Shown one piece after another: positions 1 to 64,000 of a DNA stretch of 64,000 bases. This DNA is from Streptomyces monashensis (lineage in GTDB: Bacteria > Actinomycetota > Actinomycetes > Streptomycetales > Streptomycetaceae). The DNA lies in NCBI RefSeq assembly GCF_001866665.1, contig NZ_MLYO01000012.1, forward strand, positions 1 through 64,000, written 5' to 3'. Each line of letters begins with the position of its first letter. Within the stretch, counting starts at the first letter, position 1. Under the pieces are notes generated by a model. The model made no database searches. It was not told the origin of the DNA and saw only the letters and a program-made list of their open reading frames with translations. Position numbers and translations under genes: made by a program.

Positions 1-114
1 CGGCAGTTCCGACTTTATCAGAAGTTCTGAGTCGGTTTTCCCGCCCCTCCGGGTTGTCCTCGGCGCACGAAGCGGCCGGGGGGTTCCCTTGCTGGCGGAG
101 CCGTAAACGTACTG

Positions 115-152
115 GAGCGGGGCGCCCCGATGCAAATCGAGGCGCCCCGCTC
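115..152 (-). terminator. Terminator hairpin downstream of rnj
   Basis: A 12-bp GC stem (GAGCGGGGCGCC against GGCGCCCCGCTC), extended by CGA/TCG pairs, closes a short loop. It lies just beyond the RNase J stop codon in the reading direction of that gene. No U-tract follows, which is usual for Streptomyces terminators. Positions 1-114 to its left show no gene I can support. Confidence 0.7.
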
Positions 153-174
153 GGGTGAAGGTTCCGACGGACCG

Positions 175-1860
175 TCAGACCTCCACGACCACCGGGAGGA
201 TCATCGGCCTGCGGCGATACGTGTCCGAGACCCACTTGCCCAGGGTGCGTCGGATGAGCTGCTGGAGCTGGTGGGGCTCCACGACGCCGTCCTGGGCGGA
301 CCTCTCCAGGATCTCCGTGATCTTCGGAAGGACTTCGGCGAAGGCCGAGTCCTCGATACCGGAGCCACGCGCCTGGACGTGCGGGCCGCCCGTGATCTTG
401 CCGGTGGAAGCGTCCACGACCACGAAGACCGAGATGATGCCCTCGTCACCGAGGATCTTGCGATCCTTGAGGGCCGGCTCGCCGACGTCGCCGACAGAGA
501 GTCCGTCGACGTAGACGTATCCCGCCTGGACCTTGCCGGCGATCTTGGCCTTGCCCTCGACCAGGTCGACCACCACGCCGTCCTCGGCGATGACGATCCG
601 GTCGTGCGGGACGCCTGTCAGGGCGCCCAGCTCGGCGTTGGCCCGCAGGTGGCGCCACTCGCCGTGCACCGGCATCAGGTTCTTCGGGCGGCAGATGTTG
701 TAGAAGTACAGCAGCTCACCCGCCGAGGCGTGGCCGGAGACGTGCACCTTGGCGTTGCCCTTGTGGACGACGTTGGCGCCCCACCGGGTCAGGCCGTTGA
801 TGACGCGGTAGACCGCGTTCTCGTTGCCGGGGATGAGGGAGGACGCCAGGATCACCGTGTCGCCCTCGACGATGCGGATCTGGTGGTCCCGGTTGGCCAT
901 GCGGGACAGGGCCGCCATCGGCTCGCCCTGGGAGCCCGTGCAGACCAGGACCACCTCGTGATCCGGGAGGTCGTCCAGCGTCTTGACGTCGACCACGAGG
1001 CCCGGCGGCACCTTCAGGTAGCCGAGGTCCCGGGCGATGCCCATGTTGCGGACCATCGAGCGGCCGACGAAGGCGACCCGGCGGCCGTACTCGTGGGCAG
1101 CGTCGAGGATCTGCTGAATGCGGTGGACGTGGCTGGCGAAGCTCGCCACGATGATCCGCTTGCGGGCGCTCGCGAAGACCTGGCGCAGGACGTTGGAGAT
1201 GTCCCGCTCGTGCGGCGTGAAGCCCGGGACCTCGGCGTTCGTCGAGTCGGTGAGGAGGAGGTCGATGCCCTCCTCGCTCAGCCGGGCGAACGCGTGCAGG
1301 TCGGTCAGACGGTTGTCCAGCGGGAGCTGGTCCATCTTGAAGTCGCCGGTGTGCACCGCCATGCCGGCGGGCGTGCGGATGGCGACGGCCAGCGCGTCCG
1401 GGATGGAGTGGTTGACGGCGATGAACTCGCACTCGAAGGGGCCGACGCGCTCGCGGTTCCCCTCCGCCACCTCCAGGGTGTACGGGCGGATCCGGTGCTC
1501 CTGGAGCTTGGCCTCGATCAGGGCGAGGGTCAGCTTGGAGCCGATCAGCGGGATGTCCGGCTTCTCGCGGAGCAGGAAGGGGACGCCGCCGATGTGGTCC
1601 TCGTGGCCGTGCGTGAGGACGATGCCCTCGATGTCGTCGAGGCGGTCCCGGATGGACGTGAAGTCCGGCAGGATCAGGTCGATTCCGGGCTGCTCCTCCT
1701 CGGGGAAGAGCACTCCGCAGTCGACGATCAGCAGGCGGCCGCCGTACTCGAAGACCGTCATGTTCCGGCCGATCTCGCCGAGACCGCCGAGCGGGGTGAC
1801 GCGCAGGCCGCCCCTGGGGAGCGGCGGGGGCGGGCCGAGTTCAGGATGCGGATGACTCAA
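175..1860 (-). CDS. rnj: Ribonuclease J (metallo-beta-lactamase/beta-CASP RNase)
   Basis: This is RNase J, a cytoplasmic zinc-dependent 5'-3' exo/endoribonuclease for mRNA turnover and rRNA maturation. Translation shows the beta-lactamase zinc motif HGHEDH at residues 84-89, then the beta-CASP region and the RNase J C-terminal domain ending in RPMILPVVVEV. The frame stays open upstream to an ATG at 1902. I chose the TTG at 1860 because GAGGAGAG sits just before it and the resulting 561-residue protein beginning (M)SHPHPELGPPPP has the length and N-terminus I recall for Streptomyces homologues. dapA lies upstream on the same strand. Identification is very secure; the start is an inference. Confidence 0.95.
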   Translation of the reverse strand: MSHPHPELGPPPPLPRGGLRVTPLGGLGEIGRNMTVFEYGGRLLIVDCGVLFPEEEQPGIDLILPDFTSIRDRLDDIEGIVLTHGHEDHIGGVPFLLREKPDIPLIGSKLTLALIEAKLQEHRIRPYTLEVAEGNRERVGPFECEFIAVNHSIPDALAVAIRTPAGMAVHTGDFKMDQLPLDNRLTDLHAFARLSEEGIDLLLTDSTNAEVPGFTPHERDISNVLRQVFASARKRIIVASFASHVHRIQQILDAAHEYGRRVAFVGRSMVRNMGIARDLGYLKVPPGLVVDVKTLDDLPDHEVVLVCTGSQGEPMAALSRMANRDHQIRIVEGDTVILASSLIPGNENAVYRVINGLTRWGANVVHKGNAKVHVSGHASAGELLYFYNICRPKNLMPVHGEWRHLRANAELGALTGVPHDRIVIAEDGVVVDLVEGKAKIAGKVQAGYVYVDGLSVGDVGEPALKDRKILGDEGIISVFVVVDASTGKITGGPHVQARGSGIEDSAFAEVLPKITEILERSAQDGVVEPHQLQQLIRRTLGKWVSDTYRRRPMILPVVVEV

Positions 1861-2016
1861 AAGACTCTCCTCAAACATGCGCGCCACGTACCGGTCGGGC
1901 ACGTGGCGCGCATGACGTTCGTGCAGAAGCAGTTGTCGTTGTGGGGTGCAGGCACCGGTGGCCTGCGTCTTGTGTTGTTCTTCAGTTGTGAAGCTCGGGT
2001 GGTGCCAAGTCTGTTG

Positions 2017-2916
2017 TCAGAGCTGTACCCCGCCGGCGGCAAGATCGATCTTGAGCTGGGCGATCTCCTCGGGCGAACACTCGACCATGGGCGAGCGCAG
2101 CGGCCCGGCGGGCAGGCCCTGGAGGGCGAGGGCGGCCTTGGTGGTCATGACGCCCTGGGTACGGAACACGCCGGTGTAGACCGGGAGCAGCTTCTGGTGG
2201 ATCTCGGTTGCCTTGACGACGTCGCCCGAGGTGTACGCGTCGACGAGGGCGCGCAGGTCGGGGGTGACGAGGTGGCCGACGACCGAGACGAAGCCGACCG
2301 CGCCCACGGAGAGCAGGGGCAGGTTCAGCATGTCGTCGCCGGAGTACCAGGCGAGGCCGGACCGGGCGATGGCCCAGCTGGCGCGGCCGAGGTCGCCCTT
2401 GGCGTCCTTGTTGGCGACGATGCGGGGGTGCTCGGCGAGCCGGACGAGCGTCTCGGTGTTGATCGGGACGCCGCTGCGGCCGGGGATGTCGTAGAGCATG
2501 ACCGGCAGGCCGGTGGCGTCCGCGACGGCCGTGAAGTGGCGGTACAGCCCCTCCTGCGGGGGCTTGTTGTAGTACGGCGTGACGACCAGCAGACCGTGGG
2601 CGCCGACGCGCTCGGCCTCGCGGGCCAGCTCGACGCTGTGGTGGGTGTCGTTGGTGCCGACGCCGGCGACGACGTGGGCTCGGTCGCCGACCGCCTCCAG
2701 TACGGCTCGTACCAGGTCCGCTTTCTCCGCGTCGGTGGTGGTGGGGGACTCGCCCGTGGTGCCGTTGATGATCAGGCCGTCGTTGCCTGCGTCCACCAGG
2801 TGGGCGGCGAGCCGCTGCGCGCCGTCGAGGTCGAGTGCGCCGTCCGCCGTGAAGGGCGTGACCATGGCGGTGAGGACCCGCCCGAAGGGGGTCTGCGGAG
2901 TCGAGGTCGGAGCCAT
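2017..2916 (-). CDS. dapA: 4-hydroxy-tetrahydrodipicolinate synthase
   Basis: DapA condenses pyruvate with aspartate semialdehyde, the first committed step to diaminopimelate and lysine. The 299-residue product shows the TIM-barrel landmarks GTTGE (52-56), LYDIPGRSG with Tyr142, and the Schiff-base lysine in VANKDAKGD (K170). The ATG at 2916 gives the usual family length of about 300; an in-frame start 81 nt upstream would add an atypical N-terminus. It lies between thyX and rnj, all leftward. dapB, the next pathway enzyme, is about 2.6 kb away, so the pathway is split between two transcription units. Confidence 0.95.
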   Translation of the reverse strand: MAPTSTPQTPFGRVLTAMVTPFTADGALDLDGAQRLAAHLVDAGNDGLIINGTTGESPTTTDAEKADLVRAVLEAVGDRAHVVAGVGTNDTHHSVELAREAERVGAHGLLVVTPYYNKPPQEGLYRHFTAVADATGLPVMLYDIPGRSGVPINTETLVRLAEHPRIVANKDAKGDLGRASWAIARSGLAWYSGDDMLNLPLLSVGAVGFVSVVGHLVTPDLRALVDAYTSGDVVKATEIHQKLLPVYTGVFRTQGVMTTKAALALQGLPAGPLRSPMVECSPEEIAQLKIDLAAGGVQL

Positions 2917-2989
2917 GGGTAACACGCTACTCGGTGCTCCATGCGTGGTCTGCCCTCGGGGGGCCTGGAAAGTCAGGACAAATGTGGAG

Positions 2990-3027
2990 CCCGGCACTGC
3001 CTGCTCGGGGGTTCAGGCAGTGCCGGG
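2990..3027 (-). terminator. Terminator hairpin downstream of thyX
   Basis: A 14-bp perfect inverted repeat (CCCGGCACTGCCTG / CAGGCAGTGCCGGG) with a 10-nt loop lies between the thyX stop and the dapA start. It should end thyX transcription before dapA. Confidence 0.7.
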
Positions 3028-3115
3028 TCCGTTTGATCAGGCTAGATGAACTTCTCTGAATGCCGCAATACGGACACTTCGCCCGGCTGATGCGCACATC
3101 CGTTCCGGGCCCTGG

Positions 3116-3844
3116 TTACGGGGCGACCCGGCCGTTGCCGTTGAAGGCGGCGTACGTCAGCGGCATGAGCTTGGCCCACTCCGCCTCCATCTTCTCGCCG
3201 ACCATCTCGATCTCCCGCTGCGGGAAGGACGGCACCTTGGCCAGCTCGTGCTGGGTGCGCAGGCCGAGGAAGTGCATCAGGGAGCGGGCGTTGCAGGTGG
3301 CGTACATCGAGGAGAACAGACCGACCGGGAGCACCGCGCGGGCGACCTCACGGGCGACGCCCTCGGCGAGGAGCTTCTGGTACGCCGCGTACGCCTGCTC
3401 GTAGCTCTCGGCGAGGGTGTCGCTCACCGTCTCGTGCTGGGCCGGGGTGCCCTCGACGAAGACGTACTTGCCGGGGCGGCCCTCCTGGACCAGCTTGCGG
3501 TCGGCGCCGGGGACGTAGAAGACGGGCTCCAGCTCGCGGTAGCGGCCGGACTCCTCGTTGTAGGACCAGCCGACGCGGTGCCGCATGAACTCGCGGAAGA
3601 CGAAGATCGGGGCGCTGATGAAGAAGGTCATCGAGTTGTGCTCGAACGGGCTGCCGTGCCGGTCGCGCATCAGGTAGTTGATCAGGCCCTTGGAGCGCTC
3701 GGGGTCCTTCTTCAGCTCGTCCAGGGACTGCTCGCCGAGCGTGGAGACGCGGGCGGCGAAGAGGACGTCGGCATCCGACGCGCTGGACTTCACGAGCTCG
3801 ACGGTGACGTCACTGCGCAGGGTGAGCGACTCGGGGGTGGTCAC
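3116..3844 (-). CDS. thyX: Flavin-dependent thymidylate synthase
   Basis: ThyX makes dTMP from dUMP using FAD, NADPH and methylenetetrahydrofolate, and is unrelated to ThyA. The signature RHRVGWSYNEESGRY (residues 88-102) is the RHR-X7/8-S motif that binds dUMP and FAD. The C-terminal half contains NARSLMHFLGLR, also typical of the family. The chosen GTG at 3844 follows AAGGA and gives 242 residues starting (M)TTPESLTLRSDV; ATG codons lie 12-18 nt further upstream. The next gene on the other side is divergent. Confidence 0.95.
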   Translation of the reverse strand: MTTPESLTLRSDVTVELVKSSASDADVLFAARVSTLGEQSLDELKKDPERSKGLINYLMRDRHGSPFEHNSMTFFISAPIFVFREFMRHRVGWSYNEESGRYRELEPVFYVPGADRKLVQEGRPGKYVFVEGTPAQHETVSDTLAESYEQAYAAYQKLLAEGVAREVARAVLPVGLFSSMYATCNARSLMHFLGLRTQHELAKVPSFPQREIEMVGEKMEAEWAKLMPLTYAAFNGNGRVAP

Positions 3845-4042
3845 GGGGGTCCTTCCCATCACTTCTTCAGGTTCGCGCCCACTGTACGGGGCGCCTCTGA
3901 CAGTGCCGCACCGTCAGGGAGTCGTGACCGCGTCGATGATTTTTTCGGACATGGGCACCTTTTCCGTCACTCGATCGTCTGTATGGGTGAGACCTGCTCG
4001 TTCGACCCGAAAACGACACTCCCGAGAGGAGAGGTACGTCCC

Positions 4043-4279
4043 ATGTTCCGTCGGCGTGAGCCCGTGCCCTTCGCCTTCCTGGCCGAGGCGGACCGGTTCC
4101 GCAGCAATGTCGCTCCCCCGCCGCGCCGGCGTGCGTCGGCCGGGCAGATAGCCGGGCGCTGGCTGCTGGGCCTCACCATCGTCGCCGGGCTCGCGGGCTC
4201 GCTGATACTCGGCATGCCGGCGCTGTCGACTCCGCCCAGCACACCCGTGCAGCAGTCGCAGGCCGCCGACGGGCGCTGA
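4043..4279 (+). CDS. Small single-pass membrane protein, function unknown
   Basis: This 78-residue protein is preceded by a strong GAGAGGAGAGG ribosome-binding site. It has a basic N-terminal half (RRRxPVPFAF, then PPPRRRAS), one hydrophobic segment at about residues 39-60 (WLLGLTIVAGLAGSLILGM), and a short Pro/Ser/Gln-rich tail. I recognise no catalytic domain. It is divergent from thyX and lies about 100 bp before a PH-domain membrane protein on the same strand, so the two may be co-transcribed. The ribosome-binding site and conserved-looking membrane topology support it as a real gene. Confidence 0.75.
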   Translation: MFRRREPVPFAFLAEADRFRSNVAPPPRRRASAGQIAGRWLLGLTIVAGLAGSLILGMPALSTPPSTPVQQSQAADGR

Positions 4280-4379
4280 CGGGCCCCACCCCTTACAGCC
4301 GTCCAAGGGTGGTGAGCGCGAACCCCGCCGGATAGCCTCACCGGGCACAGCCCACGCAAGGATTGAGTGAGGACCAGCC

Positions 4380-4946
4380 GTGCCCCTGCCCTTCCTGACG
4401 GCCGACCGCACCTTCGAGGCCGCCGACGAGAGCGCGCTGCCCTACGACGACCGGGAGCGCTGGCGGCGCCCCTACCGGCCCGGGCCCTGGCGGGTGGGCG
4501 TGGCCGCGCTGGTGCTGCTGGTCGCTTCCTTCGTGCTGTTCGCCGCGGTCGCCATCGCCCTGGCCGACTCGGTGTCCTCCGCCGTGGCGGTCCTCGTCAC
4601 GGCGCTCGTGGTGATCGCGGCCGCATTGCGGATGCTGCGCATGGGTGTGTGGGTGAGCGGGCGCGGGCTGCGTCACGTCGGGTTCCTGGTGACGCGTACG
4701 GTGCCGTGGTCGCGCGTGGTCTCGGTGCGGACGGCGCAGCAGCCGGTGCGCTGGCTGGGGCTGCCCCGGACCGTGCAGGGGCAGGCGCTGGCCCTCGTCC
4801 GGAAGGACAGGCCGGCCGAGGACACGCCGCCGCTGCTGACCACGCACACGCTCGACTTCCTGAGCCGTCCGGCCGCCTTCGACCGGGCCGCGGACACGGT
4901 GGAGGCGTGGGCCGCGGAGTGCGGCCGCGGGCACGGGCGCGGCTGA
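4380..4946 (+). CDS. Membrane protein with bacterial PH-like domain
   Basis: The 188-residue product starts at a GTG. It has an N-terminal cytoplasmic stretch, two closely spaced hydrophobic helices (about residues 38-60 and 66-86), and a C-terminal region reading GVWVSGRGLRHVGFLVTRTV followed by WSRVVSVR. That pattern is typical of actinobacterial PH-domain (bPH) membrane proteins with a turn-rich beta barrel after two TM helices. Its substrate or partner is unknown. It converges on the next gene, and a strong hairpin separates them. The family assignment rests on pattern recognition only. Confidence 0.75.
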   Translation: MPLPFLTADRTFEAADESALPYDDRERWRRPYRPGPWRVGVAALVLLVASFVLFAAVAIALADSVSSAVAVLVTALVVIAAALRMLRMGVWVSGRGLRHVGFLVTRTVPWSRVVSVRTAQQPVRWLGLPRTVQGQALALVRKDRPAEDTPPLLTTHTLDFLSRPAAFDRAADTVEAWAAECGRGHGRG

Positions 4947-4956
4947 CTTCCACAGG

Positions 4957-5001
4957 CACGCCGAAGGGGCCGGTCCGCTGCGGGCCGGCCCCTTCGGCGT
5001 G
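4957..5001. terminator. Bidirectional terminator between convergent genes
   Basis: A long near-perfect inverted repeat (CACGCCGAAGGGGCCGG ... CCGGCCCCTTCGGCGTG) lies in the 88-bp gap between two convergent genes and could serve both. Confidence 0.8.
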
Positions 5002-5034
5002 TGCGCAGGCGCGTGCAGTTCGGCGCTGTACGGG

Positions 5035-5487
5035 TCAGGCCCGGGCGGGCTTGCCGTCGTGCAGGGCGATGGCCCGTTGCATGGCCTTGCGGGCGCGTGG
5101 GGTGTCGCGGGCGTCGTGGTAGGCGACGGCGAGCCGGAACCAGCAGCGCCAGTCGTCGGGGGACGCCTCCGTCTCGGCCTTGCGCTTGGCGAACACCTCG
5201 TCGGCGGAGTCGCGGTCGATGTGACCGCTCGGGGTGCGCCGCAGCTCGTCCACGGGCAGGCCGCCCTCGGCGTCGAGCTGGGCGGCGAGGGCGTTGGCCT
5301 TGCGGACGAACTGGGTGTTCTGCCACAGGAACCACAGGCCGATGACCGGCAGGATCAGGACCGCGACCCCGAAGGTGACGGTCAGCAGCGTGCCGGCCTG
5401 GATAAGCATGACGCCGCGGCTGCCGACCAGGACGAAGTAGAAGACCAGGACGGCGGCGGTGACGAGGTAGGTGATCTTGGCGCGCAT
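5035..5487 (-). CDS. Two-TM membrane protein with C-terminal TPR-like region
   Basis: The 150-residue product has two hydrophobic helices (about residues 5-24 and 33-56), then a charged cytoplasmic domain. The domain ends in a helix pair reading DDWRCWFRLAVAYHDARD, which resembles a single tetratricopeptide unit. It begins 13 nt after the dapB stop on the same strand, so it is the last gene of the pnp-M16-dapB unit and is followed by a strong terminator. No function is known to me. Confidence 0.8.
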   Translation of the reverse strand: MRAKITYLVTAAVLVFYFVLVGSRGVMLIQAGTLLTVTFGVAVLILPVIGLWFLWQNTQFVRKANALAAQLDAEGGLPVDELRRTPSGHIDRDSADEVFAKRKAETEASPDDWRCWFRLAVAYHDARDTPRARKAMQRAIALHDGKPARA

Positions 5488-5500
5488 GGCAGGGACTGTC

Positions 5501-6280
<780 letters not shown>

Positions 6281-7660
6281 TTAGGCGACGGCGTCGTGCA
6301 GCCGTGCGGCCTGCTTGTCCTTCAGCGGGCCGATGACCGACAGCGACGGGCGCTGTCCCAGGATGTCGCGGGCGACCGCGCGGACCTCGTCCGGGGTGAC
6401 CGCGGCTATCCGGTCCAGCATGTCGTCGACGGACATCTGCTCGCCCCAGCACAGCTCGCTCTTGCCGATACGGTTCATCAGCGCGCCGGTGTCCTCCAGG
6501 CCGAGGACGGTGGAGCCGCGGAGCTGGCCGACGGCGCGGGCGATCTCGTCGTCCGTGAGGCCGTTGGCGGCGACGTGGTCGAGTTCGTCGCGGCAGATCT
6601 TCAGCACGTCGTGCACCTGGCTCGGCCGGCAGCCGGCGTACACGCCGAACAGGCCGCAGTCGGCGAAGCCGGACGTGTACGAGTACACGCTGTAGGCGAG
6701 ACCGCGCTTCTCCCGGACCTCCTGGAAGAGGCGGGAGGACATGCCGCCGCCGAGGGCGGTGTTGAGCACGCCCATGGCCCAGCGGCGGTCGTCCGTGCGG
6801 GCGAGGCCCGGCATACCGAGGACGACGTGCGCCTGCTCGGTCTTGCGGCCGAGCAGCTCGACCTTGCCGAAGGTCCGGATCGTACGGCTGCCGTCACGCG
6901 GGGCGATCGGCTGCGCGTCCGGGTTCTTGAAGGCGCCCGCCTTCTCGAACGCGGCGCGGACCTGGCGTACGACCTTGTCGTGGTCGATGTTGCCCGCGCA
7001 GGCGACCACGAGGTGGGTCGGGTCGTAGTGCTTCTTGTAGAAGCGGCGGATGCGGTCGGCGCCGAGGGCGTTGACCGTGTCGACCGTGCCGAGGACCGGG
7101 CGGCCGAGGGCGTTGTTCCCGAACATGGTGTGCGCGAACAGGTCGTGCACACAGTCGCCCGGGTCGTCCTCGGTCATAGCGATCTCTTCGAGGATCGCGC
7201 CGCGCTCGATGTCGACGTCCTCCTCCATGATCAGCGAGCCGGTCAGCATGTCGCAGACGACGTCGATGGCCAGCGGCAGGTCGGTGTCGAGCACGCGCGC
7301 GTAGTAGCACGTGTACTCCTTGGCCGTGAACGCGTTCATCTCGCCGCCGACGGCGTCGAGGGCGGCGGAGATGTCCAGCGCACTGCGCGTTCGCGTGCCC
7401 TTGAAGAGCAGGTGCTCCAGGTAGTGCGTGGCGCCGTTCAGGGCCGGGGTCTCGTCGCGGGAGCCGACGTGCGCCCAGATACCGAAGGTCGCGGAGCGGA
7501 CCGAGGGCAGGGTCTCGGTGACGATGCGCAGGCCGCCCGGGAGGGTGGTCTTACGGACCGTGCCGATGCCGTTCCGGCCCTTGATCAGGGTTTGGGTACG
7601 GGCGACGGCCCGCGCCTCCGAAGAGGAGCGGGCCGTCACCTTGGGGCTACGGGACGTCAC
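6281..7660 (-). CDS. M16-family zinc metallopeptidase
   Basis: This is a 459-residue M16 (pitrilysin/MPP-like) peptidase. It carries the inverted zinc motif HYLEH (H79, E82, H83), followed by the distal glutamate in [11 protein letters not shown]. The GTG start overlaps the pnp TGA as GTGA, so the two are translationally coupled. Coupling of an M16 peptidase to PNPase is typical of actinobacteria, but the physiological substrate is not evident. Downstream is dapB. Length and motifs indicate an intact, probably active enzyme. Confidence 0.9.
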
Positions 7661-9876
7661 TTCTCGGCGTCGTCCTTGTTCTCGTCGTTGCCTTCCTCGC
7701 CCTCGATCACCGGAACGAGGGAGAGCTTGCCGCGGGAGTCGATCTCGGCGATCTCGACCTGGACCTTCTGGCCCACACCGAGGACGTCCTCGACGTTCTC
7801 CACGCGCTTGCCGCCGGCCAGCTTGCGGATCTGCGAGATGTGCAGCAGACCGTCCTTGCCCGGCAGCAGGGAGACGAACGCACCGAAGGTGGTGGTCTTG
7901 ACGACCGTACCCAGGTAGCGCTCGCCGACCTCGGGCATCGTCGGGTTGGCGATGCCGTTGATCGTGGCGCGGGCGGCCTCCGCCGAGGGACCGTCGGCGG
8001 CACCGATGTAGATCGTGCCGTCGTCCTCGATGGTGATCTCGGCGCCCGTGTCCTCCTGGATCTGGTTGATCATCTTGCCCTTGGGGCCGATGACCTCACC
8101 GATCTTGTCGACCGGGATCTTGACGGTGATGATCCGCGGGGCGTGCGGGCTCATCTCGTCGGGCCGGTCGATGGCCTCCATCATCACGTCGAGGATGTGG
8201 AGACGGGCGTCGCGGGCCTGCTTGAGGGCCGCGGCCAGGACGGAGGCCGGGATGCCGTCCAGCTTGGTGTCGAGCTGGAGGGCGGTCACGAAGTCCTTCG
8301 TGCCGGCGACCTTGAAGTCCATGTCGCCGAAGGCGTCCTCCGCACCGAGGATGTCGGTGAGGGTGACGTAGTGCGTCTCACCGTCGATCTCCTGGGAGAT
8401 CAGGCCCATGGCGATACCGGCGACCGGGGCCTTCAGCGGCACACCGGCGTTCAGCAGCGACATGGTGGAGGCGCAGACCGAGCCCATGGACGTCGAGCCG
8501 TTGGAGCCGAGGGCCTCGGACACCTGACGGATCGCGTAGGGGAACTCCTCGCGCGTCGGGAGCACCGGCACGAGGGCGCGCTCGGCGAGGGCGCCGTGGC
8601 CGATCTCGCGGCGCTTCGGGGAGCCGACGCGGCCGGTCTCGCCGGTGGAGTACGGCGGGAAGTTGTAGTTGTGCATGTAGCGCTTGCGGGTCACCGGGGA
8701 GAGGGTGTCCAGCTGCTGCTCCATGCGGAGCATGTTGAGGGTGGTGACGCCCAGGATCTGGGTCTCGCCACGCTCGAACAGCGCGGAACCGTGCACCCGC
8801 GGAATGGCCTCGACCTCGGCGGCGAGGGTACGGATGTCCGTCACCCCACGGCCGTCGATGCGCTTCTTCTCCTTGATCACGCGCTCACGGACCAGCTGCT
8901 TGGTGAGCGAGCGGTACGCGGCGGAGATCTCCTTCTCGCGGCCCTCGAACTCCGGCAGGAGCTTCTCGGCGGCGAGACCCTTGACGCGGTCCAGCTCGGC
9001 CTCGCGCTCCTGCTTGCCGGCGATGGTGAGCGCCTGGGCGAGCTCGGGGCGGACGGCGGCCGTCAGGGCCTCGAAGACGTCGTCCTGGTAGTCCAGGAAG
9101 ATCGGGAACTCGGCGGTCGGCTTGGCGGCCTTCGCGGCGAGGTCCGCCTGGGCGCGGCACAGCACCTTGATGAAGGGCTTCGCGGCGTCCAGACCGGCGG
9201 CGACGACCTCCTCGGTCGGCGCCTCGGAACCGCCCTCGACGAGCTTGATGGTGCCCTCGGTGGCCTCGGCCTCGACCATCATGATCGCGACGTCGCCGTC
9301 CTCCAGGACGCGGCCCGCGACGACCATGTCGAAGACGGCGTCCTCGAGCTCGGTGTGCGTCGGGAAGGCCACCCACTGACCGCGGATCAGCGCGACGCGG
9401 ACGCCGCCGATCGGGCCGGAGAAGGGCAGGCCGGCCAGCTGCGTGGACGCGGACGCGGCGTTGATCGCCACGACGTCGTACAGGTGGTCGGGGTTGAGCG
9501 CCATGATCGTGGCGACGACCTGGATCTCGTTGCGCAGGCCCTTCTTGAAGGACGGGCGCAGCGGGCGGTCGATGAGGCGGCAGGTGAGGATGGCGTCCTC
9601 GGAGGGACGGCCCTCACGGCGGAAGAAGCTGCCGGGGATCTTGCCGGCGGCGTACATCCGCTCCTCGACGTCCACCGTCAGCGGGAAGAAGTCGAGCTGG
9701 TCCTTGGGGTTCTTGGAGGCGGTCGTGGCCGACAGCACCATGGTGTCGTCGTCCAGGTACGCCACGGCGGAGCCGGCGGCCTGCTTGGCCAGGCGGCCCG
9801 TCTCGAAGCGGATGGTTCGGGTACCGAAGGCGCCGTTGTCGATGACGGCCTCGGCGTAGTGGGTCTCGTTCTCCAC
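7657..9876 (-). CDS. pnp: Polyribonucleotide nucleotidyltransferase (PNPase)
   Basis: PNPase is a phosphorolytic 3'-5' exoribonuclease; in Streptomyces it is also known to synthesise RNA 3' tails. The 739-residue protein has two RNase PH-like domains, a KH domain with IGPKGK, an S1 domain ([18 protein letters not shown]) and an acidic tail. I chose the GTG at 9876, (M)[10 protein letters not shown], because GGAGAA lies about 8 nt upstream; the frame is open further upstream but the extra sequence is not PNPase-like. It ends in a GTGA overlap with the M16 gene. rpsO lies upstream on the same strand, the classic rpsO-pnp arrangement. Confidence 0.96.
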
Positions 9877-10220
9877 TAGCGTTTTCTCCGTTACGTATCG
9901 TCTTTCGTCCCTTGGCTGCCCGTGTGGCAGGGGGACGGTGGCGGAGAAGCGCGCCGTCTGGTGCGGGCCGGTCTTCGATCGAAGCACCCGGGGCTCGCTT
10001 CCCCCCGGGGGCCACTACCGAGGACCGGCGGCGGCGAGGTGCGCTTCTCCTCGTTCTTTTCGTTCTTTTCGTTCTGCGTCGTGCGTTGTGCGTACTGCGG
10101 TCGTGCGTACTGCGTTGTGCTACCACACTACAAAGCGTGTGTGACACTCCGCACGTTTCCCTACATACGGCAAAGGGAGCGATCCCCGAGTCCTTCGGGA
10201 ACCGCTCCCTTCACGGCGTC
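9877..10220. other. rpsO-pnp intercistronic region with short direct repeats
   Basis: This 344-bp gene-free stretch lies between rpsO and pnp. It contains the rpsO-side hairpin (listed separately), two copies of GTGCGTACTGCG (10088-10099 and 10103-10114), and a tandem TCGTTCTTTT run near 10051-10069. It is expected to hold the pnp promoter and leader, but I could not place convincing -35/-10 boxes. Confidence 0.5.
10173..10211 (-). terminator. rpsO-pnp intergenic hairpin (attenuator/processing site)
   Basis: An imperfect inverted repeat (AAGGGAGCG ... CGCTCCCTT, extended through CCCGA/TCGGG) lies directly after rpsO. In studied Streptomyces, a hairpin between rpsO and pnp allows readthrough and is cleaved by RNase III. 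The position fits that role here, by analogy only. Confidence 0.65.
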
Positions 10221-10508
10221 TTACTTGGCGCCCGCCGCACCACGGCGGATGCCGAGGCGGTCGACCAGCGTACGGAAGCGCTGGATGTCCTTCTTCGCCA
10301 GGTACTGGAGAAGGCGGCGGCGCTGACCGACGAGGATCAGCAGGCCACGACGGGAGTGGTGGTCGTGCTTGTGGGTCTTGAGGTGCTCGGTCAGGTCGGA
10401 GATCCGACGGGAGAGCAGAGCGACCTGGACCTCGGGGGAGCCGGTGTCACCCTCCTTGGTACCGAACTCGCCGATGATCTGCTTCTTCGTAGCGGCGTCG
10501 AGCGACAC
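10221..10508 (-). CDS. rpsO: 30S ribosomal protein S15
   Basis: The 95-residue product is S15, which binds 16S rRNA in the small-subunit platform. Diagnostic stretches are [14 protein letters not shown] and the [20 protein letters not shown] block ending in [13 protein letters not shown]. The start is a GTG with GAGGAG seven bases upstream. It heads the rpsO-pnp-M16-dapB unit and is divergent from a small DUF397-like gene. Its promoter should lie in 10509-10798, where I did not identify convincing boxes. Confidence 0.97.
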
Positions 10509-10798
10509 GCGTACTCCTCAATAGTCTGTTGAATGCCACCGAGTGCCCCCGGTCTACGTCTCGGGGAAGCTTCCGTTACTCGGGAGGCGGGGATCCGCTG
10601 GGCGCGGCCACCAGAATCCGCAGGACTGCCTGCGGGGGTCCGGGGGTGCGTACACAAACGGCCGTCAGCCAGGGTACCAGGAGGTGGCGGGCACCTTTCC
10701 CCCGGTCTGCGAACAACCCGGGCGGCGATCGTGCGGCCACTAGGGTGAGCGCCGGGACCGAACGTTACGCCGTTACGCCGGGAAGGGGTCGTTGCACG

Positions 10799-11092
10799 AT
10801 GACGGAGACGGAAGCGGAGATCAAGGCGCGCAAGGAACGGGAGCGGGACGAGCTGTACGGCCTCGACATCTCCGGTGTCGAGTGGCACTGCGCCCCGGGC
10901 ACCGAGGAGCACGAGGAGCGCGTCGAGATCGCCTACCTGCCCGAGGGAGCCGTGGCCATGCGCTCCTCCCTCGACCCCGACACCGTGCTGCGCTACACCG
11001 AGGCGGAGTGGCGCGCGTTCGTGCTGGGGGCACGGGACGGGGAGTTCGATCTGGAGCCGACGGAGGGGGATAGGGGGTTGGGGGGTCAGTGA
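10799..11092 (+). CDS. DUF397-family small protein
   Basis: The 97-residue protein follows a GGAAGGGG ribosome-binding site. After a charged helix (ETEAEIKARKERERDELYGL) it shows the DUF397-type core: DISGVEW, then RVEIAYLPEGAVAMRSS, then a C-terminal TEAEWRAFVLGARDGEFD. DUF397 proteins are very common in Streptomyces and are often paired with XRE regulators, but none is next to this one. It converges on eccD with a strong terminator between. Biochemical function is unknown. Confidence 0.8.
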   Translation: MTETEAEIKARKERERDELYGLDISGVEWHCAPGTEEHEERVEIAYLPEGAVAMRSSLDPDTVLRYTEAEWRAFVLGARDGEFDLEPTEGDRGLGGQ

Positions 11093-11105
11093 GCCGGCCG
11101 TGAAC

Positions 11106-11155
11106 GGCACACGAAAGAGGGCGGCACACGTGTGTGCCGCCCTCTTTCGTGTGCC
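11106..11155. terminator. Bidirectional terminator between DUF397 gene and eccD
   Basis: A 50-nt palindrome with 24 paired bases per arm (GGCACACGAAAGAGGGCGGC ... mirrored) lies in the 96-bp gap between convergent genes. It is one of the strongest hairpins in the window. Confidence 0.85.
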
Positions 11156-11188
11156 GGTACCTGACCGGACCTGTCGTGGTACCGGTCT

Positions 11189-12694
11189 CTAGCTGGTCAT
11201 CGCACGCGCCCGGGCGTACACGTCGAACACGGCCAGGGCCAGCGGGATCAGCGTGAGCAGGACGAAGCTCTCGGCGATCTCCAGGAAGCGTCCCCAGAAG
11301 GGGGTGACACCGCGCCGCGGGGTGATCAGGCCGATCGCGGTGACCAGGGCGGTGGCCGCGCCGACCGCCGCGGCGAGCCAGATGCTGCGGATGTCCAGGG
11401 AAGCGGTGTCGCCCTGGAGGGCGTCGATCAGATAGCCCTTGGGCGGGTTCAGGGCGAGCCCGAGCCCGAGGAAGACGATCGCGGCCAGGCCCGCGGCGAG
11501 CGCGGCGCCGACCTGCGCCGTGTAGCGGAACAGGTGCGCCCGCATCAGCATCGCCAAACCGGTCGCGAGGGCGAGGAGCTGGGCCCACATGTTGCTGGAG
11601 AAGCCGAGAACGATCGACGCGCCCACGGCGACGAGGGCACAGCCCCCGACGAGACCGACGAGCAGTTCGTGACCGCGTCGGGCCTGGGCGGCGACGCGCT
11701 CGATGTCCACCGGCTCCTGCGGCGCGGGCTCACCGCTGTCGTAGCCGCCACGGGACGGGTTGGGCGGTTCGAAGCCGATGGGCAGCCTTGCGAAGCGCAT
11801 CGACAGGCCCGGCAGGAAGGCCAGCGCCACGACGGACAGCGGAGCGCAGACGGCGGCCGTCTCGATGGGCTTCAGGTCGGTGAGGGTCGCGATGAAGGTG
11901 GTGATCAGGCCGATGGTCGAAGCGAAGAGGAACGCCACGAAGGGGCCGTCGCCGCCCGGCGACACCAGAGTGAGTGCGAGAGCCGCGACGAGGACCGCCG
12001 TGCAGGCGAGCAGGAACTGGAGCCGGCCGATGCCCTCGCCCGAGGAGAGCGGCAGCAGCCCCGAACCGGCCACGGCGACGTTCGGCAGGGCGCCGAGTCC
12101 CAGCGCGACCGCGGAACCCCGGTCGTCGTACACGCGCGCGCGTACACAGGCGATGGTGACCAGCAGGATGCCGGTGACGCCCGCGATGATGCCCTGGAGG
12201 CTGTGCATGTCGTGCCGGATCTGGGAGCTCCACGCGACGAACGCGAGCAGCGCGGGCAGGATGCCGCCCGCGACAAGGCCGGCGGCCCGGGTGAGGTCGC
12301 CGCTCCACAGGGTGCGGTCGCGGGTGACCGCTGAGGCGACCGCCTCCGAGACGTCGTCGAGGACGGCAGGCGGCAGCGACTCGGAGAACGGACGCAGAGT
12401 GAGCAGCTCGCCGTCGAGGATGCGCTGGGCAGTGAACGACCGGGCGCCGTCGAGGACGGTGCCGTCGCGCCGCACGAGGTGGTAGCCGACCGGGGCGCCC
12501 TCCACGGGGCTCTGCTGGGACAGGCGAAGGATCTCCGGATACAGATCGGCGACCGGGACGTCGTCGGGCAGCGCCACGTCGATACGGCTGTCGGGCGCCA
12601 CGATGGTGACCCGGCAGAAACCGAATCCCATGCCTGCCCCGGAAGGGGCTCCGCCCGAGCCACCGGTCGCGCCGGCAGGCGCGGAGGCCGTCAT
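11189..12694 (-). CDS. eccD: Type VII secretion integral membrane protein EccD
   Basis: EccD is the polytopic membrane component of the ESX channel. The N-terminus holds a ubiquitin-like (YukD-type) domain (about residues 20-110: CRVTIVAPDSRIDVALPDDV ... LLTLRPF). A linker and about eleven hydrophobic helices follow to the C-terminus. The chosen ATG (12694) gives 501 residues. A GTG two codons upstream (12700) is also possible and is better spaced from GAGGGGGA. It is divergent from eccC, and the two share a 336-bp promoter region. It is the left border of the ESX locus. Confidence 0.93.
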   Translation of the reverse strand: MTASAPAGATGGSGGAPSGAGMGFGFCRVTIVAPDSRIDVALPDDVPVADLYPEILRLSQQSPVEGAPVGYHLVRRDGTVLDGARSFTAQRILDGELLTLRPFSESLPPAVLDDVSEAVASAVTRDRTLWSGDLTRAAGLVAGGILPALLAFVAWSSQIRHDMHSLQGIIAGVTGILLVTIACVRARVYDDRGSAVALGLGALPNVAVAGSGLLPLSSGEGIGRLQFLLACTAVLVAALALTLVSPGGDGPFVAFLFASTIGLITTFIATLTDLKPIETAAVCAPLSVVALAFLPGLSMRFARLPIGFEPPNPSRGGYDSGEPAPQEPVDIERVAAQARRGHELLVGLVGGCALVAVGASIVLGFSSNMWAQLLALATGLAMLMRAHLFRYTAQVGAALAAGLAAIVFLGLGLALNPPKGYLIDALQGDTASLDIRSIWLAAAVGAATALVTAIGLITPRRGVTPFWGRFLEIAESFVLLTLIPLALAVFDVYARARAMTS

Positions 12695-13030
12695 GCTCAC
12701 CTGCTGTTCCCCCTCGTCGGTGGTGGGGCGGCCTGCGGTGCCGCCGCGCACGCTTCCGTCCGTAAAGATCCTGTGTAGGTTGCGCGCCGCCACCCGCTCC
12801 ACCGGTCGACCGAGTGATCGCAGCCGGGGTTTGCGGGGAGGCGCTTCCTTTGAACCGTTGCGGAATGCCCGGGTTTTCCCGGAACGATTCGCAACTGCTC
12901 ACGCGTCTCACCGGCACCCTACCGCCCACCTTGTCCGTGGTTGTCAGTAGGATCGCGCTTCGCGATCGACGTTCGCCTGACACGGGGCGGCGGACGAAAC
13001 ATCTCGGTCCGGCAAGGGAATTGGTGCGTA
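12695..13030. promoter_or_regulatory. Divergent eccD/eccC promoter region
   Basis: This 336-bp region between divergent genes must contain both promoters. Near eccC, the sequence TAGGAT (12948-12953) resembles a -10 box and overlaps a 17-bp palindrome GATCGCG-CTT-CGCGATC (12951-12967) that could be an operator. No good -35 was found at proper spacing, so the promoter call is tentative. Confidence 0.35.
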
Positions 13031-16000
13031 GTGAGCCACATCGTCGTCAAGCGCCCACCGCGGGCACTGCCGAAGGAAGTGCCCACGGACGAGGTCGTAC
13101 TGCAAGCACCGCCGGAACTGCCGCGTGGTCAGCAGGAAGGCGCTTGGATGCAGCTCCTGCCCATGCTGGGCATGGGCGGATCCGTGGTGTTCTTCTTCAA
13201 CCCGCAGGCCCAGCCCTTCATGAAGATCATGGGCCTGGTGATGGTGGCGTCGACGATCGCCATGGGCATCTCGATGCTCGTCCGCTACCGCCGCGGCAAC
13301 CAGGGCCAGATGGCCGACATGCGCCGTGACTACCTCCGTTACCTGTCGCAGACCCGGCGCGGCGCCATGGACACCGCAAAGGCCCAGCGTGACGCCCAGT
13401 TCTATCTGAACCCTTCGCCGGAGCAACTGTGGGCGCTGGTCGCCGAGGGCAGCCGGGTGTGGGAGCGGCGTTCCGGCGACGAGGACTTCGGGCAGGTGCG
13501 TGTGGGCCTCGGTCCGCAGGCCCTGGCCACGCCCCTGGTCCCGCCGCAGACCGCCCCGGTCGACGAGCTGGAGCCGCTGACCGCGGGCGCCATGCAGCGC
13601 TTCCTCGCCACGCACGGCACCATCGACGCCCTGCCGATGGCGGTCTCGCTGCGGGCCTTCTACCACGTGACGATCAGCGGCGAGCCGGGCACCGTGCGCG
13701 GTACCGCCCGGGCCGTCGCCGGTTCCCTCGCCTCCCTGCACTCCCCCGAAGACCTGGTCATCGCCGTTGTCACCGGACGCGAGTCGGTACCCGAGTGGGA
13801 GTGGGCCAAGTGGCTCCCGCACGTGCAGGCCCCGGGCGTCGCCGACGGCGCCGGCAGCTTCCGGCTGATCACCACGGACCCGGTGCAGCTGGAGGACCGG
13901 CTCGCCTCCCGGCTCGAGGGCCGCCCGCGCTTCCACCCCGCGGGGGCGCCCGTTCCCGAGCAGCCGCATCTGGTGGTCGTGCTCGACGGCATCTCCCTGC
14001 CGCCCACGTCGCTGCTGGCCAACCCCGAGGGCCTCCAGGGCGTGACCGTGCTGGAGGTCGTGCCCGGCGACCTGAGCATGGGCCGTGGCGACCTGTCCGT
14101 CGTCGTGCAGCCGAAGGAACTGCGCCTGGAGTCGGCACACGGCATGGTGTACGAGGGAACGCCCGACGTCCTGTCGTACGAGGCCGCGGAAGCACTCGCC
14201 CGCCAGCTCGCGCCGCTGCGCATGGCGTCGGGCGGGGACGACGACGAACCGCTGCTCGCCAACCTCGAGTTCACGGATCTGCTCAACCTGGGCGACGCGG
14301 CCTCGGTCGACCCGAAGCGGACGTGGCGGCCGCGCTCGCAGTCGGAACGACTGCGCGTGCCGATCGGTCTCGGCGAGGACGGCCGGCCCGTGATGCTCGA
14401 CCTCAAGGAGGCGGCCCAGGAGGGCATGGGCCCGCACGGCCTGTGCGTCGGCGCGACCGGTTCGGGCAAGTCGGAGCTGCTGCGCACGCTGGTGCTCGGC
14501 CTCGCCGTGACCCACTCCTCGGAGACCCTGAACTTCGTCCTCGCCGACTTCAAGGGCGGTGCCACCTTCGCGGGCATGGCCCAACTGCCCCACGTGGCCG
14601 CCGTGATCACCAACCTCGCGGACGACCTGACTCTGGTCGACCGCATGGGCGACTCGATCCGCGGTGAGCTCAACCGCCGCCAGGAGATGCTCCGCGACGC
14701 GGGCAATTACGCCAACATCCACGACTACGAGAAGGCCCGCGCGGCGGGCGCACCCCTGCAGCCCATCCCCTCCCTCGTCCTGGTCATCGACGAGTTCAGC
14801 GAACTGCTGACCGCGAAGCCGGACTTCATCGAGATGTTCGTGCAGATCGGCCGTATCGGCCGTTCACTGGGCGTGCACCTGCTGCTGGCCTCGCAGCGTC
14901 TGGAGGAGGGCCGGCTGCGCGGCCTGGAGACGTATCTGTCGTACCGCATCGGTCTGCGTACGTTCTCCGCGGCCGAATCCCGCGCCGCGCTCGGCGTCCC
15001 GGACGCCTACGAACTCCCCAACGTCCCCGGTTCCGGCTTCCTGAAGTTCGGCACGGACGAAATGGTCCGTTTCAAGGCGGCGTACGTCTCCGGGGTGTAC
15101 CGCACCGGTTCGCACGCGGCCGCCGCGCTCGGCGGCCCGCTGCCCGTCGACCGCCGGCCGGTCCTGTTCACGGCGGCCGAGGTGCCGGTGCGGTACGCGC
15201 CGGTCCCGCAGCAGCGCCAGGCGGTGGCCGAGGAACAGCAGGACGACGCCCTCGCCGACACCGTGCTCGACGTCATCGTGCGGCGCCTGGAGGCACAGGG
15301 CCCGGCGGCTCACCAGGTGTGGCTGCCCCCGCTGGACAGCCCGCCGTCGCTCGACGCACTGCTGCCGGGGCTCGCGCCGGTGCCCGGCCGAGGCATGACA
15401 CAGCCCGGCTACGAGGGAGCGGGCCGGCTCGTCATCCCGGCCGGTCTCATCGACAAGCCCTACGAGCAGCGCCGCGACCCGCTGTGGATCGACTTCGGCG
15501 GCGCGGCCGGCCACATGCAGATCATCGGCGGCCCGCAGTCCGGCAAGTCGACGCTGCTGCGTTCGATCATCGCCTCGTTCGCGCTCACGCACACCCCGTG
15601 GGAAGTGCAGTTCTACGGCCTGGACTTCGGTGGCGGCGGTATGTCCGCAGTGGCCGGCTTGCCGCACGTCGGCGGGGTCGCCTCACGTCTGGACCCCGAG
15701 AAGGTCCGGCGCACCGCGGCCGAGGTGTACGGCGTGATGACCCGCCGCGAGGAGTACTTCCGCGCTTCGGGCATCTCCTCCATCGCCGAGTTCCGCTCGC
15801 GTCGCGCGCGCGGCGACATCTCGGTGACCGACCAGCCCTGGGGTGACGTCTTCCTGGTCATCGACGGCTGGGGCAACTTCAAGACGGACTACGAGGCCCT
15901 GGAGCCGATGGTCCTGGACATCGCCGCGCGTGGTCTGGGCTACGGCATCCACCTCGTCCTCACCGCGTCGCGCTCGATGGAGGTCCGGGCGAACCTCAAG

Positions 16001-16996
16001 GACCACCTGATGAACCGACTCGAACTGCGGCTGGGCGATCCCATGGACTCGGAGGTCGACCGCAAGGTCGCCGCCAACGTACCCACCGGGGTGCCGGGCC
16101 GCGGTCAGACCCCGCAGAAGCAGCACTTCATGGCGGCGGTTCCGCGTATCGACGGCCTGTCCTCCGACACCGACCTCGCCGAGGCGACGACCGCCCTCGC
16201 GGCCGAGGTCACCCGCCACTGGCAGGAGCCCGGCGCGCCGCAGGTGCGTCTGCTGCCTCGCGAGTTCGCCGCGGCCCAGCTTCCGCCGGGCGACCGCTTC
16301 CCGGACCGGGGCATCGCCTTCGCCCTCGACGAGGACAACCTCGAGCCGGTGTTCGTGGACTTCGAGCAGGACCCGTTCTTCCTGGTGTTCGGCGAGAGCG
16401 AGTCCGGCAAGTCGAACCTGCTGAAGCTGCTGATCAAGCAGCTCACCGAGCGGTACGACGGTCACGCCTGCAAGCTCTTCGTCGTCGACAACCGCCGCTC
16501 GCTGCTCGGGGTGACCCCGGACTCGCACCTGGCCGAGTACATCCCGATGTCGAACCAGATGCAGCACCACATGGACGCGCTGGCCGACCTGATGCAGCGC
16601 CGCACGCCCACGGCCGACGTGACCCCGGACCAGCTGCGCAACCGCAGCTGGTGGCGGGGCCCGACGGTGTACGTCGTCATCGACGACTACGACCTGGTGT
16701 CCACGTCGAGCGGAAACCCGCTGGCAGGCCTGACGGAGATGCTCCCGTTCGCCCGCGACGTCGGCGTCCGCTTCATCATCGCCCGCTCCACGGCGGGCTC
16801 CGGCCGCGCCGGTTACGAGTCCTTCATGCAGCGCATCAAGGAACTCGGCGCCCAGGGCGTCGTCCTTTCGGGCGACCCGGCCGAGGGCGACCTGCTGGGT
16901 GGCGTCCGCCCGCGGCCGATGCCGGCGGGCCGGGGCACCTTCGTGTCACGGAAGAGGGGTAAGCCGATGGTGCAGGTCGGACTCATGGAGTCCTGA
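13031..16996 (+). CDS. eccC: Type VII secretion FtsK/SpoIIIE ATPase EccC
   Basis: EccC is the hexameric motor and substrate receptor of the ESX system. This is the fused EccCa/EccCb form, 1321 residues. The N-terminus has two TM helices (about 39-80). Three P-loop ATPase domains follow with Walker A motifs GATGSGKS (474-481), GPQSGKST (834-841) and GESESGKS (1121-1128). All three keep the Walker lysine. I chose the GTG at 13031, (M)SHIVVKRPPR, as this is the usual EccC N-terminus; the frame is open 90 nt further upstream. A hairpin terminator follows. Confidence 0.95.
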   Translation: MSHIVVKRPPRALPKEVPTDEVVLQAPPELPRGQQEGAWMQLLPMLGMGGSVVFFFNPQAQPFMKIMGLVMVASTIAMGISMLVRYRRGNQGQMADMRRDYLRYLSQTRRGAMDTAKAQRDAQFYLNPSPEQLWALVAEGSRVWERRSGDEDFGQVRVGLGPQALATPLVPPQTAPVDELEPLTAGAMQRFLATHGTIDALPMAVSLRAFYHVTISGEPGTVRGTARAVAGSLASLHSPEDLVIAVVTGRESVPEWEWAKWLPHVQAPGVADGAGSFRLITTDPVQLEDRLASRLEGRPRFHPAGAPVPEQPHLVVVLDGISLPPTSLLANPEGLQGVTVLEVVPGDLSMGRGDLSVVVQPKELRLESAHGMVYEGTPDVLSYEAAEALARQLAPLRMASGGDDDEPLLANLEFTDLLNLGDAASVDPKRTWRPRSQSERLRVPIGLGEDGRPVMLDLKEAAQEGMGPHGLCVGATGSGKSELLRTLVLGLAVTHSSETLNFVLADFKGGATFAGMAQLPHVAAVITNLADDLTLVDRMGDSIRGELNRRQEMLRDAGNYANIHDYEKARAAGAPLQPIPSLVLVIDEFSELLTAKPDFIEMFVQIGRIGRSLGVHLLLASQRLEEGRLRGLETYLSYRIGLRTFSAAESRAALGVPDAYELPNVPGSGFLKFGTDEMVRFKAAYVSGVYRTGSHAAAALGGPLPVDRRPVLFTAAEVPVRYAPVPQQRQAVAEEQQDDALADTVLDVIVRRLEAQGPAAHQVWLPPLDSPPSLDALLPGLAPVPGRGMTQPGYEGAGRLVIPAGLIDKPYEQRRDPLWIDFGGAAGHMQIIGGPQSGKSTLLRSIIASFALTHTPWEVQFYGLDFGGGGMSAVAGLPHVGGVASRLDPEKVRRTAAEVYGVMTRREEYFRASGISSIAEFRSRRARGDISVTDQPWGDVFLVIDGWGNFKTDYEALEPMVLDIAARGLGYGIHLVLTASRSMEVRANLKDHLMNRLELRLGDPMDSEVDRKVAANVPTGVPGRGQTPQKQHFMAAVPRIDGLSSDTDLAEATTALAAEVTRHWQEPGAPQVRLLPREFAAAQLPPGDRFPDRGIAFALDEDNLEPVFVDFEQDPFFLVFGESESGKSNLLKLLIKQLTERYDGHACKLFVVDNRRSLLGVTPDSHLAEYIPMSNQMQHHMDALADLMQRRTPTADVTPDQLRNRSWWRGPTVYVVIDDYDLVSTSSGNPLAGLTEMLPFARDVGVRFIIARSTAGSGRAGYESFMQRIKELGAQGVVLSGDPAEGDLLGGVRPRPMPAGRGTFVSRKRGKPMVQVGLMES

Positions 16997-17043
16997 CTCT
17001 CCGAAGCCGTTCCCCGTTCCCGTAACAGCTCCTCCCCCACCTG

Positions 17044-17074
17044 GATGCCGCGGACCATACCGGTCCGCGGCATC
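17044..17074 (+). terminator. Terminator hairpin downstream of eccC
   Basis: A 13-bp perfect inverted repeat (GATGCCGCGGACC / GGTCCGCGGCATC) with a 5-nt loop is followed by TTGCCGTTGTGT. It lies 48 bp after the eccC stop and separates the core gene from the accessory segment. Confidence 0.75.
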
Positions 17075-17164
17075 TTGCCGTTGTGTGCAGGGGTGAGGTG
17101 GAGGCCTTGTGGGCAATCGGGATTGCGCCTGTGTCCGTCCCGGCGGCCTGCTATTTTACCGATA

Positions 17165-17193
17165 CTAGACGATCTAAAAAGAAGTGCTAGACG
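17165..17193. repeat. Direct heptamer repeat upstream of accessory ESX operon
   Basis: CTAGACG occurs at 17165-17171 and 17187-17193, 22 bp apart (two helical turns), in an unusually AT-rich patch 50-80 bp before the next start codon. This could be an operator or part of a promoter. No regulator can be named. Confidence 0.35.
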
Positions 17194-17245
17194 GTTCATA
17201 TGGAATTCGATGACCGAGCGGGCATCGCGCGGGGGATGATCATCC

Positions 17246-17707
17246 ATGGCATGGGACGAGTGGGAGCAGCTCAAGGCGGACGCGCAGTCGCGTCGGCAGG
17301 CCGGGGCGACGCACATGCAGCTCAACCAACTAGCCGCTCCCGATGGAGGCGGCGGCAGCAGCCCGCGCGGTGACCTCACCGTCCGCCAGAAGGACCTCGC
17401 CGGGATCGGCTCAGCAGCACACGACCTCTTCAACGAATTCAGCGGGTGCAGTGACTACGCTCGCCTCTCCTCCATGAAGGCAGCCGGAGGACTCAGGAGC
17501 GAGGGCTTCGCCATCGGGGCCGCACTCGATCACGTCGCCGAGCGCTGGATCGACCAAGTTCAGACCCTGCTGGACGCCTGCGCCCACATCTCCAACCACC
17601 TGCGCTACACAGCGAATCAGCACGCCGCCGACGAGTCCTACATCGCCGGCACGCTGAGCAGCATCTCCCAGCTGGACCAGGGCTTCGACGAGCGAAAGGG
17701 CAGCTGA
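17246..17707 (+). CDS. Small helical ESX-associated protein (partner of next gene)
   Basis: The 153-residue protein has no signal peptide or TM segment. Residues 47-150 are alpha-helical in character (AAHDLFNEFSG, RWIDQVQTLLDACAHI, ANQHAADESYIAGTLSSI), resembling WXG100-superfamily helices without a clear WXG turn. GGGGGAT precedes the ATG. The next gene, a 760-residue WXG-motif protein, begins 4 nt after its stop. I infer a cognate chaperone or heterodimer partner; no catalytic function is seen. Confidence 0.7.
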   Translation: MAWDEWEQLKADAQSRRQAGATHMQLNQLAAPDGGGGSSPRGDLTVRQKDLAGIGSAAHDLFNEFSGCSDYARLSSMKAAGGLRSEGFAIGAALDHVAERWIDQVQTLLDACAHISNHLRYTANQHAADESYIAGTLSSISQLDQGFDERKGS

Positions 17708-17711
17708 CGCA

Positions 17712-19994
17712 ATGGATCTCGATGCGCTCCGTCACGGCAACTTCTCGCAGCTCGGAGAGGCCATCACCGACTGGGAGAAGATGACCAAGGATCTTGCGAA
17801 CCTGAAAGAGGACGCCAGGAATCACCTCAAGTCCCGTGCGGACAAGGCCGACTGGGCCGGCGTCAACGCCCAGGTGAGTCGCGAGTTCATCGACAAGACC
17901 GCGGAGGAGTTCGCAGACGCCCACACGCAGGCGGATTCCATCACGAAGATCCTCAAGGACACACGCGGCGAGCTCATCGACTACCGGCGTGAGCTGAACG
18001 AAACCCTCGAACGCCCCCCGTACAAGTACTGCACGGTCATCGACACCGGCCACGGCACCTTCAGCGTCACCGGGAATCCCCGCCCCGACTGGGCCTCCGA
18101 CCCGAGCGGCAAGACAAGCGCGGTCAGTCAGAAGGACGTCAACGATCTCCGCAACGAGATCCAGCGCATCCTCAACAAGGCGACTGAAAGTGACAATACT
18201 GCGGCAAAGGCGCTCAAACTTCTCGTTGACCAGGCCAAGTATGGCTTCTCCAGCGCTCACTACGAGAACCGGGACGAAGCCGCCAAGGCAGTCGCGGACG
18301 CCGACCGGATGGCCAAAATCCTCGCGAAGAACCCCCATGATGTGACGAACACAGAGCTCGCGTCACTCAACTCCACCTTGGCCAAGTACAAGAACGACCC
18401 CCTCTTCGCCGAGGAGTTCGCCACGCAGGTCGGCCCGAAGAAGGCACTCACCTTCTGGGCCGGCATCGCCGACCCCTACCAGGGCACGTACGACCCTGAC
18501 CGAGCCAAGCAGGCCAAGCAACTCCAGAAGAACCTCGGAACCACCATCGGTCTTGCCACCCTCTCCGACAGCGACAGGATGCAGAGCTGGGAGAAGCAGA
18601 TGATCAAGCTGGGTCCCGACCAGCTCGGCATCGACGACGCCAGCAATCCGACCGGTTACGCCGCGATGAGCAACCTCATGCGCTTCGGCGACTACGACGA
18701 CCAGTTCCTCAACGACTACGGGGACAAGCTCCTGGCGTACGACAAGAAGGTCAACGGAGAGGGCATCAACCTCTGGGTGAACAACGCCAACCAGGGCGAC
18801 CTCAATTACTGGGGCTACAAGAACGACCGTGGCCGCGATCCCGTGACCGGGTTCCTCGAGGCGCTCGGCCATAACCCCGATGCGTCGACGCAGTTCTTCG
18901 CGCAACCCGAGGGTGCCGGCGACACCGTCAACGAGGACTCCGAGGTGAACGACCACCTCAAATACCTGACCAAGGAACGCGTCTGGGTGTCTGACACCAC
19001 CCTTGACGGCAAGCATGACTACGTCGCCGGACGTGATTCACTCGGGCACGCCCTCGAAGCAGCCACCACTGGATACTCAGCCGACGCCAGCGCGAAAGAC
19101 GTCATGGCGGGCGACAGGCGCACAGCAGCCACAGCAGGGGTGATGGAGCAGGTCGCCTATCTCTACGGTGGGCAAGACGGGCCGAAGATGCTGCATGACC
19201 AGCCCGAACTCGCCGACAGTCTGGGCAAGATGGGCGGCGCGTACATTGATGACATCGATTACGAGCTTTCCGGCATCGGCGACCACAGCAAGGACGCAGG
19301 CGACTTCCCCGCCAGGTATGCGGGGCGGGCACATTTCGGCAACCAAGGTGCAATCGATTTCCTAAGTGTTCTCGGACAGGACGAGAACTCGCACAAGGTC
19401 GTGACAACCGCTCAGCATCTCTACACCTTGAGCATGTTGGATGCGCACCCGCCGACCAGCGATGCACATATGGACCACGCGCGGGACATCATGGCCGTGG
19501 GCGCTGAATCCCGCGGCATCTTGGACAACTCTCGTGTGCAGCAGGCAGAAACAACGTACGGCCAGAATTCAGAAGACGCCAACAAAGCACTGGGCCGGTC
19601 GGGCGACTGGAAGAAGCTGATGGTCGGTGCGGTCGTCGCGGGTGGTGTCGCAGCCGTCCCTCTCCCCGGTTCAACAGCCGCCGCTCTCTTCATCGCCCCT
19701 CTCGCGGCGGACACGGCTTCCGACGCTGTCAACACGCTGCTCGGACAGGAAATCGACAAAGCCACGGACGATGCTGAATCTGATCCGCTCGTCCCGTCCC
19801 AGATGACCAGTCGCCAATTCTATGGCCAAGGAGTGGACGACCTCGGTTCGACTTATGACTCTTACTTCAAAGACCACCCGCAGGCAAGAGACAAAGCCGA
19901 CGATCAGCAATGGGTCCAGGAAGTAAAGAGTAGTTACTTGGGCACCGGCTCACATGAAAACGACTACCGAGGCCGACCACCGTACAAGGATTGA
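17712..19994 (+). CDS. Large WXG-motif protein, candidate ESX substrate
   Basis: The 760-residue protein begins with a helical WXG100-like segment (WAG at residues 48-50 in the inter-helix turn) without a signal peptide. The long middle region matches what I recall of large Streptomyces ESX-linked proteins (NLMRFGDYDDQFLNDYGDKL, FLEALGHNPDASTQFF). A hydrophobic stretch at about residues 637-665 (MVGAVVAGGVAAVPLPGSTA) and a charged tail follow. It is tightly coupled to the 153-residue partner. Codons are less GC-strict than in eccC (AAA, AAT and TCT occur). I infer a T7SS-exported or membrane-inserting protein of unknown activity. Confidence 0.7.
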   Translation: MDLDALRHGNFSQLGEAITDWEKMTKDLANLKEDARNHLKSRADKADWAGVNAQVSREFIDKTAEEFADAHTQADSITKILKDTRGELIDYRRELNETLERPPYKYCTVIDTGHGTFSVTGNPRPDWASDPSGKTSAVSQKDVNDLRNEIQRILNKATESDNTAAKALKLLVDQAKYGFSSAHYENRDEAAKAVADADRMAKILAKNPHDVTNTELASLNSTLAKYKNDPLFAEEFATQVGPKKALTFWAGIADPYQGTYDPDRAKQAKQLQKNLGTTIGLATLSDSDRMQSWEKQMIKLGPDQLGIDDASNPTGYAAMSNLMRFGDYDDQFLNDYGDKLLAYDKKVNGEGINLWVNNANQGDLNYWGYKNDRGRDPVTGFLEALGHNPDASTQFFAQPEGAGDTVNEDSEVNDHLKYLTKERVWVSDTTLDGKHDYVAGRDSLGHALEAATTGYSADASAKDVMAGDRRTAATAGVMEQVAYLYGGQDGPKMLHDQPELADSLGKMGGAYIDDIDYELSGIGDHSKDAGDFPARYAGRAHFGNQGAIDFLSVLGQDENSHKVVTTAQHLYTLSMLDAHPPTSDAHMDHARDIMAVGAESRGILDNSRVQQAETTYGQNSEDANKALGRSGDWKKLMVGAVVAGGVAAVPLPGSTAAALFIAPLAADTASDAVNTLLGQEIDKATDDAESDPLVPSQMTSRQFYGQGVDDLGSTYDSYFKDHPQARDKADDQQWVQEVKSSYLGTGSHENDYRGRPPYKD

Positions 19995-20016
19995 TCTGGG
20001 ATGGAAGGTGCCACCT

Positions 20017-20691
20017 GTGTCAGCATACGGTAGGCGCAATATGGCTTTTTTTATCGCCGCGGCGACGCTGCTCATCGCCGGTTGCGGAGACGACTCCAAG
20101 AGGGGCAACAAGGAAGAGTCGAGTAAGGGCGTCGCTGCGAGCACGATCTGCGACGGAACACTCGACACCGAAGCCGCAGGAGCATTGCAACGGCTGGCCG
20201 GTACGAACCGGTTCGAAGAAGGCACAGGAACCAACGAGGCAGGTGAGCCACGAAAGTTTTCATTGAGGAACACTGTCGAGCACCTGCACGACGAGTACCG
20301 CAAGCGAGGTGCGTGCTGGGTGTACACGGCGGGAGATGACAGCGGGGAACCGCTTCTCGAGATCAGGTTCTCGGCATCAAGCAGCCACCCCTCTGCCAGT
20401 CAGAAGGAATCCAGCGGCCAGACCAGGTATCCACTGGGCGTGTATGCAAACACAGGACCCACTGGGGCCGATCTATTCTTTCAATGCACTACCAAAGCAC
20501 CATCCAAAGACGCTTACATTGGTGACGCCAAATACGTGAAGGCAGAACTTCTTTCAACGGCCACCAAGATACAGGGCGACAGCTCCGACAAGGACCGGAT
20601 GCTGATCCTGAATTCCATTTCCCGAAAATTGGCCCAGGAGGCAGGGTGCGCTTCAGAGGCTGACCTTCCGACCACGGTACCCTCTCAGTGA
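20017..20691 (+). CDS. Secreted lipoprotein A, function unknown
   Basis: This is a lipoprotein precursor of 224 residues. A basic start (GRRN) is followed by a hydrophobic segment and the lipobox LIAGC (Cys about residue 23). The mature part has four further cysteines (ICDGTL, GACWVY, FQCTT, AGCAS) and is Lys/Ser-rich. I chose GTG 20017, preceded by GGAAGG; an upstream ATG at 19954 would put 21 extra residues before the signal and overlap the previous gene by 41 nt. The next gene, a similar lipoprotein, overlaps as GTGA. The role is unknown; it is probably anchored outside the membrane. Confidence 0.75.
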   Translation: MSAYGRRNMAFFIAAATLLIAGCGDDSKRGNKEESSKGVAASTICDGTLDTEAAGALQRLAGTNRFEEGTGTNEAGEPRKFSLRNTVEHLHDEYRKRGACWVYTAGDDSGEPLLEIRFSASSSHPSASQKESSGQTRYPLGVYANTGPTGADLFFQCTTKAPSKDAYIGDAKYVKAELLSTATKIQGDSSDKDRMLILNSISRKLAQEAGCASEADLPTTVPSQ

Positions 20692-21263
20692 ATTCCCTAG
20701 ATCCTGGACCAAAGATGCAATGTATGCGACCCTGTTCACCATTGGTCCGCACCATCGGTCTTTTGGTTACCGGTCTGACCTTGGCCAGCTGTTCGTCCGG
20801 AACTCCGGAGGCGAAACGAGCGTATGCCATTCCGTCCTCGCTGTGCGGAACCGCCCTGCCCGCCTCGGCCCTTGAGCCACTTCTTCCTGCGGGGAAGAAG
20901 ATCTCGTCCGTGAAGAGTGGCCCCGCCGGCTTCACCCGTTGCCGACTACTGGTCGACGGACGGATTGCCGTCACCAGCATCATCGAACAATGGGAGTCGG
21001 GAACCACCCTGACGAACGTCGCCTACGGCACCTACGGCCTGCCATCCGGCAAGGTCAAGAAGGGGAACTCGAGGTACGTCATGTCCGACGCCACGGCAGT
21101 CGGCCATGCCTCGTGCGGCAAGCTACAGCAGGAAGGCCACGAAATCTTCACCATGATCCGGAAGGAACAGGGTGCCGTCGACGCGGGAGCCATGGAGAAG
21201 GCCATCACCAAGTTCACCGATTCGGTGTCCGCGGCCAAGCAATGCACCGGATCCAATACTTGA
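20688..21263 (+). CDS. Secreted lipoprotein B, paralogue-like partner of A
   Basis: The 191-residue lipoprotein has a signal ending in the lipobox LTLASC and a mature domain with four cysteines (SLCGTAL, TRCRLL, ASCGKL, KQCTG). That count and the opening C-G-T-[LA]-L element mirror the preceding lipoprotein, suggesting paralogy. The GTG start overlaps the upstream TGA as GTGA. Two internal ATGs before the signal region are alternative starts. It converges on a Ser/Thr kinase gene with only 7 bp between them. No known domain is assigned. Confidence 0.75.
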   Translation: MNSLDPGPKMQCMRPCSPLVRTIGLLVTGLTLASCSSGTPEAKRAYAIPSSLCGTALPASALEPLLPAGKKISSVKSGPAGFTRCRLLVDGRIAVTSIIEQWESGTTLTNVAYGTYGLPSGKVKKGNSRYVMSDATAVGHASCGKLQQEGHEIFTMIRKEQGAVDAGAMEKAITKFTDSVSAAKQCTGSNT

Positions 21264-21270
21264 GCCGCGC

Positions 21271-23391
21271 TCAGAACGTCGAAAGAGCGACGACCGAGCT
21301 GTCGTGCATGACGAAGACTCGGTTTCCGGCGGCGGCCAGGCGGGCGTAGTCGGGAGCGGGGACCTGGTAGCTCTGTGACTTCTGTCCGTCGGAGGCCCGC
21401 ACGGCACTGATCAACAGCTGGTGCCCATACCCGTTGCTGGTGCTGCCGAACGTCCAGACGCCATGGCCCTGCCGTACCACGGGGCTGTCGTAATTCGCGT
21501 TCTGGAACGCCTCCCACCGCTCCTTGCCGCTGTTCCTGTCCAGACACCTGGTGCCGTCAATCACGTTCGTGTAGACCGCGTCCGCGTAGACCGCGGCAGG
21601 GCCCCAGCCATAGTTGTGCCCATCGTCCTCGTAGACATTGAGCTTGGTGTTCCAGATCCTCGTTCCGTCGCTGAGCCGACGGGCGTCCATGGACTTGCCG
21701 TTGATGTACACCATGTCGTCGTAGACGGCGGGGCTGACCGTGCGGTCCTCGTCCTGGTCTAGGCGGGTCCATGCCGTGCTGCCATCGCTGGTGTGGACAA
21801 CGAGCACAGTGCCGTCCGCGGCCGTTATGACCAGCCTGCCCTGCGCGGCAACGGCAGGGGCGAGCAAATGCCCGCGGAACCTTGTGGGGACGACAGCCGT
21901 CCAGCGGATTCTGGCGTCGGAGCGGCTCACGCTGCGCAGGCTGTGGTCCTTCGTCACGAGGTACACCGCATCATCGTCGGCCGCGAGCAGCGCCGCCGTA
22001 TCCGCTGCCAGGCACGTCCACTTGGGTTCGCCCGTGGAAGGTACGAAGGTCCGAAGGACGCCCTTGTCGTCGGTGCCGACGACCAGCCGGTCGGAGAGCG
22101 ACAGATAGCCGCTCTTCGTTCTGAGGTGAGGCGCACTCCAGCGGCGCTTGCCGTCGGTGATGTCGTATCCCGCGATGCCGCCGGTCGCGACTCCGAAGAC
22201 AATGACGTCCCCGATCGGCAGCAGCGTCTGGGAGTAGGCGTCCGCCTCCCCGTGCACTTCCCAGAGTGGCGTCGGTTGGACGTCATGGTTGATCGGGTCC
22301 TCGATGCCGCGAGGGTCCAGCTTTTGCACAGGAGCATGCACTGCCGGAGGAATATCGAAGGGCCCGCTCTGCGTCCTCGTCGATCCACCGTGTGTTGCCA
22401 ACCACCACGCGGCGGTGCCACCCCCGCCCGCCAGGAGCACGCCTCCGGCGGCGAGCCCTGTGAGCAGACGCCTGCGCGTGACGGACGGAGCCGTCTCGAT
22501 CGTGACCGGAGCGGTCAGTCGGCGGGCCCCGGCCTCCCGCTCTCTGATGGCCTCGGCGACCGGTCCGCGCCGCCACACCCGGTCGGCCCCCTTGGGCACC
22601 GCCATGGCCTGGACGATCTGGGGCGGGGCGGGACGTGCGGCGGCATCCTTGGCCAGGCACGGCGTGATCAGAGCACATGTCTCCGGATCGATGCCGTCGA
22701 GTCGAGGCTCCTCGTGCACCACCGCGTACTGCACGGCCGCGACATGCGAACCCTCGTACGCCCGTCTGCCGGTGGCCGCGTAGACCAGCACCGCGCCGAG
22801 CGAGAACACGTCCGCCGACGGGGCCACACGCTGTCCGAGAACCTGCTCGGGGGCGCCGTACCCCGGAGTGACAGGCACCTGCCCGGTCGTGGTCAGGGTC
22901 AGCCCGTGCTCGGGCCGGGCGATGCCGAAGTCGATGATGCGCGGCCCGGACGAGGTGAGCACGATGTTGGGCGGCTTCAGGTCGCGGTGGATGAATCCGG
23001 CAGCATGGATGTCGGCCAGAGTCCGGGCAAGCGCGGTGGCAAGGGCACGCAGAGCCGGCTCGTCGAGAGGCCCATAGGTGTCGACTGCCTGGTCCAGGGT
23101 GAGCCCCGCCAGGAACTCGCTGGCGATCCACGGCCGCCCGCCCTCGGTCCACGATCCGAGCACATTCGCGATGCCGTTGCTCCGCACCGCCTGGGCGGCC
23201 TGTGCCTCGCGCACGAACCGCTGGGCGAGGTTGGTGTCGTGGACGAGCTCAGGCCTGAGCACCTTGACGGCGGCCAGGCTGCTGGCGCCGTCCTGGCCGA
23301 CGTAGACCTTGCCCATGCCGCCTTCGCCGAGAACACCGAGAACGCGATAGGGCCCGAGGCGCAGTGGGTCGCCGGTACCGAGGGGTTTCAT
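21271..23391 (-). CDS. Ser/Thr protein kinase with extracellular PQQ-like propeller
   Basis: This 706-residue transmembrane Hanks-type kinase has an intact kinase domain: glycine loop GEGGMG (22-27), Lys43, HRD (135-137) and DFG (154-156). After a juxtamembrane linker comes a TM helix near 308-332, preceded by RRR. The C-terminal ~370 residues are PQQ/WD-like beta-propeller repeats of the form (G..LWE..., GYDITDGKRRW, STGEPKW, SDGSTAW, LSDGTRIW, NSGKERW). It probably phosphorylates cytoplasmic targets in response to an extracellular cue. A similar kinase and a degenerate kinase homologue lie upstream on the same strand, next to the esx genes. Confidence 0.9.
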   Translation of the reverse strand: MKPLGTGDPLRLGPYRVLGVLGEGGMGKVYVGQDGASSLAAVKVLRPELVHDTNLAQRFVREAQAAQAVRSNGIANVLGSWTEGGRPWIASEFLAGLTLDQAVDTYGPLDEPALRALATALARTLADIHAAGFIHRDLKPPNIVLTSSGPRIIDFGIARPEHGLTLTTTGQVPVTPGYGAPEQVLGQRVAPSADVFSLGAVLVYAATGRRAYEGSHVAAVQYAVVHEEPRLDGIDPETCALITPCLAKDAAARPAPPQIVQAMAVPKGADRVWRRGPVAEAIREREAGARRLTAPVTIETAPSVTRRRLLTGLAAGGVLLAGGGGTAAWWLATHGGSTRTQSGPFDIPPAVHAPVQKLDPRGIEDPINHDVQPTPLWEVHGEADAYSQTLLPIGDVIVFGVATGGIAGYDITDGKRRWSAPHLRTKSGYLSLSDRLVVGTDDKGVLRTFVPSTGEPKWTCLAADTAALLAADDDAVYLVTKDHSLRSVSRSDARIRWTAVVPTRFRGHLLAPAVAAQGRLVITAADGTVLVVHTSDGSTAWTRLDQDEDRTVSPAVYDDMVYINGKSMDARRLSDGTRIWNTKLNVYEDDGHNYGWGPAAVYADAVYTNVIDGTRCLDRNSGKERWEAFQNANYDSPVVRQGHGVWTFGSTSNGYGHQLLISAVRASDGQKSQSYQVPAPDYARLAAAGNRVFVMHDSSVVALSTF

Positions 23392-23496
23392 GGGGGTCCT
23401 TCTGCCCAGGGGAGAGGTTGGGTGGGAGCGGCCGGGCGGCCAACCGTCGCCGTGTGCCGTTCCGCACGGCCGGTGTTTCGCCGCTTCGAGGTCACT

Positions 23497-25695
23497 TCAC
23501 TGGAGGGGATAGGCGGTCATGCCCGCGCCGTCCACGGCGAGGACCAGCTTCGCGTCCGAGTCCGCATAGAACTGCTTTCCACTCGTCTGGTAGGTCAGCG
23601 CGGTCGTGTGGTCCGACAGGCTCACCGCGCGCAACAGGCTTCCGTTCTTGTAGTACGCATAACGGGTGCCGAGGATGGGCGGCCCGCTGGTGGACGCCTC
23701 GCCCACCTCCCCGCCTCGCTCGGTCCAGAGCGCCTTCCCGCTGCGTGCGTCAACCGCCGTCAGACCGGCGTTGTCACCCACGGCGTACAGGATGCCTGCC
23801 CTGAGCACCGGCGGCCCGTACGCACGCTCCGTAGAGGTCTTCCACGTCACTGCCCCGTCACTCAGTCGCAGGGCCCAGAGTCGGCTGCCGCCGAGATACA
23901 GGTGATCGCTGTCCGCGGCGATCTCGCACCTCAGGATGTCCGGATCGTCGACGTCGTACGGCTGCTTCCACACGACGGCTCCGGTCGAGGCGGCCCACAC
24001 GACGACGTGGACGGTCCCGTTCTCCGACTGCTGGAGTGTCACCAGACGGCTGCCCACGGTCTTCGCGGCGAGGAAGTGCAGTCTCGAACTCGTCTCGAAT
24101 CGCACGGGCAGCGGTTTCGACCACAGGAGCTTGCCGGTCTCGATGTCGGCAGCGCTCAGAGTGTCGGTCTCTCCCGCGGAGAAGGTGCCGGTCCCGTCGT
24201 CCTTCCCCTTGCCCACGACGACATAGGCGACGCGGTCCGTGATGCAGAGCAGTTGATGTGTGGGGAGCTCGTCATTGGTGCCCGCGAACCGGACCAGGGT
24301 CTTGATCGTTTTCCCGTTCTTCGGATCGAGGATCTGGAGCCTGACGGCGGACCCGATCCCGTCATCGGTCTCCTCGCCGATCCAGAGCCGGTAGAGCCGA
24401 CCACCCGTCACGAGCGTCTGCCAACTTCTCTCCTCCGAGCGGCCGTTTCCGTCCCACACGCCGACCCCGTTCGTCGCGCTGACGGCTTCGGCCCCAGCGC
24501 CCGCCACGACGATGATTCCGCCGAGCGACTGAGGGACGACCGAGCCCATCTCATCCGAGAGCACGGCGCTGAACGTATACGTCCACAGCGGCTTGATGTT
24601 CCGCGTCCTGGGTGCGCCGCCCTTCTCGGTCGTACCCCCACCGCCCCGCGCGTCGGCGCGCCCCTGCCACCACCACGCGCCTCCACCCGCCGCCGCACCG
24701 GCGGCGAGTGCGCCGCCGACAACGAGGAACCTGCGGCGCGACGGGCGCCGGGCGGCCGCCGCGGTGGCCGCCGCGGTCTCCGGCCCGGCCGCGGGCGCGG
24801 GCAGCCGCTGTGGCACGAGCCGCCAGACATCGGCCGCCCGGCGCGCGATCTCCGCCAGCAGCTCGTGCGGCAGATGTTCGGCGAACTCCCCGGTTCCATC
24901 GTGAAGTTGAGCCGCGAGCTGGGCCGTGGTCGGCCGTTGCCCCGGATCCTTGGCCAGGCACTGGGCCAGTAGCGGAGCGAGGGCAACAGGCACACCAGCG
25001 AGGTCTGCGTCCGCATACCGCACCCGGTACAGAAGATCCGCCGCCTGCCCGTTGCCGAACGGCCCGCGCCCGGTCGCCGCGTACACCAGCACGCCGGCCA
25101 GCGCGAACACGTCGCCGGCGGCGTCGTGCTCCTGTCCGGTGGCCTGCTCCGGGGACATGAAGGCCGGTGTACCGACGGCGGCACCGGCCCGGGTCAGCCA
25201 CTCGTCGCCGATGACTCGTGCGATGCCGAAGTCGATGACCTTGGGCCCGTAGGCCGTGAGGAGGATGTTGGACGGCTTGAGGTCGCGGTGCACGACGTCC
25301 GACCCGTGCAGCTGGCCAAGCGCGGAGCACAGGGCCGCGCCCAAGGCGCGTACGGACTGTTCGGGCAGCGTTCCTCCGGCCTCGACGGCCTCGTCGAGCG
25401 GGGGCCCGAGTACGTACTCCGTGGCCAGCCAAGGTGTCTCCGCCAGCGGATCCGCGTCCATCACCCGCGCCCCGAACCGGTCGCCGATGACCCGGGCGGC
25501 GTCCGCCTCGAGTCGGAAGCGGGTGCGGGCCGCCGGATCGGTGGCGATGGCGGCATGCATGGTCTTCAGGGCAACGGTGCGTCCGCCGGCGGACCGTGCG
25601 ACGTAGACGGTACCCATGCCTCCGCTGCCGAGCCGGGCGATGAGCCGGTACGGGCCGAGTGCGACGGGATCGTCGTGAGTGAGAGGAGTCGGCAT
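23497..25695 (-). CDS. Second Ser/Thr protein kinase with PQQ-like propeller
   Basis: The 732-residue protein has the same layout as its downstream neighbour. The kinase domain shows GSGGMG (23-28), Lys44, HRD (136-138), DFG (155-157) and SPEQ in the activation segment. A Pro/Ala linker, a TM helix near 323-343 (RRRFLVVGGALAAG) and a propeller-repeat C-terminus (LWSKPLP, GAVVWKQPY, DGAVTWKTS, SGKALWTER) follow. All catalytic residues are present. Only 14 bp separate it from the degenerate kinase homologue upstream, so these are likely one operon. Substrates are unknown; neighbourhood suggests a link to ESX secretion. Confidence 0.9.
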   Translation of the reverse strand: MPTPLTHDDPVALGPYRLIARLGSGGMGTVYVARSAGGRTVALKTMHAAIATDPAARTRFRLEADAARVIGDRFGARVMDADPLAETPWLATEYVLGPPLDEAVEAGGTLPEQSVRALGAALCSALGQLHGSDVVHRDLKPSNILLTAYGPKVIDFGIARVIGDEWLTRAGAAVGTPAFMSPEQATGQEHDAAGDVFALAGVLVYAATGRGPFGNGQAADLLYRVRYADADLAGVPVALAPLLAQCLAKDPGQRPTTAQLAAQLHDGTGEFAEHLPHELLAEIARRAADVWRLVPQRLPAPAAGPETAAATAAAARRPSRRRFLVVGGALAAGAAAGGGAWWWQGRADARGGGGTTEKGGAPRTRNIKPLWTYTFSAVLSDEMGSVVPQSLGGIIVVAGAGAEAVSATNGVGVWDGNGRSEERSWQTLVTGGRLYRLWIGEETDDGIGSAVRLQILDPKNGKTIKTLVRFAGTNDELPTHQLLCITDRVAYVVVGKGKDDGTGTFSAGETDTLSAADIETGKLLWSKPLPVRFETSSRLHFLAAKTVGSRLVTLQQSENGTVHVVVWAASTGAVVWKQPYDVDDPDILRCEIAADSDHLYLGGSRLWALRLSDGAVTWKTSTERAYGPPVLRAGILYAVGDNAGLTAVDARSGKALWTERGGEVGEASTSGPPILGTRYAYYKNGSLLRAVSLSDHTTALTYQTSGKQFYADSDAKLVLAVDGAGMTAYPLQ

Positions 25696-25709
25696 GGGGA
25701 TTCTTGTGG

Positions 25710-26702
25710 TCAGTGAGTGCGACGGGGTTCCGGTGCCCCGGACGGCGCTCCGCCGGGCGCCCAGGACTCATGGACCGGTGCCTGTGCCTGCACCGGGAAC
25801 TGCACCTCCCCGGCCAGCACGGATGCCGACTGATGGACGATGGCGGCGACGAGCCGGGCGGGGAGCCAGCCGGGGCCGAGCAGTGCGTCCGCACGTGTGG
25901 GCGCGGCGAAGCCGGCGGGGGCGTCCGACTCCGGACTTCCCGCCAACTCATCGACGATCTCGATGAGTTGGGGCCGATGAGCCGGATCGCGGGACAGGCA
26001 ACGGGTGATCAGCGAGCGCAGACTGGTCGGCAGCTCCTCCCGTTCCGGCATGCTGTAACCCGTGGCGGCGTAGGCCAGCGTCGCACCGAGTGCATATACG
26101 TCACCCATCGGGCGCGGCTGTCCGCCTGCGGCCTGCTCGGGCGGCAGGCTGCCGGGATCGAGCCCGGGCGCCTCCTGACGCGCGACGCCGTCCGGCGCTG
26201 CGGCTCGTACCGCCCCGAAGCAGGTGAGCCGGGGACCGTCCGCGGCGATCAGCACGGCGGACGGGCAGAGTCCGGCATGGGTCAGGCTCTGCCCGTGAAT
26301 GACGGCGAGGTTCTCGGCCAGCGCGACGGCGAGCGCCCTGACCGTCGACTCGGGCAGCGGGCCTCCGTGGACGGTAAGGGCGACGGGCAGTGGCAGCGCG
26401 GGCAGATACGGACGCGCATGCCAGGGCTGTTCGCCGGAGGCGGCGAGTTCGACGGCGGGCAGGACCCAGCTCCCGAGAAGATAGCGAGAGGCCTCGGCTT
26501 CGGCCATAAAGCGCCGCGGGTCGACGCCGGCCAGGGGCCTGCTCACCACCACCGTGCGGTCACCGTCGGCGCTGCGGGCGATGAAGCGGTGCTCGGAGAC
26601 CGGCGTGTGCACCGGGACACCGGCATCGAGCCGGGTCACCACCGTGTACGGGCCGATCTGCTTCGTCCCCCGGATACCCGGTCCGGCACCTGACACGCGC
26701 AT
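25710..26702 (-). CDS. Degenerate Ser/Thr kinase homologue (pseudokinase)
   Basis: The 330-residue product, from the ATG at 26702 after AAGAGGGAG, aligns by eye with the kinase domains of the next two genes. Catalytic positions are lost: the HRDLKPSN element reads HAGLCPSA (142-149), DFG reads CFG (161-163), and the beta-3 lysine region reads VVVSRP with Ser at the Lys position. The fold landmarks PPEQ, GDVYALGATLAYAATG and RDPAHRPQ remain. There is no TM or propeller domain. It is probably a regulatory pseudokinase acting with its two active neighbours. Alternatively it is decaying, but the frame is intact. Confidence 0.8.
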   Translation of the reverse strand: MRVSGAGPGIRGTKQIGPYTVVTRLDAGVPVHTPVSEHRFIARSADGDRTVVVSRPLAGVDPRRFMAEAEASRYLLGSWVLPAVELAASGEQPWHARPYLPALPLPVALTVHGGPLPESTVRALAVALAENLAVIHGQSLTHAGLCPSAVLIAADGPRLTCFGAVRAAAPDGVARQEAPGLDPGSLPPEQAAGGQPRPMGDVYALGATLAYAATGYSMPEREELPTSLRSLITRCLSRDPAHRPQLIEIVDELAGSPESDAPAGFAAPTRADALLGPGWLPARLVAAIVHQSASVLAGEVQFPVQAQAPVHESWAPGGAPSGAPEPRRTH

Positions 26703-26761
26703 GCTCCCTCTTCGTTCCTCAGGCGTGCTTCCGGCTGAGTTCCATGGCTCGGCACAACAGC

Positions 26762-26792
26762 AGGGTGGGCGCCTCCCGCGCGCGCCCACCCT
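26762..26792 (-). terminator. Terminator hairpin downstream of esx pair
   Basis: An 11-bp perfect stem (AGGGTGGGCGC / GCGCCCACCCT) with a 9-nt loop lies 25-55 bp beyond the stop of the leftmost WXG100 gene. It separates the esx genes from the kinase operon. Confidence 0.75.
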
Positions 26793-26816
26793 GACGTTGA
26801 TTCTGGGAGCCTCGTC

Positions 26817-27116
26817 CTACTGGAAGTAGCTGGCCGCCTTCTTGTCGCCTTCCATGTACGTACCGCCGGACTGGGCGACGACGTGTCCGATGCCCTGCAG
26901 GGCCTGGTGGATGTCGTTCGCGGACTTGTCCCAGCGCTGCAGCTTGTCGTGGAAGCTGCCCTGCGCCTGGCCCTCCCAGTACTGCTGGCTCTTCACGACC
27001 AGGCCGCGGAGCTCCGCCAGGTCCGACTCGAGCTGCTTCGCCTGGTTACCGATGTTGGTTGCGGCAATGTCGAGCCCGTCATAATGGACAGACAGCCCAT
27101 CAGCGTTGTTGCCCAC
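26817..27116 (-). CDS. WXG100 protein (EsxB/EsxA-like)
   Basis: This 99-residue WXG100 protein has WEG at 47-49 between two predicted helices, no signal peptide, and a short C-terminal tail (MEGDKKAASYFQ). It starts at a GTG with GAGGT upstream. Such proteins are folded helical hairpins exported by the ESX system as heterodimers with a second WXG100 protein, here the gene 77 bp upstream. Which member is EsxA and which is EsxB cannot be decided from sequence alone. Confidence 0.9.
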   Translation of the reverse strand: MGNNADGLSVHYDGLDIAATNIGNQAKQLESDLAELRGLVVKSQQYWEGQAQGSFHDKLQRWDKSANDIHQALQGIGHVVAQSGGTYMEGDKKAASYFQ

Positions 27117-27193
27117 GCCTGTTACCTCGTCTCGCTTGTGTGTACGTGCTGAGTGCGCCGGTCTCCCGGCGGATGTTCTCTGTCTCGCTCGAC

Positions 27194-27544
27194 TCAGTAG
27201 TGGCTGAGGGCAGACGTCGGAACAGTGGGAGCGCCGTCCTGGAGGTCGATCTTGTGGACCGACGCGCGGACCTCGTCTTCCTTGCTGTTCTTGATGCTGC
27301 GCGCCGTGCTCATCGACTCGATGACGTCAGCGAGGATGTTGCCGATGTTCTGCAGCGACTCGTTGATCTCGAACTGCTTCTTGTCGAACGCGGCGCGGCC
27401 GATACCGTGCCACTGGCCCTCGAGGTGGTCGATGACGCCCTGAAGAACGTGCACGTTCTTCCGGATGTTGTCGTACTTCTCCACCATCTGCTTCTCGAGT
27501 TGGACTACCGGATCATCGTGAAGCTTCTGCTTTCCGCCGGCCAT
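27194..27544 (-). CDS. WXG100 protein (EsxA/EsxB-like), paired
   Basis: The 116-residue WXG100 protein has WHG at 45-47 in the helix-turn, followed by RAAFDKKQFEINESLQNIG in helix 2, and a longer polar tail. It is co-oriented with the 99-residue WXG100 gene downstream, giving the expected Esx heterodimer. The upstream 142-bp gap carries a perfect 12-bp palindrome and probably the promoter. A mycosin gene lies beyond that gap on the same strand. Confidence 0.9.
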   Translation of the reverse strand: MAGGKQKLHDDPVVQLEKQMVEKYDNIRKNVHVLQGVIDHLEGQWHGIGRAAFDKKQFEINESLQNIGNILADVIESMSTARSIKNSKEDEVRASVHKIDLQDGAPTVPTSALSHY

Positions 27545-27666
27545 GATCGGCCCTGCCTTTCGTGTGTCTGTTGTTGATCTGTTGGTTTCGGCTCACCGCT
27601 GTTGGCTGGGCCCACAACGATGAACACGCAGTGCTTGTTCCGTCCGAACTGTCTTGGGCTGCTACG

Positions 27667-27678
27667 GCTGTCGACAGC
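27667..27678. promoter_or_regulatory. 12-bp palindrome upstream of esx pair
   Basis: GCTGTCGACAGC is a perfect palindrome about 125 bp upstream of the first esx start, between it and the mycosin stop codon. It could be an operator. No -10/-35 could be fixed. Confidence 0.3.
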
Positions 27679-27686
27679 TCAGGACG

Positions 27687-28979
27687 TCACCTGGTGCGTC
27701 GTGCCCGCGCGAGAACCCATGCGCCACCGCCGATCACGACGACCGCACCGACGGCGCCCAGTGCGATCCAAGTGGTGTTGCTGCTGCCGCCATTTGGCGA
27801 CCCTGCGCTCGATCCTGCCGCCGAGGTCGAGCCGGTGGAACCCTTTTGTTGGGCTTGTGACGTGGCTGATGCAGAAGGAGAAGTGGAGTTTCTAGGGGCG
27901 CCGGGGGCCACGCTTGCCCACTCGTGGCCGTCCTGCTTCTGGAGCGGATCGACATTGGCGGGGCCGGGGTCGTAATTCTTGTCTGCCAGCACGACGCGGG
28001 GACGGATGACTCCGTAGCCGAGGTACTTGCTCGGATTGTCCTTCGGCCAGGTGCGCCCAGCGGTGTCGAGGAGGGCCCGTTCAACCTGATAGATGGTCCA
28101 GTCGGGGTGCGCGGACCAGATCAGGGCGGCGGCGGCTGAGGTGAGGGCGGTGGCCGAACTAGTACCTTTTTGATTGTCGCAATACGAGCGAAATGTACCG
28201 TCACACCAGCCGGGATACCCCTCACCAGGTGCTGCCACGTCGGCAAAGCCTCCACTTGAGGAAAAGTTCGACGCCGTGAGGGACTTGTCGACGGATGCAA
28301 CACCGAAAACGTATGGGTACCCCGCAGGATAATCGACTTGGCCATTCTTGCCGTCGTTACCCACTGACGCGATCAGCAGCTTGCCCTTCGAGAGCGCGTA
28401 TTTGACTGCAGCCTCATCCTCATCGCCGATCAGGCCGCCGAGCGAGATGTTGATTATCTTTACGTCAGTATCCGCAGCGGCTCTGAGCGCCAGATCGAAC
28501 TCCGGAGTCTGGGACTTTTCCTTCGCCCCCTTTAGACCGTCGAGCTGGATACGGTACGGAACAATTTTCGCGCCTGGTGCCAGCCCCTTCAGCCCACCGC
28601 CTGCCCCGGTACCTGCGATCAGCTCGGCCATGGTCGTGCCGTGGCCCAAGTAGTCGTCCGTCGCGTGGTAAGCCACCCGCTTGGGGACCTCATCGGTCAA
28701 GACTTGCCCCTTGAGCGATGGCGTGTTCGCGTTCACCCCGGAGTCGATGACCGCGATCTTGACGCCCTTCCCTGTGCTGACCTTCCACATCTGTTCGGCT
28801 TGCATGGGGCCGAGGTACCACTGCTTCGACTGCTCGTCGGACGCAGTGGCACCTGGGGCCAAGCCCACGGTCACAACGGTCAGGGCGCCGACAACTGCAC
28901 CCACCGCGCGCACTCGTCTTCCGCGGTGCACCCTGCGGAGCTCAGCCTGCTCGGCTCGTCGGCTGATCCCTGACTTCAT
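27687..28979 (-). CDS. mycP: Mycosin-type subtilisin protease (accessory copy)
   Basis: This is an S8 serine protease of the T7SS mycosin group, 430 residues. An N-terminal signal/TM (about 24-47) is followed by the catalytic domain with Asp79 (VIDSG), His113 (GHGTT), oxyanion Asn208 (VGND) and Ser274 (GTSSA), then a Ser/Gly linker and a C-terminal TM anchor near 404-424 with a basic tail. Mycosins are anchored outside the membrane and process or stabilise ESX components. It precedes the esx pair and follows the 598-residue WXG protein gene. A second, longer mycosin is at 35717-37039. Confidence 0.9.
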   Translation of the reverse strand: MKSGISRRAEQAELRRVHRGRRVRAVGAVVGALTVVTVGLAPGATASDEQSKQWYLGPMQAEQMWKVSTGKGVKIAVIDSGVNANTPSLKGQVLTDEVPKRVAYHATDDYLGHGTTMAELIAGTGAGGGLKGLAPGAKIVPYRIQLDGLKGAKEKSQTPEFDLALRAAADTDVKIINISLGGLIGDEDEAAVKYALSKGKLLIASVGNDGKNGQVDYPAGYPYVFGVASVDKSLTASNFSSSGGFADVAAPGEGYPGWCDGTFRSYCDNQKGTSSATALTSAAAALIWSAHPDWTIYQVERALLDTAGRTWPKDNPSKYLGYGVIRPRVVLADKNYDPGPANVDPLQKQDGHEWASVAPGAPRNSTSPSASATSQAQQKGSTGSTSAAGSSAGSPNGGSSNTTWIALGAVGAVVVIGGGAWVLARARRTR

Positions 28980-29003
28980 GGCGTTGAATACCCTCGCTCG
29001 CGT

Positions 29004-30800
29004 TCAGTTGATGACCGGCGGCACGTCGCGCCGGGGGTTGTTCGGCAGGTGCGTCTCTTCGTCTTCGACCAGGTAGTCGGGCCGCGGTGTCCCGTCCGTC
29101 TTCCGCTGCTCGCCGGGCCGTCCGTTGTGGCCTGCGCCGCGTGTGAGACCGGCACCACCACGGGTCATGCCGTTGCGCTCGGCTCCCGCCGCGGACATGC
29201 GTTCGCTCGGCCGTCCGGTGACGGCCTCGGACGCTCCCACGCGGGCGCTGGAACCAGTCGCACCCGAGCCGGGCCGCGCCGTGGACTCGGACTCGGGCGT
29301 TCCGAAGACACCGCGCTGACCGAGGCGGCCAGTCGTGGGCCGGGAGTTGGCCTCTTCCTCGCCGCCGATGACCGTGCCACGCGGAATCCGCGACCCGTTC
29401 TTCGACGACGGATTCGTCGTGGAGGGCCGCCCCCCGACGACGCCGTTGGTGCGGCCGGCGCCGGTGGAGGGCCCGTTCGTCGCGCGCGATGCTGCCTTAC
29501 CTGCGGCGCGCGGCGTACCACCCGTGACTCCTCGGCCCATGGGAGAGGACGTCCTCGGTCCGGAACCGGTGCCCTTGGCAGCGGACTGGCCAGTCGATGT
29601 GGCGCGGCCCATCTGGTCCATGGGCCCTCGCCCTGCGGAGCGCCCGGAGCCCGGATTGGTCAACTCGGACGTACCCCCACGTCCCTGAGCGGTCTGAGAG
29701 TTACGGAACCCGCCGACGCCGCTCAGGCCCCGGCCCGAGGTGGCGTTGGGCATGGGCAGTCTCAAGCCACCGCCGTCGAACACATTGGGTTGGCTGCCAG
29801 TCGTGGGAGGAGTGCCCGTGACCGGCGGAGTGTGGCTGGGCCCGGGCGTCGTAGTCGTGGGCGGCGGCAGCGTGCCGGTGGTGTCGATGTGCGTACCGAC
29901 CGGCGTCTCGGGGTGCCTGACTGGGGCCGTGACGTGGTTTACAGGCGTCGGCTTGCCGTTTACATCGGGCACAACTGCGTGACACACCGGCTCCACCGTC
30001 GTGTGATGCCCCCCAACCACGCTTGAGTCCGCGCCTCGGTAACCGTGCGAAGCGGAGCCCTGGGAAGCGGAATCGACATAGGGGCCGGGCTTGGGCACCC
30101 CGACGTTCGGGAGGTTACCGAAGTCAGGCGCACTCTTGTGCAAGTCCTGCAGCGACTGGGTCGACACCGCGTAATACGACGCCAACCGATTCATCTGGTT
30201 GACCGCCTCCTGGCGGTGCTTCTCCACCGTTACGGCAGTGGCATAGCCCTCTTTGTCCGACACCTTTTCAGCCGTCGTGAATGTATCGGGCCGCGTCGAA
30301 ACCGCTCTCGGGTCGCGAGGCATCCGCATTGCGTTGCGAACGGACGCCAGCCCCTCAGCCGCAGTGGCGATCGAGTCACCGGCTCCGCCCGCGAAGTCAG
30401 CGAGCCCATGTGCGTGGGTGACGAGATGACCGCCCCATGTGCGGAAGTCGTCGCCTGCCTTGCCGACCCAGGGAACCGTGTCGAACTTGCCCTTCAGCGT
30501 GTCAGCTGCTGTCTTGATGGCATCACGCGCGTCCCAGAGGGCCCGACCGGACGACTCCAGGTCCTCCGGGTTCGTCTGCTCAACCAGGTCGATCATTGCA
30601 TTGAGGTCATATCTGTCGAATTCTGTACGCCTGACCATGGCCTGCCCGTACGGGGTGGCCTTGGCAAAGGAGCGAAGGATTTCGACCGGATTGAAGAAGA
30701 GACCGCCGGTGCTGGGCTGATCCCCGAGGCCCCGGGCGACGTCGGTGAATTTATTCTCCGCGGAGACCCGTTCCATGTCCGCTTTGTGCTTGTCGGTCAT
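29004..30800 (-). CDS. WXG-domain protein with disordered tail, candidate ESX substrate
   Basis: The 598-residue protein has a helical N-terminal third (WVG at 111-113) resembling an EspB/PPE-type or fused WXG100 fold. A long low-complexity region rich in Gly, Thr, Pro, Ser and Arg follows (about 225-560). It ends in a conserved-looking acidic C-terminus with YLVED (577-581), which fits the T7SS export motif YxxxD/E. There is no signal peptide. It starts 2 nt after the stop of a small helical protein gene, its likely partner. I infer a secreted or surface protein. Enzymatic activity is not apparent. Confidence 0.75.
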   Translation of the reverse strand: MTDKHKADMERVSAENKFTDVARGLGDQPSTGGLFFNPVEILRSFAKATPYGQAMVRRTEFDRYDLNAMIDLVEQTNPEDLESSGRALWDARDAIKTAADTLKGKFDTVPWVGKAGDDFRTWGGHLVTHAHGLADFAGGAGDSIATAAEGLASVRNAMRMPRDPRAVSTRPDTFTTAEKVSDKEGYATAVTVEKHRQEAVNQMNRLASYYAVSTQSLQDLHKSAPDFGNLPNVGVPKPGPYVDSASQGSASHGYRGADSSVVGGHHTTVEPVCHAVVPDVNGKPTPVNHVTAPVRHPETPVGTHIDTTGTLPPPTTTTPGPSHTPPVTGTPPTTGSQPNVFDGGGLRLPMPNATSGRGLSGVGGFRNSQTAQGRGGTSELTNPGSGRSAGRGPMDQMGRATSTGQSAAKGTGSGPRTSSPMGRGVTGGTPRAAGKAASRATNGPSTGAGRTNGVVGGRPSTTNPSSKNGSRIPRGTVIGGEEEANSRPTTGRLGQRGVFGTPESESTARPGSGATGSSARVGASEAVTGRPSERMSAAGAERNGMTRGGAGLTRGAGHNGRPGEQRKTDGTPRPDYLVEDEETHLPNNPRRDVPPVIN

Positions 30801-30802
30801 CG

Positions 30803-31216
30803 TCAGATCCCTCCCTTCTCGCCACCGCCAGTGTTCTTGTCGCCCTGCGGATTGAGGTGCCTGATCTCCGCCTGGATCTCGTAGAATCTGCGACGCTGCT
30901 CTTCCTCGAGGTCGTTGAAGGTGCCGTTCGCACCCTGGACAGCGATGCCGATCGCCTCAATCTGCAAATGCAGGGTCTTGGACAGGTTCGTGAGAGCCTG
31001 GTGGACTTGATTGAACGTCCCGTACAGAGCATCGGCCTCATGGAAGCCTGCAGACCCGCTGCGGAGCGACGTGTGCCGGATCGTCTGGTCTCCGACCCGC
31101 GTCGGATTGCCGGCCGACCCCTCAAGATCCTTCAGAACGCCGTCCACCGTCTTGACGAACTGCGTCAGAGCGTCAGCGCTGACCTTGAGGTTCGCCGCCG
31201 ACTCGCCCCCGCTCAT
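30803..31216 (-). CDS. Small helical ESX partner protein
   Basis: The 137-residue product is predicted almost wholly helical (ALTQFVKTVDGVLKDLEG, FNQVHQALTNLSKTLHLQIE, RRRFYEIQAEIRHL) and lacks a signal. It resembles WXG100-superfamily partners without an obvious WXG turn. The ATG at 31216 has GGAGGA directly upstream at short spacing; the frame is open to 31276 but that start has no better site. It is tightly coupled to the 598-residue WXG protein. Confidence 0.7.
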   Translation of the reverse strand: MSGGESAANLKVSADALTQFVKTVDGVLKDLEGSAGNPTRVGDQTIRHTSLRSGSAGFHEADALYGTFNQVHQALTNLSKTLHLQIEAIGIAVQGANGTFNDLEEEQRRRFYEIQAEIRHLNPQGDKNTGGGEKGGI

Positions 31217-31747
31217 GTTCCTCCCCGTTTCCCCGTACACCATCGACCCGCGACCGGATCGAGGCGGACCATCCACCCGCCGTACGACCGCAACACAAGC
31301 CGCGTCTCAACGCACCTGACCACTGTAGTCAACCTGCTCAACGGGTCCAACCGGCATATGTATTGACTCGGTTACGACACTGGGCCGGACGCAGCGGTTT
31401 GCCGGATTTACGCGTGCACGACCGGAGGATGAGTGGGCCACCAGCCATGCGCACCTCAGGCGTGAGCCAATCCTGACGCGATCAGCCAGGCAGGGTGACT
31501 TCTCTCGAACCTTTGCAGAACTTCCACACACGGCAGATCCGGGCGCTACGTCAGCGGCCGACCGACTGCCGAACCTCGACTCAGGCTTCACATGCCCACG
31601 TCCAAGTACTACAGCCGAAGATCTTGAGGATCGGTGATGGGTGGGATCGGCTGGTGGTGGACCCAGAGTCGGAGGCGGTCCGGGAGCGGATCTCCGCGGC
31701 GTACTGGGCGGCGACGGGACGGGGTGGGTAACCAGCCCGGCTCGCGT
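31217..31747. other. Gene-poor intergenic region
   Basis: This 531-bp stretch lies between two leftward units. Its first half is comparatively AT-rich, probably including the promoter for the 30803-31216 gene, though I could not fix boxes. The last ~110 bp on the plus strand look codon-biased (see the possible gene remnant). Confidence 0.5.
31621..31731 (+). pseudogene. Possible C-terminal remnant of a lost gene
   Basis: The frame ends in a Streptomyces-like stretch (DGWDRLVVDPESEAVRER, then AAYWAATGRG and a stop) with strong GC third-position bias. The sequence upstream in this frame loses that bias and has no sensible start. It looks like the 3' end of a truncated gene at the border between accessory modules. 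No family was recognised; a chance open frame is possible. Confidence 0.25.
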
Positions 31748-32338
31748 TCAGCGGCGTCCGTGGCGGCGCTCGGCCCGGTTGCGGGGCGGGAGCGGTCGGG
31801 CGGCCTCGGCCCGCTCCTCCTGCTCGCGCATCCGGCGCTCGTAGTCCTCGCGGGCGCCGATCTCGGCGGCGGTGCGGCGTGCGAGCGTCGGGGCGGCCCA
31901 GGTGCCGATCGCCCAGGCGACGATAGCGGGCAGGACGGGCGCGAGGAGCAGCACCGTCCAGCGGCCACCGACGGCCGAGGCGGCGTTCCTGCGCTGCCGG
32001 GAACGGTGCTCCCGCCATGCCTGTTCGGGGGTTGGGATCTCCACCGGTGCGCGCCGGGTGCGCACGAAACCCGCGACCAGGCTGAGCAGGCAGGCGACCG
32101 CCGTCACCGCGTACACCGCGGTACGTGCGGAGCGGGGCACCCCCACCGCTTTCCAGAACCCCGCGTAGAAGGCGGTCGTGACGAGCCCGGCGAACAGCAG
32201 CAGGGCGAACTGGAAGCAGCCCTGTGCGATCCGGCGCAGCCAGTACCCGGCGCCCCGGTCGAACCAGGTGGTGCCCAGGTGCGGAATCGTCGCCGGCTCC
32301 ACCTGCTCCCCGGGGACGCCGTCCGCCGTATTTTTCAT
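31748..32338 (-). CDS. Membrane protein of WXG module
   Basis: The 196-residue protein has hydrophobic helices at about residues 42-62 (FALLLFAGLVTTAFYAGF), 73-92 and 127-150, with a charged helical C-terminus (EDYERRMREQEERAEAARPL). It begins 16 nt after the stop of a 431-residue WXG protein, with which it should be co-transcribed. It may help export, anchor or neutralise that protein; nothing in the sequence decides between these. No known family. Confidence 0.75.
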   Translation of the reverse strand: MKNTADGVPGEQVEPATIPHLGTTWFDRGAGYWLRRIAQGCFQFALLLFAGLVTTAFYAGFWKAVGVPRSARTAVYAVTAVACLLSLVAGFVRTRRAPVEIPTPEQAWREHRSRQRRNAASAVGGRWTVLLLAPVLPAIVAWAIGTWAAPTLARRTAAEIGAREDYERRMREQEERAEAARPLPPRNRAERRHGRR

Positions 32339-32354
32339 GTCGTCCCCACCAACA

Positions 32355-33650
32355 TCAGAAGATCTTGTGCCACAGCGCCTTGGACTTGTCGCCGATCCAG
32401 TGGCCGGTGCCGGTCACCATACCCTCGCCCGCGCGCAACGCCTGGTCCCCGGAGTGGCCGATGCCGTACAGCGTGCCCACGACCGCGCCGTGGTCGTCCC
32501 AGTCCTCGCTCCAGTGCTCGTGGAACAGCTTGTCGGCGAAGGTTCCCACTCCGACGACGACCGCGCCGCCGACCGCGGCCGTGGCGACCACCCCGTCCAC
32601 CGGGATCGAGGCCGCGAGAGCGACACCGGCACCCAAGGCCACCACGCCGCCGCCCACATCGACGAGCACCGAGTGGCCCCAGGACCAGCCCTCGTCGTGG
32701 TCCTGCTTGGCCTCCAGACCGCCGACGGCCACGGTGGCCGCAACGTCGATGACCGGGATCTCCTTGAGGAACCGTGGAGCGCCCTCGGCGAGTTCACTGC
32801 CGCGCAGGACGTCCGCCATCTTGTAGTTGAGGTACCGGTCGTACGGCATATGGGAGCTGCCGTTCTCCAGCCCGGTCAGCCGCCCTTCCAGGCTGTCGAG
32901 TTGGTCGGCGGCGGCCTGCCACTCCCCGCGCAGCTTGAACGCCTTGGGGAGGTTCGCGTCCGCCGTCCGGAACTTGGCCTCCTCGTCCTTCAGCGCGGAC
33001 AGCGCCTTGTCGTGCTCCTCCTGGGCGTGCTTGATGTCGTCGGCCATGTCCAGGCCGAGTGCCCGGTCGCCCTCCGCCCCAGCGGTCCACAGGCCGCGCA
33101 GGTAGTCGGCGACCACAATCTTGTCGCCCTTCTGCATCGGCTCGCTGGGGTCGATCTCGGCATAGAGCTGGCCGATGCGCTTGGCGGCGAGGAGCCGGGC
33201 ACGCTGGGCCTGGTGCATCAGTTCCGTGTAGAGGGTGGTGTAGTCGTTGTTGTCCTTTGTAGCCTGCTCCTCCTTCTCAGAGGGCGGGTTGTTCGTCGCG
33301 AGGGGGATGGGCTCCCCCTTCGGCCCCATGGACACGCCCTTCTTCTGGGCGACATGGGCGGCGTTCTGCAGTGCCGTGTTGGCCGAGGACAGGTTGGTGG
33401 ACAGGTCGGTGAGCTCCTTGCCCACCGCGTACACCAGTTCGGCGAAGCCGCCGGCGGTCATCGCGTCCGTGGCCCAAGCAGCCTCGAACTTATCGGCGGC
33501 CTCGCCCTTCCAGCCCGCGTCCTTGACGAGCTTGTCGACTCCCTCGCTGAGCGGTTTGACGATGCCGTCCAGGTGCTCCTTGGCGCCGGTGAGGGCGGTG
33601 CCCATGGCGGCCAGACCGTCGATGTCGCCGCCCACCCAGGAATCCGTCAC
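32355..33650 (-). CDS. WXG-motif protein with hydrophobic C-terminal domain
   Basis: The 431-residue product has an N-terminal WXG100-like hairpin with WKG at 47-49 (DAGWKGEAADKFE), a long helical/coiled-coil middle (about 100-250), and a C-terminal region with hydrophobic Gly/Ala-rich segments (about 295-375, including GGGVVALGAGVALAASIPV and VVATAAVGGAVVVGVG). There is no signal peptide. The layout resembles T7SS effectors with membrane-active or glycine-zipper-like C-termini. The partner gene ends 20 nt upstream. Toxicity is a hypothesis only. Confidence 0.75.
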   Translation of the reverse strand: MTDSWVGGDIDGLAAMGTALTGAKEHLDGIVKPLSEGVDKLVKDAGWKGEAADKFEAAWATDAMTAGGFAELVYAVGKELTDLSTNLSSANTALQNAAHVAQKKGVSMGPKGEPIPLATNNPPSEKEEQATKDNNDYTTLYTELMHQAQRARLLAAKRIGQLYAEIDPSEPMQKGDKIVVADYLRGLWTAGAEGDRALGLDMADDIKHAQEEHDKALSALKDEEAKFRTADANLPKAFKLRGEWQAAADQLDSLEGRLTGLENGSSHMPYDRYLNYKMADVLRGSELAEGAPRFLKEIPVIDVAATVAVGGLEAKQDHDEGWSWGHSVLVDVGGGVVALGAGVALAASIPVDGVVATAAVGGAVVVGVGTFADKLFHEHWSEDWDDHGAVVGTLYGIGHSGDQALRAGEGMVTGTGHWIGDKSKALWHKIF

Positions 33651-33670
33651 AGCTTGTGTCCCCCGTCTCG

Positions 33671-33961
33671 CTATCCCATCAGGTCTTCGAAGAGCCCGTG
33701 CACGTCGATGTCGCGGTGTGTCAAGTGCTTGACCGCGGCGTCAAGGAGATCCCCGTGCTCCTCGATCCGGCCGGCGAGTCTGGCATGCAGACCCGAGATC
33801 GCGTCCATCATCGACCCGATCGTGTGGTCAAGACCGTCATCGCCCGACTTTGCGACGGCGGGGCTCACAGAGGTGTGGAGTTTCGCGTAGGACTTGGCCT
33901 CCGTGTGAAACGTGGACGCCATTTTTGTCACGTCCGACGTCACGAGTTTCAGGTCGGTCAC
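33671..33961 (-). CDS. Small helical ESX partner protein
   Basis: The 96-residue product starts at a GTG that overlaps the upstream TGA as GTGA, and is helical in character (TKMASTFHTEAKSYAKLH, IGSMMDAISGLHARLAGRIE). Its size and pattern match WXG100-superfamily partners lacking the WXG turn. It lies between an SseB/SAV_915-like gene and the 431-residue WXG protein, with which it probably pairs. A longer in-frame reading upstream is spurious because it runs antisense through no recognisable protein. Confidence 0.7.
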   Translation of the reverse strand: MTDLKLVTSDVTKMASTFHTEAKSYAKLHTSVSPAVAKSGDDGLDHTIGSMMDAISGLHARLAGRIEEHGDLLDAAVKHLTHRDIDVHGLFEDLMG

Positions 33962-34350
33962 TGGACTGCCTCCGTGTAGGTTCTGACGTCCTCGGCGCTC
34001 CAGACCCGTACGCCGGGCGGGAGTTGCGGGTCGACGCGAACCGGGCCGAGCCCGTTGTCGTGCATCGCCCGGGCGAACCAGCCGACGGGCACCGCCACCC
34101 ACGGTTGCGCGTCGCCGAGCGCGGCGACCAGCTTCGCGGGGCTGGTGAACGCCACCGCCACCGGGTTTCCGTCGGCCCCCTGGAGGAGTTCGAAACCGAT
34201 CTCGGGCCGGCGCCCTGGATCCGCGGCGTACCGAGGGTGTGCGGGGACGAGTACCTCCGTGTCCGGTTCGATCGGTGCTTTCGGACGCTCTGCGGGCGGC
34301 GTCAGATCCCGGTCGTAACCATCGAACGGAGAGGAATATGAAGTAGACAT
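33958..34350 (-). CDS. SAV_915/SseB-like protein
   Basis: The 130-residue protein has a disordered N-terminus and an SseB-like core (TEVLVPAHPRY, then VAVAFTSPAKLVAALGDAQPW, WFARAMHDNGLGPVRVDP). This pattern is common in actinobacterial SAV_915-family proteins linked to WXG genes. The ATG 34350 has AGGTG upstream; an in-frame ATG at 34404 is possible. It heads the four-gene module running to 31748. Function is unknown. Confidence 0.7.
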   Translation of the reverse strand: MSTSYSSPFDGYDRDLTPPAERPKAPIEPDTEVLVPAHPRYAADPGRRPEIGFELLQGADGNPVAVAFTSPAKLVAALGDAQPWVAVPVGWFARAMHDNGLGPVRVDPQLPPGVRVWSAEDVRTYTEAVQ

Positions 34351-34637
34351 GCGCACCTGGGATCGACACCGGCCGTCGGTGTGATTACGGAATTCCGACG
34401 GCACCTTGTCACTTTACGCGCAGTCGAGCACCAGGGGAGCGCGAGGCAGAGCGACGCCCCATCAAGGTTTACCAAAAAGCGAGTTGATGGCGCCCTTTTA
34501 TGCAGACAAGTCCATTCGTGCCATTTTTCTCACTGATAGGAAATCCGCCGGAAAGAGCATGAATCGCGCTTTTTGCCCCGCCGAAGCAGGCCAGCCGGAG
34601 ATCTTGTGACGGAGCTGCGTTGTGCCGTTGACCGGGC
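34351..34637. other. Intergenic region before IS remnant
   Basis: This 287-bp region between divergent genes is AT-richer than the flanks (runs such as ACCAAAAAGCG, CATTTTTCTCACTG). No gene is recognised. It may contain the promoter of the leftward module and the left end of the IS element, but no terminal inverted repeat could be identified because the right end is missing. Confidence 0.4.
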
Positions 34638-35590
34638 ATGACGCTGGGTGTGACGGCTGAGCAGATAGCCCGGTGGGATTCCGAACTGTCCTCACTGACC
34701 GGTTCGTTGGGGCACTTGTTCAACCAGCCGGAGCCGCGGGCGGTGTTTGCGCAGTTCAATGAGGGGCTGCGGCAGAGCTGCCGAAGAAGAACCGGCTGGA
34801 CACTGTTGCAGCGTGCCAGCCATGTGACTGCGGACCGGTTGCAGCGGTTGATCAACGGATCGGTGCGGGAGGCCAACGCTGCCCGCGATTACGTCATCGC
34901 GCATCTGGGCTGCGAGGACGCCTCATTCGTCATCAATGACACCCAGGCGCAGGAGAAGGGCACCAAGTCGGTCGGGGTGGCCGGCCAGCATTGTGGGTTG
35001 ACCGGCATTGTCCGCAACTGCCAGACCTTGGTGACGCTCACCTACGCCACCGCCGCTGGACACGCCTTCATCGACGGCCGTCTGCATCTGCCCGAGGAAT
35101 GGACGAACGATCGCCGGCGGTGTCATGAAGCCGGGGTGCCTGACCAGATGGCCTTCGCCACCAAACCCGAGCTGGCCATCACGATGCTCGATCGGGCCCA
35201 CACGGCCCACGTGCCGTTCTCCTGGGTACTGGCTGACGCCGGCTACGGCCAGTGACCCGCAGCTGCGGGCCCGGTGCCACGACCACGCGGTGCCGTACAT
35301 GTTCGGCGTCCCGGCCGACCTCTCGGTCGACGGACCTGCGGGCAAGCCGCGCCAGCCAGTCGTGAAGCGCGCCGACAACCTGCTCCACTACGCGAAAGTC
35401 CGTGACCAGTGGGAACGCCGCTCCTCCGGCGACGGCTCCAAGGGCGAGCGCCTTTACGACTGGACGTTCTTCGCTGTGCAGGTCAAAGACGAGAGCCCGG
35501 CTGATGGCTTCACGCACTGGCTGGTGCTGCGACGGTCCCTGCACCCCAACCGGCGGGGCAAGGACGGACAACTCGAAGACGGAGCCGGGG
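34638..35590 (+). pseudogene. IS701-family transposase, frameshifted and 3'-truncated
   Basis: The first frame (34638-35255) reads like an IS701-type DDE transposase: RLINGSVREANAARDYV, then an EKGTKSVG block, ALIDGRLHLPEEWTNDR and FATKPELAITMLDRA. It stops at TGA 35254-35256. Removing one base (T35254) restores GYGQDPQLRARC and continues to WLVLRRSLHPNRRG. The catalytic C-terminal part expected after this is absent, because sequence from about 35590 belongs to the mycosin end. The usual Asp in the VxDETxxxKKG-like block reads VINDTQAQEKG. This is a dead element marking insertion and deletion at this junction. Confidence 0.85.
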
Positions 35591-35621
35591 ACCTCCAGGC
35601 CGCCGGGTTGAGGCTCTCGCG

Positions 35622-35720
35622 TCAGGCAGGCACCCGGTCCGCCTTCACGCAGGTCGTGGCCAGGAGCACGGCGAGCCCGATCAGGAGCAGGACGTTCAGT
35701 TTGTCCAGGGTGTTCGTCAG
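35622..35720 (-). CDS. Possible CTG-initiated transmembrane micropeptide
   Basis: The mycosin stop lies in a CTGA tetranucleotide. From its CTG, a 32-codon frame runs to TGA and encodes TNTLDKLNVLLLIGLAVLLA followed by TTCVKADRVPA, that is, a polar start, one hydrophobic helix and a polar tail. The 4-nt overlap mimics the GTGA/ATGA couplings elsewhere in this locus, with CTG as start. It could instead be remnant sequence from a frameshifted mycosin tail or a chance frame. Confidence 0.35.
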   Translation of the reverse strand: MTNTLDKLNVLLLIGLAVLLATTCVKADRVPA

Positions 35721-37039
35721 CCGGTCTTCAGCCGCCCCCCGCGCCGGCGTCGCGCGTCGCGGACCGCGACGGCCGTGCCGCTCAGGCCCGCCACCATGAC
35801 GAGGCTTCCGACCACCACGTAGGTGGACATACGGGTGTCCCGTTCCTGGGCCGTCTCGCCGATGTGCAGGGGCGTGACGGATGGCGCCTCGCCTCTGACC
35901 ACGCCGTCCTCGGGCGAGGGGGAGGCCACGGGGTGCTCCGGGTCGACGTCCGTCAGCGCCTTCACCGGGTCCACGACGCCCCAGCCCACCAGCCGGTCGT
36001 GCCCCGGGATCGAGCGTTCCGCGGTCTGTTCGATCTGGGCGACGACCTGCTGGGCCGACCAGTTCGGGTACTTGGACTTGAGCAGGGCCGCGACACCCGC
36101 CACGTACGGCGCCGAGAAGCTGGTGCCGTTGTCCGAGCAGTGGCCGCCGCCGGGAACGGTGGAGATCATGTCGACACCGGGTGCGGCGACCCCCACGAAA
36201 TCTCCCGACTGTGAAAAGGGAGCCCGTTCGTTGTTGCGGTCGGATGCCGCCACCGCCAGGACGCCCTGGTACGACGCCGGGTACGTCACCTTGACGTTGC
36301 CCCCCAGGCCGTCGTTGCCGGCCGAGGCCACGACGACGACCTTGTTGGCCAGGGCGTAGTTCACGGCGTCCAGCAGCGTCTGGCCGCCCGCGACCGCGTT
36401 GGCCGTGTCCTGGGAGATGTTGATGACGTCCGCGCCCTTTTTGACCGCGTCCGTGATCGCCGTGGCCAGCGTGGCCGTCGTGCCGTCGCCGTCCGCGTCG
36501 TTCTGCTTGATCGGGATGATCTTCGCGTCCGGTGCCAGGCCGACGAAGCCCGTGCCCGATGCCTTGCGGGCCGCGATGATGCCCGCCACGCGAGTGCCGT
36601 GGCCGACGGTGTCCGTGGTACCGGAGTTGTTGCCGCGGTCGATCTTCTCGCCCTTGGAGTTCTTGTCCTTCAGCAGGTTCTCGCCCTTGGACACCTCCAC
36701 GGCCTGGCTGAGCTGTGGGTTCTTGACGTCCACCCCGGTGTCGATCACGGCCACCTGAACGTTCTTGCCCGTCGAAACCGCCCACAGCTCGTCCAGGTTG
36801 ACGCGTTGCAGTGCCCACGGTCGGCCGGAGTAGTTCTTCGACGGAAACGTGCACTGACCGTCGTCCGCCCGGGCCGGGGTGGCGGGGAGCACGATCACGG
36901 TGGTCGTCGCGGTGAGCGCCAGCGCTGCCGCCGTCACCGCCGTACGAGCCACCACCGTACGAGCCGGTACCGCGCGGGGCACCGTCGCTCCGGCCGTCGA
37001 CATGGGATTCCCGGTGCCCGACGTCCTTGCCTTCAGCAT
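35717..37039 (-). CDS. mycP: Mycosin-type subtilisin protease (core ESX copy)
   Basis: The 440-residue S8 protease has a signal/TM segment near 30-57 ending ATPARA, then the catalytic domain with Asp100 (VIDTG), His147 (GHGTR), Asn242 (AGND) and Ser307 (GTSFS), and a C-terminal TM anchor near 407-426 followed by RRRRGG. The ATG 37039 follows GGAGGAGAGCGGGACTC; an ATG at 37003 is an alternative. It lies 29 nt downstream of eccB in the conserved ESX core. Mycosins act outside the membrane and contribute to complex stability and substrate processing. Confidence 0.92.
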   Translation of the reverse strand: MLKARTSGTGNPMSTAGATVPRAVPARTVVARTAVTAAALALTATTTVIVLPATPARADDGQCTFPSKNYSGRPWALQRVNLDELWAVSTGKNVQVAVIDTGVDVKNPQLSQAVEVSKGENLLKDKNSKGEKIDRGNNSGTTDTVGHGTRVAGIIAARKASGTGFVGLAPDAKIIPIKQNDADGDGTTATLATAITDAVKKGADVINISQDTANAVAGGQTLLDAVNYALANKVVVVASAGNDGLGGNVKVTYPASYQGVLAVAASDRNNERAPFSQSGDFVGVAAPGVDMISTVPGGGHCSDNGTSFSAPYVAGVAALLKSKYPNWSAQQVVAQIEQTAERSIPGHDRLVGWGVVDPVKALTDVDPEHPVASPSPEDGVVRGEAPSVTPLHIGETAQERDTRMSTYVVVGSLVMVAGLSGTAVAVRDARRRRGGRLKTG

Positions 37040-37068
37040 GAGTCCCGCTCTCCTCCGCCGCCCCGCCG

Positions 37069-38601
37069 TCACGAGCCCTGCGGCTGCCGTGCCGCCGCCT
37101 CGGACAGGCGCGGGCCCGTCGGCAGGAACGTCGACCACGCCATGGGGATGGGGGCGGGGGTCACCTTCTCGTAGCCGAGCCGGATCTGGGCGATCTTGGC
37201 CTCGCTCAGCTCGTCCTTGCGCTGCTGGGCGGAGGTGCCGATGCCCTTGTCGTCGGTGGCGCTGTCACTGTTGGACTGAAGGGCGTAGCGCAGGCCCGTG
37301 TCGGTGACCAGGAAGACGCCGCCGACCGAGGTCTCCGTGCCCTGGAACTGGCGGTAGAGCTGCCCCGAGCCCGGCGTGGCGTACGCGCTGGAGGAGCCGG
37401 TGGGCAGTTGGGCGGGGAAGTCGGTACCCGCCCAGGTCGACAGGGTGGTGCTGCCGTCGGTGCCGACGGAGTTCAGGACGTTGCAGACCGTGTTGCGACC
37501 GCTGGTGGTGTGCGAGCCGTCGTTCACCATGCGCGGCTTGTACGTCGGCCAGTTCTGCTGCTCCGAGAACGTCGTGCTGTCGGCGACCGAGGCGGGGGCG
37601 ACCTGCTGTGCCTCGCCGGCCTGGCCGGTGCCGCCGAGGGCACCGCTGTTGAGGAGCAGCGTGGCCGTGAACTCGGAGATACCGGCCACCTTCCCCTGGA
37701 GTACGACGTAGTAGCGCATCATCTGGCCGTCGTACGCCTTCACGACCTCGCCGACCTTGTCGTACTCGCCCAACAGGCTGGAGGCGTGCGCCTTCTGGCC
37801 CGGCGTGCCCTGGATGGACGGGATCGCGATCGGGGAGCCCTTGTGCAGGGTGTCGAGCCAGTCCTGCGAGACGCGCTGCGGGGCGCGGCCCTGGGTGTCG
37901 AGGGCCCTGAGCAGCTCCCGGTTGTCCGCGCCCCCCGACTTCTCGATCTCGTACGCCGTGCCCCCGGCGTCCACGACGTACTGGGTCTTGCCGTCCGGGC
38001 CGACGACGTACATCAGGTCGCCACCGGTGAGCTTGGCGGACCCTTCCGTCTTGGGCCATTCCTTCTCCGCGAGGACGAACGCCGCCTTCTGGATGGCCCG
38101 GCCGCCGTCGCCGGGGCGCTCGCAGACTGCCCAGCGCTTGGCGGCCGACGCCTCGTCCGCCGAGGGCAGGCGGTCGGGGGCGTAGGGGATGCCGATGGTC
38201 GCGCCGTGCGGGGGCGTGCCGCTGTCGAGGATCTTCTCGTCGACGGTGATGACGCTGCCGCTGTTCGGGTCCAGCAGGAGCTTGGCCGACGCCATGTTGA
38301 GGACCGGGTGGAGCTGGGCCTGCTTGCCCGTCTTCAGCACGACGTACCGGGTGGTCGACTCGCTGGCGACGATGACGTGCGCCTCCGGTGTGTCCCAGCC
38401 CTTGGGCGCGGTCGGGCTGAACATGCCGATGCCCCCGAACACCGCGAGGACGACGGCGCCGACGACGAGACCGGGCACCAGTGCGCCCAGCGGCTTGGGC
38501 GCACCCTCCTCGGAGCCGGTGGGAGAAGGCTGGAGAAATGACGCGAGCGTACGGCGCTTCGCGAAGGTGTAGGCGTTGAGTTCGTCCCGCCGTGATGCCA
38601 T
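37069..38601 (-). CDS. eccB: Type VII secretion protein EccB
   Basis: EccB is an ESX core component with a short cytoplasmic N-terminus, one TM helix (about 41-62) and a large extracytoplasmic repeat domain. This 510-residue protein shows the EccB opening RRDELNAYTFAKRRTLASFL, the RYVVLKTGKQAQLHPVLNMA region, and two cysteines (WAVCERP, NTVCNVL) in the external part likely to form a disulfide. It is followed closely by mycosin and is divergent from eccE. Length agrees with the family. Confidence 0.95.
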   Translation of the reverse strand: MASRRDELNAYTFAKRRTLASFLQPSPTGSEEGAPKPLGALVPGLVVGAVVLAVFGGIGMFSPTAPKGWDTPEAHVIVASESTTRYVVLKTGKQAQLHPVLNMASAKLLLDPNSGSVITVDEKILDSGTPPHGATIGIPYAPDRLPSADEASAAKRWAVCERPGDGGRAIQKAAFVLAEKEWPKTEGSAKLTGGDLMYVVGPDGKTQYVVDAGGTAYEIEKSGGADNRELLRALDTQGRAPQRVSQDWLDTLHKGSPIAIPSIQGTPGQKAHASSLLGEYDKVGEVVKAYDGQMMRYYVVLQGKVAGISEFTATLLLNSGALGGTGQAGEAQQVAPASVADSTTFSEQQNWPTYKPRMVNDGSHTTSGRNTVCNVLNSVGTDGSTTLSTWAGTDFPAQLPTGSSSAYATPGSGQLYRQFQGTETSVGGVFLVTDTGLRYALQSNSDSATDDKGIGTSAQQRKDELSEAKIAQIRLGYEKVTPAPIPMAWSTFLPTGPRLSEAAARQPQGS

Positions 38602-38806
38602 CTGTGTCCGCTCTCTCCCCGTTGCGGAGCCGTGGGGAACCTGTGAAGATCCGTCCCCCGCCTCGGTTGCCTCTGGTGCCTCAACTGTCAGACCCGCCCC
38701 CTACTATGCCTGTTGCGCGGACGTGCTGGTGGCACGGGTAGGGTGCACACGGCTTGCAGGGACCGGAGCGCAAGGGTTTCCGGGAGAGTTCGGGGGTTTT
38801 GGACTG

Positions 38807-40168
38807 ATGGCTTCCGCAACGCGGACGCGATCGCGATCGCAATCGAGGTCCCGCTCGGGCGGCACCCGCCGGGCGGACGGCCGTGACGCGTCTTCCTCCC
38901 AGCCGCCCGCTCAGCAGGCACGCAGGCCGCACCAGGGCACCTTCGCACCGCATCCGGAGTCCCGCTCGGGGCGCGGCGGTTCGTTCGCGCTCCAGCGGCT
39001 GGTGCTGCTGGAGATCGCGTGCGCGCTCGTGGTGTGCAGCTGGCTCGTGAGCACCGTCGCGTTGATGGCCGCCGCCCCGTTCGCCGTGCTGCTCGTGGTG
39101 CTCGCCGTCGTACGGCGGCGGGGGCGCTCGCTGCCGGAATGGCTCAGCACCCTGCTGGCCCTGCGCGCCCGCACGCGGCGCGCGGCGAGCACACCACTGC
39201 CGCCAGGCACCGACTCCGGTCTCGCGCCCGCCGTGGAGTGCGACCCGAGCCTGCGCACGTACAGCTACAGCCGCGGCGACGACCGCGACAAGCGGCCCAT
39301 CGGCATGGTGGGCGACGGCGGCTTCGTGACCGCCGTGCTCCAGGTGGAGTCCGACGCGGACGCGCTGCGCGCCGAGCGCAGCCGCAGGCCGCTGCCGGTC
39401 TCGCTGGTCCGGGACGTCCTCGAAGTGGACGGCATCCAGCTGGAGTCGGCGCAGATCGTCGTGCACACCCAGCCCGCGCCCGCGCTGCACCTGCCCCAGC
39501 AGTCGGTCGTGGTCAGCAACTACGCGCCCTTGCAGGCCGAGGCCGGCGCCCCCGCGGTGCGCATCACGTGGATCGCGCTCAAGCTCGACCCCGAGCTGTG
39601 CCCGGAGGCGGTGGCCGCGCGTGGCGGTGGGCTGCTGGGAGCGCAGAAGTGTCTGACCCGCTCCGCCGAGCATCTGGCGAGTCGCCTGACGGGGGCGGGC
39701 TTCCGGGCCAACGTGCTCACCGAGGAGGAGCTGACGGCGGCCATCGCCACCTCCGCGTGCGCGAACCCGATGGTGACGGCGCAGGCCGGGCGGGGCGAGG
39801 CGCCACAGCGCCGTACCGAGGAGTCCAGCCGCAGCTGGCGCTGCGACAACCGCCGGCACACGACGTACTGGGTGCGCCGCTGGCCCCAACTGGGCGGCTC
39901 CGCCGGCTCGCTGGCGCACCTCGTGGCGAAGCTGACCGAGGTGCCCGCGCTCGCTACGACCTTCAGCCTGACGCTCGCCAAGGGAGCTCAGCAGGATGTG
40001 TCCATCACCGGCCATCTGCGGATCACCGGCCGCAGCAACCAGGAACTGACCGACGCGCGGCGCGATCTCGAGCAGGCGGCGCGGCGGGAGCGGACCGGAC
40101 TCGCGCGCCTGGACCGTGAACAGCTCCCCGGCGTTCTCGCCACCCTGCCGCTCGGAGGTGCGCGCTGA
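38807..40168 (+). CDS. eccE: Type VII secretion protein EccE
   Basis: The 453-residue protein has an Arg/Ser-rich cytoplasmic N-terminus, two hydrophobic helices (about 62-88 and 89-103), and a soluble C-terminal domain of EccE type (LAPAVECDPSLRTYSYS, RPIGMVGDGGFVTAVLQVE, TLAKGAQQDVSITGHLRITG). EccE sits at the periphery of the ESX membrane complex. I chose the ATG at 38807; the frame extends upstream without a sensible start. It ends in a TGATG junction with the next gene. The 205-bp gap to eccB must hold divergent promoters, which I could not define. Confidence 0.88.
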   Translation: MASATRTRSRSQSRSRSGGTRRADGRDASSSQPPAQQARRPHQGTFAPHPESRSGRGGSFALQRLVLLEIACALVVCSWLVSTVALMAAAPFAVLLVVLAVVRRRGRSLPEWLSTLLALRARTRRAASTPLPPGTDSGLAPAVECDPSLRTYSYSRGDDRDKRPIGMVGDGGFVTAVLQVESDADALRAERSRRPLPVSLVRDVLEVDGIQLESAQIVVHTQPAPALHLPQQSVVVSNYAPLQAEAGAPAVRITWIALKLDPELCPEAVAARGGGLLGAQKCLTRSAEHLASRLTGAGFRANVLTEEELTAAIATSACANPMVTAQAGRGEAPQRRTEESSRSWRCDNRRHTTYWVRRWPQLGGSAGSLAHLVAKLTEVPALATTFSLTLAKGAQQDVSITGHLRITGRSNQELTDARRDLEQAARRERTGLARLDREQLPGVLATLPLGGAR

Positions 40169-40932
40169 TGACCATGACGACATCGCCCACGCCGGCGGGC
40201 CGGACGTCCTCGGCCCCGGGTCTCGGCGAGCGGCTGCGCACGGGCTTCGGCCTCCTCGGCCCCCGTCACTCGCGGCACACCCTGTCCGTGGAGCAGGCCG
40301 ACGCGCTGTCCCTGCCGATGGGCGACGACGGCGTGGTGGTCGGCGTCAACGCCGAGGGCCAGCCCGCCGTGCTCGGGGTGAACCGCCCGACGCCGTACGA
40401 CATCGTGCTCATCGGCGGCCTGTGGACCGCGCAGGTCATGGCGCTGCGCGCGGCGGCGACGGGTGCGCGGGTGGCCGTGGAGACGGGCCGGGCCCAGGCC
40501 TGGATGCACATGGTGCACGCCATGGGCGGCGGGCAGAACGGCCTGGCGGTGTACGACGTCGGCCGGGTGCCCCCGCAGGGGGCCTCGGCCGGGACGCCGG
40601 TGCTGGTGGTGCGCGACTGCGGCATGCGGCCGCCGCGCGGGCGCGTGGTGTCGGCGCCGTGGCAGTCCGTCCTCACGCTGCTTCCTTATCTGAGCCCGGT
40701 GGCGCCCCGCTTGATGCGCCAGGCGCGGCTGGTGGGCGTGCAGCGGGTGTCGCCGGACGAGGCGGCCGAGATCGGGCGGGTGATGGGGCTCCCGCGTCCG
40801 GACCTCGACACGCTGCCCACGCTGCCCGACGGCGTGACGCTCTGGTGCACGGAGCGGGACCGGCAGTACGTGGTGACGCGCGCGACCGACGCCGAGACCG
40901 GCCTGCTGGGCGTGGCCCGCCGGATGGACTGA
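40168..40932 (+). CDS. ESX-associated protein, function unknown
   Basis: The 254-residue product begins at the ATG of a TGATG overlap with eccE, so the two are translationally coupled. The sequence contains a conserved-looking core (HTLSVEQADALSLPMGDDGV, then VVGVNAEGQPAVLGVNRPTP, VLIGGLWTAQVMALRAAATG) with a nucleotide-independent alpha/beta appearance and no signal or TM. This arrangement with eccE recurs in Streptomyces ESX loci as far as I recall. It is possibly a cytoplasmic accessory protein of the machine; no enzymatic motif is seen. Confidence 0.75.
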   Translation: MTMTTSPTPAGRTSSAPGLGERLRTGFGLLGPRHSRHTLSVEQADALSLPMGDDGVVVGVNAEGQPAVLGVNRPTPYDIVLIGGLWTAQVMALRAAATGARVAVETGRAQAWMHMVHAMGGGQNGLAVYDVGRVPPQGASAGTPVLVVRDCGMRPPRGRVVSAPWQSVLTLLPYLSPVAPRLMRQARLVGVQRVSPDEAAEIGRVMGLPRPDLDTLPTLPDGVTLWCTERDRQYVVTRATDAETGLLGVARRMD

Positions 40933-41309
40933 CACGCGCCCAACCTCGCCCGGTTTCAAGGGAAATGGAGCGAAGCGAGAGGACCGCGCTAAATGTCGCC
41001 CCTATTCACCCACTATGGGCGACTGGTCGAGATGTGCCCGCGTCACGTTTTGGTGTACGTCCGCCTACGCCGGGGCGACCTCGGGCCCGATGTGACGCGT
41101 CGTACGGGCACGAAGGAGAGGCCGGGCCTGCCAGCCTCCTCGCTTTGGTGATTAGGCTGGGTCCGGGCACGTCGCGAAATCCCGCGAGCGGGGGTACACG
41201 CCTCGCGGCAGAAGGGGCCGATGGCCCCGGGGGAAGCCCGGCGAATCGTACGACAGGAACGGTCGCCCCCAGCACGGCATGAGGGTGTTCGACCACACCA
41301 GGAGGAACT
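40933..41309. promoter_or_regulatory. Leader/promoter region of EspI-like gene
   Basis: This 377-bp gene-free region precedes the MinD-like gene. It contains a stem-loop at 40995-41023 (GTCGCCC ... GGGCGAC, extended by near-matching TA bases) and a -10-like TTAGGCT about 150 bp before the start. No convincing -35 accompanies it. The AGGAGGAACT ribosome-binding site at its right end is strong. Confidence 0.4.
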
Positions 41310-44300
41310 GTGAACAGCGATCGGGACGGGATCCGCGGGGGCTGGGACACACCCGACGACGACCAGACCGACGCGGAGTCCGCCATCGAGATGACGGGCG
41401 AGTTCACCATCGACTACGCGCCGCCCGCCTGGTACACGCAGAACGCGTCGGGTTCGTCCGCTGCTCCGGCGGCGCCGGGGCCGCAGCAGCCCGTCGGCAC
41501 CCCGCCGCAGGGCACTCCGTACGCGCCCCCGCAGGGCACCCCGTACGCTCCGCCGCCTCCGCCGCCGCCCGCGCAGGGCGGTTACGGCTTCCCGCCGCCG
41601 GTGCAGCCCGCGCCGCCGGTCGGTCCTCCTGTCGTGCCTCCGGTGCCGATGCCTCAGCTGCCGCAGGGGTTCGAGCCGCAGCAGCAGCCGTCCGCTGCGC
41701 ACGACTTCGAGTTGCAGCAGCCGTCGGCCGCTCCGCAGGTGCAGCCCGAGGCGCCCGCGCCGGAGACGGACAACGGGGACCTGGAGAGCGGGGCCACCAT
41801 GCGGTTCTCCGCCGTGGCCCTGAAGCGCGAGATGGCGGAGATCGCCGAGCGCGCGGCGGCCGTCAAGAAGGAGGCCGAGGCCGCCGGCACCGAATCGGCC
41901 GACGCCGAGAGCACGGGTACCGCCGGTGCGGAGGGTGCCGAGGGTGCGCCCGAGGCCGTCGTGGCGTCGGGTGACTCCGGCGAGGGCGCCGTGGGTCATG
42001 TGGCCGAGGAGCTCCGGGAGTCGCAGGAGTCCGCCGAGTCCGGGGGCGATGCCGCCGGTCAGGGGGACGCCGTTGCCGAGAGCGCCGTATCGGAGGAGGC
42101 TTCCACGGACGTGGACGCGGACGCCGACGCAGACGCGGAGGGTACCGACGCGGATGAGCGCGAGGCTGCGACCAGCACCGGTCTTCCGGCCGCGGACGCG
42201 GACGGTGCCGAGGGTGGCGAGGTGGCCGACGCGTCTCAGGCGGAGGGTTCCGCCGTCGTCGCCGACTCCCCCGCCGCTCGCGCCGACGCGCCCCAGGACG
42301 CCGTGCCGCCCGCCGCCGTCCCGCAGGACGCCGTACCGCAGGACGCCCCGCCGCAGCCTCCCGTCGCTCCCCCGGCCCCTCAGGACGCGCAGCCCGGTTG
42401 GACGCCGCCGCCCGCGCCGCAGAGCGGGGTGCCGCCGCTGCCGCCCTCCTACCAGCCCGCTGCCCCCGCCCCGGCGGGCCACTGGTCCGGCCAGCCCGGT
42501 CAGCCGGCACCGCCGCAGCAGCCCGTACCGCAGCAGCCCGGTCCCCTGCCCGGTCAGCAGCCGCCGTTCCAGCCGCAGGCTCCGCAGCCCGCGCCCGCCG
42601 CCTGGAACCAGGCCAACCAGCCCAACCAGCCGCAGCAGCCCGGTCAGCCCGTCGCGCCGGGACCCCAGCCGCAACCCCTGCCGCAGCCCCAGCCTCATCC
42701 GCAGCAGGCGGGGGCCGCCGGACCCGGTGGTTACGGCTTCCCTCCGGCCGACGTCAACTCCCCGGCGCAGCCGGGCGGTTACGGCTTCCCGCAGCCGCCG
42801 CAGGCCCCCCAGCCGCAGCAACAGCAGCCGCAGAGCCCCACCGCGCCGGCCCCGCCCGGCGGTTACGGCTTCCCGCAGCCGCAGGCAGACGCCCCGCAGG
42901 CGCCCGTCGACCCGCGCACCGGTGCCGCGTGGCCGCAGCCCATTCAGCACGACCAGCGGCAGATGACCAACCCCGGTGCCGCGCCGCTCGGTTACACCGC
43001 CGCCGTGGAGCTGTCCTCGGACCGGCTGCTCAACAACAAGAAGCAGAAGGCGAAGAGCGGGCGGCCCGCCGCGGCGTCGAGTCGCTTCAAGCTCGGCGGC
43101 AAGAAGGAGGAGGCCGAGCGGCAGCGCAAGCTGGAGCTGATCCGCACGCCGGTGCTGTCCTGCTACCGGATCGCGGTCATCAGCCTCAAGGGCGGCGTCG
43201 GCAAGACGACCACGACGACCGCGCTCGGCTCCACCCTCGCCACCGAGCGGCAGGACAAGATCCTCGCGATCGACGCCAACCCGGACGCCGGTACGCTCGG
43301 CCGCCGCGTGCGCCGGGAGACCGGCGCCACCATCCGCGACCTCGTCCAGGCGATCCCGTACCTGAACTCGTACATGGACATCCGGCGGTTCACGTCGCAG
43401 GCGCCGTCCGGGCTCGAGATCATCGCCAACGACGTCGACCCGGCCGTCTCGACCACGTTCAACGACGAGGACTACCGGCGCGCGATCGAGGTGCTCGGCA
43501 ACCAGTACCCGATCATCCTGACGGACTCCGGTACCGGCCTGCTCTACAGCGCCATGCGCGGTGTGCTCGACCTCGCCGACCAGCTCATCATCATCTCGAC
43601 GCCGTCCGTGGACGGTGCGAGCAGCGCCAGTACGACGCTGGACTGGCTGTCCGCGCACGGGTACGCGGACCTGGTCTCCCGGTCCCTCACGGTCATCTCC
43701 GGGGTCCGCGAGACCGGCAAGATGATCAAGGTCGAGGACATCGTGGCGCACTTCGAGACGCGCACGCGCGGTGTCGTGGTCGTGCCCTTCGACGAGCATC
43801 TGGCCGCCGGTGCCGAGGTCGACCTCGACATGATGCGGCCGCGGACGCGCGAGGCGTACTTCAACCTCGCCGCGCTGATCGCCGAGGACTTCACCCGCCA
43901 CCAGCAGGCACACGGCCTGTGGACCAGCGACGGCAACCCGCCGCCGGTCGCCGCCCCGCCCATGCCGGGCTACGCGATGCCGGGACAGCCCGTGCCCGGG
44001 CAGCCGATGCCGGGACAGCCGATGCCCGGACAGCCCGTGCCCGGTCAGCCTCAGCCGTACCCGCAGGTCCCGGGACAGCCGTACCCGCAGGCTCCCGGGC
44101 AGCCGTACCCGCCCCAGCAGGGACAGCCCGGACAGCCCGTGCCGGGGCAGCCCATGCCCGGACAGCCGTATCCGCAGGCTCCCGCCGGTGCCCCCGGTCA
44201 GCCGTTCCCGCAGCAGCCCGGACAGCCGGGGCAGCCGTACCCGCAGGCCCCCGTGCAGACCCCCGGCCAGGGGCTGTACGGCCAGCCGCCGCAGCAGCCC

Positions 44301-44375
44301 GGCCAGGCGTACGGCTACCCCCAGGCTCCCCAGGCTCCCCAGCCCCCGCAGGAGCAGCAGCCGCCGCAGCAGTAG
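41310..44375 (+). CDS. EspI-like proline-rich MinD/ParA ATPase
   Basis: The 1021-residue product starts at a GTG after AGGAGGAACT. The order is: an acidic Pro/Gln-rich N-terminal half with four GGYGFP motifs (90-95, 473-478, 489-494, 517-522), an Ala/Glu/Asp-rich stretch (about 175-330), a MinD/ParA-type ATPase with deviant Walker A KGGVGKTT (627-634) plus [12 protein letters not shown], and a C-terminal ~130 residues of PGQP-type repeats. It resembles mycobacterial EspI (a Pro-rich MinD-like ESX regulator), so a role in ESX activity or positioning is inferred. The tail repeats may vary in copy number. Confidence 0.85.
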
Positions 44376-44386
44376 CAGCAACCGAA

Positions 44387-44422
44387 AAGGGCGGCCGGTG
44401 CGCATCGCACCGGCCGCCCCTT
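44387..44422. terminator. Bidirectional terminator between EspI-like gene and ribF
   Basis: A 14-bp perfect stem (GGGCGGCCGGTGCG / CGCACCGGCCGCCC) with a 3-nt loop and flanking A and T residues on opposite sides lies between convergent genes. It marks the right end of the ESX locus. Confidence 0.85.
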
Positions 44423-44440
44423 CGTGTCAGTCGCCCGCGG

Positions 44441-45388
44441 TCACTCCTGCGCCGCCACGATCTCCCGGCACCGCTTCACGTCCGCCGCCATCTGGTCCAG
44501 CAGGGCCTCCAGCGAGTCGAACTTCGCCTGGCCGCGCACGTAGGCGAGGAAGTCGACGGCGACGTGCAGGCCGTACAGGTCGAGGCCGACGCGGTCGATG
44601 GCGTACGCCTCCACCGTCCGCTCGGTGCCGTCGAACTGCGGGTTCGTGCCGACCGAGATCGCGGCCGGCATGGCCTCGCCGTCGACGTGCAGATAGCCGG
44701 CGTACACGCCGTCGGCCGGGATGGCGGTGTGCGGGAGGGTCTCGACGTTGGCGGTCGGGAAGCCCAGTTCGCGGCCGCGCTGGGCGCCACGCACGACCAC
44801 GCCCTCCACGCGGTGCGGGCGGCCCAGGATCTCGCGGGCGCCCTCGACATCGCCCTCGGCGACCAGGCAGCGGGTCAGGGTCGAGGAGAACGGCTTGCCG
44901 CCGCCCGCCTCACCGGTGACGTACAGGTCGACGACCTCGACCTCGAAGTCGTAGGTCTTGCCCTGCTCGGCGAGGAACTCGACGTTGCCCGCGGCCTTGT
45001 GGCCGAAGCGGAAGTTGGGGCCCTCCACGACCGCCCTGGCGTGCAACTTGTCCACCAGGACCTTCACGACGAAGTCGGCGGGCGAGAGCTTCGAGAACTC
45101 GGTGGTGAAGGGGAGGACGAGCACCGCGTCCACGCCCAGCTCCGCCATCAGCTCGGCACGGCGGTGGTGCGGGGCGAGCAGCGGCGGGTGGCTGCCGGGG
45201 CGGACGACCTCGCTGGGGTGCGGGTCGAAGGTGACCACGACGGCCGGGACGCCCAGCTCGCGGGCGCGGTCCACGGCATGCCTGATGATCAGCTGGTGGC
45301 CGCGGTGGACGCCGTCGTAGGAACCGATGGTGACGACGCTGCGCCCCCAGTCCTGGGGGATGTCCTCCAAGCCACGCCAGCGCTGCAC
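44441..45388 (-). CDS. ribF: Bifunctional riboflavin kinase/FAD synthetase
   Basis: RibF converts riboflavin to FMN and then FAD. The 315-residue protein has the N-terminal nucleotidyltransferase domain (TIGSYDGVHRGHQ at about 20-32, VEGPNFRFGHKAAGN) and the C-terminal kinase domain (GRELGFPTANV, DGVYAGYL, GTNPQFDGTERTVEAY). The start is a GTG at 45388. It converges on the EspI-like gene and lies 141 bp downstream of a large NTPase gene. Identification is secure. Confidence 0.95.
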   Translation of the reverse strand: MQRWRGLEDIPQDWGRSVVTIGSYDGVHRGHQLIIRHAVDRARELGVPAVVVTFDPHPSEVVRPGSHPPLLAPHHRRAELMAELGVDAVLVLPFTTEFSKLSPADFVVKVLVDKLHARAVVEGPNFRFGHKAAGNVEFLAEQGKTYDFEVEVVDLYVTGEAGGGKPFSSTLTRCLVAEGDVEGAREILGRPHRVEGVVVRGAQRGRELGFPTANVETLPHTAIPADGVYAGYLHVDGEAMPAAISVGTNPQFDGTERTVEAYAIDRVGLDLYGLHVAVDFLAYVRGQAKFDSLEALLDQMAADVKRCREIVAAQE

Positions 45389-45529
45389 TGTGACCGCTCC
45401 TCGAACCCGTGTCCGTATGGACTCTCAAGACTTGCGCAGGTCTAAGGGTGCCATGCCGGGTGCCCCTGACCCGCATCGGTGTCGGGGCTGTGACCGGGCG
45501 CACGTTCACCGCCATGACGTCGGTTCTGC

Positions 45530-48500
45530 TCAGGCCGGTACCCGCACGCCGGCCAGGCTCTCCAGCGTGCGGCGCGTGCTCGGGCCCACCACGGCGGCCC
45601 AGTCGTCCGGGGTCGCGCTCAGCCAGCGGGCCATGAGCAGGGCGAAGCCGGGCACGTGCCGGCCCAGGTCGACCAGGCCGCGGTCGAAGCGGGTGGCGCC
45701 TTCGGGTGTACGGATCAGGAGCAGGCCGGTGCGGTGGACGAGCCCGCGCATCTCCTCCTCGCGGCGGTCGCCGTGCGCGGCCGCCGCGTGCAGGACCGCG
45801 GCCAGGACGGACGGCTCCTGTTCGCCGGTCAGCAGGATCTCCAGCAGCTCGCGGCGCAGCGGGCGGCAGGCCGGGGTGCCCGGGGCGGCGAGGACGGCGG
45901 CGAGTGCCGCGCGCAGCGGTTCGGGGCCGCCGTCCAGCAGGCCTGTGACGAGGGGCAGGAGGACGGCGCGCGCGGTGGGCCCCTGCTGCTCGAATCGCCG
46001 GTCGACGTGGTGGGCGAGCTGTCCGGCCAGGTGTCCCGCGCCCTCCGGGCGGCGCCGTACGGCGTCCCGGGCGAGGCCGGCGACGGCGCGGGCGAGGGCC
46101 GGGGTGGCGGCGTCGGCGAGGGCGGTGAGGAGGCGCGCGGCGTCGGGCGGGTCCGAGGCGCTCAGCCGGGTGCGGAAGGCTTCCAGGACCGGTTCGGGAT
46201 GGGTGGCGAGGGCCGGGGCCAGGGCGCCGGGCGGGACGTGCGGGTCGCCGTCGGCGAAGTGCCGCAGGGCGGCGGGCAGATACGAGTCCCGGGTGTGCGG
46301 GTCGTGGACCAGCAGGGCGAGCGCGCCGCCGTGCAGGAAACGGTCGGCGGGGCGGGCGAGCAGGGCGAGGGCGGCGAGCCGCAGCAGCGCGCGGTCGGCC
46401 TCCGCGCGCGCGTGCGGGGCCGTACGCAGCCCGAACGCGACCGCCGCCGCCCGGCGGACGGCGCGCTCGTCGTGCGCCCAGCGGTCGACGGCCCGGCAGA
46501 GGGCCGCGGGCTCGTCCTCGGCGAGCGTGCCGAGCAGTTCGTCGGCGCGACGGTGGGGGCTCGCCGCCAGCAGTTCGGTGAGGTCGTCCAGCGCGCCGTG
46601 CCGGTGGGTGTGCAGCAGCGCCTGGGCGGCCGTGGCGACGGTGGCGTGCGGCGTCGCGGGCAGCGGCCGCTCGTCGGCGAACCAGCGGATCAGCTCCGGC
46701 TGTACGACGGCGGGGGCGGCGGCGAGCTGCCGGGCCACGGCGTCGAGGTAGCGCCCGCCGGGCTCCGGGGGCACCTGGTCGGCCAGCACGAGCCGGCGCA
46801 GCAGATCGAGGCGCTCGGCGTCCGGGAGGGGCAGCCCGGTCCAGAAGGCGGGCCCGAACTCGGCCGGCACGGCCCGCCGCGCCCGGCGCCAGGCCACGAT
46901 CCGCTCGGCGAGCAGCCGCAGCACCTCGGTGTACGGCGTCGCGTCCGGGACCTGGTGCAGGGTATGGGCGAGCAGCCGGGCGGCCCACCAGGATCCGGGG
47001 TCCCGGTCGAGCGCGTCTGTCAAGTCCCTGAGCCGGGCCGCGAGTTGGCGTTGTCCGCACTGCCGGGCGAGCAGCAGCAGGGCCTGCACGACCGGGCCGA
47101 CGCGGTGGTGCGGCACCGGCACGGGCGCGCTCTCGCCCGCGGCGCGGGGGCGGTGGACGAGGGCGTGCAGGGCCTCGTCCAGGTCGAGGTGCATGCCCTG
47201 GATCCAGTCGGCCACTTCGCCGTGCGCGAAGCGGTAGCCCGTGCCGGCCGGGACGAGCAGGCCCTCGGCGAGCACGGCGGACGCCCAGCCGGTGCCACCG
47301 CCGAGCCGGGCCGGGGCGGGTCCCCACGGGAACACCGCCTCGAAGGACTCCCGGTCCAGCTCGCCCTGCCCGGGTCCGAGACTGCGCCGGGCGGCCTCGT
47401 GCACCTGCCCGGCGACGCGCGCGGCGAGCCGCCGTACGGCCGTACCGCGCGGGCTGCCGTTCGCGGCGGCGAGCCGGACCGCGATGCGCAGGCACATCAG
47501 GTCGAGGTGGGCGGCGAACACCTCGTGCCGGTCGACGGGCCCGGCGGCGGCAGGGGCGTCGGGGACGGCGGCGCGGATCTCGGCCAGCAGGCGCAGGACG
47601 AGCGGATGCCGGGCGTCCCGGCCGCCGAGCACCCCCTCGGGGACGCCGTACCGCGCACGGGCCCGGCGGGCCTCGTCCGACGTCAGCGCGGCGAGCCGGA
47701 CACAGGGCGGGAGCGGAGGACCGGGCGGACAGGGCGCATGGCCCGGGGCCGAGGTGGAGGTCTGAGGTGCGACCGCCGGAACCACCGGAGTCGACGGCAC
47801 GCGCTCGGCGGCCGGAGCCGCCGCGGCCAGCGGAGCCGCGGGGCCCGTCACCCGAGCCGTGGGGGCCGTCGGCGCCACGGGGTCCGCCGGCGCGTACAGC
47901 TGGTCCGGCGGGAATTGCGTACCCGCTCGCTCCCAGTACTCCTCCCGGCACGCCATCACCAGCCGTGCCCCGGTCTCGCGCAGCCACTCGGCGGTGCCGC
48001 GGATCCACGCGGGCTGCCGGTGGGCGAGGACAGGCGGCATCTCCTCGGGGCCGTCGACGAGAAGCAGCAGCGGGCGCCCGGCGCGGGCGGCGAGGCGGGC
48101 GAGGCGCTCGGGGGTGACGTCGCCGAGGCCGCCGCAGGGGGCACAGCGGGCGGCGACGATCCGGGCGGCCCGCTCCAGCGTGCGCCGGGCCGCGTCGGCC
48201 ACGGAGCCGTCGGCGTCCGCGAGGTCGGCGCCGCGCAGCCAGAGCGTGGGCGCGGGCCGATCGGTACGGGCCCGGCGCGCGGCGAGGGCCGCGAGTTCCG
48301 TCGTACGGCCGCTGCCCGCGGCGCCGACGAGCGCGAGCACGGCCCGGTCACCGTCCGCGAAGGCCGCCAACTCCCGTGCGACGCCGTAGCGTTCGACGGG
48401 TTCCGGGCCGTCGGTGAGGCGGGCGGGCGGGCCGTCCTGGCCGACCGAGGTGGCGGTCAGCTCCAGGACGCCGGCCAGGTTGAGGTCGGCGCCGTACGCG

Positions 48501-49231
48501 GGCACGGTCGCCGCGTTGCGGGCGAGCAGGTCACCGAGGGGGCCGTCGGCTGCGGGCCGCAGCGGCACCGCGAAGGCCGCGTCGCGCTGCCCGGTGTGCA
48601 GGGCCGTGCCGAGGACGCCGAGGACCGCGCCGGTGCGCGGGTCCAGCACCGGTCCCCCGGCCGCCCCGCGGCCGAGCCGCAGTGCGTCCCGGCCCGCGGT
48701 GCCGATGGCCAGCTCCAGTGCCTCCGGGACGGGGTGGCAGCGGTCCGTGGCGGTGTACGTCGCCTCGGTGGCGGCCAGCACCCGCGCCTCGCGCCAGCAG
48801 CCCGCCGGGAGCCGTACGTAGGTGCCGGCGTCGATCCGCTCCCGCACGGTCAGCGGCAGCGGGGCCGTCCCCAGCCCCTCCGTGCGCACCAGGGCCAGGT
48901 TCTGGGCGGGCAGCGGGGTGACGGCGGCGGCGTCGACCACGCACACGCGCTCGCCGACCTCCGGGCCGTCTCCGGTGTCGGCCGCGGCGCGCAGGACGAG
49001 CCGGGGCAGGCCGTCGACCGCCTCGTGGCTGGTGAGCAGGGTGCCGTCGTGATCGGCGAGGAAGCCGACCCCGCGGGGGCGGCCGGCCAGGTCGCGGATC
49101 TGGACCAGCCCGGGAACGTGGGAAGCGGGGGGAGGTGGCGCAGGTGTACGGCCGATGCCGTCCCCCGGCTCCCGGCGACCGTCCCCCGCCTCCCCGCGAC
49201 CGCTTCCGGTCCGCGGGCCCCGTCCCGCCAT
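45530..49231 (-). CDS. Trypsin-like (degenerate) plus NACHT/STAND-like ATPase
   Basis: The 1233-residue protein starts at the ATG after GGGGAGGT. Residues about 40-235 resemble a trypsin/HtrA fold (GVGFLADHDGTLLTSHEAVDG, then NLALVR, then GAAGGPVLDPRTGAVLG). The catalytic Ser site reads GAAGG (Ala191) and the Asp site reads Asn111, so proteolysis is doubtful. A P-loop NTPase follows with GAAGSGRT (303-310, Arg in place of the Walker Lys) and a Walker B LLLLVDGPEE (388-397), then CREEYW typical of NACHT/STAND proteins. The C-terminal ~600 residues are helical Ala/Leu/Arg-rich repeats of HEAT type. Such architecture suits a sensor or signalling switch. The actual role is unknown. Confidence 0.75.
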   Translation of the reverse strand: MAGRGPRTGSGRGEAGDGRREPGDGIGRTPAPPPPASHVPGLVQIRDLAGRPRGVGFLADHDGTLLTSHEAVDGLPRLVLRAAADTGDGPEVGERVCVVDAAAVTPLPAQNLALVRTEGLGTAPLPLTVRERIDAGTYVRLPAGCWREARVLAATEATYTATDRCHPVPEALELAIGTAGRDALRLGRGAAGGPVLDPRTGAVLGVLGTALHTGQRDAAFAVPLRPAADGPLGDLLARNAATVPAYGADLNLAGVLELTATSVGQDGPPARLTDGPEPVERYGVARELAAFADGDRAVLALVGAAGSGRTTELAALAARRARTDRPAPTLWLRGADLADADGSVADAARRTLERAARIVAARCAPCGGLGDVTPERLARLAARAGRPLLLLVDGPEEMPPVLAHRQPAWIRGTAEWLRETGARLVMACREEYWERAGTQFPPDQLYAPADPVAPTAPTARVTGPAAPLAAAAPAAERVPSTPVVPAVAPQTSTSAPGHAPCPPGPPLPPCVRLAALTSDEARRARARYGVPEGVLGGRDARHPLVLRLLAEIRAAVPDAPAAAGPVDRHEVFAAHLDLMCLRIAVRLAAANGSPRGTAVRRLAARVAGQVHEAARRSLGPGQGELDRESFEAVFPWGPAPARLGGGTGWASAVLAEGLLVPAGTGYRFAHGEVADWIQGMHLDLDEALHALVHRPRAAGESAPVPVPHHRVGPVVQALLLLARQCGQRQLAARLRDLTDALDRDPGSWWAARLLAHTLHQVPDATPYTEVLRLLAERIVAWRRARRAVPAEFGPAFWTGLPLPDAERLDLLRRLVLADQVPPEPGGRYLDAVARQLAAAPAVVQPELIRWFADERPLPATPHATVATAAQALLHTHRHGALDDLTELLAASPHRRADELLGTLAEDEPAALCRAVDRWAHDERAVRRAAAVAFGLRTAPHARAEADRALLRLAALALLARPADRFLHGGALALLVHDPHTRDSYLPAALRHFADGDPHVPPGALAPALATHPEPVLEAFRTRLSASDPPDAARLLTALADAATPALARAVAGLARDAVRRRPEGAGHLAGQLAHHVDRRFEQQGPTARAVLLPLVTGLLDGGPEPLRAALAAVLAAPGTPACRPLRRELLEILLTGEQEPSVLAAVLHAAAAHGDRREEEMRGLVHRTGLLLIRTPEGATRFDRGLVDLGRHVPGFALLMARWLSATPDDWAAVVGPSTRRTLESLAGVRVPA

Positions 49232-49414
49232 GGCCGTACCTCCCCGCGCGTGCCCCTGCCTGACCTCGACGGTAGGCGCGTGATGATCGGCGGGACAGAT
49301 CGCGTGGCGAACGCGCCCCCGTCCGCTCCCCCGGTTCACTCCGAGCGCCTGCCCGGACGGGTGAATAGACGGGTGCCGCTGGATAACCCTAGGGATGGGG
49401 GAACCGAGGGGGGA

Positions 49415-49463
49415 CCGTGGAGCGACGGCAGGAGCCCACCCCGTGGCGGCCGTCGCTCCACGG
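49415..49463 (-). terminator. Terminator hairpin downstream of truB
   Basis: A 14-bp inverted repeat (CCGTGGAGCGACGG / CCGTCGCTCCACGG) with a 21-nt loop lies 45-93 bp past the truB stop. It ends the translation-factor operon. The rest of 49232-49507 shows nothing else clear. Confidence 0.7.
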
Positions 49464-49507
49464 GCGAACGCGTGTCCATGCCACACGCGCGCCCCGGAAC
49501 CGCTGCC

Positions 49508-50413
49508 TCAGCCGAAGACGGCCAGGCTCTTGGCCTTGCCTTTCTGTTCCTCGACGAGCGCCAGGAAACGGCCCTCCCCGTCGAAGACGGCCACCGGGCC
49601 GCCGCCCGCGTACTCGTCGGGCATCTCCAGCCGTACGCCGTTCAGCAGCAGCCGGGCCCGCCTGGTGTCCACCTGCCAGCGCGGGAACGCGGCCGCGGCG
49701 GCCTCGGCGACGGGCATCACGGTCAGCTCCTGCTGGAGCTGGTCCAGGGTCCTGGCCGCGTCCAGCTTGTACGGCCCCACGCGCGTGCGGCGCAGCGCCG
49801 TGAGGTGGCCGCCGACGCCGAGGTCGGCGCCCAGGTCGCGGGCGAGGGCGCGGATGTACGTGCCGGAGGAGCAGACGACGGAGACGACCAGGTCGAGGAC
49901 GCGCGTGCCGTCCTCGGCGACCGCGTCCCGGATGTCGTACACGGTGAAGGACGAGACCGTCACCGGGCGGGCCGGGATCTCGAAGTCCTCGCCCTCGCGG
50001 GCCCGCTTGTACGACCGCACGCCGTCGATCTTGATGGCGCTGACCTTGGACGGCACCTGCATGATGGCGCCGGTCAGCTTGGCGATGCCGGCGTCGACGG
50101 CGTCCCGGGTCACCTTGGCGGTGTCGGTGGACGAGGTGATCTCGCCCTCGGCGTCGTCCGTGAGCGTGTTCTGGCCCAGGCGGATGGTGCCCAGGTACTC
50201 CTTCTCGGTCAGCGCGAGGTGTCCGAGGAGCTTGGTGGCCCGCTCGACGCCGAGGACCAGGACGCCGGTCGCCATCGGGTCGAGGGTGCCGGCGTGGCCG
50301 ACGCGGCGGGTCCGGGCGATCCCGCGCATCTTGGCGACCACGTCGTGCGAAGTGAAGCCCGACGGCTTGTCGACGATGACAAGGCCGTCGGGCGGGGTGG
50401 GCTTGCTGGTCAT
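49508..50413 (-). CDS. truB: tRNA pseudouridine(55) synthase
   Basis: TruB modifies U55 in the tRNA T-loop. The 301-residue protein shows DKPSGFTSHDVV (15-26) and the catalytic block GHAGTLDPMATG with Asp45, then the KEYLGTIRLG and GTYIRALARDLG regions. The ATG overlaps the rbfA TGA as ATGA. It is the last gene of the operon starting at rimP. Confidence 0.95.
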   Translation of the reverse strand: MTSKPTPPDGLVIVDKPSGFTSHDVVAKMRGIARTRRVGHAGTLDPMATGVLVLGVERATKLLGHLALTEKEYLGTIRLGQNTLTDDAEGEITSSTDTAKVTRDAVDAGIAKLTGAIMQVPSKVSAIKIDGVRSYKRAREGEDFEIPARPVTVSSFTVYDIRDAVAEDGTRVLDLVVSVVCSSGTYIRALARDLGADLGVGGHLTALRRTRVGPYKLDAARTLDQLQQELTVMPVAEAAAAAFPRWQVDTRRARLLLNGVRLEMPDEYAGGGPVAVFDGEGRFLALVEEQKGKAKSLAVFG

Positions 50414-50862
50414 TCGGCGCTGTCGTCCGTCTCCTCGTCGGAACCCGGCTTCTTGTACGGGTCCGCGTCACCGGCGTACGCGGCGCCCGCGGACGCCTCG
50501 CGCACCGCGGCGTCGGACTGCCGGGCCCGGTCGAGGAGGTCCTCGATGGTCCGGGCGGTGTCCGGCAGGGCGTCCGCGACGAAGGTCAGGGTCGGCGTGA
50601 ACTTCACGCCGGCCGCGCGGCCGACCTCGGAGCGCAGGATGCCCTTGGCGCTCTCCAGGCCGGCGGCCGCGGCCGTCCGCTCCTCGTCGTCCCCGTAGAC
50701 CGTGTAGAAGACGGTCGCCTCCCGCAGGTCACCCGTGACCCGGGTGTCCGTGATGGTGACGTGCGAGCCGAGCCGCGGGTCCTTGATCCCGCGCTGCAGC
50801 TTCTGGGCCACCACCTCTCGGATGAGGTCCGCCAGCCTTTTCGCCCGCGCGTTGTCGGCCAC
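50410..50862 (-). CDS. rbfA: Ribosome-binding factor A
   Basis: RbfA is a KH-fold factor for 30S subunit maturation. The 150-residue sequence contains the family pattern RLADLIREVVAQKLQRGIKDPRL and VTITDTRVTGDLREATVFYT, then LRSEVGRAAGVKFTPTLTFV. Its acidic C-terminal extension (GSDEETDDSAE) is common in actinobacteria. It overlaps truB by 4 nt and lies 50 bp after the DUF503 gene. Confidence 0.95.
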   Translation of the reverse strand: MADNARAKRLADLIREVVAQKLQRGIKDPRLGSHVTITDTRVTGDLREATVFYTVYGDDEERTAAAAGLESAKGILRSEVGRAAGVKFTPTLTFVADALPDTARTIEDLLDRARQSDAAVREASAGAAYAGDADPYKKPGSDEETDDSAE

Positions 50863-50912
50863 TGGTCCGTCTCCCGTTCTTTCTTCTTCGTTCTGTGCTC
50901 AGTCGTCGTCGC

Positions 50913-51206
50913 TCAGTCGTCGTCTCCGTGAAAACGCCGTCGGACCGACAGCAGTTCCACCTCGGGGCGGCCCGCGACCAGCCGCTCGCACCGATCGAGT
51001 ACGTCGCTCAGGTGCCCCGCGTCGCCGGAGACCATCGCCAGGCCGATGCAGGCCCTGCGATGGAGGTCCATGTGGTCCACCTCGGCCGCGCTCACCGCGT
51101 ACTTCCGCTGGAGTTCGGCGACGATCGGGCGGACGACGGAGCGCTTCTCCTTCAGCGAGTGGACGTCGCCGAGGAGGAGGTCGAAGGACAGAGTCCCCAC
51201 GTACAT
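50913..51206 (-). CDS. DUF503-family (YlxP-like) protein
   Basis: The 97-residue protein shows the DUF503 pattern: MYVGTLSFDLLLGDVHSLKEKRS at the start, VRPIVAELQRKYAVSAAEVD, and a C-terminal VELLSVRRRFHGDD. DUF503/YlxP proteins are regularly encoded between infB and rbfA and are thought to relate to ribosome assembly, but the reaction is unknown. A hairpin separates it from infB. Confidence 0.9.
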   Translation of the reverse strand: MYVGTLSFDLLLGDVHSLKEKRSVVRPIVAELQRKYAVSAAEVDHMDLHRRACIGLAMVSGDAGHLSDVLDRCERLVAGRPEVELLSVRRRFHGDDD

Positions 51207-51340
51207 GTGTGTAACCGGTTCACCCGCCGGTACGGGATCGATGGCCCCTTGGCCGTGCGGCCGGGGACATCAAGAACGGTACCGCGTACCTGCCGGTGGC
51301 TCGACAGGGTTTCCCGGTGCCGCCTGCCCCCGGGAACGGC

Positions 51341-51378
51341 AAGCTGGCCGGCAGGACCGAGATCCCGCCGGCCAGCTT
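51341..51378 (-). terminator. Hairpin between infB and DUF503 gene
   Basis: A 12-bp perfect stem (AAGCTGGCCGGC / GCCGGCCAGCTT) with a 14-nt loop starts 17 bp after infB. It may attenuate transcription into the DUF503-rbfA-truB part of the operon. Confidence 0.65.
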
Positions 51379-51394
51379 CAGAATCCGTCGGCCG

Positions 51395-54472
<3,078 letters not shown>

Positions 54473-54619
54473 TTCGCTCCTTTGAGGTCCGGGTTGCGTC
54501 CGGACCGTCGCTACTTCATGGGCGTACTCATCGCGTGCTCATCGAGTGCTCATCGCAATCTCGACCTACTTCCAACTCGCGGGGTACCTGGTCACGCGGA
54601 CGGTCCGCGCGCCACTTCC

Positions 54620-54916
54620 TTACGGTGTTGCCTGCTCGACAACTGTCGTCTGCTCGACGTACTGGCGCAACGCCTTTGTGTCGAGCGCTCCCGGGGCGCG
54701 AAGTGCCCGCGGGAACGCCCGGCGGCGTACCGCCTGGTCGAGACAGACCAGGGCGGGATGTACATACACACCCCGGCCGGGCAGCGTACCGCGCGGATCG
54801 GGGGCGCAGGCGCCCTCGATCCGCACGATCCGCAGGAGATCGTTCTTGGCCGCCCGCTCCCGACACCCCACACAGGTGCGTTCAGGGCATGCTCGGGCGT
54901 GCGTCCGGCCAGACAC
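54620..54916 (-). CDS. ylxR: YlxR-family RNA-binding protein (DUF448)
   Basis: The 98-residue protein carries the family signature RTCVGCRERAAKNDLLRIV near residues 14-32 and a basic surface with PGRGVYVHPALVCLDQAVRR. YlxR proteins are encoded between nusA and infB and are thought to bind nucleic acid or modulate RNase P or nucleoid functions in other bacteria. Its precise role in Streptomyces is not evident from the sequence. It lies 147 bp after nusA; the gap has only a weak 7-bp stem (54992-55015). Confidence 0.9.
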   Translation of the reverse strand: MSGRTHARACPERTCVGCRERAAKNDLLRIVRIEGACAPDPRGTLPGRGVYVHPALVCLDQAVRRRAFPRALRAPGALDTKALRQYVEQTTVVEQATP

Positions 54917-55063
54917 GGTTAAGTCTACCTCCCCGCACCGACCTCACCCCCTCGGGGGAAAGATCGAACGGCTGTTGTCGCAAACCAGCGGTCAAGCCAA
55001 CGATCTGCGGCTTGATTCCATTCCCGGCAGCCCGGCGCCCGGCGGCCCCGGTCCGCCCGGCTG

Positions 55064-56050
55064 CTATTCGGCGGGCTGCTCGGTGTCCGGGCGGATGTCG
55101 ATACGCCAGCCGGTGAGGCGGGCGGCGAGGCGGGCGTTCTGCCCCTCCTTGCCGATCGCCAGCGACAGCTGGTAGTCCGGCACGGTCACGCGGGCGGAGC
55201 GGGAGGCGAGGTCGACGACCTCCACCTTGCTCACCCGTGCGGGTGACAGGGCGTTCGCCACCATCTCCGCCGGGTCGTCCGACCAGTCGACGATGTCGAT
55301 CTTCTCGCCGTTCAGCTCGCCCATCACGTTGCGCACCCGGCCGCCCATCGGGCCGATGCAGGCGCCCTTGGCGTTCAGACCCGAACGGGTGGACCGTACG
55401 GCGATCTTGGTGCGGTGGCCGGCCTCGCGGGCGATCGCCGCGATCTCGACCGAGCCGTCGGCGATCTCCGGCACCTCCAGGGCGAAGAGCTTCCTCACCA
55501 GGTTGGGGTGCGTCCGGGACAGGGTCACGGACGGGCCGCGGACGCCCTTCGCCACCCGGACGACGTACGACCGCAGGCGCATGCCGTGCGGGTAGGTCTC
55601 GCCGGGCACCTGCTCCTGCACCGGCAGGATGGCCTCCAGCTTGCCGATGTCCACCAGCACGTTCTTCGGGTCGCGGCCCTGCTGGACGACACCGGTGACG
55701 ATGTCGCCCTCGCGGCCCGCGTACTCACCGAGCGTCGCGTCGTCCTCGGCGTCGCGCAGCCGCTGGAGGATCACCTGCTTGGCGGTGGTCGCCGCGATCC
55801 GGCCGAAGCCGGACGGGGTGTCGTCGAACTCGCGGGCCTCCTGGCCCTCCTCGAGGTCCTCGGGGTCCTCCTTCGCCCACACGGTCACATGCCCGGTCTC
55901 CCGGTTGAGCTCCACGCGCGCGTGTCGGCGGCTTCCCTCGGTGCGGTGGTAGGCGATGAGGAGGGCCGACTCGATCGCTTCGACCAGCAGGTCGAAGGAG
56001 ATCTCCTTCTCCCTGACCAAGCCCCGCAGGGCGCTCATGTCGATGTCCAC
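55064..56050 (-). CDS. nusA: Transcription termination/antitermination factor NusA
   Basis: The 328-residue NusA has the N-terminal RNAP-binding domain, an S1 domain ([20 protein letters not shown]) and two KH domains ([20 protein letters not shown] with GPMGGR, and [19 protein letters not shown]). The short actinobacterial form lacks the C-terminal acidic repeats of E. coli NusA. It begins 2 nt after rimP. It modulates pausing, termination and rRNA antitermination. Confidence 0.97.
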
Positions 56051-56052
56051 GG

Positions 56053-56562
56053 CTACGCCTCCTCCTCTTCCTTCATGTCCTTCTTGTCCTTGCGGTTGAA
56101 CTCGACCTGCACGCGCGCCCTGTCGACCTCCGGGAAGCCGAGCCGGCGGCTGGTCGCCTTGCGGCCCTTGACCCCGGGGACCTCGACGTCGAGACCGTCC
56201 TCGTCGACCGACAGGATCCGGGCGATCAGCTCGCCGCCCTCGGTCAGCTGGAACTTCACGAGCCGGTCCGTGGCCCGCACGAAGTGCCGGTGCTCGGTGA
56301 GGAGGCGCTCCGCGCCGGGGGTGCCGACCTCCAGGTCGTACGCCGCGTCGCCCATCGCGTCGGTCTCGTCGAGCTTCGCCGAGAGCGCACGGCTCACATC
56401 GGCGATGGCGTCCAGATCGGCTCCGTCGTCGGAGTCGACGACCACGCGCAACACCCGCTTGCGTCCGACGGAGTCCACAGCGATCTCTTCGAGATCCAGC
56501 CCCTGGGAGGTGACGAGCGGTTCCAGCAGCTCTCGCAGCCTCTCGCTCTGGGTGGTGCTCAT
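56053..56562 (-). CDS. rimP: Ribosome maturation factor RimP
   Basis: RimP acts in 30S assembly. The 169-residue protein from the ATG at 56562 (GAGGAG nine bases upstream) shows [40 protein letters not shown] and [20 protein letters not shown]. The charged tail ([14 protein letters not shown]) is typical of streptomycetes. The frame is open to 56925 but the upstream part lacks RimP features. It heads the nusA-infB-truB operon and is divergent from a lipoprotein gene; the promoters must lie in 56563-56806. Confidence 0.95.
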
Positions 56563-56806
56563 CCGGGTGACTCCTCGGCCGCGTGTGCTGTTGTGGGATG
56601 GGTCGCGTGTCTGGTCAAAGGGTATCCGGTCGCGAGGGGTGTCGCTGTCCCCGCCCGGGCCGGGGGCGGGCGCCTGGTACACCCGGGCACCCCGTGGGCG
56701 GGTGGTCTGAGCCGGTGACATGAAGCGGGGGGATGCGCGGGTACCGTGATCACGGCGGGCCGCCCTCCCGCCCGTGTGTTCGTACGAGCCCCCGAGGACG
56801 TCAGCC

Positions 56807-57310
56807 GTGCCGTACCCGCCAACCCCGCGCGCCCTCTCGGGCCCGCGGAGAAGAACCCTGCTCGCCTCGGCCGCCGGTGCCGCCCTGCTGGCGGGCTGCA
56901 CGTCCGGCCCCGACTCCGGCGGCACCCCTTCGGCGACCGAGCGGGCACGCGCGCGTGCGGCCGGGGACAGCCGGGCGCTGCTCGCCCGCTACGACGCCGT
57001 ACTCGCCGCACACCCCGGGCTCGCGGACCGGCTGCGGCCGCTGCGGGCCCAGGTGGCGGCCCATGTCGCGGCGTTCACGGACGGCACGCCCGCCACGCCA
57101 GGGAAGTCCCCGGCCTCCCCCTCTCCCGCCCCGGCCGTCCCGGCCGCCGAGAAGGACGCCCTGGCCGCGCTCGCGACCGCCGAGCGCACCCTCGCCGACC
57201 GGCGCGCCAAGGACCTGCTGGACGTGCCGGGCGAGTCGGCGCGGCTGCTGGCGTCGGTGGCGGCGGCCGGGGCGGCGCACGCGTATCTGCTGACCGAGGG
57301 GGCCAAATGA
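56807..57310 (+). CDS. Putative lipoprotein (possible Tat signal)
   Basis: The 167-residue product from GTG 56807 (GAGGA upstream) begins with a Pro-rich stretch, RRRTLLASAAGAALLAGC (about residues 14-31), then a helical mature domain rich in Ala and Leu (ARYDAVLAAHPGLADRLRPL; LAALATAERTLADRR). RRxTLL resembles a twin-arginine motif and LLAGC is a lipobox, so export as a lipoprotein is likely. It overlaps the DUF4439 gene by 4 nt (ATGA), so the pair probably acts together. No known enzymatic domain. Confidence 0.75.
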   Translation: MPYPPTPRALSGPRRRTLLASAAGAALLAGCTSGPDSGGTPSATERARARAAGDSRALLARYDAVLAAHPGLADRLRPLRAQVAAHVAAFTDGTPATPGKSPASPSPAPAVPAAEKDALAALATAERTLADRRAKDLLDVPGESARLLASVAAAGAAHAYLLTEGAK

Positions 57311-57801
57311 GCGACGACGCGTCCGGGAAGGCCGAGCTGACCGCGCTCCAGGCGACGCTGGCGGCGGAGCACGCGGCCGTGTACGGCTACGGCGTCGTCG
57401 GCGGCCGGATCGCCTCGGCGCGCCGCGCCGAGGCACGGGCGGCCTGGGACGCCCACCGGGCCGCCCGGGACGCGCTGGCCCGCGAGGTGCGCGACCTGGG
57501 TGGCCAGCCGGTCGCCGCGGACGCCGCCTACGCGCTGCCCTTCCCGGTGTCGGACGCCGCGGCGGCGCTGCGGCTCGCCGCACGGCTGGAGCAGCGGCTG
57601 GCCGGGGTGTACGCGGACCTGGTGCGGGCGGCGACGGGCGCGCGGCGCGGCGCGGCCGCCGGGGCGCTGCGCGAGGCCGCGGTGCGCGCGGTGCGCTGGA
57701 GCGGGCAGAGCGTAGCCTTCCCTGGGCTCGCCGAGCGGGCCGCCGGGGCAACGGGCTCGGCCGGTGCGACCCCGTCGGCCGCCGCCTCGGTGTCACCGTG
57801 A
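57307..57801 (+). CDS. DUF4439 ferritin-like protein
   Basis: The 164-residue product starts at an ATGA overlap with the lipoprotein gene. The helical sequence (ALQATLAAEHAAVYGYGVVG, RAAWDAHRAARDALAREV, LRLAARLEQRLAGVYADLV) matches actinobacterial DUF4439 proteins, which have a ferritin-like four-helix layout. Only some of the Glu/His positions expected for a di-iron site are obvious (EHAAVYGYG), so metal binding is uncertain. No signal peptide. Presumably it partners the lipoprotein. Confidence 0.8.
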   Translation: MSDDASGKAELTALQATLAAEHAAVYGYGVVGGRIASARRAEARAAWDAHRAARDALAREVRDLGGQPVAADAAYALPFPVSDAAAALRLAARLEQRLAGVYADLVRAATGARRGAAAGALREAAVRAVRWSGQSVAFPGLAERAAGATGSAGATPSAAASVSP

Positions 57802-57862
57802 GCCGGTGACCCGGCCCGCGCCGCAACGACACGATGTCTGACTCGAAGGGAAACGCTCGCGC

Positions 57863-58762
57863 ATGGCTTTCGAACCGCCGCCGCGCCTGGTGAAGGCGCT
57901 CGGTGAGACGGCACCGGACGGCGACGCCTGGCTGGCGGAGCTGCCCGAAGCGGCCGAACGGGCCGTGGCCGAGCGGGAGTTGACCGTGGAGCGGGTGCAG
58001 GTGCCGGGCGGGCGCAGCAGCCTGGTGCTGCTGGTGCGGCGCGCCGACGGCACCCCGGCGGTGCTGAAGCTGGCCCCGCCCCGGGCCCGCCCGCAGAGCG
58101 AACGGGCGGCGCTGGCGCACTGGGGCGGTCTGGGCGCCGTCGAACTGCTCGACGACGGGGCCGAGGAGGGCGTACTGCTGCTGGAGCGGCTGCACCCGGA
58201 TGTGTCGGTGCGGTCGCTGCCGGAGGCGAAGGCGCTGCTGGAGGCGGCGGGGACGCTGCGCCGGCTGTGGGTCGAGCCGCCCGCGGACCATGTCTTCGAG
58301 ACGGTCGCCGAGCGCACCGGGCGGCAGGCGACGGCCATGCGGGCGGGTGCGGACGCCGGCCCGGAGGTGGCACCGCTGGTCGACGCGGCGCTCGCGGCCC
58401 GCGAGGAACTGCTGGCCGCGCCGCCCGAACACCGGTTGCTGCACGGCACGTTCCGGCAGAGCAAGGTGCTGTCCGGGGAGCGGATGCCGTGGCTGGCGGT
58501 GGGTCCGGATCCGGTGGCCGGCGAGTGCGCCTTCGATCTGGCGCGGCTGGTGCGGGACCGGGTGGAGGACCTCATCGCGTCGCCGTCGGGCGCCGCGATC
58601 GTACGGCGCCGGATCAAGCGGCTCGCCGAGTCCCTGGAGGTCGACCAGGAGCGGCTGCGCGGCTGGACCCTGTTCCGGGCGGTGGAGTCGGGCGTGCGGG
58701 CCCTGCGGGTGGGACGGCCGAAGGACGGCGAGCTGTTGCTGGAGTTCGCCGACTGGCTGTAG
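57863..58762 (+). CDS. Aminoglycoside phosphotransferase-like protein, catalytic Asp missing
   Basis: The 299-residue protein has the layout of APH(6)/hydroxyurea-type small-molecule kinases: an N-lobe (VLLVRRADGTPAVLKLAPP with Lys) and a C-lobe. The catalytic HGDxxxxN element reads HGTFRQSKV near residues 194-202, so Asp and Asn are both changed, and the usual IDPK-like metal motif reads VGPDPVAGECAFD. It is therefore unlikely to phosphorylate in the usual way. It is not evidence of antibiotic resistance. It stands between the DUF4439 gene and a convergent proS. Confidence 0.75.
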   Translation: MAFEPPPRLVKALGETAPDGDAWLAELPEAAERAVAERELTVERVQVPGGRSSLVLLVRRADGTPAVLKLAPPRARPQSERAALAHWGGLGAVELLDDGAEEGVLLLERLHPDVSVRSLPEAKALLEAAGTLRRLWVEPPADHVFETVAERTGRQATAMRAGADAGPEVAPLVDAALAAREELLAAPPEHRLLHGTFRQSKVLSGERMPWLAVGPDPVAGECAFDLARLVRDRVEDLIASPSGAAIVRRRIKRLAESLEVDQERLRGWTLFRAVESGVRALRVGRPKDGELLLEFADWL

Positions 58763-58788
58763 GAGGCTTCGCCGGCCGGCTGCGGGCC

Positions 58789-58842
58789 GCGACGCACGAG
58801 CCCCCTGGGACCACCGCGGGTCCCAGGGGGCTCGTGCGTCGC
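58789..58842. terminator. Bidirectional terminator between APH-like gene and proS
   Basis: A 24-bp perfect stem (GCGACGCACGAGCCCCCTGG onward, mirrored) with a 6-nt loop lies between convergent genes, within 90 bp. Confidence 0.88.
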
Positions 58843-58849
58843 CGGGGGC

Positions 58850-60556
58850 CTACCGGGCCGTGAGGCGGGCGATCGCGTCCTCGACCGGCAGCTCCTCGCG
58901 CTCACCGGTCTTGCGGTCCTTCAGCTCGACGACGCCCTCGCCGGAGCGGCGGCCGGCGACCAGGATCTGCGGGACGCCGATCAGCTCGGCGTCGGTGAAC
59001 TTCACGCCCGGCGAGACCCCGGCCCGGTCGTCCACCAGGACGCGGACGCCCGCGGCGGCCAGCTTCTCGGCGACGTCGAGGGCCAGCTCGGTCTGCAGGG
59101 CCTTGCCGGCGGCGACGACGTGCACGTCGGCCGGGGCGACCTCCTTGGCCCACATCAGGCCCTTGTCGTCGGCGTTCTGCTCGGCCAGGGCGGCCACGGC
59201 GCGCGAGACGCCGATGCCGTAGGAGCCCATGGTGACGCGGACGGGCTTGCCGTTCTGGCCGAGGACGTCGAGCTTGAGGGCGTCGGCGTACTTGCGGCCC
59301 AGCTGGAAGATGTGGCCGATCTCGATGGCGCGGTCCAGCTTCAGGCCGGTGCCGCACTGCGGGCAGGGGTCGCCCTCCTGCACGACGACGACGTCGACGT
59401 ACTCGGCGACCTCGAAGTCCCGGCCCGCGACGACGTTCTTCGCGTGGGTCTGGTCCTTGTTGGCACCGGTGATCCAGGAGGTGCCGGGGGCCACGCGCGG
59501 GTCGGCGAGGTAGGTGACCTTCTCGCCGAGGCCCTGCGGGCCGACGTAGCCGCGGACCAGGTCGGGGCGGGCGGCGAAGTCGGCCTCGGTGACCATCTCG
59601 ACGGTGGCCGGGGCGAAGTGCGCCTCGACCTTGTCCAGGTCCACCTCGCGGTCGCCGGGCACGCCGACGGCGACGATCTCGCCGTCCACCTTGACCAGCA
59701 GGTTCTTCAGCGTGGCGGAGGCCGGGACGCCGAGGGAGGCGGCCAGGGTCTCGATGGTCGGGGTGTCCGGGGTGGGGATCTCCTCCAGCGCGGGCACGTC
59801 GGCCGCGTCGACCGGCTTGAGGGCGTAGGTGATCGCCTCGGTGTTGGCGGCGAAGTCGCAGTTCGGGCAGTCGGCGAAGGTGTCCTCGCCGGCCTCGGCC
59901 GGGGCGAGGAACTCCTCGGACTTGGAGCCGCCCATGGCGCCGGCGGTCGCGGCGCAGATGCGGTAGTCGAGGCCGAGGCGCTCGAAGACGCGCTGGTAGG
60001 CCTCGCGGTGCAGGGCGTAGGACTTCGCGAGGCCCTCGTCCTCGGTGTCGAAGGAGTACGAGTCCTTCATCAGGAACTCGCGGCCGCGCAGGATGCCGGC
60101 GCGGGGCCGGGCCTCGTCGCGGTACTTGTTCTGGATCTGGTAGAGGATCACCGGCAGGTCCTTGTAGGACGTGCACTGGTCCTTGACCAGGAGGGTGAAG
60201 ATCTCCTCGTGGGTGGGGCCGAGGAGGTAGTCACCGCCCTTGCGGTCCTTGAGCCGGAACAGCTCCTGGCCGTACTCGTCCCAGCGGCCGGTCGCGTCGT
60301 AGGGCTCACGGGGCAGCAGTGCGGGGAGGGTGACCTCCTGGGCGCCGATGGCGTCCATCTCCTCGCGCACGATCCGCTCGACGTTGGAGAGGACCTTCTT
60401 GCCGAGGGGCAGCCAGCTCCAGATGCCGGCGGCGGTGCGGCGGACGTAGCCGGCGCGGACGAGGAGCTTGTGGCTGAGGACCTCGGCGTCCGCCGGGTCG
60501 TCGCGCAGGGTCTTCGCCATCAACTGGGACATGCGCTGGACCGGTGCTTTCGCCAT
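58850..60556 (-). CDS. proS: Prolyl-tRNA synthetase
   Basis: The 568-residue class II synthetase charges tRNA-Pro. Motif 1 region ([20 protein letters not shown]), motif 2 ([20 protein letters not shown]) and motif 3 ([16 protein letters not shown]) are visible. The insertion between motifs 2 and 3 matches the YbaK/INS editing domain of the bacterial-type enzyme (about 235-390), and an anticodon-binding domain ends the protein. The start is ATG, with [17 protein letters not shown] gene lies 72 bp upstream in the same direction. Confidence 0.97.
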
Positions 60557-60628
60557 GGCTCTCGTACTCCTGCCGGGTAAGGGTGATGTCAGGAGGTTAG
60601 CCGGGCCGCCTGTGCGGGCGGAAATCGG

Positions 60629-61159
60629 TCAGCGCCTGCGCAGGGGCAACTGGGCGCCCATCACCGCGTACGGCTTCGGGGCGCTCGGGAAGTGGACCCG
60701 GCGGGCGAGGTCGACGTAGCCGAGGGAGAAGTAGAGACCGCGGGCGGGGCTGTCGGTGTCGATCGCGGAGAGGATCGAGCGGGGCTCGGCGGCGGCGTCG
60801 GTGATCATGGTGATCAGCCGCCGCCCGATCCCCCGGTTCTGATGACCGGGGTGGACGTGCAGCTCGGTGATGACGAAGGAGTCGTCCAGCCAGTCGGCGT
60901 TGTCGTTGGCCCGGAGGTAGGGCTCCACGACGGTGGACCACCAGTGGGTGCGGGAGTTCGGCATGCCGTAGACGAAGCCGACCAGACGCCCCTCGCTGGT
61001 GGCACCCAGCGCCCGCGCGCCCCGGTACTGCATGTGCCGCTGGACGATCTGCCGGCGTACGGCGACCTCGTCGGGCCCGAGCCCGAAGGCGACGGCCTGC
61101 ACGGCCAAGGCCTCGTCGACGCGGGCTGCGAGGTCCAGGGGGCCGATGACGAGGTCCAT
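60629..61159 (-). CDS. GNAT-family N-acetyltransferase
   Basis: The 176-residue protein has a GNAT fold with the acetyl-CoA motif A reading VHPGHQNRGIGRRLI (about 102-116), preceded by DDSFVITELHV and followed by a C-terminal ARGLYFSLGYVDLARRVHF. The substrate is unknown. It may share a transcript with proS. It is divergent from the questin-oxidase-like gene. Confidence 0.88.
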   Translation of the reverse strand: MDLVIGPLDLAARVDEALAVQAVAFGLGPDEVAVRRQIVQRHMQYRGARALGATSEGRLVGFVYGMPNSRTHWWSTVVEPYLRANDNADWLDDSFVITELHVHPGHQNRGIGRRLITMITDAAAEPRSILSAIDTDSPARGLYFSLGYVDLARRVHFPSAPKPYAVMGAQLPLRRR

Positions 61160-61299
61160 GCGGGGAGGGTACAGGCAAGCCGACGGGGCACGGCCCGCCT
61201 CCGGACAGGGTGCGACCGGGGGTCTAGGACCGGCGCAGGGGTGCGGTTCGATCCGGCGGCCGATGACCGGCGGGCGGGTCCTGCCTACGGTCGGATGTC

Positions 61300-62391
61300 A
61301 TGAGCATCGACAGCAGTCTGGACGAGGCGTACGAACGACTGCACCACAGCGGGCCGGAGTTCGAGGGCTGGCTGAGCAACCACGGCCCGATGGCAGTGGA
61401 GGCGCTGGTCAGGAACGGGCACGGGGACCGGGTCCACCGCTGGCTGGACCGCTACATGGACCGGCTGGACGAACTGCCGCGCGGCACATCTCCCGTCACC
61501 GCCGACGAGTGGCGTACGGCGCTGGGGGACCCGCGCCGGCTCGGCGACTGGCTCGTGCACTTCGAGCGCGAGGTGCGGGAGCGGCCCTGGCGCGCGGTGC
61601 TGGAGACGTGGTGGCCGAGGCTGCTGCCCGGCATCGCGGCGGGCGCCACCCACGGCGTGATCCGCACGGGCCACGCGGTGCACGCCCTGCTCGACGACGG
61701 ACACGGCGTGAACGGCGGGGCCGGCGGGAACGGTGGGGCCGGCGGGAACGGTGGGGCGGATCCTCGGCTGACCGAGCTGGCGCAGGCGCTCGGGTACTGG
61801 GCGGCGCGCTGGCAGCCGGTCGCCGTCGTCGCGCCGGCCGGGGCGGCCGACCCCGCGTCCGCCCTCGCCGCGGTGCCGCCGGTCCCGGACCAGAGCGCCG
61901 GTGTCAACCACCGGCTCGCCCAGCTGCCCGAGACGACCGGCTGGCCCGCGGCCCCGGCCGCGCTCCGGCCCGCCGCGGACGCGGACCAGGCGCGTGAGCT
62001 GCTGGCCGACGTGACGTCCGCCGCCGCGCTGCACTATCTGCCCCACGCGCACGGCTCGGCCGTCATGCTGGTGCACGCGGCGACCGCGCCCATGGCGGCC
62101 CTGCGGACCCTCCCGGCGCTCCCGCGCACCCAGTGGGTGCCGACGCTGCACGCGGCGTGGACCGCCGCCGCGGCCGTCACCGCGGCCTACCGCCCGGCCG
62201 CGCCCGCCCCGCAGGACGGCCTGCCGGCCGCGCCGGACTCGGCGGAGGAGACGTTCGGGCTGGCCGCCCGGCACGGGGACGCGCACGTCATCAAGCTCGC
62301 CGACACCTGCCTCGACGTACACCGGCGCACCGGACACCCCGAGGCGCTCGCGGCGGTGGTCCGGGCGGCGGAACTGATCGAGGGGATGTGA
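61300..62391 (+). CDS. Questin-oxidase-like (DUF4243) protein
   Basis: The 363-residue protein begins with the pattern DEAYERLHHSGPEFEGWLSN ... HGPMAVEALVRNGH found in actinobacterial questin-oxidase-family proteins. It is largely helical with scattered His residues (HGVIRTGHAVHALL, HYLPHAHGSAVML, RHGDAHVIKLAD). Residues 138-153 are an NGGAGG repeat insertion. Fungal relatives perform Baeyer-Villiger ring opening, but the bacterial substrate is unknown. It stands alone between divergent and convergent neighbours, so no pathway is implied. Confidence 0.75.
   Translation: MSIDSSLDEAYERLHHSGPEFEGWLSNHGPMAVEALVRNGHGDRVHRWLDRYMDRLDELPRGTSPVTADEWRTALGDPRRLGDWLVHFEREVRERPWRAVLETWWPRLLPGIAAGATHGVIRTGHAVHALLDDGHGVNGGAGGNGGAGGNGGADPRLTELAQALGYWAARWQPVAVVAPAGAADPASALAAVPPVPDQSAGVNHRLAQLPETTGWPAAPAALRPAADADQARELLADVTSAAALHYLPHAHGSAVMLVHAATAPMAALRTLPALPRTQWVPTLHAAWTAAAAVTAAYRPAAPAPQDGLPAAPDSAEETFGLAARHGDAHVIKLADTCLDVHRRTGHPEALAAVVRAAELIEGM
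61711..61759 (+). repeat. 18-bp tandem repeat encoding NGGAGG
   Basis: The unit AACGG(C/T)GGGGCCGGCGGG occurs twice in full and once in part (61711-61728, 61729-61746, 61747-61759), in frame within the questin-oxidase-like gene. Probably a slippage-prone linker. Confidence 0.8.
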
Positions 62392-62409
62392 GCGGGAGAG
62401 CGGTGGCCC

Positions 62410-63258
62410 TCAGAAGAGGACGCTCATGAACGCGCCCACCTCGCGGAAGCCGACCCTGTGGTACGTCCGTCTCGCCGCCGTGTTGAAGTCGTTCACGTAC
62501 AGGCTCACCACGGGGGCGACGTCGGCGAGGGCGTACCGCAGGACCGCCGCCATGCCCGGTGCCGCGAGGCCCTTCCCCCGGTACTCGGGAGCGACCCACA
62601 CGCCCTGGATCTGACAGGCCTGGCTGGTCGCGGCGCCGATCTCGGCCTTGAAGACGACCTTGCCGTGCTCGTCGACACGGGCGAAGGAGCGGCCGGAGCC
62701 GACGAGTTCGGCGACGCGGGCCTGGTAGAGCAGCCCGCCGTCCCCGGCCATCGGGGACACGCCGACCTCCTCGGTGAACATCGCCACGCACGCCGGCATG
62801 ATCGTCTCCATCTCGTCCTTGCGGACGCGGCGGACGTACGGGTCCGGGGCGACGTCGGCGGACATCCGGTCGGTGACCATGAGCGGCTGATGGGAACGGA
62901 CCTCACGGGCCGGACCCCAGTGCGGCTCCAGCAGACGCCACAGTCCGGCGGTCGCCTGGGCGGGCCCGACGACGGACGAACAGCGCCGCCCGGCCCTGCG
63001 GGCCCGGTCGGCGAAGGCCCGCACGGCACGCGGGGTGGCGCAGATCGGCACCAGGTTCGCCCCCGCGTAGCACAGGGACGTGAGCATGCCGTCCTCGTAC
63101 CAGCCCCACATCTCGCCGCCGAGCCGCCACGGGTCGAGGCCGGCGATCTGGACGCGCGAGGTCACGAAGGCGTTCGTGACCGGCTCGCGGTCGAGGACGG
63201 CGAGCGCGGCGTCAAGGTCACTCGGTTCGAGCACCCGTGAGGTGGTCTGGGTCAACAC
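62410..63258 (-). CDS. DUF4081/GNAT family acetyltransferase
   Basis: The 282-residue protein has an N-terminal DUF4081 domain (LEPSDLDAALAVLDREPVTN ... WGWYEDGMLTSLCYAGANLV) and a C-terminal GNAT domain with IQGVWVAPEYRGKGLAAPG (about 212-230) and SLYVNDFNTAARRTYHRVGF. This two-domain layout is common in Streptomyces. The acceptor substrate is unknown. It converges with the questin-oxidase-like gene, 18 bp away, and follows a barstar-like gene. Confidence 0.88.
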   Translation of the reverse strand: MLTQTTSRVLEPSDLDAALAVLDREPVTNAFVTSRVQIAGLDPWRLGGEMWGWYEDGMLTSLCYAGANLVPICATPRAVRAFADRARRAGRRCSSVVGPAQATAGLWRLLEPHWGPAREVRSHQPLMVTDRMSADVAPDPYVRRVRKDEMETIMPACVAMFTEEVGVSPMAGDGGLLYQARVAELVGSGRSFARVDEHGKVVFKAEIGAATSQACQIQGVWVAPEYRGKGLAAPGMAAVLRYALADVAPVVSLYVNDFNTAARRTYHRVGFREVGAFMSVLF

Positions 63259-63324
63259 GTGCGGGGCCTCGGGGCTGGGGATCTGCTGATCCTCCGCACT
63301 GTACCCCGAGGGGTGGTGGAGCGC

Positions 63325-63741
63325 TTAGTGGTGAGATCCGGCTGCGGGCGGGCCCAGCAGTACGACCTCGAAGGTTCTCCTCTCCTGTCCCGGCAAGCCG
63401 GGTTTCCCCGCCCAGAAGGTCACCGCGTCGTCCAGGGCCCGCATGAGGATCTCGCGTTCGTCAGGGGCTTCCGACAGGACCGCGTCGGCGTCGTCGACGA
63501 CGACGAGGACGCGGGTGGCAGTGATCCAGTGGAGATCGCACAGGCAGTCTCGCAGGGCGTTCCAGTTCCAGCCGAAGTAGTCGGGGAGCCGGAGCGCCTC
63601 GTGGAACTGGGTGAACACCCCGTCGGCGTCGCGCATCTCCAGCCCCCGCATCCGGGCCGAGTAGAACAGACCGGTGGGAGGGAGGGCGTCCTTCAAGGGG
63701 ACGAGGGAGTCGGATGAGGCGACACGGATTCCGCTGTCCAC
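63325..63741 (-). CDS. Barstar-family protein
   Basis: The 138-residue protein contains the barstar core: FTQFHEALRLPDYFGWNWNA and LRDCLCDLHWI, then VLVVVDDADAVL. Barstar is the inhibitor of the RNase barnase and is widely used as an immunity protein. The start is GTG at 63741. No ribonuclease gene is visible in the window. The gene ending just upstream also looks immunity-like. It may be an orphan immunity gene protecting against neighbours' toxins. Confidence 0.85.
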   Translation of the reverse strand: MDSGIRVASSDSLVPLKDALPPTGLFYSARMRGLEMRDADGVFTQFHEALRLPDYFGWNWNALRDCLCDLHWITATRVLVVVDDADAVLSEAPDEREILMRALDDAVTFWAGKPGLPGQERRTFEVVLLGPPAAGSHH

Positions 63742-63747
63742 AGCAGC

Positions 63748-64000
63748 TCAGCCCTCCTGCGGCCAGGCTCGGAACGAGCGTGCCCGCTGCACCGACAGGT
63801 CCGCCGCCCGGAAGCTCAGCGCAGAGCCCTCGGCCTCGGCCGACATCATGATCCCGTCGCCTGTTCTTCGAAGCTGTACGTTCTTGCGCCCCGGAGCTGC
63901 CCAGCCGCGCACGGTCACGTTCCGGACCTCGGTGAAGACGAGGAAGAACTCGAAGGCCTCGTGGCCTGCCTGGTCGGTGAACCCGAGGGTGGCCGAGCAG
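63748..64000 (-). CDS. 3' end of a gene, possible immunity-type protein (partial)
   Basis: The last 83 codons and the TGA stop (63748-63750) are inside the window; the 5' part lies beyond 64000. The sequence alternates beta-strand-like segments (AFEFFLVFTEVRNVTVRGW; KNVQLRRTGDGIMMSAEAEG; ALSFRAADLSVQRARSFRAW), a pattern I associate with Imm50-like immunity proteins. It ends 6 nt before the barstar start, so the two are co-transcribed. The identification is tentative. Confidence 0.55.
   Translation of the reverse strand, partial: CSATLGFTDQAGHEAFEFFLVFTEVRNVTVRGWAAPGRKNVQLRRTGDGIMMSAEAEGSALSFRAADLSVQRARSFRAWPQEG

Follow-up and report, generated by a model that had tools for sequence, protein, structure and literature searches.

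The window analysed here, a stretch of 64,000 nucleotides from Streptomyces monashensis, contains on its minus strand a reading frame (45530..49231) that starts with an ATG at 49231 and encodes 1233 amino acids without a lysine, arranged as a pseudo-trypsin domain, a NACHT module and a helical superhelix. A GGGGAGG motif (49239..49245, minus strand), judged by eye to be the likely ribosome-binding site, is located 5′ of this ATG with a spacer of seven bases. A chance frame was excluded by the detection of 213 stretches encoding a relative and by the presence of an orthologue in 43 of the 61 genomes of the window's family. The best 80 of the 213 stretches were kept, 79 of them being titled Streptomyces; the family genomes yielded 44 matches, one of which was partial and located elsewhere. 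A search of 148 genomes of the class detected 24 matches; strong matches were restricted to the window's genus, and the remainder were partial, covering the trypsin or the P-loop part only (best E value, 2e-10). In our samples the gene was confined to the window's family, and it was apparently vertically inherited.

The gene occupies a fixed place in the order infB-rbfA-truB-[gene]-ribF, marked in the window by truB upstream (49508..50413, minus strand) and ribF downstream (44441..45388, minus strand). Of the 80 named loci, 76 had truB on the upstream side and 79 had ribF on the downstream side; the corresponding numbers for 39 further family loci were 37 and 38. At loci L116 and L121, truB was absent from the 2.1 to 2.6 kb read upstream, and at L148 ribF was absent from the 1.7 kb read downstream. 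All 18 family genomes without the gene had truB directly beside ribF. An earlier note on this DNA had placed the gene next to ribF with no obvious partner and had raised the possibility of a restriction to Streptomyces and synteny with ribF; both observations stand, and the restriction holds for Streptomyces and its kin in the samples searched. Six of the eight neighbouring frames scanned had Pfam matches (EccE, a MinD-type ATPase, RibF, TruB, RbfA and IF-2). A link with the downstream type VII secretion genes was rejected, as the MinD-like gene was also present in the region retrieved from 15 of the 18 genomes lacking the gene. No RNA family from Rfam was detected within 45300-49700. Literature searches produced no paper recognised as describing this family or architecture among the matches listed, and nothing was found under the tag SCO5710, which we take to be the S. 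coelicolor orthologue.

The trypsin-like domain (residues 42-235; 48527..49108, minus strand) matched Pfam Trypsin_2 at residues 54-206 with a score of 36.1 bits, above the cut-off of 27.6. Residues 1-40 were poorly conserved in the alignment, and the structure models start at residue 40. In an AlphaFold2 prediction for residues 40-700 (mean pLDDT, 84.8), model residues 1-199 resembled HtrA-type trypsins, with fold matches to HtrA, Rv3671c and MamO (Z 17.7, rmsd 2.7 over 173 residues for MamO), in keeping with the comparison that the earlier note had proposed. The triad places of the window protein read H-N-A: His69 (49025..49027) was kept in 107 of the 109 rows with a letter; Asn111 in QNLALV (48899..48901), at the Asp place, belonged to a column with 47 G, 45 D, 15 N and 2 A in 109 such rows; and Ala191 in GAAGG (48659..48661), at the Ser place, belonged to a column with 84 A and 20 S in 112 rows. 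A complete H-D-S triad was present in 4/112 rows, a count from which L118, also H-D-S, was excluded due to its broken frame. Fewest-change parsimony on a tree of 75 of the 112 rows gave 18 changes for Asp, 6 for Ser and 2 for His. A switch from Ser to Ala was observed in the Streptomyces set and some other genera, while one clade of 14 rows had replaced Asp with Gly and retained Ser (HGS).

These results indicated that most members very probably have an inactive protease domain, as the earlier note had supposed for the effector part, and that the HGS clade and the HDS rows may retain some protease activity. The letters and numbering that the note had given for Ala191, Asn111, Arg309 in GAAGSGRT and an intact Walker B were all confirmed. 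The conservation it had asked about was found for Arg309, which is invariant, and for Ala191 within the Streptomyces set (75/79) but not in other genera, where the state is mixed; a conserved Asn was refuted, position 111 varying among D, G and N. Triad loss was thus not one conserved state, with Ser-to-Ala and Asp-to-Gly routes, a flickering Asp and the few intact rows side by side. The median dN/dS of the domain was 0.28, indicative of purifying selection, which may reflect a folding constraint alone. Twenty trypsin-like matches elsewhere in the same genome were examined as possible active counterparts; four long trypsin-like proteins were read, one of which had a plausible GKS P-loop.

The NACHT module begins with a nucleotide-binding domain (NBD; residues 280-440 with boundaries set by us; 47912..48394, minus strand). 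Its Walker A motif, GAAGSGRT (residues 303-310; 48302..48325), carries Arg309 (48305-48307) at the Lys position in 112/112 rows and departs from the GxxxxGK[ST] pattern; a strain-specific degeneration of the P-loop, or a GKT in orthologues, was thus not seen in these rows. The Walker B motif, LLLLVDGPEE (residues 388-397; 48041..48070), retained its acidic residues (D393 and E396 in 81/81 rows each and E397 in 78/81). A variable, mostly low-confidence linker (residues 441-510; 47702..47911; dN/dS of about 0.9 from 4 pairs) separates the NBD from helical domain 1 and the winged helix (HD1-WHD; residues 511-700; 47132..47701). R429, the sensor-1 Arg, was present in 100/112 rows and H670, the winged-helix His, in 103/112. 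From sequence, the NACHT assignment is weak: the Pfam score was 15.0 for the whole protein and 17.6 for residues 42-460, below the 26.7-bit cut-off, and 33 members gave 3 NACHT, 8 nSTAND_NTPase5 and 7 AAA_16 matches at E values up to 0.01. The predicted structure contains the NBD-HD1-WHD fold with the sensor-1 Arg and winged-helix His, resembling NLRP3, NLRC4 and NOD2 over model residues of about 205-661 (NLRP3, Z 18.9, rmsd 4.5 over 315 residues), and so bears out the NACHT/STAND architecture suggested earlier. Median dN/dS was 0.37 for the NBD and 0.23 for HD1-WHD.

Residues 701-1233 (45533..47131, minus strand) form a predicted superhelix, a model of residues 560-1233 being almost entirely helical (pLDDT 91.6). 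None of the fold matches was strong (the top row had Z 10.2 and rmsd 10.6), and they indicated no family; of the HEAT-like repeats noted previously, the helical superhelix is upheld, while the HEAT/ARM-like matches are weak and name no family. Median dN/dS of this part was 0.35. For the whole window protein, NCBIfam had nothing near a cut-off and phmmer found no match among PDB sequences.

An old protease-NTPase in which loss of catalytic residues is followed by loss of the gene could produce the different routes of triad loss and a patchy presence, with at least eight changes on a 70-row tree. Frame changes or stops within the matched part at 9 of 119 loci, and an evolution faster than that of the neighbours (54 to 78% identity versus about 85 to 96% for truB and ribF at the same loci), are also consistent with such decay. 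The presence changes and broken loci indicate that the gene is dispensable. However, the matched part was unbroken at 110/119 loci, dN/dS was 0.23 to 0.37 across every folded part, Arg309 was invariant and the Walker B and winged-helix residues were conserved; we regard a decaying relic as improbable.

The window protein has 0 lysines and 139 arginines, orthologues have a median of 1 to 2 lysines, and the family has 1.4 to 2.0 Lys per 1000 aa. High G+C mutation pressure alone might have converted the P-loop Lys to Arg along with the remaining lysines, and lysine-poor proteins are described as common in Actinobacteria (PMC10665810). Against this explanation, which we consider the least probable of those weighed here, a comparison based on 13 genomes (the window's own and relatives) gave 78 matches to the NACHT model; 30 of these matches, from 12 genomes, were given loci and read, and Lys was present in 30/30 P-loops, even in frames with only 3 to 4 lysines (3 in 804 and in 928 aa). 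Furthermore, the family does use Lys at column 605 (49/112 rows), never at 309.

Replacement of the Walker A Lys by Arg is a standard laboratory means of crippling P-loop ATPases. In RAD51, K133R protein is described as binding ATP with defective hydrolysis (PMC3155514). By analogy, the Arg P-loop may still hold ATP, with slow or no hydrolysis; the switch would then rest in an ATP-bound state, or partner binding would set its state, with no hydrolysis cycle. Several NLRs lose ATP binding on Walker A mutation, in an account whose relevant part does not name the substitutions (PMC7583971), and Arg309 may therefore mean no nucleotide at all. A disabled protease, a Walker A Arg and almost no lysine together point to a protein that is probably a binding scaffold rather than an enzyme, which agrees with the role that the earlier note had hinted at. 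Our preferred reading, held tentatively, is a family-specific, apparently vertical NLR-like protein acting through binding and not proteolysis, as a predicted ATP-holding pseudoprotease-NACHT scaffold. The superhelix may sense or dock a partner, and the pseudo-protease groove may bind another protein, such as an active protease, an inhibitor or a peptide. Reuse of an HtrA-type trypsin fold that outlives catalysis is described for the pseudoprotease MamO, which belongs to the magnetosome and carries a metal site as well as a transporter domain (PMC4794232).

The protein resembles an animal immune receptor preceded by a disabled protease. NLRP3, NLRC4, NOD2 and bacterial bNACHT proteins share with this protein the NBD-HD1-WHD fold, an extended acidic Walker B, the sensor-1 Arg, the winged-helix His and a helical C-terminus beyond the switch. 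They differ from it in the Walker A residue, which is Arg in every row here, in the pseudo-trypsin N-terminus, in the superhelix replacing LRRs and in the NACHT score below the Pfam cut-off. A whole bacterial family with a natural Walker A Arg and the rest of the nucleotide pocket retained makes NLR-like function without ATP hydrolysis a directly testable question.

The NACHT fold and domain order could also be those of a chromosomally fixed anti-phage NLR whose dead protease serves as bait or, once infection is sensed, brings in an active protease separate from it. LypA of the CARD-NLR gasdermin-type systems is described as joining a CARD, a trypsin-like peptidase with a lysis-essential Ser and a STAND-type ATPase off the Walker consensus, with LypB and LypC as partners (PMC13236601), and effector-position trypsin domains of MoxR-vWA systems are reported to be nearly all inactive (PMC7159879). 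In the present family, unlike LypA, the nucleophile is missing in nearly all Streptomyces rows and a long superhelix is present; the eight neighbouring frames contained no second STAND protein, second peptidase or gasdermin, and no other conflict-type gene. PADLOC models gave 0 families at E values up to 1, the genome holds a single match to the protein, the place is fixed amid translation genes, and the linker, not the superhelix, varies most. An anti-phage role is thus unlikely, if still a serious contender, and the conflict-system link drawn earlier rested on architecture and is not supported on these points; a part in stress control or internal signalling appears more probable than that of a classic, mobile system against phages.

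The absence of lysine is a new observation of this analysis. A lysine desert is defined by the lack of Lys over 150 or more residues, or over half the length (PMC10665810), and the window protein falls within this definition. Like the described deserts of Pup-using Actinobacteria, it is a long Lys-free protein in a Pup-encoding genome; it differs from them in its 1233 residues and in a near-absence kept over 112 rows, the Walker A place included. The near-absence of Lys would leave the Pup ligase with a poor substrate, and the protein would hence be long-lived. As a long shot, selection against modifiable lysines could have removed all of them, including the P-loop Lys retained by other NACHT proteins, leaving a scaffold that holds ATP, is long-lived and monitors or controls proteolysis, either by the Pup-proteasome or by a serine protease, with the pseudo-trypsin as a mimic of its groove or of its inhibitor. 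A nearly Lys-free, conserved protein of ∼1200 residues in such a genome is a strong test case for lysine deserts versus pupylation.

The gene at 45530-49231 on the minus strand (ATG at 49231, stop at 45530) encodes a protein of 1,233 amino acids, and a GGGGAGG motif, a likely ribosome-binding site, lies 5′ of the ATG with a spacer of seven bases. We interpret this product as a scaffold made up of a pseudoprotease, a NACHT module and a superhelix, in which an invariant arginine in Walker A alters the nucleotide switch. A Pfam search of the protein detected Trypsin_2 above the cut-off and NACHT below it. AlphaFold2 models were generated from 52-row alignments for residues 40 to 700 and 560 to 1233. 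The first (mean pLDDT, 84.8; pTM, 0.81) had a predicted order of beta-rich domain, alpha/beta NTPase, helical domain and winged helix, with pLDDT values below 50 mainly at residues 455 to 499 of the linker; the second (pLDDT, 91.6) was helical nearly throughout. The top Foldseek matches of the first model were Rv3671c Ser343Ala and the protease domain of MamO, which is a published pseudoprotease, while HtrA-type proteases aligned to the trypsin part with VIA-align Z scores of about 17 to 18, in agreement with the trypsin-like fold claimed in the earlier note. The NACHT/STAND-like ATPase and HEAT-like repeats also claimed there were recovered as a predicted NLRP3-like module (VIA-align: NLRP3, Z 18.9, rmsd 4.5, 315 residues; NLRC4, Z 17.5; NOD2, Z 16.8) and a superhelix whose likeness to HEAT-repeat proteins, the PP2A A subunit among them, is only loose (top row Z 10.2, rmsd 10.6).

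Relatives comprised the best 80 of 213 reported stretches (79 titled Streptomyces), which were aligned with the window as the Streptomyces set, and 40 loci from 40 further genomes of one family, apparently Streptomycetaceae as judged from the named loci; of these 40, one (L133) was an unrelated hit and the other 39 were orthologues. In the Streptomyces set, His69 was present in each of the 77 rows that have a letter there, position 111 was Asp in 42, Gly in 20, Asn in 13 and Ala in 2 (n = 77), and position 191 was Ala in 75, Ser in 3 and Cys in 1 (n = 79). Among 37 covered family orthologues, His69 was found in 34, position 111 was Gly in 29, Asp in 6 and Asn in 2, and position 191 was Ser in 18, Ala in 16 and another residue in three, individual states at 191 being uncertain in distant rows due to alignment gaps. 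When the 112 rows whose frames reach 1,050 amino acids or more were aligned, 108 had letters at all three places, and the triad states were HDA (41), HGA (27), HGS (15), HNA (12), HDS (4) and HAA (2), plus eleven other single rows. On a tree built without the trypsin columns for 75 of the 112 (the window plus 35 distant rows, 35 random rows and 4 from Streptomyces in which position 191 is unusual), the fewest changes were 18 for Asp, 6 for Ser and 2 for His. Ala191 occurred across the Streptomyces set and also in certain distant genera, one clade of 14 retained Ser191 together with Gly111, and position 111 wandered within an otherwise constant LAL context, the pattern expected once catalysis ceases to matter. 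Of the residues singled out in the earlier note, Arg309 was invariant, Ala191 was nearly fixed in the Streptomyces set but mixed elsewhere, and Asn111 was not conserved. The dead trypsin domain remains under constraint: median dN/dS values (up to 18 Streptomyces rows; 135 pairs with dS of 0.1 to 1.2) were 0.28 for this domain, 0.37 for the nucleotide-binding domain, 0.23 for helical domain 1 plus winged helix and 0.35 for the superhelix. The linker value was about 0.9, from 4 pairs only.

Arg309, D393 and E396 were each present in 81/81 rows of the Streptomyces set, and Arg309 in all 37 covered orthologues from the further family genomes; in the 112-row alignment, Arg309 was present in 112, H670 in 103 and R429 in 100. 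Searching 13 genomes (the window's own and those of relatives) with the Pfam NACHT model yielded 78 matches, spread over 12 genomes; 30 of these matches, from 12 genomes and including two below the cut-off, were read as loci. GxxxxGK[ST] was present in 29, and the thirtieth, which begins within the loop, likewise reads GKS. The Walker A lysine is thus the rule among nearby NACHT proteins, even in frames with 3 to 4 lysines, and since it is retained in such lysine-poor frames, base composition alone is insufficient to account for Arg309. Walker A mutations in several NLRs are described as lowering or abolishing the binding of ATP, whereas a mutant of this motif in NLRP1b was considered constitutively active (PMC7583971). 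The arginine-substituted switch might bind ATP without turnover, and the pseudoprotease part may dock a partner. LypA of Caulobacter is likewise reported to join a trypsin-like domain to an ATPase domain in which the Walker residues are not conserved, but the Ser of its peptidase is needed (PMC13236601). The window's genome also contains an 878-amino-acid frame (L104, C153:30000-40000) that combines a trypsin-like domain with a GLGGTGKS P-loop and has hydrophobic segments in its C-terminal part; it may be an active counterpart.

The window protein contains 139 arginines and no lysine. For residues 41 to 1233, the median was 2 lysines (range, 0 to 7; 1.98 per 1,000 residues) in 77 rows of the Streptomyces set and 1 (range, 0 to 10; 1.4 per 1,000) in 36 rows (35 distant plus the window, which is counted in both groups). 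Lysine was absent from 18/112 rows, and the trypsin domain had 0.24 per 1,000. Values for neighbouring genes were 46.5 (truB), 46.7 (rbfA), 35.1 (infB), 25.4 (ribF) and 15.7 (MinD-like), and the portions read of thirty NACHT/STAND frames had 3.2 to 37.6 (median, 12). A genome baseline of 864 kb (the window plus 40 selected, non-random stretches) held 294 called genes of at least 300 amino acids. Among the 21 of at least 800 amino acids, only this gene was lysine free, the next having 5.5 per 1,000, and the second-longest lysine-free stretch in the sample was 662 amino acids. The protein is an extreme and not an island: three called genes of 300 to 500 amino acids were likewise lysine free and a 746-amino-acid gene on the same contig (L221:16952-19189) has a single lysine and 76 arginines. 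Lysine at column 605 in 49/112 rows counts against a strict purge. Lysine deserts are reported to be common in Pup-using Actinobacteria, with 35.4% of analysed S. coelicolor proteins containing them by the 50% definition (PMC10665810). Pup is encoded in the window's genome; the protein may avoid pupylation, and the scaffold may have a long half-life.

Pfam analysis of eight neighbouring frames identified TruB, RbfA, IF-2, RibF, a MinD/ParA-type ATPase and EccE, with no match for two overlapping plus-strand frames. The EccE-like gene and the Pro/Gln-rich MinD/ParA-type gene (38576-40168 and 41310-44375) lie on the opposite strand, converging on ribF, and apparently belong to a type VII secretion cluster. 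Among the 80 named loci, 76 had truB on the upstream side and 79 had ribF on the downstream side, and the exceptions lie at contig ends. Loci were read from 39 of the 42 remaining family genomes that carry an orthologue (3 were not fetched), and 37 of these had truB and 38 had ribF. The synteny with ribF that the earlier note asked about held in both samples with few exceptions. Restriction to Streptomyces and its kin was also supported in these samples: all strong matches among 148 genomes of the class were in the window's genus, the remainder being partial. Matches were found in 44/61 family genomes, one of which (G020) was partial and located elsewhere, leaving orthologues in 43/61. In the 18 without the gene, truB adjoins ribF with 100 to 377 bp between aligned ends. 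A truB-plus-ribF tree of 70 rows required at least 8 presence changes, 5 forced by well-supported branches, while 500 shuffles of presence gave a mean of about 16 and none as low as observed. The simplest reading is one old origin at truB-ribF followed by several losses, a change count being unable to separate gain from loss.

Matched pieces were split over two frames in 8/119 loci (L065, L067, L115, L116, L118, L119, L129 and L152), and in one (L138) the match passes through a stop near its end; these nine copies reflect sequencing error or decay. No truB was found within 2.1 to 2.6 kb upstream in L116 and L121, nor ribF within 1.7 kb downstream in L148. In L119 the gene lies farther from truB than usual, at about 1.8 kb, and the spacing may also be enlarged in L116 and L121, hinting at an extra insertion.
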